Shown here: positions 1 through 37,589 of the stretch, piece after piece
Numbering within the stretch: position 1 is the stretch's first letter
Layout: every line of letters begins with the position of its first letter
Source: an uncultured Puniceicoccaceae bacterium
Lineage (GTDB): Bacteria; Verrucomicrobiota; Verrucomicrobiia; Opitutales; Coraliomargaritaceae
Direction of reading: 5' to 3'
DNA length: 37,589 bases
NCBI GenBank assembly: GCA_913031135.1
Contig: CAJWEH010000004.1
Span: forward strand, 1-37,589
Notes under the pieces: model-generated
What the model was told of the DNA's origin: nothing
What the model saw: only the letters and a program-made list of their open reading frames with translations
The model's database searches: none
Translations under genes and position numbers: made by a program

Positions 1-290
1 TTCAACAAAATGAAATTTCAGATACGAGTAATTTCTTTCCTTTTATTGGTAGACTTCCTATTCTTAAGAAAGTCCTTAGCGGAACTACGAAATCTTACAA
101 TCGGACAGAACTAATAATTTTTATTCGTCCTACAATTATACGAAATCCAAGACAGTCAAAAGACCTAAGTATTGATATCCTTGAAAGCTACGAAGAAGGT
201 AGAACTATAGAAGGATATTTAGAAGATGGAACTATTCGTAATATTTACATGGAAGGCAGTCGCTTAAGTCCTAAGAAAAAAGAACCTTAA
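1..290 (+). CDS. Secretin (GspD/PilQ type), C-terminal end only
   Basis: This is the last roughly 95 residues of a gene that begins outside the window; the frame is open from base 3 to the TAA at 288-290. It reads through FFPFIGRLPILKKVLSG and then ELIIFIRPTIIR. That is the closing part of the secretin domain of type II secretion and type IV pilus outer-membrane pores: the P-x-LG-x-LP/I turn followed by the E-L-x-I-F-I-x-P-x-I-I strand. The roughly 40 residues after it are charged, which would fit a tail that contacts a pilotin or partner. Secretins form the multimeric outer-membrane channel. Whether this one serves secretion or pili cannot be told from the fragment. The next gene starts 28 bases downstream on the same strand and is probably cotranscribed. 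Confidence 0.8.
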   Translation, partial: QQNEISDTSNFFPFIGRLPILKKVLSGTTKSYNRTELIIFIRPTIIRNPRQSKDLSIDILESYEEGRTIEGYLEDGTIRNIYMEGSRLSPKKKEP

Positions 291-318
291 TTCATTAAGC
301 CCCTTATTCGATAAAACG

Positions 319-939
319 ATGTTACAGAAGTCATCACTTGTTTCACCCGTCTCAGATTCTTATCTCTGTATTAGCACATTCTGCTTATGCTTTATCGCCT
401 CATCTCTATTAGCTCAAAGTCCTCCCATACCGATACCCTCTCCTGTAGCATCACCCTCACCTCAGGAAACCACCTCAAACCTCATCACTAACAATCCATT
501 TGTGCCGAAAAATAGCGGGTCGCTCAATCAGCTTAATAAGAAACCTACTGGACCTCAGTCCACTACCAATAAGCCACAGGTACTGCAAAAATATTTACAA
601 TTTAAAAGCATCGCTATCATCAATAAGAAAAAACATTTTAGCATATTCAACAAGCGGACTAACAAATCCTTTTGGATTTCGGAGAATGAAACTGTCGAAA
701 ACTTCCGTGTCACAAACTACAATCAGATCAGTAATAGCATCACCATTTCTGATGGAATTAATACCGAAGTCATTCCAATTATCACCCCAAATGAAAGCCC
801 TTTAAATGTTGCCAGTGCCACTATCCAGCCAAATAACCAAGAAGCTGTGACTCCTCCAGTGCCTGGGGCAACTCCCGCAAACCAAAATAACAATGCAAAG
901 ACACTTCCAAGGAGACGTGTCATCCCCGTCAAACGATAA
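319..939 (+). CDS. Secreted proline-rich protein, likely secretion or pilus accessory
   Basis: A 206-residue protein of no family I recognise. Residues about 15-33 form a hydrophobic stretch (LCISTFCLCFIASSLLA) ending in a plausible signal peptidase site, so export is likely. A proline/serine linker follows to about residue 75. A compact central region, about 88-160, is rich in beta-prone residues (YLQFKSIAIINKKKHFSIFN). The tail is proline/alanine/asparagine-rich and ends in a basic RRRVIPVKR. A small folded core between disordered linkers, directly after a secretin gene, resembles the architecture of GspC/PilP-type periplasmic adaptors, but no sequence motif proves it. The plus strand is strongly C-rich here. 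No Shine-Dalgarno sequence precedes the ATG. Confidence 0.7.
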   Translation: MLQKSSLVSPVSDSYLCISTFCLCFIASSLLAQSPPIPIPSPVASPSPQETTSNLITNNPFVPKNSGSLNQLNKKPTGPQSTTNKPQVLQKYLQFKSIAIINKKKHFSIFNKRTNKSFWISENETVENFRVTNYNQISNSITISDGINTEVIPIITPNESPLNVASATIQPNNQEAVTPPVPGATPANQNNNAKTLPRRRVIPVKR

Positions 940-1074
940 GAATAATCCGCTTTCTATTTATTCGTTGGCATCGATCACAAAACGCATTGAGAAGAGAATG
1001 AAATCAAGGAGATGCGTCATTCTTAGAAAAATGATACTCCAAAGGCACTTTAAGCCATGATAACCTGAGTAAAA

Positions 1075-1148
<74 letters not shown>

Positions 1149-1163
1149 TCAAATAAAATACTT

Positions 1164-1192
1164 ACAATTAAATAGAACACTGATTTTGACAA
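1164..1192 (-). promoter_or_regulatory. Possible sigma-70 promoter for tRNA-Cys
   Basis: Upstream of the tRNA on the minus strand a TTGTCA (-35-like, plus 1187-1192) is followed after 16-17 bases by a weak TAATTG/AATTGT (-10-like, near 1164-1170), about 16 bases before the mature tRNA 5' end. The -10 match is poor. The rest of 1149-1278 is A/T-rich with nothing else recognisable. Confidence 0.25.
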
Positions 1193-1278
1193 GTATTTTC
1201 CGAATTTTGATTTTATTTCAAGTATACAAGCTTTAGCTCAATAGAAAAAGGAATAAAAATAAATTTGATTACTCCTAT

Positions 1279-1581
1279 ATGATAATTATTATGAAACCAT
1301 TGAAATCTGAAAAAACCAAACTACAAAAAAACTACAAAGATAAAGAAGTAGTTCGCTTCCTGCCTAATTTTGGTCATATAAAAATAGCAATCAAACAATT
1401 GCCAAGTGCAACTACGCACGACAATGATACCATCTCAACTTTCATTCGTGTAGACAACAAATTAAAGGAAATAGCCTTTGTCAAAAAACGCATTCAGCGA
1501 GGAAGCAAAGAAGTTTTTCGTTGGGTTTATGAAGGAAAATTCCTCATTCGAGAACAAGATATCGAACATCTCTTAGATTAG
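1279..1581 (+). CDS. Small hypothetical protein
   Basis: A 100-residue basic protein that I do not recognise. It has no signal peptide or membrane segment. The middle (residues about 24-75) looks like alternating beta strands with a lysine/arginine-rich turn (KKRIQRGSK), and it ends in an acidic helix, REQDIEHLLD. An internal ATG at 1291 (MKPLKSEK) is an equally plausible start, because neither start has a Shine-Dalgarno sequence. It is convergent with the glycogen phosphorylase gene, 57 bases away. Between them a 5-bp hairpin (ACAAG/CTTGT, about 1593-1610) could weakly terminate it. Confidence 0.6.
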   Translation: MIIIMKPLKSEKTKLQKNYKDKEVVRFLPNFGHIKIAIKQLPSATTHDNDTISTFIRVDNKLKEIAFVKKRIQRGSKEVFRWVYEGKFLIREQDIEHLLD

Positions 1582-1638
1582 CACAGTCTCTCAGACAAGC
1601 AAATCACTTGTTTAAAACGCTTTAAAAAGACCTTAAGA

Positions 1639-4146
1639 TTAAGTCCTAGTCACTGCTATCGGCGATAAATTCCAAATCTTCTTTGAATACTCTTGAATCG
1701 TACGATCGGAAGAGAAGTAACCCATTCGAGCCGTATTTAGAATCGCCATTTCCGCCCATTTCTTTTGATCCTTAAATGCTTTGTCGACCTCAGACTGTGC
1801 ACGCACATAATCCGCATAATCCACGAGCAGCATATAGGGATCTCCATGATCCAACAGGCTCTCAATAATCGGTAAAAATGCATTTTGTTCACCAGGGGTG
1901 AAAAAGTCTGAGCGTAGCCAATCCATCACTGCCCGCAATTCCCAATTTGAGTTATAAAAATCATAAGGATTATAACCATCTCGTTTGAGTGCCTGCACTT
2001 CTTGAACCGTCTTTCCAAAGATGAAGATATTGTCTTCACCAACAGCATCCCGAATTTCAACATTCGCACCATCTAAAGTCCCGATGGTTAATGCCCCATT
2101 TAAAGACAGCTTCATGTTACCAGTACCCGAAGCTTCTTTACCAGCCGTTGAAATTTGCTCCGATAAATCTGCTGCTGGTATTATTTTCTCAGCCAGTGTG
2201 ATTCGATAATTCTCAGGGAAGATCACCTTTATTTGGTCTCGCACCCTCGGATCTGAGTTTATGCGCTCACCCACCTTATTAATCGCTCGAATGATGCACT
2301 TAGCTAAAGCATAACCTGGCGCTGCTTTGGCACCAAAGATAAAGACTCTTGGAACGATCTCTAAACTAGGATCATTGAGTAAACGGTGGTATAAGGTTAA
2401 AATATGCAACAGATTAAGGTGCTGTCTTTTATACTCATGTAGGCGTTTAATCTGAACATCATACAAGGCATTCGGATTGATCTCTACTTGGCACTTGCCC
2501 AAGGTATAGTCTGCGAACGCCTTTTTATTAGCGTGCTTAATCGCCATAAATTCCTTTTGGAAGCTCGCCTTTTTCGCATAGGGCTCCAAAGCCTTTAAAG
2601 CATCTAGATCACGATACCATTCAACCTCACCCAAGGTCCTTCCGATCAACTCACTCAATCGAGGATTACACGCTAAGAGCCATCTTCTAGGCGTAATACC
2701 ATTCGTCACATTAATGAATTTATTGGGATACAACTCATTAAATTCGGGAAAGAGTGTTTGCTTCAATAATTGGGTATGGAGTGCCGCAACCCCGTTCACC
2801 TGCTTGGAGGCTACGACTGACAAATACGCCATGCGAACGGACTTATCGTCTCCCTCTTGAATGATAGAAAGCTTACGCTTCATAGCATCATCGCCAGGCC
2901 AATGCTGTTCAACCTCACCCGTTAGGAAATTGTGGTTAATCTTATAAATAATATCTAGGTGCCTAGGCAGGACTCGCTCAAACAAAGAAACACTCCACTG
3001 CTCCAACGCTTCTGGCAAGAGCGTATGATTCGTGTAATTCAATACCTTTTGAACGAGCGACCAAGCTGTATCCCAAGCGATTGAATACTCATCCATTAAA
3101 ATACGCATCAATTCCGCAACTGCAATCGCAGGATGTGTATCATTTAATTGAATCACCGTACTCGCATCAAAATCATCCCAAGAGTCGTGCTCTCTAAAAT
3201 GTCTACGAATGATATCTTGCAGTGAACAGCTGACAAAAAAGTACTGCTGAATCAAACGAAGCTCTTTCCCCGCCTCAGTCGTATCATTCGGATACAGAAC
3301 CTTAGAAATGGTTTCCTGTTCTGCCTTTTCACGGACAGCACCCACATAGCTACCCTGATTAAACATCTCTAAATCAAACTCATTGACAGAAGCCGCCTCC
3401 CACAAGCGAAGGAAATTCACCGTTTCACCACCATAGCCGACAATAGGAATGTCATAGGGAATACCCTCCATCGTCTTGTAATCCTGCCAAATAGGTTTCT
3501 CTTCACCCTCCGCAGTTTCATGCATAGACACACGCCCATACAACTTAATCTTTTGAGCAAAATTAGGACGCATAATTTCCCAAGGACAACCCTTTTCCAT
3601 CCAAATATCAGGCTGTTCCACTTGGTAACCATTTAAAAACTCCTGGCGGAACAAACCATACTTGTAGTGGATTCCATAGCCAACCGCAGGCAAATTCATC
3701 GTCGCAAGTGAATCCAAGAAGCAAGCCGCCAAACGACCCAACCCGCCATTACCCAGACCCATATCGGACTCAACATCAACAATCGCATCAAAATCCTTCC
3801 CGAGCGACTCCAACACCTTGCGCACCGACTCATAATAACCCGAGCTATGCAGGTTGTTGGTGAGCAAACGCCCCATAAGGTACTCCATACTTAGATAATA
3901 GGCACGCCGAGCCTTGTTTCGCACATGTGCTCTCTGAGTTTTCATAAACCGATCGAGCAAACGATCTCGTATCGCATAACAAGTAGCCGTCCACCACTCA
4001 TCCGTAGAAGCATCCTCAACATGACGAGCCAAAGTAAAATGTAAGTGATCTAAGATCGATTGTTTCAAGGCCGACTCATTCGAATCCAAGCAAAAACGCC
4101 CATCAGGACCCTCTAAACCACAGGTATTATTTCTTTCTGTTAGCAT
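1639..4146 (-). CDS. glgP: Glycogen/starch phosphorylase
   Basis: An 835-residue glycosyltransferase family 35 enzyme of normal length. It cleaves alpha-1,4-glucans with phosphate to give glucose 1-phosphate, and acts in the cytoplasm. The pyridoxal-phosphate lysine lies in EASGTGNMK (about K679). Other family hallmarks are [15 protein letters not shown] near the N-terminus, [30 protein letters not shown], the EYKRQHLN region and [16 protein letters not shown]. The start at 4146 follows AGAGAAAG at a distance resembling a weak ribosome site. It lies 30 bases after the 481-residue ATP-grasp-like gene on the same strand and may share its transcript. No other glycogen gene is adjacent. Confidence 0.97.
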
Positions 4147-4176
4147 TTTATTCTTTCTCTAAAATTAGTATAAAAT

Positions 4177-5622
4177 TCATTCCATTAAAGTGCATGGTAG
4201 TAAAGAAGCATCTTTCATTCCATGAATAATTTTTTTATCAGCAGGGCAAATCGTCGCCAAAATACCCTTCAAATCAACCCTTTGAGAACGCTCCTCAACA
4301 AAGTAATACGGACATAAACGCACCCGCCCCTGCATGGAATACTGAGTACCCTTCGCATCATAGACTGGGTGAGACACGCGTTTCGGTTTTTCATAAATCT
4401 GCAGAATATGTAAGGATGTTGAAGCCATATTCACAGCCCTCCAAATCGCCTCCTCCCACTCCTCACGAGAGCAATCACTCCCCAAGGTCACACTACGAGC
4501 CCCCCAAGCACTCTCATGGAAGCCACTAATTTTCAAAATGAGATTCCGCTCTTTTTTACCCGCATCGACCAACTGCTCCCAACGAGAAATCGGTTTACCA
4601 TTTACAAAAGGCGCATCCAAAACCGCATTCGGCGGAAGCTCAACCGGATCCACCACCCATGTATACGGGATCAACTGCTTTAAAATCGCATGGGAACGCT
4701 TAGGTAAATGCTCCCTCCAAAAATCCTCTAACATACGATGATGGAACAACGCCATACTCAACTTTTCCTCCTGGAAAGTACGCATCGGAGGCACCACAGC
4801 AAGCGGACTCGTCGCCTTCTGACCGATCAAATAATCCGCAATCGATACATTCGATAAATCAAACAACTCCCAAAAGCGATAGACCACATCAACCGCTTGA
4901 GGATCCCCGTCGATCCCCACACAAATGGAATCCCCCAAAGGCATCACATCATCAGGATGAAACACATGCACACGACGACCACGATTCCGCAACGCCTTTG
5001 CCAACCACTCCATCTCAGGACGATACGTTGCCGCCTCATCACTCACTAAAATCACAATGTACGGAACCGGCACGCTCGCAGGAGCCCGCGAGGCCAAGAC
5101 CCGGTAAAAAGCATCGATCATATCCTCCAAACCACTCCCCAAAAGGCGATCCCCATGCACCGGCTCATAGAGTGCATTCAAGAAAGCCGTTAAGCCAATC
5201 CCACCCGGAACCGAATCCAGCTCCGTCAACGCAAACCCATCCTCCGTAATCAACAAATCAGGACGAATAACCGGCGGCATCTGTCCACGCACCCTCTCAG
5301 ACACACCATACTCAACCAGCGCATCCGGCTTACCCCGATTCAAATACTCAGCCACCCAAGGAGCCAAAAACTCACGATTCCTCAAAAGATTTTTCCCTTG
5401 AGACGAACGCAAGTACAACAACTCCAACGCACGATAAAAATCGTAGCACACCATACCCAAACCCTCAATAAACTGACCCTGCTCAGGCGTTAGCCCAAAA
5501 GCATACGGTGACCAACGCCAAGTCTTATTCTCAAACAACTTCTGCGACTCAAACGTCGTCCTCAAATCCTCAAACGCTAAACCCTGACTCGCTTCCCCCG
5601 TACTCATACTCCCAAAAACCAT
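4177..5622 (-). CDS. Unknown protein, possible permuted ATP-grasp
   Basis: A 481-residue protein with no signal peptide and no membrane segment. I do not recognise a named family. Two stretches recall circularly permuted ATP-grasp enzymes (glutathionylspermidine-synthase-like fold): an early LITEDGFALTELDSVPGGIG, which looks like an acidic metal-binding strand followed by a glycine turn, and a later NLILKISGFHESAWGARSV, which could be the ATP-binding lysine strand and loop. After that comes ILQIYEKPKRVSHPVYD. This would suggest an amide or peptide ligase, but the substrate is unknown. The start codon abuts the prfB stop codon with no gap, implying translational coupling; a second in-frame ATG lies at plus 5605-5607. 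glgP follows 30 bases downstream. The G+C content is clearly higher than in the pst region. Confidence 0.6.
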   Translation of the reverse strand: MVFGSMSTGEASQGLAFEDLRTTFESQKLFENKTWRWSPYAFGLTPEQGQFIEGLGMVCYDFYRALELLYLRSSQGKNLLRNREFLAPWVAEYLNRGKPDALVEYGVSERVRGQMPPVIRPDLLITEDGFALTELDSVPGGIGLTAFLNALYEPVHGDRLLGSGLEDMIDAFYRVLASRAPASVPVPYIVILVSDEAATYRPEMEWLAKALRNRGRRVHVFHPDDVMPLGDSICVGIDGDPQAVDVVYRFWELFDLSNVSIADYLIGQKATSPLAVVPPMRTFQEEKLSMALFHHRMLEDFWREHLPKRSHAILKQLIPYTWVVDPVELPPNAVLDAPFVNGKPISRWEQLVDAGKKERNLILKISGFHESAWGARSVTLGSDCSREEWEEAIWRAVNMASTSLHILQIYEKPKRVSHPVYDAKGTQYSMQGRVRLCPYYFVEERSQRVDLKGILATICPADKKIIHGMKDASLLPCTLME

Positions 5623-6757
5623 TTACTGCCGAGCCATAGGACCCCCCGCACGCAACCAAGCGTGAATGAACGCATCTAAATCACCATCCATGACCGCCTG
5701 CACATTACCCGTTTCCACCCCCGTACGCAAATCTTTAACCATTTGGTACGGTTGAAACACATAGGAGCGAATTTGATTCCCCCAAGCGATCTCCCCCTTC
5801 TCGCCATAAAATTTCTCCATCTCGCTCCGCTTCTCATCTTGCTGTTTCTCAAACAGCCTAGACTTCAATGTCCGCATCGCCGTCGCCTTATTTTTGATTT
5901 GAGAGCGATCATTCTGACACGTCACCACAATCCCCGAAGGCAAATGCGTGATCCGCACCGCACTCTCCGTACGATTCACATGCTGACCCCCCTTGCCACT
6001 CGCACGGTAGACATCGATCCGACAATCCGACTCATTCACCTCAATCGCCAAATCCGAATCATCCAACTCAGCAATCACATCCACCGAACAAAACGACGTA
6101 TGGCGACGCGCATTGGAATCAAACGGGCTGATCCGCACCAAGCGATGCACACCCCGCTCCGCCTTTGCATAGCCATAGGCATTCACCCCCTCGACCCGCA
6201 ACGTAGCAGAACTAATTCCCGCCTCTTCACCCTGAGTCACCTCTAAAAGCTCCACCTTAAAACCCGAACGCTCAGCCCATCTCGAATACATCCGCAGTAA
6301 CATCTCAGCCCAATCACAACTCTCCGTACCACCCGCACCCGAATTAATCGAAACAATGGCATTGCACCCATCATTCGGAGCACTCAAAAAAGACGCCAAC
6401 TCAAGCTGATCCAAACGCCTACGCAAATCCGCGACCGACTCGACCACCTCTGAGACATACAACGCCTTATCCCCCGCATTCTCGGTCTCGTCGACCAACT
6501 CCAGCATCGTCTTCAAATCCTCAAGATCACCCTTAAACGCCTTGATCGGAAGTACCTTCGCCTTCGATCGATTCGCACTCGCAATCACCGACTGAGCCAC
6601 CGCCTGATCCTCCCAAAAATTCGCCTCCGCCATCTTCGCCTCAAAACCAGCAATCGCCTTCAGCTCCGCATCACCGTCAAAGAAAACTCCAGATATGACC
6701 CGCCCGTTGCACCATCGCATCGATCTCAGTTCTCATCTCTGGAGTAATTTCATGCAT
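5623..6757 (-). CDS. prfB: Peptide chain release factor 2 (with +1 frameshift)
   Basis: RF2 recognises UGA and UAA and triggers peptide release on the ribosome. Two frames are joined: 26 codons from the ATG at 6757 end in CTT-TGA-C, and skipping the T at 6679 continues with GAC at 6678-6676, giving 377 residues. The joined product reads ...[17 protein letters not shown], matching the usual RF2 N-terminal helix. The codon-specificity tripeptide SPF is at about residues 210-212, and the catalytic GGQ is in [11 protein letters not shown] at about 256-258. The ATG at 6720 inside the shifted frame is not the real start. There is no Shine-Dalgarno sequence at 6757. The downstream ATP-grasp-like gene is directly abutting. 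Confidence 0.96.
6676..6690 (-). promoter_or_regulatory. RF2 programmed +1 frameshift site
   Basis: On the minus strand the sequence GGAG-TTTT-CTT-TGA-C runs from 6690 to 6676. CTT UGA C is the known slippery stop context of bacterial prfB. The GGAG sits 4 bases upstream of CTT and can act as the internal Shine-Dalgarno-like stimulator; in E. coli the gap is 3. When RF2 is scarce the ribosome pauses at UGA and slips forward one base, so RF2 controls its own level. Confidence 0.93.
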
Positions 6758-6800
6758 AGCCACTAAGAAAACACAGCCACACCCAAAGTAAAAATAAAAA

Positions 6801-6809
6801 TGTGGAAAA
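6801..6809. other. Single DnaA-box-like site in A/T-rich spacer
   Basis: TGTGGAAAA (reverse complement TTTTCCACA) fits the relaxed DnaA-box consensus TTWTNCACA. It sits inside a 44-base very A/T-rich stretch between the histidine kinase stop and the prfB start. Only one box was seen, and no replication-initiation genes are nearby, so it may be chance. It is listed because the G/C skew reverses at this point. Confidence 0.2.
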
Positions 6810-6837
6810 TGAAATAAATATTGGCTATTTGAACCTA

Positions 6838-8019
6838 TCACTCCCCGCTTTCGAGCATACGGGTGCGGATGTGTTGCTGGGGAAATTGGAGGGTGATGAT
6901 GGTGCCGACGTCGCTTTGCGATTCGACGGCGATCTGTCCTCCGTGGTCTCGCAGTATGCGTTGAACGATCATCATACCGAGTCCGTGTCCACTGTCTTTG
7001 GTGGTGTAGTAGGCATCAAATATTTTAGGCATGTCGGTTTGAGAGATACCGCTGCCGTTGTCGATGAATTGCAAATAGACTTGTTCGTTGTCGGAACGGG
7101 CTCGGATCTTTAATTGCCCTGAATCGGACATCGCTTCCATGGCATTTTTGATGAGATTGAAGAAGACTTGTTTGATTTGTCCGCAGTCGCCTAATATAAT
7201 ACTGGGGATGTCGCCTTCGATTTCTATTTTCACTTCGATGTTTCGGTCGGCTAGCTCGACTTCTTGGACTTGCAGGACTTCTTCTAATAGTTGAATTAGG
7301 TTGAGCTCGTTGAGTTCGGGTTTACTTGGGCGTATAGCTTCTAAAAAGTTGCTAATGATGGCATCGAGTCGCTTGACTTCTCCTCGGCAAATTTCAATCG
7401 AGTCTTTTATTTTGTCTGCTTTGGGCTGTTTTTCTAGAGCCTCTAATTTTCGTTGCATGAGCTCTAGGTGGATGGTCAATGAGTTCAATGGGTTTCCTAA
7501 TTCATGAGCTACACCGGCGGCTAGTTTCATGATGGAGCTGGTGCGTTCATTTTCGAGGCGTTCTTCTAGGGAAATTTGAGCTTCCGTGATGTCGGATAGG
7601 ACGACGACATAGCCGCCACTGCCTTCTGAGTTTACGGGGGCGTCGATGGGTACCATGTAGAGTCGGATGAAGCGTTTTTCGGGATAGTTGATTTCGAATT
7701 CTCGGGTCAGGACGGAATTTTTCTGGGTGCCCTCGTCTCCGTCTTCTGGGCTGATTGAGTGAGCTAAGTCGGGTACCATTTTCCATAGGCTGATGGTTCC
7801 GATGTCGCTAGACTTCAGTCCGATAAGTGGGCAGGCGGTGTCATTGGCGTATTGGATGACACCTTCAGAATCCATGACGATGATTCCGTCTTGTATGGTA
7901 TTAAAGACGGTTTCTTGCAGGTTGCGTTCTCGTGCGAGTCGCTGTACGAGGATGCTGAGGTTGACGCTGTCTAAGTCTTCGATGCGTCCAAGAATTTTAT
8001 CGAGTCCACTAGCTTTCAT
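6838..8019 (-). CDS. PAS-domain sensor histidine kinase, cytoplasmic
   Basis: A 393-residue kinase. A PAS domain occupies about residues 35-150 ([22 protein letters not shown], ending [10 protein letters not shown]). A short coiled linker leads to the HisKA helix with the phosphorylated histidine in [12 protein letters not shown] (H172). The HATPase domain has an N box ([12 protein letters not shown]), G1 (FIDNGSGIS) and G2 ([13 protein letters not shown]). There is no signal peptide or membrane segment, so it senses a cytoplasmic cue. No response regulator is encoded beside it, making it an orphan here. It starts inside the last 11 bases of coaB, preceded by a good AAGGAG ribosome site. The mRNA strand is C-rich, unlike the neighbouring prfB. 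Confidence 0.92.
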
Positions 8020-8668
8020 AGCTAAGCTCCTTGGCTATGGTTTGAATGAGGGCGGCGGCGATGTTGGCTTTGGTATCGGGTTCTAGGGTCGTCTCCGTGC
8101 CTGATTTGTGAAAGAGGGTTACGCTGTTTGTGTCGGAGGCAAAGCCTGCTCCCGGTTCTCCTATTTGGTTCGCAATGATCCAGTCGCAAGCTTTGGACTG
8201 CAGTTTGTGTTTTGCATTTTCGGATAGGTTATTCGTCTCGGCGGCAAATCCAACGATGCACTGTTTGTCTTTTCTCTGACTCATCACCTTGAGTATGTCG
8301 ATGGTCTTGGCGAGCTGGATGCTTCGTTCTGCTTGCTCTTTTTTCACTTTTTCGGGGATGTATTCCAGGGGTCGAAAATCGCTGACTGCCGCACACATGA
8401 TGAAGACATCGCAGACATCGAAGAGGGCATCCACTTGATGGTACATTTCTTCGGCACTGACGACGGGATAGAGGATGACTCCGTCGGGTTCGGTTAAACA
8501 GACGGGGCCGGTCACCAGGTCGACGGTCCACCCTTGATCGAGCGCTGACTGTGCGAGGGCAAACCCCATTTTCCCTGTAGAAGGGTTACTGAGGAAGCGA
8601 ACTGGATCTAAAAACTCTCGTGTGGGTCCAGCAGTAATCAAGCAACGGATAGAACTAGTCTTTGACAT
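8009..8668 (-). CDS. coaB: Phosphopantothenoylcysteine synthetase (stand-alone CoaB)
   Basis: CoaB joins 4'-phosphopantothenate to cysteine using a nucleotide triphosphate, the second step from pantothenate to coenzyme A. The 219-residue product corresponds only to the C-terminal half of the usual CoaBC fusion. It opens with [17 protein letters not shown] and SNPSTGKMG, then has VTGPV, a central CAAVSDFRP and VGFAAETNN, all typical of the synthetase domain. No flavin-decarboxylase (CoaC) sequence precedes it, so that enzyme must be elsewhere. It overlaps the downstream kinase by 11 bases. It is divergent from the membrane-protein gene with only 29 bases between the two starts. Confidence 0.9.
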
Positions 8669-8697
8669 TTTTAAGAAAATTCTAGTTATAAGATAAG

Positions 8698-9456
8698 ATG
8701 AATGATTCGCAAGAGAATAGCGTTCCTAACGATACGCACAGTCCGAAGCCGATCAAGAAGGAAAATACCTTCTTAAACTTGGGCTTTAATATCCTTATCC
8801 CTATTTTAATTCTTAATAAAGGTGATGACTGGTTTGGTGATGTTCTCAGCACGACCTTCGAGAATACAGCGGTGGCGATTCTCCTCATCGCTATTGCGTT
8901 CCCGATCCTCTATTTTATTTACGATTTAATCACCCGAAAGAAGTATAATTTCATTTCGATTCTTGGGTTGATTAGTGTTTTGCTGACGGGTGGGATTGGT
9001 ATTTTAGAAATCCCAACTGAGTGGTTTGCGATTAAAGAAGCAGCGATTCCCGCGATCATTGGGATTGTCGTGATTGCATCTTTGCGTACGCCCTTCCCGA
9101 TCATACGCTCTATTTTAATGAACCCTGAATTGATGGATGTTGATAAGATTGATTCAGCCTTAGCGAGGCATAATCGACAAAAGGAGTTCAATCAGCTCTT
9201 GAGTAAATGTACATACCTTTTCGGCTTATCGTTTTTGTTTAGTGCGATCTTAAATTATGTCTTAGCTCGTTGGATCGTCGTCAGTCCTAGTGGTAGTGAT
9301 GCCTACAATGCTGAGGTGAGCAAAATGATGCTATGGAGCTGGCCTGCGATTGCGGTGCCGTCTTTGATCATCACCTTTTATGCCCTTTGGGTTTTAATCA
9401 AGGGTATCCAAGAACTGACTAGTTTTAAACTTGAGGAAATCATTAAGCAGAAGTAA
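8698..9456 (+). CDS. VC0807-like multi-pass membrane protein
   Basis: A 252-residue integral membrane protein with about six hydrophobic segments: near residues 27-45, 57-77, 82-100, 112-128, 160-185 and 210-232. A basic cytoplasmic loop containing a [13 protein letters not shown]-type segment joins segments four and five. The overall pattern (N-terminal [17 protein letters not shown], then [10 protein letters not shown]) resembles the VC0807/intracellular-septation-A-like family, whose function is not established. No catalytic motif is visible. The start has no Shine-Dalgarno sequence. It is convergent with citrate synthase, 10 bases from its stop. Confidence 0.7.
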
Positions 9457-9466
9457 ACGCCTTCTT

Positions 9467-10762
9467 CTACCCGCGCTTCTCAAGCTTCACAAAATTACGC
9501 TCATTCGAACCGGTGTAAATTTGCCGAGGGCGATGGATTCTGCTTTTCGAATTTTTGGCGATTTCCTTCCAATTCGCCATCCATCCAGGGATCCGTCCAA
9601 TCGCAAACATCACCGTGAAGAACTCTACGGGAATTCCAATGGCTTTTAAAATGATGCCACTGTAAAAATCGACATTCGGATAGAGTTTACGCGAGACAAA
9701 GTAGTCATCTTCAAGTGCTGCTTTTTCTAAACGGCTCGCAATGTCCAATAAGGGATCATTCACTCCAATTTTTTCTAAAACTTTGATCGCACTTTTACCG
9801 AGAATCTTAGCTCGTGGGTCATAGTTTTTATACACACGGTGACCGAAGCCCATTAGCTTGGCTTTTCCAGATTTTGCCGCTTCAATAAAGCGTGAACCAT
9901 CATCACCAGAGGCATGTATGGATTCGAGCATCTCAATAACAGCCATATTAGCACCTCCATGAGAAGGCCCCCAAAGCGCTGAAATTCCTGCGGAGATCGA
10001 TGCAAATAAATTCGCTCCACTTGAGGCGACCATGCGAACGGTGGAGGTTGAGCAATTTTGCTCATGGTCAGCGTGTAGGAGGAAAAATAAGTCTAGGGCT
10101 TTGGCTGCTCCACAAGTGTCTTCGTACTCAATCTCAGGTTTAGAAAACATCATTGTTAAGAAATCTTCGGTGTAGAATTTTGAGCTGTCTGACTCGATGT
10201 CTAAGGGTAGCCCGACCTTCATTCGATAGGACAGTGCGGCGATGGAGCGCACTTTAGACATCAAGAGCGTCGCCGCTGTATCAAAGTGTTCCAAATCGAT
10301 CTTTCGCACATTCGTAGCATACTGTGCATTATAGGTTCCTAGTGCATTGACGATTGATGACAGCATTGCCATCGGGTGTGCTGAAGTGTTGAACCCTTTG
10401 AAGAGTGAAATCATGTTTGCATTGAGTGTACCACTCCTCAAGACATTCCCCTCAAACGCATTTAAAGAGGCGGCTGTCGGCAGCTCACCATTTATAATTA
10501 AATACGCTGTTTCTACAAAATTCGAATGCTCGGCTAATTGCTCAATTGGGTAACCTCGGTGTCTTAAAATGCCCTTTTCTCCGTTAATAAAAGTGATCGC
10601 ACTTTCACATGATCCTGTATTTCCGTAACCTTCATCAAATGCGACAAAGCCTGTCTTGGCTCTGAGGGTACGCAAATCTAGAGCCTTTTCTTGCTCTGTC
10701 CCTTCGATGATTGGAAATTCAAAATTTTCGTCATCGATTCGTATGATACCATTGGATTCCAT
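9467..10762 (-). CDS. gltA: Citrate synthase
   Basis: A 431-residue enzyme condensing acetyl-CoA and oxaloacetate to citrate, the entry step of the TCA cycle. Its length and an N-terminal beta-rich domain ([21 protein letters not shown]) mark the hexameric bacterial type II form. Active-site regions are visible: the histidine in [14 protein letters not shown], the second in [16 protein letters not shown] (about 262-268) and [15 protein letters not shown] (about 305-319), which holds the third histidine and the substrate arginine region. It lies 19 bases after hisH on the same strand and could be read from the his transcript, an unusual partnership. Confidence 0.97.
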
Positions 10763-10781
10763 GTCGTACTTTTAAAATAAA

Positions 10782-11423
10782 TTAAACGGAACTAAGGGTT
10801 TTTAAAAAGTTTGTGTAGAGTTGCAACCCTTTAACTTGACTTTTTTCGGGGTGAAACTGAACCGCAGTACAATTACCTGACTGAATCCCCGAACAAAACG
10901 CTTTGCCATAATTCGTTTTAAAATACTGTATGCTTTCATCTTCGGGCTCCACATAGTAACTATGCACAAAATAAAATTGATCCGAGCCACTGACTAAGCC
11001 TTTCGTTAACTGAGAGGGCCGATCAAAGGAAACCCCATTCCACCCCATGTGTGGCACTTTCAATCCCATGCCTGACGGAAAACGCTTCACCTGCCCTTTA
11101 AAGATACCCAAGCCTTCCGTATCCCCTTCTTCAGAAAATTCAAAGAGTGCCTGCAGCCCTAAACATATTCCAAAAAATGGACGATCGGCGGCAATCCAAT
11201 CGACAATGAGCTGATCCATCTGCGTAGATTTTAAAAGTTTCATCGTATCGACAATCGCTCCTTGCCCTGGAAAGACTAGTGCATCTGCGGAATCGGCTTC
11301 TTCTGGCTTCTGTACTAAATAGGCATCTGCTCCCACTGCTTGCCAAGCCCGCAACACCGAACGCAAATTGCCCATGCCATAATTAATGACCGCGAATTTA
11401 CGTGCTTTTGAGTCTTCAGACAT
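10782..11423 (-). CDS. hisH: Imidazole glycerol phosphate synthase, glutaminase subunit
   Basis: A class I glutamine amidotransferase of 213 residues that supplies ammonia to HisF in the fifth step of histidine synthesis. The catalytic triad is visible as C87 in [13 protein letters not shown] and H191/E193 in QFHPEKSQ. The N-terminal [11 protein letters not shown] and the oxyanion FPGQGAI are typical. hisF and hisA are not in the window. It lies 27 bases after hisB on the same strand. Confidence 0.96.
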
Positions 11424-11450
11424 TCACTTTAAAAAGCTCTGAGAGAGACT

Positions 11451-12053
11451 CTAACTCGAGAGCGTCCCTTTTGTGGTTGGAATACTATCGCCTAATCGAG
11501 GATCGGTTTGAGTGGCACGATCCAAAGCTCGAGCAAAGGATTTAAAAATCGACTCGGCTATGTGGTGTGGTTCTTCTCCGTACTCCAAATTGATGTGTAA
11601 ATTACAACCAGCTTCATTCGCAAAGGCTTGGAAAAACTCTTTCACTAGGCCGATGTTGAAATCACGAACCATGGCTTCTTTATAATCCACTTTATAGACA
11701 AAGGCTTGTCGGTTCGATAGATCGAGTGCCACTCGAGCCAAAGACTCATCCATCGGCAACAAAAAGAATCCATAGCGATTGATTCCTCGTTTATCTGCCA
11801 ATGCTTTTTTCACTAATTGCCCAAGGACAATTCCGGTATCTTCTACAGTGTGGTGATAGTCGACATCAATATCTCCTTTTGCCTTTACGCTTAAATCAAA
11901 CAAACCATGCCGAGCAAACAGAATGAGCATGTGATCAAAAAATGGGATACCCGTATCGATCGAATACTCACCGGTACCATCGATATTCAACTCAGCTTCG
12001 ATGTGAGTTTCTTTTGTATTACGTGTTAATTGTGCGATTCGGTCTGTAGCCAT
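11451..12053 (-). CDS. hisB: Imidazoleglycerol-phosphate dehydratase
   Basis: A monofunctional 200-residue dehydratase that converts imidazole glycerol phosphate to imidazole acetol phosphate. Manganese-ligand motifs are intact: [30 protein letters not shown] and [18 protein letters not shown]. There is no fused histidinol-phosphatase domain, so that activity is supplied elsewhere. The start codon lies within the last 28 bases of hisC and is preceded by AAAGGAG at good spacing, one of the few clear Shine-Dalgarno sites in the window. Confidence 0.97.
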
Positions 12054-13126
12054 GATTCAACTCCTTTAAAGAAAGATTTCATTTGTGTGTCTGTTCCTAT
12101 ACTGACTCGTATAAAAGAGCAAGTTAAAGAATATTTTCCAAAGTAACGAACTAAAATTTTTTGCTGTTTTAATGACTCAAAGAAAGACTGCGCAACATCC
12201 TGGCCGACTCTCCCTGTGGCATCTTTGGGTTGCGTGAAAAGGAAATTGGATGCGGAGGGATAGGTAAACCAATCGAGTGCATGGAGTTGCTTAAGCGATT
12301 GTTCGCGTGTGGCGATCACCCTCTGGCAATTTGCCTCAAAGGTCGCTTGATCATCTAAAGCAGCCAAGGCACCCACCTGAGCTAAGCCATCCACATTATA
12401 AGCATCTCGAACTCGATCCAACACCGCAATAATGGAGGGATGGGCAAGGGCAAAACCAACCCTCAAGCCAGCAAGACTTCGAGATTTTGAAAAGGTCTGT
12501 ATTACAATCAAATTCTGATACTTCGAAACGAGAGGGGCTGCTGAACGACCCCCAAAATCAATATAAGCTTCATCCACCACTAAAATACCAGAAAGACCTT
12601 TTAAGAGTTGCTCGATCGCATCCAAGGAGAAACAGACTCCAGTTGGAGCATTCGGGTTTGTTAAGAAGAAAACGGAAGCATCACTCTTCAAGATCGCATC
12701 CATAGGTAATTCCATCGAAGCCTCAAAAGGGATGTCCACTAAATGCCCACCCGACATACCAACAACCACTGGATAGAGCGAATAACTCGGCACGGTATGC
12801 CCTGCTTTATTGTTTCCAACAAAACTACGTGTAATGAGATCCAATATATTATCCGAACCATTACCCACAATAACATGCTTGTCACTTAAATCATAATACG
12901 CTCCTAGTGTTTTTCTTAAAGCATGGCTCGTAGGCTCTGGATACAGACGCAAGGAATCGACCGCCTGCTCGATTGCCTCTTTAACACTACGAGATGCGGG
13001 ATACGGATTTTCATTCGTATTCAATTTCACCCAACCATCTCCTTGGGGCTGTTCACCCGGCACATAGGGCGATAGTCCTTGAATCGCAGGCACGGTTATC
13101 TTTTCTAAATTAAAGGGCTCACTCAT
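12026..13126 (-). CDS. hisC: Histidinol-phosphate aminotransferase
   Basis: A 366-residue fold-type I PLP enzyme that converts imidazole acetol phosphate plus glutamate to histidinol phosphate. The Schiff-base lysine is K214 in [16 protein letters not shown]. Other hallmarks are LNTNENPYP near residue 35, the NGSDN cofactor loop near residue 89, [11 protein letters not shown] and VVDEAYIDF. It starts 2 bases after the hisD stop and overlaps the start of hisB by 28 bases, a tightly coupled hisDCBH order. Confidence 0.96.
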
Positions 13127-13128
13127 GA

Positions 13129-14430
13129 CTACTTAGGTAAACGTACCGTTAACGAACGTCCGTGTGCATCGAGTTGCTCCATTCGAGCAAAGGCCTCAAC
13201 TACGGGTGCCGCTTTTTGAAGACTCTTGGCATTGTAGCGAACTGTGCTTGTTCGTCGCATAAAATCAATAGCTTGAAGCCCACCAAAGAAGCGACCGGCA
13301 CGCCCAGTCGGTAGTGTATGGCTCGGTCCTGCGGTGAAATCGCCCAAGACGGTTGGAGTCGCATAGCCCTGCAATATAGCGCCAGCGGTTCGTATCTTTT
13401 TAGTGAGTGGCTCAATCAATGAATCACTCACCTGAAGTTCCAAGTGCTCAGGTGCAATATAATTAGCAAGCGCCACAGCCTCATCCATACTCTTGCAAGA
13501 GACAGTGAGCGTGCGTTCTTTCAAAACCTTCGCACACTTTTCAGAATGACTCACAAGTGGCAGGGCTTTTTCAAGGGCTCGCTGCACTCGATCGATCAAA
13601 ACTTTACTGGTCGTGGCAAAATACAACAATTCTTTACCGCTTCCGTGCTCGGCTTGTGCTAATAGATCCGCCGCCAGGTGCTCAGGCTTTGCTTTCCCGT
13701 CGGCAATGATCATTAATTCACTAGGACCAGGCAAAAGATCAATCCCGACCGTTCCCAAAACCTGACGCTTCGCCTCCATGACATAAGCATTACCTGGACC
13801 ATAAATTTTGTCTACAGGACGAACGGTTTTTGTTCCATATGCCATTGCGCCAACCGCTTGAACGCCTCCGACCTTGTAAACCTCACTGATTCCAATCATG
13901 GAAAGCGTCGCCAACATGGCAGGAGCGATCGAACCATCCTTAGACGGAGGGGTACACACCATAATTTCGGGACAGCCTACTAATTTTGCTAAAGTCGCTG
14001 TCATAACCACCGTTGAGACTAAAGGAACATTTCCTCCAGGAATATAAAGTCCGACTCGGTCAATCGGATAAAAGCGCTCTCCTACTCGACCTCCTTGCTC
14101 ATTGAGCATCGACCATTTTTTTGGAAGCGTCTTTTTATGAAACGCCTTCACCAAACGAATCGACTCTCGAATGGCTTTTTTGTCAGAAGCACTGAGTGCT
14201 TTTTCAGCAGCTTTCAGTTCCGATTCACTCACCCGTAATTCAGATGCTTTTAAAGAAGCGCCATCAAATTTTTCCGTATAAGTTATAACCGCAGAATCAC
14301 CATGCTTTTTGACCGCCCCCAAGACCTCATTAACGACATCGGTTACGTTATGTGCCACCTGTGCTTTCTCACAAAAGCGCTGTAGCTTAGTTTTAAATGA
14401 TTGATCCTTTGAATAGACGAGTGAATCCAT
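13129..14430 (-). CDS. hisD: Histidinol dehydrogenase
   Basis: A 433-residue NAD-dependent zinc enzyme that oxidises L-histidinol to L-histidine in the last steps of the pathway. The family signature block is present around [34 protein letters not shown], where glutamine and histidine ligate zinc (abbreviated here: LLAQAEHG). Also seen are [30 protein letters not shown] and APEHLEL near the C-terminus. It is the first gene of the hisDCBH(-gltA) run. Its leader, 14431-14556, is shared with the guaA 3' side and shows no clear attenuator or histidine leader peptide. Confidence 0.97.
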
Positions 14431-14556
14431 AATTGATTATGGCTATACAGAAAAGGAAATTTCCCATTAAGACAAGATTAGGATCATAAATTTGATCGAT
14501 AAGAAAAATCAAAAAGCTGGTAGCTCAAGAACTGAAACAGTAAAAAAATGCCTTGG

Positions 14557-16104
14557 CTACTCCCACTCAATCGTGCTAGGTGGCTTTGAACTGATATCGA
14601 GCACTACTCGATTACAACCTGATACCTCATTGATGATTCGATTGGAAACCGTCCTCAAGACATCGTAAGGTACGCGTGACCAATCCGCTGTCATTGCATC
14701 CACGCTTTCTACGATTCTCAAAGCAACCACATTCTCATAGGTGCGCTCATCCCCCATAACTCCAACTGTTTTAACGGGAAGGAAGACGCAGAAGGATTGC
14801 CATACCTTGTAATACAAATTGGCTTTCATCATTTCTTCATGAAGAATAGCATCTGCCTTTCTCAAGACATCTAAGTCTTTTTTTCGAATCGGACCCATGA
14901 CACGAACGCCCAAGCCGGGTCCTGGGAATGGTTGCCTCCAGACAACTTCTTTAGGCAAGCCGAGTTGAGAGCCCAACTCCCTGACCTCATCTTTAAAAAG
15001 TTCTCTTAATGGTTCCAACAACTGAAGTTGCATCTTTTTAGGAAGCCCGCCGACATTATGGTGGCTTTTAATCAGTGCCGCTGGATTCCCGTCAATAGCA
15101 ACCGATTCAATCACATCTGGATACAAAGTGCCTTGAGCTAAAAAGGCATAATCCCCTTTTTGTTTTAATCGCTCGACTGCTTCATCAAAGACTTCGACAA
15201 AAGTATTCCCGATAATCTTTCGTTTCTTTTCAGGATCGGATACGCCTTTCAGGCGACTGAGGAATAAATTCGCTTTAGAGGCAACTCGCACATCTAAGTC
15301 AAAGTGGTCTTGATATAATTTCTTAACGTTTTCTTTTTCATTGAGACGAAGCAGTCCATTATCCACAAAAACACAAGTGAGTTGTTTTCCTATCGCACGG
15401 TGGATTAGTGCCGCCGCTACGGAGGAATCCACACCACCACTCAATCCTAAAATCACTCGCTTATCTCCAACTTGCTCTCGAATCAATTCGATGGATCGCT
15501 CAATGTAACTGCTCATCGACCATTCGGCCTTACAGCGACATATCTTGATGAGGAAATTCCTCAAAAGCTCTAGACCTTTTTCGCTATGGGCAACTTCTGG
15601 GTGAAATTGAATGCCATAAAAATCTTTTTGGGGATTCTGTATCGTTGCGAATGGTGAATTTTCTGTTGATGCTATTGCTTCGAAACCCTTCGGTAAGGCG
15701 GTCAAGCGATCACCGTGGGAATTCCATACTTTCAACTTCTTAGGGAGTCCTGCAAACAACTTGCCCTTTTTAGCGATCGTCAAAGTTCCGTGACCAAACT
15801 CTCGATGTGTACTTTTGGAAACCGTGCCTCCGAGTAGGTGTGCCAGTAATTGCTCACCGTAACAAATCCCCAATATCGGCAGACCGAGTTCAAAAATCTT
15901 TTTGTCAGGCTTTGGCGCTCCTTTTGACAGGACTGATGCGGGACCACCCGATAAAATAATGCCTTTGATTCCATCTTTTTTAAGAACGGATGCCTTAGTT
16001 GTGTAAGGATAAATCCTGGATAACACTTTAAGTTCACGTATTCTACGTGCAATAACTTGTGTATACTGAGAACCAAAATCTAAAACTGCAATTGTATCTG
16101 CCAT
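14557..16104 (-). CDS. guaA: GMP synthase (glutamine-hydrolysing)
   Basis: A 515-residue bifunctional enzyme that converts XMP to GMP. The N-terminal class I amidotransferase domain has nucleophile C81 in [16 protein letters not shown] and the His/Glu pair in [11 protein letters not shown]. The ATP-pyrophosphatase P-loop [17 protein letters not shown] follows at about residue 220. The C-terminal dimerisation domain has [14 protein letters not shown] and ends in [10 protein letters not shown]. Methionine is usual where E84 sits in CYGEQ, a minor deviation. It is preceded by a spacer of 65 bases from the zinc-ribbon gene on the same strand. Confidence 0.97.
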
Positions 16105-16169
16105 AGGAAAGTGTGTTAATTTTTAAAAGTTATAGTTATGCAAAAACAAAGCGCAAGTCTTGCAAGGCA

Positions 16170-16403
16170 TTAAAATCTAAGTTGTCCATTTTCAAACCCA
16201 CATTTCGGACATGGGCTTGAATCAAGCTCCCCATGTTCAACATAAATATGATTGCACTTAATACAGTGAAAGGTCGTCTGCTTGAGCTCTTCTTGAAAAA
16301 ACTGCCTTTGCCTTAGGTCATAAAAATACCACAAGGAAAAGAGACACACGATTCCACCTGTGACTAATATCAAAGAAAACAACTCAAAGCTTAATGTAAT
16401 CAC
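16170..16403 (-). CDS. Membrane-anchored zinc-ribbon microprotein
   Basis: A 77-residue protein with a GTG start. One membrane helix spans about residues 8-28, followed by a basic/glutamine-rich connector. A C-x2-C...C-x2-C pair follows (C47, C50, C65, C68, in FHCIKCNHIY and SPCPKCGFENG), as in rubredoxin-like zinc ribbons. The ribbon probably faces the cytoplasm or periplasm depending on orientation; the basic residues after the helix favour a cytoplasmic ribbon. The function is unknown. It lies between smc and guaA, all on the minus strand with short spacers, so it is probably cotranscribed with them. Confidence 0.75.
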   Translation of the reverse strand: MITLSFELFSLILVTGGIVCLFSLWYFYDLRQRQFFQEELKQTTFHCIKCNHIYVEHGELDSSPCPKCGFENGQLRF

Positions 16404-16444
16404 TTAAAATCAGGTATTAAAGTCTAGGTGCCGTTTGAATCGTA

Positions 16445-19400
16445 CTAAGAAAGTGAAACCATTTGATTGTCTTCACTCTTGTTGAAACGCATAGAAATGA
16501 GTTTAGAAACACCTTTTTCGGGCATAGTCACACCAAAGACGGTATCCGCATTAGAAATGGTTCGCTTATTATGCGTGATGATTAAGAACTGAGATTTTTT
16601 TGTAAAATCCCTAAGTGTTTCACAAAAGCGACCAATATTCGCATCATCTAAAGCCGCATCGATTTCGTCTAAAACACAGAACGGGCTTGGTTTTACTAGG
16701 TAAATAGCAAACAAGAGTGCGACTGCAGCCATTGTTCTTTGACCACCTGAAAGCAGTGTCACATTCTTTAGGCGAGTCCCCGGAGGTCGTGCGATAATAT
16801 CAATACCTGATTCCAACGGATCTTCAGAATCAATTAATTTCAAGTCGGCAACACCACCTCCTGATAATTTATCATAAGTGTAAATAAAGTTCTCTCTAAC
16901 TTGATCGAAGGTTTCTTTAAACATCGTCAAAGACGTCGCATTGATTTCATCAATAGTTCGTACAAGCAAATTTTTTGATTCCCATAGGTCATTACTCTGT
17001 TCTTGCAGAAAATCATAGCGCTCTTTTAAATCTGCGTACTCTCCAATGGCATCGACATTAACGGGCCCCATGCTTGCAAGCCGCCCTTTAAATTCAGAAA
17101 CCTCTGCTTCTACTTGATTCCAATCCAAGGTATCCATCTCTGCTAAATCCGCTTCACTTGGTTCTTCAGATCGCACCTCTTTTTTCTTTGACCCAACATC
17201 TAAATCCTCAAGTCCTTCAATTGAAAATTTGATTTTTAACGCATTACCTGATTCCCAATACTCCGACTTCCAGTCAATCGCATCGAGTTCGATTTGATAA
17301 TCCGTCATGACTCGTTCTTGCAAGAAGCTCATCTTTGTTCTGCGTTCTGTTAGCTTTAATTCAAAGTCAGAAAGTGCTTGTTCCGATTTTTTGAGTGATA
17401 CCCTTTGTGTCGAGAGTGTTTCTTCTGTGCTGTGAATTGACGAATCCATCGTTTTGAGTTCTGTCTGCTTCTTTTGCAATTCTTCCATACCAGCATCGTG
17501 CATTTGCTCAAATTCTTTTGCTTTTTGTAATGCAGTTTCCGCATCTTGACGATAACTTTCGATTTGCTCATGAACCGAATGAATCTCTTGGTTTCTTCGT
17601 GCAATGCGCTCTGCCAAGGTCTTTTTCTCAAGTTCGGCGCGCTCAATCGTTTCATCAACAGACAAGAGTAATTGTCGTTTCTCGGCTAATTCAAGCCGAA
17701 CATTGGCAAGTGATTCACGCTGACTTTCCAAAACCATGCGCATTTCCTGAATCGATTTTTCCAAAACACGATTTTCTTCTCTGAGTGACGAATAGGCGGC
17801 CTCTGCATTTGAAAGGTCTGATTTTGATTGCTCGGCTTTTTTCAATAAGCTGGCATGCTCCTGATCAAGCCTCTCTCGTTTCAACTCAGTTTCTTTTCTC
17901 GATTCTACTGCCTTTTCAATGGTTTCTTCATGAGTCCTCGCATCTGACTTCAACGATGCTAATTCTTGATTCATGATATTCAACTGAGTTTGCAGTGTCT
18001 CGCATTGAGCGATCGACTTCGTCCGCTCTTCTTCAACCTGCTCAAATTGCTGGCGTATGGAATCAAGTCCTTTTCGATCGAGGACTATCTCCTCTTCTAG
18101 TGAGCGAATCTCATTCGCACGCTCAAGTACGCCAGATGTTTGATTTTCAGATTCTGAACCACCATAAACCAATCCCCGATAATCCAGCATTTCTCCTTGC
18201 TGAGTTGCCACTAAGGAAAATTGGAAGCTCGGGTTATTTGCCCAATACTCAATGAAGCGTTCTAAGGATTCGCAAAAATAACAACCTTCCAAGAAATTCC
18301 CTAACATCGGCTTTAATTCCTCATGGAGCACTTTAACAACAGAATCTGCTGGTATCATAAAGTCGGGAAGTCCCTCATTTCGAACAGAGGTATTCGGTGC
18401 CTTATCTATCTGCAAACAAACTCGACCTAACTTTTGGGCATCCAGCTCTCGAATGATCGAAAGCGCCCTTTTATTATCGCCGACATACAAGGCATCCACC
18501 GCCATCCCCAATAGCGTCTGCATGCCAAGCGTGTACTCTTGGGGAATCTGTATTGCTTTGGATAATATTGTTACATTGGACTCCTCCGCTAAGTCGCACA
18601 ATCGTCCGCTTAAAATGGATTTAGCCCCCTCAGCAAAACCTTCAAACTTAGATTGGAGGTTTTGCAAAACATTCAGATGTGCAGTTTTTTTTGCAATTGA
18701 ACGGTCCGCTAATTGATACCGTTCCTGCAAAGACCGAAACTCTTTTAATTTATTTTCAGAATCCTGCTTTGCCTCATTGAATTCATTCAGTAAGCTAGAC
18801 ACTTTATCTGAAGTTTTTGTTTCTGCTTCAAGTATTTGCCTTTGGGTTTCTTCAAAGACTTCAAGCTCTTGCTTTAATGTTACGATCTTTTCAGTCAAAC
18901 TAGCATGCTTAACTTGATACGTCTTAATTTCTAATTCCAAGCTCGTGCTATCTGAGCGAGATCGATTAATTCGATTTTCTGAGTCTAATAGAAGCGCACG
19001 CTTTTCTTGTAGGCTTGATTCTAGGTCGTTCAACTTGGCTTGCGTCTCCAGAAATTCCGTCTCTTGATTTTGATGATTCGCATCAGAATCCCCAACAAGA
19101 TTTAATTGCTTCTGCTTACTTTCAGAATCTCTCTGTACCCTAAGGTCAATTTGCTTTTGCTCCTCTTCTATAGAATGAATTTCCTGCTTATAATTTTCAA
19201 TTAAAACAGATGAGTCATTAGCACGAACGGAATACAATTCAGACTGATTTTTTGCATTCTCTTTTTCTGAACGCAAATTGTACACCCTTTGTTGAAGCTC
19301 TTGCATCTCATCATACAAATCTTGCCGCCCTTGTTTCATAGCTTTGAGACGCTCTTCCTCCGCCTGCAGTTGCTTAGCTTGACTCGCTACAGTGGCATTC

Positions 19401-20152
19401 AATTCACTAGAACGTTCCATAAACTCTTTGATATAACCATCAAATTCACTGTACCGCTTAGCCGAAAGCGCTAAATCTAAATGCTTTAAGCGATGCTCAA
19501 GACGCTGGTACCTTAAGGCTTTACTTGCTTGTCGCTTTAAGGAGTTAATCTGCCGACCCACTTCTTCAATGACATCTGTTACTCGTGCGAGGTTGGTATC
19601 GACTAGCGCCAGTTTATTCAGCGCTTCTTTCCTCTGACTTTTGTATAGCGTGATGCCTGCCGCTTCTTCAAAAATGGTTCTACGCTCTGAGGCATTAGTA
19701 GAAAGGATTTGGTCTATCTGACCCTGCAACATGAAGGAATAAGAAACCCGCCCCACTCCTGTATTGGCAAAAAGTCGTTGTACGTCCTTCAATCGTGCCG
19801 ATTTACTATTTATAAAATAATCACTACCGCCATCTCGACTCACTCTACGGGAAACAGCGACTTCATTAAAGGCGGTTCCTAGTTCTTTTTCACAGTCTGT
19901 AAAGGTTAGGACGACTTCGCTGGTCGGAAGTGCTTTTCGTGTATCCGTCCCTTCAAAAATAACATCCTGCATCGAAGCACCTCGTAAAGCTTTAGCACTC
20001 TGCTCACCTAATACCCAGCGAATGGCATCCACAATATTACTTTTACCACAACCATTTGGACCGACCACTGCCGTCATGCCTGGTTGAAGTTCAAGAACCG
20101 TACGATCCGCAAAACTTTTAAAGCCTCGGATTTCAATTTGTTTTAAATACAT
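16445..20152 (-). CDS. smc: Chromosome segregation SMC ATPase
   Basis: A 1235-residue structural-maintenance-of-chromosomes protein, close to the normal bacterial length. The Walker [11 protein letters not shown] is at residues 31-40. Two long heptad coiled coils (about 170-500 and 680-1000) flank a hinge domain at about 520-660, with [13 protein letters not shown] and [12 protein letters not shown]. The C-terminal head has the signature [13 protein letters not shown] (about 1132) and Walker [15 protein letters not shown] (about 1157). SMC loads with ScpA/ScpB to compact and segregate origins; those partner genes are not here. The TAA stop lies 41 bases before the zinc-ribbon gene. Confidence 0.98.
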
Positions 20153-20293
20153 TCGTTTTTAATTTTAACTAGTACCATATAAATGAATCGCTTGATATGA
20201 AGCTCGCAATTAAAAAAACATCTAGTATGACTATTTTAATCACAACAGACTAATCCTACTTCTGACTAAAACACCAAAATTGATTCCTCCCCT

Positions 20294-21112
20294 ATGAATT
20301 GGCCGATGAAATCCTATGAAAACCCTCATTTTTTAAAAAGTGAACGAGCTAGAATGATTCGTGTTCTTTGTGAACTCATTGAACCTGTGGATCGCTTTAA
20401 AGCTGAATCTATAGACAAGACTATCGTATTGTTTGGCTCAGCTAGAACCGTTCCTCTTGAACAAGCTAAAAAATATTTAGAGGCTGTAGAGACAGAAATC
20501 GCCAATACCGATAAACCATCAAAAGCGCTTTTAAATAAAAAGCAACAGGCACTCATCAGCGTGAAATCGGCACCCTATTATGACTCTGCCCAAAAACTTT
20601 CTAAAAAACTGACAGAGTGGTCACTATCGCAACCTAAAGCCGATCGCTATACGATCTGTTCAGGCGGTGGTCCAGGGATTATGGAAGCTGCCAATCGAGG
20701 TGCCCAAGATGCCGAAGGAAAATCAATTGGTCTTGGAATCAGTCTCCCTTTTGAACAAGGGGTGAACGACTACATTCCAAAAGAATTACAATTTGAATTC
20801 CATTATTTCTTCATTCGAAAATATTGGTTTGTCTTATTAGCGAAAGCCCTAGTTGCCTTTCCAGGAGGCTTTGGAACTTTGGACGAACTATTCGAAACCT
20901 TAACACTGCTTCAAACCAAGAAGGTCAACGGAAGACAGCCAATTATTTTATTTGGATCAGAGTTTTGGAATAACTTGATCAACTTTGAGTGCTTAATTGA
21001 ATGGGGAATGATCTCTCCTAACGACATGGAGCTCATACAGATAACCGATTCTGTTGATGATACTTTTAAAAGTATCGTAGGTCGATTAGAGGTGGGAAAA
21101 AACCCTCGCTAA
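20294..21112 (+). CDS. LOG-family protein (nucleoside-monophosphate phosphoribohydrolase-like)
   Basis: A 272-residue Rossmann-like protein of the LOG/TIGR00730 group. Defining motifs are YTICSGGGPGIMEAANRG and LVAFPGGFGTLDELFETLTLLQTKK, containing PGGxGTxxE. Members split cytokinin-type or ordinary nucleoside monophosphates into base and ribose 5-phosphate; older databases call them lysine decarboxylases, which is not supported. An N-terminal extension of about 40 residues before TIVLFGSART suggests the larger type II-like subgroup. The start is ambiguous between 20294 and the in-frame ATG at 20306. It is convergent with the isomerase gene, with stops 3 bases apart. Confidence 0.9.
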   Translation: MNWPMKSYENPHFLKSERARMIRVLCELIEPVDRFKAESIDKTIVLFGSARTVPLEQAKKYLEAVETEIANTDKPSKALLNKKQQALISVKSAPYYDSAQKLSKKLTEWSLSQPKADRYTICSGGGPGIMEAANRGAQDAEGKSIGLGISLPFEQGVNDYIPKELQFEFHYFFIRKYWFVLLAKALVAFPGGFGTLDELFETLTLLQTKKVNGRQPIILFGSEFWNNLINFECLIEWGMISPNDMELIQITDSVDDTFKSIVGRLEVGKNPR

Positions 21113-21115
21113 AAA

Positions 21116-22102
21116 CTACGAAAAATCAGTCTGATAAATATCGTGTAAGCGAACCATTCCACGAAGTTTTCGACCATTTTTTTCGATAACAGGCACTACC
21201 GAGATTTGAGAGGGTCGATCCTCCATCAATCGCAATGCTTCCCTAAGCAAACAATCAGCATTCACTGACAAGGGTTCTTTAGTACAACAGTCACTCACTG
21301 GAAGCTCTAAAACCGATCCTTCTTTAGAAAGTAAACGACGAATATCACCATCCGTTATAATACCAATCAAATTATCACTCTCATCAATGATACAGGCGGC
21401 TCCCAAGGGATAATCCGACATGGCTAAAACGGCATCTCTTAGCGTATGAGTCAAGTGCACACGCGCTACATTCTCGAGAGGATGCATCACATCACCCACA
21501 CTCAAAAGCAAATTCCTTCCCAATTGCCCTCCTGGGTGATAGCGGGCAAATTCTTCTGAGGTAAAACCTTTTTCGGTAACCATAGCAGAAGCTAATGCAT
21601 CTCCAATCGATAAGGCGACCGAAGCACTGGCTGTTGGCATTAAATTCAAGGGATCCGCCTCCTTTTCAACACTCGCATTAAGAACCACATCAGACGCATT
21701 CCCTATGGGAGAATCGACACGACCTAAAATCGCAATAACTGGCGACTGAAATGCCTTAAAAATAGGCATCAAACGCATCAACTCTGAGGTACTTCCACTT
21801 TTTGATAAAACAATAGTAACATCCCCAGGCTTATAAATACCAAGATCTCCATGAATCGCTTCACTGGCATGGAGGAAGACACAATCGATCCCTCCACTCA
21901 TAAAAGTTGTCGCAATCTTTTTTGCTATATGCCCCGACTTTCCAATGCCACAAAAAACCACTTTTCCCTGAGAGGCTCTCAAAATTTCAATTGCTGCATC
22001 AAATGACGTTCCTAAACGCTCCGAAGCTTTAAGAATAGCCGATGCCTCCGCACTCATTACGGCTTTAGCTATTTCAAGTGGTGAATGTTTTGAATGTCCC
22101 AT
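21116..22102 (-). CDS. kdsD: Arabinose-5-phosphate isomerase, KdsD/KpsF type
   Basis: A 328-residue enzyme that interconverts ribulose 5-phosphate and arabinose 5-phosphate, the first step to the Kdo sugar of lipopolysaccharide. A SIS sugar-isomerase domain covers about residues 30-180 (VVFCGIGKSGHIAKKIATT, then IVLSKSGSTSELMRL and ASASVALSIGDALASA). Two CBS domains follow, at about 205-262 and 270-328, with AACIIDESDNLIGIITDGDIRR as the clearest. The order and length match KdsD/GutQ. This implies an outer membrane with Kdo-containing LPS. There is no Shine-Dalgarno sequence. Confidence 0.95.
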   Translation of the reverse strand: MGHSKHSPLEIAKAVMSAEASAILKASERLGTSFDAAIEILRASQGKVVFCGIGKSGHIAKKIATTFMSGGIDCVFLHASEAIHGDLGIYKPGDVTIVLSKSGSTSELMRLMPIFKAFQSPVIAILGRVDSPIGNASDVVLNASVEKEADPLNLMPTASASVALSIGDALASAMVTEKGFTSEEFARYHPGGQLGRNLLLSVGDVMHPLENVARVHLTHTLRDAVLAMSDYPLGAACIIDESDNLIGIITDGDIRRLLSKEGSVLELPVSDCCTKEPLSVNADCLLREALRLMEDRPSQISVVPVIEKNGRKLRGMVRLHDIYQTDFS

Positions 22103-22237
22103 TTCGTCTATGATACAATATTAAAGACACAGCCATACCTAACAAGATACATAAACAAGACAATGTTTATCTGCAATCTCGCATCGATTGACTAGATATC
22201 AATTAAGCAACTTTGCGGGAACGCCCGCTAGCTATTA

Positions 22238-22333
22238 CTACCAAACCTTCTTTTTATGACGGTTTGACTTCAAACGCTTACGGCGTTTGTGCTTATTCAT
22301 TTTTAATCGACGCTTTTTCTTAAGGTTTCCCAT
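22238..22333 (-). CDS. mS38/bTHX-like basic ribosome-associated microprotein
   Basis: A 31-residue ORF (ATG at 22331-22333, TAG at 22238-22240), too short for common gene callers. The protein begins [20 protein letters not shown] and ends [11 protein letters not shown]; more than half its residues are lysine or arginine. The [12 protein letters not shown]-x-N-R-H-K-K core is that of the AURKAIP1/COX24 (mS38) domain family of tiny ribosomal proteins known in Bacteroidota and relatives. It probably binds 16S rRNA in the small subunit. Its neighbourhood includes rpsT and a pseudouridine synthase on the same strand, consistent with a translation role. Confidence 0.85.
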
Positions 22334-22422
22334 TTGTAGTTACTGATATAATTAAAGAGAAAGAGGATGAAAGAGCCAAATATTCTGCACTCTGTAAAGA
22401 CTATTTTTAAAATAACAGAAAA

Positions 22423-23244
22423 TTATTCTGCTATTTTAAGATTCAAATAAGACATCATCGCCTTAAAAGGCTTTGGAAGCGATGCTTCTAATTGGAATCC
22501 CAGCCCTCCTTGATCCTCTAATTGAACCGATCTTAAATGCATCGCAAGCCCTCTAAATATTCCTTTATCTCGATCCTCCTCTTTTTTCCATTTACCGATC
22601 GACGCATAGGATGGAGCATCTTCTCCTCGATATAAGGAATCACCCAGTACTTTTAATCCCGAAAGAGAGGCATGTAAACGAATCTGATGTGGGCGTGGAT
22701 ACCTTGAGCGTGCCTCCCACAAACTCCACCCTCCTTGATTATGAGAAAGACGGTTAAACTGTGTATGCGAACGCTTACCCTTAGCAGTAGAGGGTATCAT
22801 CTTACTTTTGTAACGGTGCTTCAAAAGCGGGGTTTGATCTTCAAAGACATCGGTTATGGATTCATCGGCTGTTGCTACAAAGTAATACTTAAATTCCATT
22901 TGTTCAGAACCATAAGCATTTCTCAACCCAGCTATACTTTCCTTATCTTTTCCAAACAGTGCCACACCACTGCACGCATAGTCTAATAAGTATGCTGAAC
23001 CAAAAACCTGTGCATTAGTTGCTAAAAACTCAGGCTTTCCATTCTTTAGTTGTGCATTCATACAAGCATCTAAATTCGGAAACTCTTTTTCCCAAGGGTG
23101 TTGACGCACACTAATTAAAGAAGGCTTATTGAGGGCAAGCCAACGATCTTCTTGAGCGATCAACTCGATACGCATATTCTCAGATCCCAACAAAGGGCTG
23201 GGGAATCCTAGAGAGTCCTTCTTGTGAATCTTATTCGAATTCAT
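22423..23244 (-). CDS. RluA-family pseudouridine synthase, atypical active site
   Basis: A 273-residue protein of the RluA/RsuA fold. It has WLALNKPSLISV near residue 35, the expected pre-catalytic KP strand, and a C-terminal YPRPHQIRLHASLSGLKVLGDSLY, the conserved R-PHQIR-H and ...GD-LYG strand. The catalytic loop, normally H-R-L-D-x-x-T-S-G, reads Y-L-L-D-Y-A-C-S-G (D88). The catalytic aspartate is kept while the HR and T are replaced. It has no S4 RNA-binding domain. Its start codon is separated by only one base from the U-tract of the rpsT terminator, so it needs read-through or a promoter inside that hairpin. The RNA substrate is unknown. Confidence 0.88.
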   Translation of the reverse strand: MNSNKIHKKDSLGFPSPLLGSENMRIELIAQEDRWLALNKPSLISVRQHPWEKEFPNLDACMNAQLKNGKPEFLATNAQVFGSAYLLDYACSGVALFGKDKESIAGLRNAYGSEQMEFKYYFVATADESITDVFEDQTPLLKHRYKSKMIPSTAKGKRSHTQFNRLSHNQGGWSLWEARSRYPRPHQIRLHASLSGLKVLGDSLYRGEDAPSYASIGKWKKEEDRDKGIFRGLAMHLRSVQLEDQGGLGFQLEASLPKPFKAMMSYLNLKIAE

Positions 23245-23245
23245 C

Positions 23246-23288
23246 TAAAAAAAAGAAACCCCAAATTCTACCAAGGCAGAATATGGGG
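23246..23288 (-). terminator. Rho-independent terminator after rpsT
   Basis: On the minus strand a stem of CCCCA-(T)-ATTCT pairs with AGAAT-(T)-TGGGG around loop GCCTTGGT (23259-23288). It is followed by TTTCTTTTTTTT. It begins 22 bases after the rpsT stop codon. The U-run ends two bases before the start codon of the next gene. Confidence 0.85.
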
Positions 23289-23310
23289 CAACATATATTT
23301 GGGGTAAAAA

Positions 23311-23565
23311 TTAAGATAGTAAGCTGGCACAGCTTGATTTATGGCGAGCAATTTTGTTTGCGTGGACTAATCCAGATTTACCTGCTTTATCAAGGGCAGA
23401 AATATACTGCTTGGTCGCAAGTGCTAGCCCATCTTTGTCTTCAGTTTCAGATAAAGACTTAACTTTTTTTGCTAAAGTTTTGAGACGACTCTTCACCTGA
23501 CGATTGTTCTGAGTGCGAGTCTCTGTTTTACGTATATATTTAAGTGCTGATTTACTGTTAGCCAT
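23311..23565 (-). CDS. rpsT: 30S ribosomal protein S20
   Basis: An 84-residue basic helical protein that binds 16S rRNA early in small-subunit assembly. It starts MANSKSALKYIRKTETRTQN and has the family pattern of K/R-rich helices (RQVKSRLKTLAKKVK) and the closing KSGLVHANKIARHKSS helix. It lies between rnpB (66 bases upstream) and a strong terminator. The leader contains no Shine-Dalgarno sequence. Confidence 0.97.
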   Translation of the reverse strand: MANSKSALKYIRKTETRTQNNRQVKSRLKTLAKKVKSLSETEDKDGLALATKQYISALDKAGKSGLVHANKIARHKSSCASLLS

Positions 23566-23631
23566 AATTTAAAGAAAGGAGTGAGAAAAAACCGAAATGA
23601 CAAAGATATGTCAATAAATAAATTAAGTAAT

Positions 23632-23976
23632 GATTTTAGCCTGCTGTAAGCCGGATTCTGTCCTCTAGATGGACTAGATGTGCGTTCATTTATCTACGCG
23701 GCATACCCGAAATCATAAAGCGAGCCACTTGATTCCCTATTTTGCCTTGCACCGAGTTGGGTTTTTCCTGCCAATAAAGTTACCTTTAAAGCGGTGAGCT
23801 CTTACCTCACCTTTTCACCCTTACCCTGATTGTTAAATATCAGGGCGGTTTATTTTCTGTGACACTATCCGTCACAACACATTCCTATGCTGTGCCCTCA
23901 TTTTCATGAGGAACTCTGCTCTACGGTGTCCGGACTTTCCTCTTGTTGCACAAGTAAACGCCCACAGACTAAAATC
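23632..23976 (-). ncRNA. rnpB: RNase P RNA, bacterial type A-like
   Basis: The catalytic RNA that matures tRNA 5' ends. The minus strand carries the universally conserved blocks in order: GAGGAAAGTCCGGAC (plus 23928-23942), AGGGTGAAA-GGTGAGGTAAGAGCTCACC-type P9-P11 region, GGCAGG..AAACCC..CGGTGCAAGG, GGGTATGCCGCGTAGAT and ACAGAATCCGGCTTA near the 3' end (plus 23647-23661). The P1 helix GATTTTAG/CTAAAATC sets the ends at 23976 and 23632, about 345 nt. It lies between the PiT-like gene and rpsT on the same strand. Confidence 0.97.
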
Positions 23977-24032
23977 AATTACTTATCAAAGATCTATTCA
24001 TAAATCCTGCTTTCACAATATGAAATCAGTTT

Positions 24033-25193
24033 TTATTCTGAAATAAAGATTTCGCTTTCTGCGATATCATCCACTTTTAAAGTGATCGCAGTTTGCTCAT
24101 CTTGAGTTTCAGAACTAACTACTTTGTTCGCAATTAATGGAAGAGTAAAGGCTAAAAATACGGCAATCAGAGATCCCCCGCAAACTTTTAATAGATCCAT
24201 GAATACTATAGATGATACTTCTTTTTTCCGTTTATGCCTCAAATATAAAGCCATACCAATTTCTCTTCCTGCTAGTAATCCCAAAAATACCCATGTAGTA
24301 CTCATCGGCATTTTCTCTGGCCACGGAACGTCCATGCCAAACGCACTGAATAATTTTGGAATATAATCGACCTTGAAAAACAAGAGCACTAGTCCATAGA
24401 ATAAATCAATAAAAGTAGCCGAACGTACATCTAAGGTATTCGTTTTTGAAGTGACCACATTTTGAATACGCCCTCCGCGTTCCCTAAATATGTAGCCCTG
24501 CAATAACACCATTCCAGCCAATGAAATTAACAAGGCAGTGAGTGATAAATTTCTAGGCAAATAAACGAAGATATTTGCTAAATCTTGTACCAACCACATG
24601 GACCAAAGAAAACCTGTAGACAACCATTGGAAAATGATCCAAAAGGGGTGCAAATCATTGGAATCTTTAGTATTTTGATTCTCAGAGTAGACCCGTTTCT
24701 CAAATGCGCCCAAAACCAAAAAGAAGATTAGAATACCGATGACGAAAGCGATACCATACCCTACCATTGATTTTTCCATCATCTTACTGAATAAATCAAT
24801 GGCGGCTTCAGGCGTTCCACCCTGCTGCTGAGCAACTAATCCTTTAAAACCAGTTAGAACTAAAAGAGAAGTGCTGACCGGTATACCATAACGAGTTAAA
24901 ATAACTAAAGAGAGTGGCGGAATAATAAATAGCCATGTTAAAACCGAACCATAATCATAGGGGTGAGGGATATTTTTCCCAACGGCAGAAAGCCTTCCAA
25001 AAGCAGGATCCCCTCCATTGGCAATCCATCCCCAAATTATCGTCACGCACATCAATCCTGATATCCATAACCATAAAGCCCACCAAGGTCGCTTACTGTT
25101 AGAAGCTATGAATGTACCCAAAGTTTGGATCGAGTCATTAGCTACGATGGCATATGCAGCAAGTGCGAAGCCTATAATCATAATCCAATCCAT
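24033..25193 (-). CDS. PiT-like inorganic phosphate permease
   Basis: A 386-residue polytopic protein with about ten hydrophobic segments. The frame is open to 25424, but that extension overlaps the divergent pstS start and lacks conserved features; MDWIMIIGFALAAYAIVAND at 25193 is the natural first helix. PiT transporters have two inverted repeats, each with a GANDxAN motif and a later P-x-S-T-T. Here they appear as IVANDSIQTLGTF with GIPVSTSLLV, then LVQDLANIFVYLPR with MPMSTTWVFLG. The second GAND copy is clearly degenerate. PiT proteins import phosphate with protons or sodium. Its divergence from pstSCAB supports a phosphate role; divalent-metal phosphate or another anion remains possible. 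Confidence 0.75.
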   Translation of the reverse strand: MDWIMIIGFALAAYAIVANDSIQTLGTFIASNSKRPWWALWLWISGLMCVTIIWGWIANGGDPAFGRLSAVGKNIPHPYDYGSVLTWLFIIPPLSLVILTRYGIPVSTSLLVLTGFKGLVAQQQGGTPEAAIDLFSKMMEKSMVGYGIAFVIGILIFFLVLGAFEKRVYSENQNTKDSNDLHPFWIIFQWLSTGFLWSMWLVQDLANIFVYLPRNLSLTALLISLAGMVLLQGYIFRERGGRIQNVVTSKTNTLDVRSATFIDLFYGLVLLFFKVDYIPKLFSAFGMDVPWPEKMPMSTTWVFLGLLAGREIGMALYLRHKRKKEVSSIVFMDLLKVCGGSLIAVFLAFTLPLIANKVVSSETQDEQTAITLKVDDIAESEIFISE

Positions 25194-25225
25194 ACCAATA
25201 AGAAAAAAATAACGATTTTGATGAG

Positions 25226-25252
25226 TTAAAAGTAAGTTAAAATTTATTAAAA
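25226..25252. promoter_or_regulatory. Tandem TTAAAA repeats, candidate phosphate-response site
   Basis: TTAAAA occurs at 25226, 25237 and 25247, i.e. spaced 11 and 10 bases, one helical turn. Further copies are at 25265 and 25280. It lies in the 130-base divergent region between the PiT-like gene and pstS. PhoB/PhoP regulators bind direct repeats with about 11-base period. The match to a known Pho box is weak and the region is A/T-rich, so this is a suggestion only. Confidence 0.3.
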
Positions 25253-25323
25253 AACCTAAGTCGCTTAAAAATACAACAATTAAAAGTTTGTGTATGAATT
25301 TCAGATGTATCACAATAAAATAG

Positions 25324-26139
25324 ATGTACCGATTGCTTTCTTTTTTAACCGTACTACTCAGCTCGCTCTCATTGTCCCTAGCTGACACCATAATTATTAC
25401 AGGCTCGGATACACTAGGTGCCAAACTAGTGCCCCTTTTATCAGAAGCCTACCTTGCAGAAAATGAAAATGCACAAAATTCAACTACTTTTGAAATTTCT
25501 GCCGAAGGCTCAAACACGGGCATTGCTGCAGTGATTGATGGCACTACTTCTATAGGGCTTTCTTCTACTCGTGCCAGCCAAACTGAATTATTAAAAGCTC
25601 AATCACAAGGCGTGGAATTAGCACACATTCCTGTTGCTCAAGATGCTATTGCTGTGATTGTAAATAAAAATAATCCGATAGAAAACCTTAGTCTTAGAGT
25701 CGTAGAATCGATTTTTACTGGCGATATTAAAAATTGGGCTGCTTTGTCAAATTACTCAGGCAGAATCTCCGCCTACTCTAGAAATACTTCTTCTGGCACC
25801 TATCGTGCCTTTCAATCACTAGCACTCAGAAAAAGAAACTTTGCGTCTAAAGTCCTGAAAATGGCTAGCAATGAGCAAATTGTAGCAGAAGTAGAAAAAA
25901 ATCCTTACGGCATTGGATATGTTGGACTGGCTTACATCAATTCCCCATCAATTAAGGTGGTTTCCATAGATGGATTTAGTCCAGCCGATGGCAATGCCTA
26001 TTCACTAAACCGACCATTATATTATTTGATTGATAAAAATCGACCCCTTCCCGAATCCACAAACCAATTCATTGGATTTACCCTAAGTCCTAGAGGCCAA
26101 AAGATTGTTTCTAGCGTTAATTTTATACCTATACATTAA
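25324..26139 (+). CDS. pstS: Phosphate-binding protein of the PST transporter
   Basis: A 271-residue periplasmic binding protein with a signal peptide (residues 1-20, cleavage about LSLSLA-DTIIIT) and no lipobox. Phosphate-binding loops are present: ITGSDTLGAKL near the start, SAEGSNTGIAAVIDGTTSIGLSS (shortened: GSNTGIAAVIDG) and the RNTSSGTYRAFQ loop near residue 157. Also typical is VVESIFTGDIKNWAAL. It is shorter than E. coli PstS (about 320), resembling the compact PstS of other phyla. It is the first gene of pstS-C-A-B-phoU. Confidence 0.93.
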   Translation: MYRLLSFLTVLLSSLSLSLADTIIITGSDTLGAKLVPLLSEAYLAENENAQNSTTFEISAEGSNTGIAAVIDGTTSIGLSSTRASQTELLKAQSQGVELAHIPVAQDAIAVIVNKNNPIENLSLRVVESIFTGDIKNWAALSNYSGRISAYSRNTSSGTYRAFQSLALRKRNFASKVLKMASNEQIVAEVEKNPYGIGYVGLAYINSPSIKVVSIDGFSPADGNAYSLNRPLYYLIDKNRPLPESTNQFIGFTLSPRGQKIVSSVNFIPIH

Positions 26140-26155
26140 AATACAATAGTTTTAA

Positions 26156-27871
26156 TTGATGAATTATTTTCGAATCAGTGCCCTCGGTTCATTAATGATA
26201 CTATCTGTAATTTTAGTCTATATAATAGCTGAAGGCTTTAAATTTGTTCATCTTTACAGAATTGACCAAATAAGTGCTAGGCAATCGGGCACTGAATTTA
26301 TTGAAGTCGTTGAAACGCAAAGAAATGACTTTCTGAACTTGAAGCAAAAGCTCGATTCTATTCGAGCGAATTGGCTTTCATTAAATCAATCAAATATCAA
26401 AGAGTCCTTGGAGGCGATGCATCTTAGTGGTTTTGACAAGTACTATAAAGCAGCACAATCCATCGACCTAGCATTAATTGATTTCATAGTATCAGAAAAA
26501 AATTTAGCTCTAAAGCGAACGGTTAAAATTGATACCCAATTAAGTACAGAAAAAACAATCACTTTACTAACTGAGAATGCTTTAAATATAGAAAAAAATT
26601 CTTTCCTAGCCAATAAGAACTCAAACAAGGAACTGATATTAAAAAAACTTCAGAATAAACTTAGAGAAAGCCAACAGGATCCAAATAATGCATTTTTAAA
26701 TCAATTGCTATTGGAAAAAATCCCGAAGAACACCCCGCTCTTGGACTTTGAGAAAGAATACTTAATTCAATTTATCCAGCTAGAAATTCAATCACTTGAG
26801 CAAGATTTAATTTATCTCCGAGAAAGTGATATTCCGTACAATAAAATTAATTTTCAAAAAAGGTATTATAGAGCTAATCTTAGCTTCAAAGGGTTATTAG
26901 AAAGTCAAAAAATGATTGAGATCGATCCCGCATATATGCCCCCCAAAATAGCTAAAAAGTTCCTTAATTTTCAAAAACATCTGCTTAAGTACCAATATGA
27001 ATTGCCTAAATATTCAGCGACTATCGAAGGCATATCGCTAAATAAGAATATTTCATTTTTAGATGTGATTATAAGTATCGTAACTGGAAAAGATTGGTAT
27101 ATTTCTCCTGAAGGCAGGAGCCAATTTGAGTTGGGACCTTATATCTTTGGCAGCTTTTTAGTTTCGATTGTCGCCCTATTCATTGCTGCTCCGATTGGAA
27201 TCTTCTCCGCCATCTATGTCAGCCGTTTTTCTAGCGAAAAAGAGAGGGGGCGCTTAAAACAATTTTTTGACTTTTCAAGTACGATACCAACCGTCCTAAT
27301 CGGATTTTTCGGCTTACGTATACTAGGTGATCTTATCGTAGATATCTCTAATTGGCCCATTATATCCTCTATTCCAGGATTTCCCCTATATGAGCATTTA
27401 AACATCTTCACCGCTTCTTGTCTCCTCGCCCTAATGATGGTTCCCACTATCTATTATGTTTCAGAAATTGGGCTAAGGCGTTTACCAAAAACCATAGAAG
27501 ACGCTTCCTTAGCTCTAGGTGCTTCAGATATACAAACCATTCAAAAAATATTTTTACCAACAGCATTTCCATCATTTCTAACTGCAATAATCGTCGGGTA
27601 TAGCCGAGCCATTGGAGAGACCATGATCGTATTATTATGCCTTGGAAATAGCGTGAACCTTCCTTCCTTAAGCGAAAATCCCCCATTTATTTTTCAAACA
27701 ACACAAACAATTACCGGTTTAATTGCACAAGAAATGGGTGAGGCTCCTAAAGATAGTTTACATTTACATGCCTTAATGAGTGCTGCCTGTTTTTTGCTGA
27801 TCATAACAATCGCCTTAAATATACTAGCAAGATTCACAGATGAAAATCACAGTCGTAGCTTAAGAAAATGA
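26156..27871 (+). CDS. pstC: Phosphate ABC transporter permease PstC, long form
   Basis: A 571-residue permease, far longer than E. coli PstC (about 320). Residues about 7-25 form one membrane helix. A roughly 300-residue charged, helix-rich, partly coiled region follows (for example KLDSIRANWLSLNQSN and LEIQSLEQDLIYLRESD). The transport domain begins at about 328 with FGSFLVSIVALFIAAPIGIFSAIYVS. The permease core includes the cytoplasmic EAA-type loop ASLALGASDIQTIQKIFLP and the family block GYSRAIGETMIVLLCLGN. It therefore carries a large extracytoplasmic domain. It starts 16 bases after pstS and overlaps pstA by 4 bases (ATGA). Confidence 0.93.
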   Translation: MMNYFRISALGSLMILSVILVYIIAEGFKFVHLYRIDQISARQSGTEFIEVVETQRNDFLNLKQKLDSIRANWLSLNQSNIKESLEAMHLSGFDKYYKAAQSIDLALIDFIVSEKNLALKRTVKIDTQLSTEKTITLLTENALNIEKNSFLANKNSNKELILKKLQNKLRESQQDPNNAFLNQLLLEKIPKNTPLLDFEKEYLIQFIQLEIQSLEQDLIYLRESDIPYNKINFQKRYYRANLSFKGLLESQKMIEIDPAYMPPKIAKKFLNFQKHLLKYQYELPKYSATIEGISLNKNISFLDVIISIVTGKDWYISPEGRSQFELGPYIFGSFLVSIVALFIAAPIGIFSAIYVSRFSSEKERGRLKQFFDFSSTIPTVLIGFFGLRILGDLIVDISNWPIISSIPGFPLYEHLNIFTASCLLALMMVPTIYYVSEIGLRRLPKTIEDASLALGASDIQTIQKIFLPTAFPSFLTAIIVGYSRAIGETMIVLLCLGNSVNLPSLSENPPFIFQTTQTITGLIAQEMGEAPKDSLHLHALMSAACFLLIITIALNILARFTDENHSRSLRK

Positions 27872-29037
27872 ACCTTTTAAAAACTAGATCCCAAAAAAAT
27901 GGGCAGATAACTGCCCATTCTAGAAACTTGTTAAAACGGTTTTTTCAATTCAACACCTATTTATTTTTCACCTGCATATGCCTAATTTTTTTAACGATTT
28001 CAATCAATGGATCTAAAGCCATCTTCACTTCTAAATTCCCTTATATTAATACAGCATTTTTCACAGAAAAGCCTCAAACCCTCTACGTATATAAACCCAA
28101 ATGGATCATTCAAAAATTGAGTGCCTTGGAGGCAGAATCTGAGTTGATCAAGCAAGAAGATTCAAATTATGAAACAAAACATTTAACGGTTAAAAAGGAG
28201 ATTCAGTTATTAGAAAAACAACTTTTGAACGAAACTATAAAATTTACTGAATATCAAATACAAAACTCTCAAGAATTTGACCCCAACATATATTTAAGGG
28301 AAACTTACCCCTTTAGTGCAGGCGGCATTGCCCCTGCACTCTTTGGCAGCATTTTCTTAATACTAGGGACCTTTCCTATTGTTTTCTTAATGGGCTTATC
28401 GTCTGCCATTTACTTATCTGAATACAGCCCAAATGACAAAACAACTAAGATTATTAAAAATTCAATAAATGCACTTGCAGGAACCCCCTCAATTATTTTT
28501 GGAGTATTTGGTTATGGTATCTTTGTTCTAGCATTCGGGTGGGGATTTTCGCTACTAGCAGGATGGCTAACGATAGCTCTGATGACACTTCCAACGGTTA
28601 TTTCAGACTGTGAGATCGCTCTAAAACGGATCCCTGAAAGAGAACGAATGAATGCAATTGCTTTAGGCGCTTCAAAATGGCAATCCATACGCCATAATGT
28701 CCTCCCTTATTCGATCAATGAAATCTTTGCTTCGACTTTATTTAATATCGCAAAAACATCCGGAGAAGCAGCCCCAATAATGTTCACCGCTGCGTATGCA
28801 TTTAGAGATAAATTACCTTGGCAAGGATTAGAGAATTGGCACGATTTCTTCTTTCAAGGGGTTATGGCACTTCCCTACCACATCTATATTTTAAGCGTTA
28901 AATTACCTATAAATGCGTATACCAGAGATATGCAATATGGAGCCGCTTTTATATTTTTATTATTTGTAGGTAGTTTATCTATGCTTGGAATTTATTTAAA
29001 ACAATTAAGCATCAATAAGCAAAAACCTTACCTATAA
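27868..29037 (+). CDS. pstA: Phosphate ABC transporter permease PstA
   Basis: A 389-residue permease that pairs with PstC. After one membrane helix (about residues 30-50) there is an extracytoplasmic insertion of about 80 residues with a coiled-coil-like run (LSALEAESELIKQEDSN, LLEKQLLNETI). The transport domain then starts at about residue 150 (GGIAPALFGSIFLILGTFPI). The EAA loop appears as AIALGASKWQSIRHNVLPY, preceded by IALKRIPERER, and the conserved KTSGEAAPIMFTAAY follows. The start overlaps pstC by 4 bases, so translation is probably coupled. Its insertion may contact the large PstC insertion or PstS. Confidence 0.93.
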   Translation: MNLLKTRSQKNGQITAHSRNLLKRFFQFNTYLFFTCICLIFLTISINGSKAIFTSKFPYINTAFFTEKPQTLYVYKPKWIIQKLSALEAESELIKQEDSNYETKHLTVKKEIQLLEKQLLNETIKFTEYQIQNSQEFDPNIYLRETYPFSAGGIAPALFGSIFLILGTFPIVFLMGLSSAIYLSEYSPNDKTTKIIKNSINALAGTPSIIFGVFGYGIFVLAFGWGFSLLAGWLTIALMTLPTVISDCEIALKRIPERERMNAIALGASKWQSIRHNVLPYSINEIFASTLFNIAKTSGEAAPIMFTAAYAFRDKLPWQGLENWHDFFFQGVMALPYHIYILSVKLPINAYTRDMQYGAAFIFLLFVGSLSMLGIYLKQLSINKQKPYL

Positions 29038-29077
29038 GTGATTGCCAAACGAAAAATTTAATTTTAAAAGTAAAACG

Positions 29078-29839
29078 ATGAATGTTCCAATAATATCCGT
29101 TAACGATTTCTCATTGAATTATGGACAAGAAAGACGTTTACATAATATCAATTTTGACGTTATCGGTCATCAAGTAGTGGCTCTAATTGGACCTACAGGC
29201 TCTGGAAAATCCTCTCTTTTGCGATCTATCTGCCGGATGAATGATATCCATTATGATGCAAAAATAACTTCTGGGACGATCTATTACAAAAACCAAGATA
29301 TCTATAAAAAAGAGTTTAATCCCTTAGAACTGAGAAGGAATGTTGGGTTTGTATTTCAAAAAAACAATCCATTTCCAAAAAATGTTTATGAAAATGTTGC
29401 CTACGGTCCCTCTTTAAAAAAAAGTCATGCAACAGAAGAACTTGATGAGATCGTGAAAGAATCACTGAACGCAGTAGACCTTTGGGAAGAATTAAAAGAC
29501 AGTCTTAATCTGAGCGCTTACCAACTCACTAAAAATCAGCAAAAACGCCTATGCATTGCACGAGCGATTGCCCTTAAACCAGAAGTTTTATTGCTCGATG
29601 AACCCTGCGCAACTATGGACACAATTAATACTGGAAAAATAGAAGAGCTGATCAACCAATTGAAAAAAAATTACACAATCATTATCGCAACTCATAACAT
29701 GCAACAAGCTGCACGCATATCCGACCAAGCAGGCTATCTAAATGAAGGGCGCTTAATTGAATTTAATCGAACAGACGCTCTATTTATGAATCCTGTTAAT
29801 CCAGAAACTGAAGCCTATATATCAGGTCGATTAGGTTAG
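29078..29839 (+). CDS. pstB: Phosphate ABC transporter ATPase PstB, altered signature motif
   Basis: A 253-residue ATPase driving phosphate import. An upstream in-frame TTG at 29042 would add 12 residues, but ATG 29078 (MNVPIISVNDFSLNYG) aligns better with PstB N-termini. Walker A GPTGSGKSS is at about 38-46, the Q-loop is in GFVFQKNNPFP, Walker B is LLLDEPCATMD and the H-loop is IIATHNMQQAARIS. The helical-domain signature, normally LSGGQQQR, reads LTKNQQKR (bases 29525-29548). Both glycines and the serine are replaced, whereas the flanking RLCIARAIA is perfectly conserved. It follows pstA and precedes phoU by 16 bases. The other catalytic residues look intact. Confidence 0.93.
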   Translation: MNVPIISVNDFSLNYGQERRLHNINFDVIGHQVVALIGPTGSGKSSLLRSICRMNDIHYDAKITSGTIYYKNQDIYKKEFNPLELRRNVGFVFQKNNPFPKNVYENVAYGPSLKKSHATEELDEIVKESLNAVDLWEELKDSLNLSAYQLTKNQQKRLCIARAIALKPEVLLLDEPCATMDTINTGKIEELINQLKKNYTIIIATHNMQQAARISDQAGYLNEGRLIEFNRTDALFMNPVNPETEAYISGRLG

Positions 29840-29855
29840 ATTTTAAATTTTTATT

Positions 29856-30467
29856 ATGGAACGCTTTTTTCACAGTGAATTAGAACATTTAAAAAGTAAG
29901 TTGATCTTGCAGGGCGAGAAATGTTACTTATCCGCAAACAGCTCAGTCAATGGATTTAAAGATTCCAATACTGATGAATGCGAAAATGCATTACAGTTAG
30001 AGCCCTCGATCATTGAACTAGAAAAAGAAATCATTCATGCTGCCATCCGTTACATCACGCTACAAAATCCTGTTTCTTCAGATGTACGCTTATTATTTGC
30101 CCTTATAAAGATCAGCAATATTTTATTACGAGTCAGTAGCGAATCCTGTAATATAGCCAGAAAGACCAAAGTAATCCTATCCACTTATGGCAAGACGCAC
30201 TATGCTCCTTACATCAATACCATTAGTGATCATAGCTTAAACTTATTACAAGATAGCATCTCTTCCTTCATAAATGAAGATCTTAAATTAGCTCAAACAA
30301 TTGAAGCTAAAGAACAAGAGTCCGTAAACACAGTTATGATCGACTTTTTTAAAGAAAATAAAGAAAGCCAACGAGAACTGTTATTAATTTCAAATTCAAT
30401 GGAGCAAGTATCGAACTATTCGAAAGAAATCGCCCAAAACATAATTTACCTTTTAACAGGCCAGTAA
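29856..30467 (+). CDS. phoU: PhoU-type phosphate signalling regulator
   Basis: A 203-residue all-helical protein. PhoU proteins are three-helix bundle repeats that bind metal clusters and link the PST transporter to a PhoR-type kinase, restraining the Pho response. Recognisable features are the N-terminal FHSELEHLKSKLILQGEKC helix, the metal-ligand-type helix ELEKEIIHAAIRYITLQNPVSSDVRL (abbreviated: IRYITLQNPVSSDVRL) and a second similar half. It is somewhat shorter than the usual roughly 230 residues. It is the last gene of the pst run. No phoR/phoB pair is in the window. Confidence 0.88.
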   Translation: MERFFHSELEHLKSKLILQGEKCYLSANSSVNGFKDSNTDECENALQLEPSIIELEKEIIHAAIRYITLQNPVSSDVRLLFALIKISNILLRVSSESCNIARKTKVILSTYGKTHYAPYINTISDHSLNLLQDSISSFINEDLKLAQTIEAKEQESVNTVMIDFFKENKESQRELLLISNSMEQVSNYSKEIAQNIIYLLTGQ

Positions 30468-30485
30468 ACTAAACTAAATGTAAAA

Positions 30486-30872
30486 ATGACAAAGAAAACG
30501 ACAAAAAAAACTGCGACTAAAAAGAGTGTAGCCAAAAAAGTTGCGTCTACAAAAACTAAGAAAGTTGCCAAAACAGCAACCACAAAGAAAAAAGCCGTTC
30601 GCAAAACCATTTCCAAAACGACCATAGCGGCTCGTGTCGATGTTGGATTTGGAAATAACCTTTATATCCGAGGTGAAGGAGCTGGATTAAGTTGGGATGT
30701 TGGCATCTTAATGAAAAACTTATCCCCCTATGAATGGGTTTGGGAAAGCAAAACTGCATCGAGCCCCCTAGAATACAAATTCATTATCAATGATGAAGTA
30801 TGGGCAAACGGCGGAAACTTATTTGCCAAGCCTGGCGAGACCTCGATCAGTGCACCTTCATTCAATTGGTAG
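30486..30872 (+). CDS. Lysine-rich tail fused to starch/glycogen-binding-like domain
   Basis: A 128-residue protein in two parts. Residues 1-46 contain 17 lysines in TKK/AKK-type repeats (TKKTTKKTATKKSVAKK), like histone H1-type tails that bind DNA. Residues about 50-128 resemble a CBM20/CBM48-type immunoglobulin-like carbohydrate-binding domain: NLYIRGEGAGLSWDVGILMK, then W-V-W-E, then LEYKFIINDEVWANGGN. That order (strand, S-W, aromatic, E-Y-K-F, W) is characteristic of glycogen- and starch-binding domains. There is no signal peptide. Function unknown; it could bind nucleic acid, glycogen or both. It starts 18 bases after phoU and is convergent with the acyltransferase gene. Confidence 0.75.
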   Translation: MTKKTTKKTATKKSVAKKVASTKTKKVAKTATTKKKAVRKTISKTTIAARVDVGFGNNLYIRGEGAGLSWDVGILMKNLSPYEWVWESKTASSPLEYKFIINDEVWANGGNLFAKPGETSISAPSFNW

Positions 30873-30882
30873 CAATAAATAA

Positions 30883-31533
30883 TTAGCCAAGCATTTTAGC
30901 TTCCATAAGCTCAGCCGCTGTTTCAAGTAGTTGAGACTTCTCTCCCTCGTCTATGTTAGAGATTAGGTCTTTAAAATAAACGCTCTCTAAATCGATAGTG
31001 ATCCTTGAAAATGGAAGAGGAAGGTACAGGCGGTCCCAAGTATTCAGCCGCATATGAAAGCTGTAATTTGCTCTTATAATAACTAATGGTATATCAAACT
31101 TTTGAGCTAAACCCAAGGCACCTGGTTTAAACTTACAAGCAGGACCCTTAGAGCCATCGGGTGTGATCATTACGGTACATCCATTCCGAACCTCTCTGAC
31201 AAGCTGTAACATTGCCTCTTTGCCTCTCTTATGTGATGAGCCTCGAATTGTAGAATGTCCGATCTTTTTAAACACACTATCCAAAAAATCGACACTTTTA
31301 CTATGACTCAATAGTGCGCAACTCCGATCTGTCATTTTTTTAACAACCAGTGAACCGACTAATAAAGAATGATGCCAGCAAACAAAAATAACTGGCTTAG
31401 CACCATCACCTCTACAACGCTCAAATAAAGACTCCTCGATCTTTATTCTTAACGATTTTAAGTACGCATATATAATAGAGCTGAACAAAAATAAGAACAA
31501 CCGAATGAATAGATTACGAGCATTTTTTAGCAT
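30883..31533 (-). CDS. DUF374/lysophospholipid acyltransferase-like protein
   Basis: A 216-residue protein with an N-terminal hydrophobic segment (about residues 8-26) serving as a membrane anchor. The DUF374 acyltransferase pattern is clear: FVCWHHSLL near residue 50 (catalytic histidine block), STIRGSSHKRGKEAMLQLVREV, and ITPDGSKGPACKFKPGALGLAQK. Relatives transfer acyl chains during lipid A or phospholipid synthesis at the inner membrane. The exact acceptor cannot be told. It is divergent from glycyl-tRNA synthetase across 144 A/T-rich bases that must hold both promoters. Confidence 0.88.
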   Translation of the reverse strand: MLKNARNLFIRLFLFLFSSIIYAYLKSLRIKIEESLFERCRGDGAKPVIFVCWHHSLLVGSLVVKKMTDRSCALLSHSKSVDFLDSVFKKIGHSTIRGSSHKRGKEAMLQLVREVRNGCTVMITPDGSKGPACKFKPGALGLAQKFDIPLVIIRANYSFHMRLNTWDRLYLPLPFSRITIDLESVYFKDLISNIDEGEKSQLLETAAELMEAKMLG

Positions 31534-31677
31534 GAAGATAAATCGTTAAAAATAGAGAAAATTAATACCAACAAAAAAGTAAAATAAGAAAAATCAACTA
31601 AAAACTACCCTCCCAATCAGTATATAGAAAACCTACACTTGACCCAGATTAATGTAAGAGCATTTTACTTACTACGT

Positions 31678-33219
31678 ATGACACAATCAGAACCGAGCAC
31701 TCATTCAAAAATGGAAACACTTATAGCCCTCTGTAAACGCAGAGGCTTCATCTTTGCATCTTCAGAAATATACGGTGGCTACAATGGCTTTTTCGATTAC
31801 GGTCCCCTAGGAGTCGAGTTGAGAAATAATATCAAAACGGTTTGGTGGCGCGATATGGTGCAAAGGAGAGATGATGTTGTTGGTTTAGATTCATCCATCA
31901 TCATGCACCCTAACATTTGGAAAGCATCCGGGCATGTGGACGGTTTTTCTGACCCTATGGTCGATTGTAAAGAATCTAAACTCCGCTATCGAGCCGACCA
32001 ATTATTTGCATCAGAAGTCTACCTAGATGATTCATTTGCTGGATATGTCGTTACGCTTGAAGGAGCAGATAACAGTGAACGAAAAAAACTAGCTAAGAAA
32101 ATACGAAATTTAAAAGGGAACAAACAAGCAGCTCTTGATGAAAACAAACTCGAAACAAGTAGCATCGAATTCACCGAACTGAGCGAAGAGCAACGCAAGA
32201 AATCCCTAGGACCCGATGCCAATGAACTCGGCACCCTCACTGAGCCAAGAGAATTTAAATTGATGTTTGAAACAAAAGTCGGACCCTTAGCGGATGAGTC
32301 TGCGGTTGCTTATTTAAGACCAGAAACAGCACAAGGCATCTTCGCTAATTATAAAAATATAGTAGACACAGGGAGAGTGAAAATACCATTTGGAATCGCT
32401 CAGATAGGGAAAGCCTTCCGAAACGAAATCACACCAAGAAACTTCATTTTCCGCTCTCGAGAATTTGAGCAAATGGAAATTGAATATTTCATTGCACCTG
32501 ATGCCGACTGGCAATCACTTCACCGTGAATGGCTTGATACTTGTATTGATTGGCTCGTATCAATCGGAATTCCTAGAGACGGCATCTCTGAAGATATCCA
32601 CCCAAAAGATAAACTCGCATTTTATTCTCAAGCCACTACAGACCTGATGTTTGATTTCCCTCATGGCAAACAAGAACTTTGGGGAATTGCCTGCCGAAGC
32701 GACTATGACTTAACACAGCACCAAACTCATTCTGGCAAATCTATGGAGATTTTTGATGAGTCCTCTAAACAAAAATATGTCCCGCATGTCATCGAGCCAT
32801 CGCTTGGAGTGGATCGAACCCTTCTTGCCGTCCTAACAGCTGCTTATGATGAAGACGAAATACCCAACGACAAAGGAACTGCTGAAAAAAGAACCGTGCT
32901 TCGATTTAGTCCCAAGATAGCACCTTACAAAGCTGCCGTATTCCCTCTTGTCAAAAATAAACCTGAATTAGTCGAACGTGCTCAATCCATTTATAAACAA
33001 TTACAAAAGCGTTGGAATGTTTTCTATGATGCAAGCGGCGCGATCGGACGACGCTACCGAAGACAAGATGAAATCGGTACACCATTTGGTATAACCATTG
33101 ACTTTGAAACCTTGGAGAAAGATGGCTCTGTTACATTGAGAGACCGTGATAGCACTGAACAAAAGCGACTCTCACTTGAAGAACTTATTCACTATCTAGA
33201 AGAACAAATTAAAGGCTAG
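31678..33219 (+). CDS. glyS: Glycyl-tRNA synthetase, dimeric class II
   Basis: A 513-residue alpha2-type GlyRS (also called glyQS) that charges tRNA-Gly. The open frame extends to a TTG at 31639, but ATG 31678 ([13 protein letters not shown]) places the protein start just before the conserved [17 protein letters not shown]. Motif 2 is [21 protein letters not shown], motif 3 is [13 protein letters not shown], and a C-terminal anticodon-binding domain starts with [11 protein letters not shown]. An inserted, basic region at about 110-165 lies between YRADQ and [11 protein letters not shown], as in eukaryote-like GlyRS. It is convergent with the PP2C gene, with stop codons 1 base apart. Confidence 0.96.
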
Positions 33220-33220
33220 C

Positions 33221-34093
33221 TCAGTCCTCGGAGACTTGAAAACACAAGGCAGTCGTATTGTCCTTGCCATCTTCTGCAACGGACTGCTCCACCAGCGCTT
33301 TAGCCATTCGTTCTTCGCGCTCGATACTAAAGGCATCGCCTTGAGCCAAATTCTTAGCAATAGCACTATCAAATAAGCCATTGGTTAAACCATCTGAACA
33401 AATTAAAAAACGATCTGATTTATTAAGGATAAACTCACCAAACTGAGGATTAAGATTTTGAGTTTTCCCACCAATTACTTGCTGCAAAAGATTTCTTTTA
33501 GGATGATTCCGTGCTTCATAGGGGCTTATCGCTCCCTTTTCCAACATCCAAGCAACATGCGTATCGTCTTTTGTTAACTGACTCATTGTCTCAGTTGCAG
33601 CCAAATGGTAAATTCGACTATCTCCCACATGTGCCCAATAAACTTTATCGAAATGTATCCAACACAGACTTAAAGTAGCCCCCATACCATTTAATTCAGA
33701 ATACGAAGCGCCGAGCTCAGTCATTGCTTGATGGATATTGGTTAACAATTCACTCAGCACATCTTGAAAATATATCGTTAAACCTTCCGCATAACTTTTA
33801 AACACTTTAGGAAATAATAATGCGATTTGCTCCACTACAATTTGACTCGCAAAATCCCCTGCCTTAGCACCACCCATTCCATCACTTACGGCAAAGACAT
33901 AATCCCCTTCTAAGTTAGAATCATGACCCCACTTACCTAAACGATAAACACCCTCTCCAGTGACCTTAAGTGCAATAAAGGCATCTTCATTGCTCGAACG
34001 AAACCGCCCTACATCGCTATGTGCTGTCCAAGCAATCGTTCTTTGAATGGTAACTTCTTCTCTCGAATCATCCATAACTCTCTTTAATTCCAA
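33221..34093 (-). CDS. PP2C-type serine/threonine phosphatase
   Basis: A 290-residue metal-dependent phosphatase. PPM-family motifs appear in order: HSDVGRFRSSNEDAF (metal aspartate and glutamate), AVSDGMGGAKAG, GATLSLCWI, AHVGDSRIYHL, LTKDDTHVAWMLEKG, HPKRNLLQQVIGG, ICSDGLTNGLF and KDNTTALCFQ. It has no membrane segment. It begins 10 bases inside the end of the small kinase-like gene, so the two are translated together and probably act on the same targets: one adds phosphate to serine or threonine, the other removes it. Confidence 0.95.
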   Translation of the reverse strand: MELKRVMDDSREEVTIQRTIAWTAHSDVGRFRSSNEDAFIALKVTGEGVYRLGKWGHDSNLEGDYVFAVSDGMGGAKAGDFASQIVVEQIALLFPKVFKSYAEGLTIYFQDVLSELLTNIHQAMTELGASYSELNGMGATLSLCWIHFDKVYWAHVGDSRIYHLAATETMSQLTKDDTHVAWMLEKGAISPYEARNHPKRNLLQQVIGGKTQNLNPQFGEFILNKSDRFLICSDGLTNGLFDSAIAKNLAQGDAFSIEREERMAKALVEQSVAEDGKDNTTALCFQVSED

Positions 34094-34515
34094 TCCTCTC
34101 TGTTCGGATACGATTTCATATCTGGCCCTGGATCAAAACCCTCCTCCAAAATAGTGGCAAATTCAAAATCGATGATGCAAAAACGCCCCAAACGATCATT
34201 ATAAGTAATATTTCGTACCGCTTGGTCTTTATGCCGTACCCCATAAGACTCTAACTCATCAAACAATTCCTTGCATTTACGATCACTCAGTTGCTCTACT
34301 TTATGACCACAATTAGTCGTAACAACTAATTTTTCGGAATCCTTCTTCTCTAATACCTTAGGAACAAAGCGACAGTTTTGCTTTGCCAAATATTCCAAAA
34401 CTCGCACTTCATTGGCATAACGTTCTTCGGCTTGAGGTCCCAAAAACCATTTTTTAACACGACCATCATAACCCACATAGACGCGTGCTCGGGCACTATT
34501 TTTAGCATTTGGCAT
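34084..34515 (-). CDS. Minimal kinase-like protein paired with PP2C
   Basis: A 143-residue protein, about half the size of a normal serine/threonine kinase domain. A lysine pair (K21/K22 in GRVKKWFLG) could be the ATP lysine and E36 in ANEVRVLEYL its partner in helix C. The catalytic loop is clear: H95-K-D97 with N102 (VRHKDQAVRNITYND), followed by I-I-D116-F-E in place of DFG. The glycine-rich loop and most of the C-lobe are missing, recalling compact RIO/Bud32 or APH-type kinases. It may be an active minimal kinase or a phosphate-binding pseudokinase. It overlaps the downstream PP2C gene by 10 bases. Confidence 0.75.
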   Translation of the reverse strand: MPNAKNSARARVYVGYDGRVKKWFLGPQAEERYANEVRVLEYLAKQNCRFVPKVLEKKDSEKLVVTTNCGHKVEQLSDRKCKELFDELESYGVRHKDQAVRNITYNDRLGRFCIIDFEFATILEEGFDPGPDMKSYPNREDWN

Positions 34516-34603
34516 ATTTGATGATTAGCTCAAATCAGCCACCAAATCAAGATTGATAGCGACTGTGATTGAAATTCTTGGAAAATACTTGCACTTATTC
34601 CGA

Positions 34604-34619
34604 TGGCACACATCTTGCT
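34604..34619 (+). promoter_or_regulatory. Consensus sigma-54 (-24/-12) promoter for glutamine synthetase
   Basis: TGGCAC at 34604-34609, five bases, then TTGCT at 34615-34619. The GG and GC dinucleotides are exactly 10 bases apart, as RpoN promoters require. Transcription would start near 34630, about 75 bases before the glnA ATG. Such promoters need an NtrC-type enhancer-binding ATPase; no clear enhancer site or activator gene is visible in the window. Confidence 0.82.
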
Positions 34620-34705
34620 CATAGTATGTTTCCTAATATTTGCTCAATTTCAAATATTTGGTCTAAACTAACAAAAATTCAATTAATACAAAATCCATAA
34701 AAGAT

Positions 34706-35725
34706 ATGGCTAAATTAAAATTAGAATACATCTGGCTCGACGGTTACGAGCCCGTAGCAAACCTACGTAGTAAAACTAAAATCGTTGAAGGTGATGTCGA
34801 TTCATTTTCTCTTGAAGATTGTCCAATGTGGGGCTTTGACGGAAGCTCAACACAACAAGCAGACGGAAGTGATTCCGATTGTATGTTAAAACCAGTAGCA
34901 ATCTTCCCAGACGGTGCGCGCCACAATGGCTTCCTCGTAATGAGTGAGGTCATGTTGCCAAACGGAGACCCACACCCATCCAATGCTCGAGCAACTATTG
35001 CCGACGATGCAGATTTTTGGGTTGGACTCGAACAAGAATATTTCATGTACCAAGATGGCAAGCCACTCGGATGGCCAGATGCAGGCTACCCAAACCCACA
35101 AGGTGAATACTACACAGGTGTAGGATTTAAAAATGTCGGAGATATCGCTCGCCAAATCGTAGAAGAACATCTTGACCTATGTATCGAAGCTGGCATTAAC
35201 CACGAAGGCATCAATGCTGAAGTAGCCAAAGGACAATGGGAATTCCAAATCTTTGGTAAAGGCTCTAAAAATGCTGCTGACCAAGTACACGTTGCACGCT
35301 ACATCCTACTTCGCCTTGCTGAACAGTACGGTGTCGACATTAACTTCCACTGTAAACCATTCACAGGAGACTGGAATGGCTCAGGAATGCACTGTAATTT
35401 CTCATCAGACTACATGAGAACAAAAGGTGGCAAAGACTACTTCGAAAAGCTAATGGATAAATTCGAAGAATACAAAGATGAGCACATTGCTGCTTATGGC
35501 CCAGATAATCACATGCGTTTAACAGGACTGCATGAAACTCAGTCAATCGACAAGTTCTCATGGGGTATTGCTGACCGTGGTGCATCCATTCGAGTCCCAC
35601 ACAGCTTCGCAAATGATGGTTACAAAGGATACTTGGAAGATCGTCGTCCCAATTCACAAGGAGACCCTTACAAGATTGTATCTCGCGTACTGAAAACCGT
35701 ACAAGAAGTAGAAGCTAGTTTTTAA
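34706..35725 (+). CDS. glnA: Glutamine synthetase, GSII (eukaryote-like) type
   Basis: A 339-residue enzyme that makes glutamine from glutamate, ammonia and ATP. Its length and motifs are those of the GSII class rather than the 470-residue GSI: LEYIWLDGYEP, FDGSSTQQADGSDSDC, FWVGLEQEYFM, QWEFQIFGKG, DWNGSGMHCNFS and NHMRLTGLHETQS...RGASIRVP (metal and substrate ligands). GSII lacks the adenylylation tyrosine loop, so control is expected at transcription. That fits the sigma-54 promoter 87 bases upstream and the strong terminator after it. It appears to be monocistronic. Confidence 0.97.
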   Translation: MAKLKLEYIWLDGYEPVANLRSKTKIVEGDVDSFSLEDCPMWGFDGSSTQQADGSDSDCMLKPVAIFPDGARHNGFLVMSEVMLPNGDPHPSNARATIADDADFWVGLEQEYFMYQDGKPLGWPDAGYPNPQGEYYTGVGFKNVGDIARQIVEEHLDLCIEAGINHEGINAEVAKGQWEFQIFGKGSKNAADQVHVARYILLRLAEQYGVDINFHCKPFTGDWNGSGMHCNFSSDYMRTKGGKDYFEKLMDKFEEYKDEHIAAYGPDNHMRLTGLHETQSIDKFSWGIADRGASIRVPHSFANDGYKGYLEDRRPNSQGDPYKIVSRVLKTVQEVEASF

Positions 35726-35754
35726 ATAAAAATTGAAAAAATGCTCAATTTCAG

Positions 35755-35786
35755 AATGGTCACTCTTACGAGTGGCCATTTTTTTG
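35755..35786 (+). terminator. Rho-independent terminator after glnA
   Basis: ATGGTCACTC pairs with GAGTGGCCAT around loop TTAC (35756-35779; one G-U pair), followed by seven T residues. It begins 30 bases after the glnA stop. It does not work in the opposite direction, because the minus strand has no T-run after the stem. Confidence 0.92.
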
Positions 35787-35790
35787 ACCA

Positions 35791-36381
35791 TCACATACGA
35801 CCTTGCACAAAGCGTATCAGCTGCTTAGCAATCGGAATCTTTTTATAAATTAAAGTTGTAGGATCCCAATAATCTTGGTGAAAAATCACCTGACCTTCTG
35901 AATTGAATCGAAATCGACTGATTCCAATTGAAGATTCAAAAGCATCCTTGCCTTTAAAGCGAAGGCGCATCGTCCACTCTACGAAAAACTCATCCTTGGA
36001 GCGCATGATATGATTAAACTGAAATTCCACGGCATCAACCGCTTCAACTCCATGGAGCATGTAAGCCAACAATGCATCCGAATCACTAAAACTCTTAAAG
36101 GCATCACGAAAATAGATGCGATCAGCATAGACAGACTTCAACCGTTCACTTAAGTTATCAAAAGTATAATTGGTAAACAACTGTTCGATCCCATCCAATA
36201 AAACCTGCTCCTCTGAACTACCTTCACTAGGAATTGTAAAATTACTAGGGTCAGTCCAGTCAAGCGCTTCCAAATAAGTCGAATCTAAATCAGTTTGAGA
36301 ATGCATTTGATTATTAATTTTAAGTGATGCACAACCACACAAGAATAGAAGAACTATTAATATTAAATTGTAATTAAACAC
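35791..36381 (-). CDS. NTF2/SnoaL-like lipoprotein
   Basis: A 196-residue protein starting with GTG at 36381. The signal segment ends in a lipobox (LLFLCGC-A, cysteine about residue 17), so it should be lipid-anchored in an outer or inner membrane leaflet. The remainder, about residues 60-185, has the alpha+beta pattern of an NTF2/SnoaL-like fold: LERLKSVYADRIYFRDA-like helix, HIMRSKDEFFVEWTMRLRF strand and FRFNSEGQVIFHQDYWD strand. Such small cone-shaped domains bind or isomerise hydrophobic ligands. In many bacteria a relative sits beside CFA-like and FAD-oxidase genes, as it does here. Confidence 0.8.
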   Translation of the reverse strand: MFNYNLILIVLLFLCGCASLKINNQMHSQTDLDSTYLEALDWTDPSNFTIPSEGSSEEQVLLDGIEQLFTNYTFDNLSERLKSVYADRIYFRDAFKSFSDSDALLAYMLHGVEAVDAVEFQFNHIMRSKDEFFVEWTMRLRFKGKDAFESSIGISRFRFNSEGQVIFHQDYWDPTTLIYKKIPIAKQLIRFVQGRM

Positions 36382-36383
36382 CT

Positions 36384-36395
36384 TTGATATATCAA
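36384..36395. promoter_or_regulatory. Perfect 12-base palindrome in divergent promoter
   Basis: TTGATATATCAA is its own reverse complement and lies in the 52-base region between the lipoprotein GTG and the methyltransferase ATG. Its position between two divergent starts makes it a candidate operator for both genes; A/T-rich chance is possible. Confidence 0.35.
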
Positions 36396-36433
36396 TGGCT
36401 CAAATTGAAACTTACAACTAATCGTTATTTCTC

Positions 36434-37447
36434 ATGCACTTACCTAGCATCCTAGCAGAGCACCGTTTATTGCCCGATTCACTCATACGATATGGCATCC
36501 GCAAGCAACTAGCAACACACAGTCAATGGCTAGAAAAAAACCCCCGAACAACCGATAGTTGGATTGAAGAGCTCAACAGTCGGGTCATTGCTGAAGCAAG
36601 TGAGCAATCAAAAGAGCAACACTACGAAGTGCCTACGGATTATTTCAATTTAGCTTTGGGTCCCCATTTGAAATACAGTTGCTGTATTTGGGACGAAACC
36701 ACCGATTCATTAGAAAAAGCTGAAGAAGCAGCACTTAAATTAACTTGTGAACGAGCAGGTCTGCAAAACGGCCAATCGATTCTGGAACTCGGATGTGGTT
36801 GGGGATCACTAAGCTTGTGGATGGCCGAGCACCATCCTCAAAGTACGATCACTGCTATGAGCCACTCAAAAACACAAAAGGCTCACATCGAAAATCAAGC
36901 ACAAATAAGAAACCTGAAAAATCTTGAAGTCATCACTTCGGACATCAATGACTTTCAGACTGAAGATTGCTTTGATCGAATCGTCTCTTTAGAAATGTTT
37001 GAACATCTGAGAAACCATCAGAAGATCTTTGATCATCTGAACCTATGGCTCAAGCCAGACGGAATGGTTTTTATTCATGTTTTTGTTCACAAAAAAGAGA
37101 CCTATTTATTTGAAGTTGAGCACGAACGCGATTGGATGGCTCAATATTTTTTTACAGGTGGCATCATGCCATCTGTCGATCTGCTTCCAAAGTCAGCACG
37201 AGCTTTTAAAGAAGTCGCGCGATGGCCTGTAAATGGCAAGCACTACAGTAAGACACTCGAAGCTTGGCTTCAAAAACAAGATCTACACGAAGATAAAATC
37301 AAAGCACTCTTCAAAAAAACTTATGGAAAAGATAGCGCCTTATGGATACAAAGGTGGCGCATCTTTTATATGGCGTGCTCTGAACTATTTGCCTATAAAA
37401 ACGGTACTGAGTGGTTGGTCATGCATTACCGATTCACTAAGAAATAA
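36434..37447 (+). CDS. CFA-synthase-like SAM-dependent methyltransferase
   Basis: A 337-residue methyltransferase of the cyclopropane-fatty-acyl-phospholipid synthase family. It has the family entry block [20 protein letters not shown] (residues 63-82), SAM motif [12 protein letters not shown] (about 116-126), [10 protein letters not shown], and the later [15 protein letters not shown] with the [14 protein letters not shown] strand. It lacks the long N-terminal domain of E. coli Cfa and is nearer the short form seen next to FAD-oxidase genes. It methylates an acyl chain or small amine; the exact substrate is unknown. The next gene starts 5 bases after its stop. Confidence 0.9.
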
Positions 37448-37452
37448 TTCCC

Positions 37453-37589
37453 ATGAAGTCCCCTCAAAAAATTGCAGTCATAGGCAGTGGTGTTGCCGGT
37501 TTAACAGCCGCATACTTACTCAATAAAAAACATGACGTTCATTTAATTGAAAAAGAAGATCGTATAGGAGGTCATACGAGAACTCTTGA
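37453..37589 (+). CDS. FAD-dependent oxidoreductase (start only)
   Basis: The first 45 residues of a gene that runs off the window. The N-terminus is a classical FAD-binding Rossmann fold: [17 protein letters not shown] (GxGxxG), [19 protein letters not shown] (the GG motif of amine-oxidase-like flavoproteins). Genes of this kind, annotated NAD/FAD-binding or amine oxidase, commonly accompany CFA-like methyltransferases and NTF2-like proteins in lipid-modification and singlet-oxygen clusters. It starts 5 bases after the methyltransferase stop. Confidence 0.85.

Follow-up and report, generated by a model that had tools for sequence, protein, structure and literature searches.

The window, one entire contig of 37,589 nt from a draft genome (1.28 Mb, 97.6% complete, 95 contigs), carries a pstSCAB-phoU operon in which the ATPase PstB has a degenerate ABC signature, LTKNQQKR, in place of the LSGGQQQR of relatives. 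As read from its sequence, the ATP-binding half within the same subunit is retained, whereas the other half, which covers the ATP of the partner subunit, is degenerate. The Pst pump of this genome is, thus, probably weak or repurposed.

A divergent PstB with a degenerate signature motif

The pstB gene (29,078..29,839, plus strand; TTG at 29,042 as a possible alternative start) encodes a phosphate ABC ATPase of 253 aa. TIGR00972 was its top curated profile, with 318 bits (E = 3.7e-95) compared to 231 bits for the second-ranked family, and Pfam ABC_tran matched with 99 bits. Because the TIGR00972 score does not reach the curated equivalog cut-off of 343.2 bits, we named the protein a divergent PstB by descent and not a functional equivalog. 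The genes pstS, pstC, pstA and phoU are encoded alongside. By sequence and fold, the closest solved relative is Escherichia coli PstB, which in the PstSCAB structures 9k3x and 9k3s was also the best structural match (TM 0.90–0.92; AlphaFold model pLDDT 89.6). Both proteins share the fold, with 46% identity in the structural alignment, the operon partners, the cis ATP motifs and a C-terminal SGR/TGR-x-G ending, but E. coli has LSGGQQQR and SALDP where the window protein has LTKNQQKR and ATMDT.

On the plus strand, the codons at 29,525–29,548 (CTC ACT AAA AAT CAG CAA AAA CGC) translate to LTKNQQKR, and the alignment with E. coli PstB is gap-free across the motif (YQLTKNQQKRLCIARA versus YSLSGGQQQRLCIARG). 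The change from LSGGQ to LTKNQ described in an earlier note on this DNA is, therefore, secure, as is its statement that the signature serine and both glycines are replaced (S151T, G152K, G153N). Every full-length PstB relative examined has an SGG signature, a partial one (L041) reads TGG and the SGG-type signatures of relatives end in QR. A pattern search of 388 genomes of the phylum detected a codon not starting with G in place of the second signature glycine, before a PstB-like QQxRLCIAR, only in the window genome, although this pattern is blind to Ala, Val, Asp or Glu replacements and to PstB proteins with another flank. The corresponding Gly pattern occurred in 67 of 115 genomes of the phylum. 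LTKNQ-type PstB is known from one genome. A sequencing slip or double frameshift was rejected as its source, as neither shifted frame yields LSGGQ. Since replacing S/G/G by T/K/N needs at least five substitutions from any codons, one or two read errors would also be insufficient.

Altered and retained ATPase motifs

We compared the protein with 37 relatives at 88 invariant columns. It retains 68 and has changed 20, while any other sequence tested singly had at most seven changes. Changes concentrate in the signature (S151T, G152K, G153N, Q156K) and in the D-loop at 29,606..29,623 (plus strand; CATMDT instead of CSALDP; S178A, A179T, L180M, P182T), where eight of ten invariant sites differ compared to 12 of 78 elsewhere (Fisher p = 7e-5, a somewhat optimistic value because the regions were picked after the signature had been seen, the D-loop being the independent part). 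The cis motifs kept 23 of 26 invariant sites. Every invariant residue is retained in the A-loop, the Q-loop region VFQKNNPFP (29,351..29,377; seven of seven), Walker B VLLLDEP including the catalytic Glu (29,585..29,605) and the H-loop region THNMQQAARI (29,690..29,719), all on the plus strand. Walker A, GPTGSGKSS (29,189..29,215, plus strand), has three conservative changes, all inside the general GxxGxGK[ST] consensus. The protein, thus, has the Walker A, Q-loop, Walker B with Glu and H-loop features of the ABC ATPase superfamily, but LTKNQ and ATMD in the positions of the LSGGQ signature and SALD D-loop. The earlier note described every other nucleotide-binding motif as intact. This applies to the A-loop, Walker A, Q-loop, Walker B and H-loop; it does not extend to the D-loop or Q156.

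Q156 aligns with E. coli Q160 and the Walker B Glu with E179; these residues were counted on the 9k3x chain, in agreement with the numbering in PMC5775613. The E. coli PstB Q160K laboratory mutant carries Lys at the identical post-signature position; it was reported to lack Pi transport and to keep the Pho regulon mostly off, and the equivalent MalK Q140K was reported to be non-transporting with very low ATPase activity (PMC5775613). That mutant, however, has LSGGQ and an otherwise normal complex, whereas in the window S, G, G, the D-loop and the whole operon are changed. Q156K alone is no proof, since other ABC ATPases of the same genome have Lys or Arg at this position (LSGGERRR, LSGGMNKR). 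Loss of the second signature Gly lowered hydrolysis in several ABC proteins without blocking ATP binding (PMC4459825, PMC3268037). Given the loss of both glycines, the changed D-loop and the match of Q156K to the non-transporting Q160K, poor ATP hydrolysis by the window PstB is the likeliest consequence.

Divergence and selection across the operon

All further subunit genes lie on the plus strand. PstS (25,324..26,139) has SSTR instead of SSRD in a ligand loop and retains RNTSSGTY; its best matches are still phosphate-binding proteins. In PstC (26,156..27,871), a permease with a long N-terminal extension, the residue equivalent to E. coli R237 is retained, as is the GE-pair Glu. In the second permease, PstA (27,868..29,037), the EAA loop has changed from REG to RMN, and the equivalent of E. 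coli R220 is Lys (28,753–28,755). About 300 residues in PstC and 145 in PstA precede the permease domain, and such extensions are common to the family. An E. coli PstA R220Q variant, as cited in PMC5775613, blocked transport but not signaling. R220K and the loss of the EAA Glu, as read from the protein alignments, add to the picture of a putatively impaired motor.

PhoU (29,856..30,467) still matches the PhoU domain in two stretches (PF01895, 62 bits), but its TIGR02135 score of 89.8 bits is below the cut-off of 130.25 and both conserved ER..D motifs are lost (about 30,120–30,149 and 30,402–30,428), with ER..DEAH replaced by LRVSSESC and IER..DHAKN by MEQVSNYSKE. Adjoining phoU, a gene at 30,486–30,872 (plus strand) encodes a small protein whose N-terminal tail is Lys-rich and histone-like and whose C-terminal part is conserved (63–82% identical in same-genus genomes); no Pfam family scored above cut-off. 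Upstream of pstS, the best Pho box score was 10 of 14, equaled by 35 of 200 shuffles, and two relatives of another genus score 12.

The whole operon has diverged from that of same-genus relatives, with identities of ~53% for pstS, ~30% for pstC, ~47% for pstA, ~52% for pstB and ~36% for phoU, versus 78–85%, 64–77%, 72–80%, 86–91% and 69–85%, respectively, among those relatives. On the same contig, the controls glyS (81–84%) and glnA (90–92%) are at the genus norm, and a PhoB/PhoR-like pair elsewhere in the genome is conserved at a normal rate. All five pst-phoU frames are open without a stop codon. In comparisons of window genes with their same-genus counterparts, fourfold synonymous sites are close to saturation in pst and control genes alike. 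Over such a time, an unconstrained gene would keep little identity. When a relative's operon was drifted without selection to half the observed divergence, a mean of 24 stops (minimum 11 in 200 runs) accumulated. Nearly saturated synonymous sites together with zero stops instead of ~24 indicate that selection acted over most of the history, ruling out simple neutral decay over the whole period. By this reckoning, the operon is not a simple neutral pseudogene, although selection on it may have ended recently. The earlier note had suggested that relatives all carrying LSGGQ would point to a sequencing error or a dying gene. The relatives do carry this type of motif, but neither a sequencing error nor a simply dying gene follows, given the operon-wide divergence, the open frames and the near-saturated synonymous sites.

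Genomic setting and origin

A second PstB or pst operon, which the earlier note had proposed to look for in canonical form, was not found in the genome, of which 2.4% may be missing; other ABC matches were 23–32% identical and belonged to other families. The pst site comprises rpsT, a PHO4-like gene, pstSCAB-phoU, the small gene, an acyltransferase-like gene and glyS. Genomes from other genera of the family have the same gene order (G009, G020, G025; partly G012), while pst is located elsewhere in the same-genus genomes G001, G005 and G006, which have none at the site it occupies in the window. In a comparison of L061, L063 and L065 with L062, L064 and L066, the interval from rpsT to the small gene that precedes glyS contains no pst genes in same-genus relatives.

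In a PstA plus PstB tree, the window sits on a very long branch of about 2 substitutions per site. Topology tests rejected its grouping with same-genus Pst (p-AU 0.002) but not a position beside G012 within the family; the tree is limited by long-branch attraction, missing data for G012 and G031 and the long branch of G012 itself. The G012 PstB (L070, 781–1,524) is also on a long branch (0.52 versus 0.02–0.10) and retains LSGGQ. The simplest reading is that the window and its same-genus relatives contain different Pst lineages. Transfer from another family of the phylum is unsupported, as all PstA matches with E below 1e-90 among the 388 genomes fall in the same family, and no relatives were detected among viral contigs. 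A contaminant contig was ruled out by glyS and glnA being ordinary for the genus and by the family-like gene order.

Within the family, eight genomes, two of them about 99% complete, have no PstB match at E below 1e-60 (G013, G018, G019, G027, G029, G033, G034, G036). Pst seems dispensable in this family.

An adjacent PHO4-like permease

Divergent from pstS, an intact gene at 24,033..25,193 (minus strand) encodes a PHO4/PiT-like permease about 70% identical to the copies in other genera. Each of the five members compared showed weak similarity to PHO4 below the threshold (best E = 0.0069), and the PF01384 score of 11.9 bits is below the gathering cut-off of 33.7. No PF01384 or PF02690 protein above threshold was found in the genome. 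The predicted structure had a pLDDT of 37.7, and a comparison of the protein with solved structures gave no match. In G009 and G019, stops or deletions have left the gene as a relic, and a search of six same-genus genomes, some of them incomplete, did not find it. This patchily lost transporter may be an undescribed PiT branch, and we infer the adjacent permease as a candidate phosphate uptake route. Because G025, G031 and G012 contain the PHO4-like gene and keep SGGQ, the permease alone does not explain the signature change.

Discussion

Our preferred, though tentative, explanation is an ordinary PstSCAB-PhoU system by descent with a strongly impaired ATPase motor. PstB can probably still fold, and its own Walker A, Walker B, Q-loop and H-loop would probably still let it bind ATP, while the opposite face with signature and D-loop, which normally closes over the partner's ATP, is degenerate. 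If PstB is a homodimer as in E. coli, both ATP sites would be affected. The complex may then spend most of its time in a ground state that is open and inward-facing, a state proposed for E. coli PstB Q160K, with bulk phosphate uptake shifted to the adjacent PHO4-like permease. Its residual role could be slow or nucleotide-gated phosphate passage or keeping the retained PhoR/PhoB-like pair off. The earlier note had proposed that PstB hydrolyses ATP poorly and that the complex works mainly as a phosphate sensor with PhoU. Its first half agrees with our assessment; the sensor half is possible but weakened by a PhoU without both conserved ER..D motifs. This motif loss speaks against a normal signaling role and, together with the hydroxyl that Thr keeps from Ser, is a counterpoint to the impaired motor itself. 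As a more specific version that we consider doubtful, a PstSCAB with both ATP sites degenerate would be selectively maintained without hydrolytic pumping, as a nucleotide-gated passive route or a locked regulatory complex.

Less probable than the impaired motor is an active pump in which joint changes of signature, D-loop, EAA loop and permeases offset one another, so that a re-engineered ATPase site works. All frames are open after long divergence, and the altered motifs cluster at the dimer interface, as co-evolution predicts. Besides the retained hydroxyl, Asn can sometimes replace Gly, and other ABC ATPases tolerate Lys or Arg at the Q156 position. However, the pattern used found no other such PstB signature among the 388 phylum genomes, the PhoU motifs were lost simultaneously and hydrolysis is impaired in those ABC proteins that were tested without the second Gly (PMC4459825, PMC3268037).

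Somewhat harder still to sustain is a Pst system on its way out, with constraint relaxed as another transporter suffices and stops or frameshifts yet to become fixed. The acceleration of all subunits, the genome size of just 1.28 Mb, the several family genomes, some about 99% complete, without a PstB match and the relics of the neighboring permease in other genomes are consistent with such a loss. However, about 24 stops would already be expected at half the divergence under neutral drift. The long pstC and pstA are intact, and PstB retains 68 of the 88 invariant sites, among them almost all of the cis catalytic residues. A move of the complex to another substrate or role, with a matching change in the transport cycle, is improbable: the PstS ligand-loop change and PstC as the most changed subunit would fit, but the best matches of PstS are phosphate-binding proteins, its RNTSSGTY loop is kept and a substrate change does not require signature loss. 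An assembly or base-calling error or contaminant contig, to which the single genome in 95 contigs and the rejected grouping with same-genus Pst might point, is highly improbable given at least five in-frame substitutions, frames open throughout, ordinary same-contig glyS and glnA and synteny as in other genera of the family.

Taking the impaired motor as the working explanation, the closest precedents are partial. TAP, CFTR and fungal Cdr1p also have a naturally degenerate signature motif, but in these proteins one of two non-equivalent sites is degenerate, whereas with a single PstB gene both sites would be. Compared to such one-site cases, it is unusual for both sites to be affected in an ATPase that is encoded by a single gene within an open operon. 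A D-loop mutation converted TAP from an ABC pump to a passive, uncoupled nucleotide-gated facilitator (PMC4242082); that mutant changed the conserved Asp, whereas the window PstB keeps Asp and has altered neighbors. Natural functional divergence among PstB proteins is exemplified by Enterococcus faecalis PstB1 and PstB2 (PMC12096839), which are tandem paralogs with one required for import, in contrast to the single divergent copy here. Our search of the open-access literature turned up no description of a natural PstB of the LTKNQ kind. Work on phosphate signaling has so far used designed E. coli mutants to ask whether Pst is of any use when ATP does not drive transport. The window operon presents a natural case, in which the Q160 equivalent and the remaining trans half of the ATP site are changed in an otherwise open operon.
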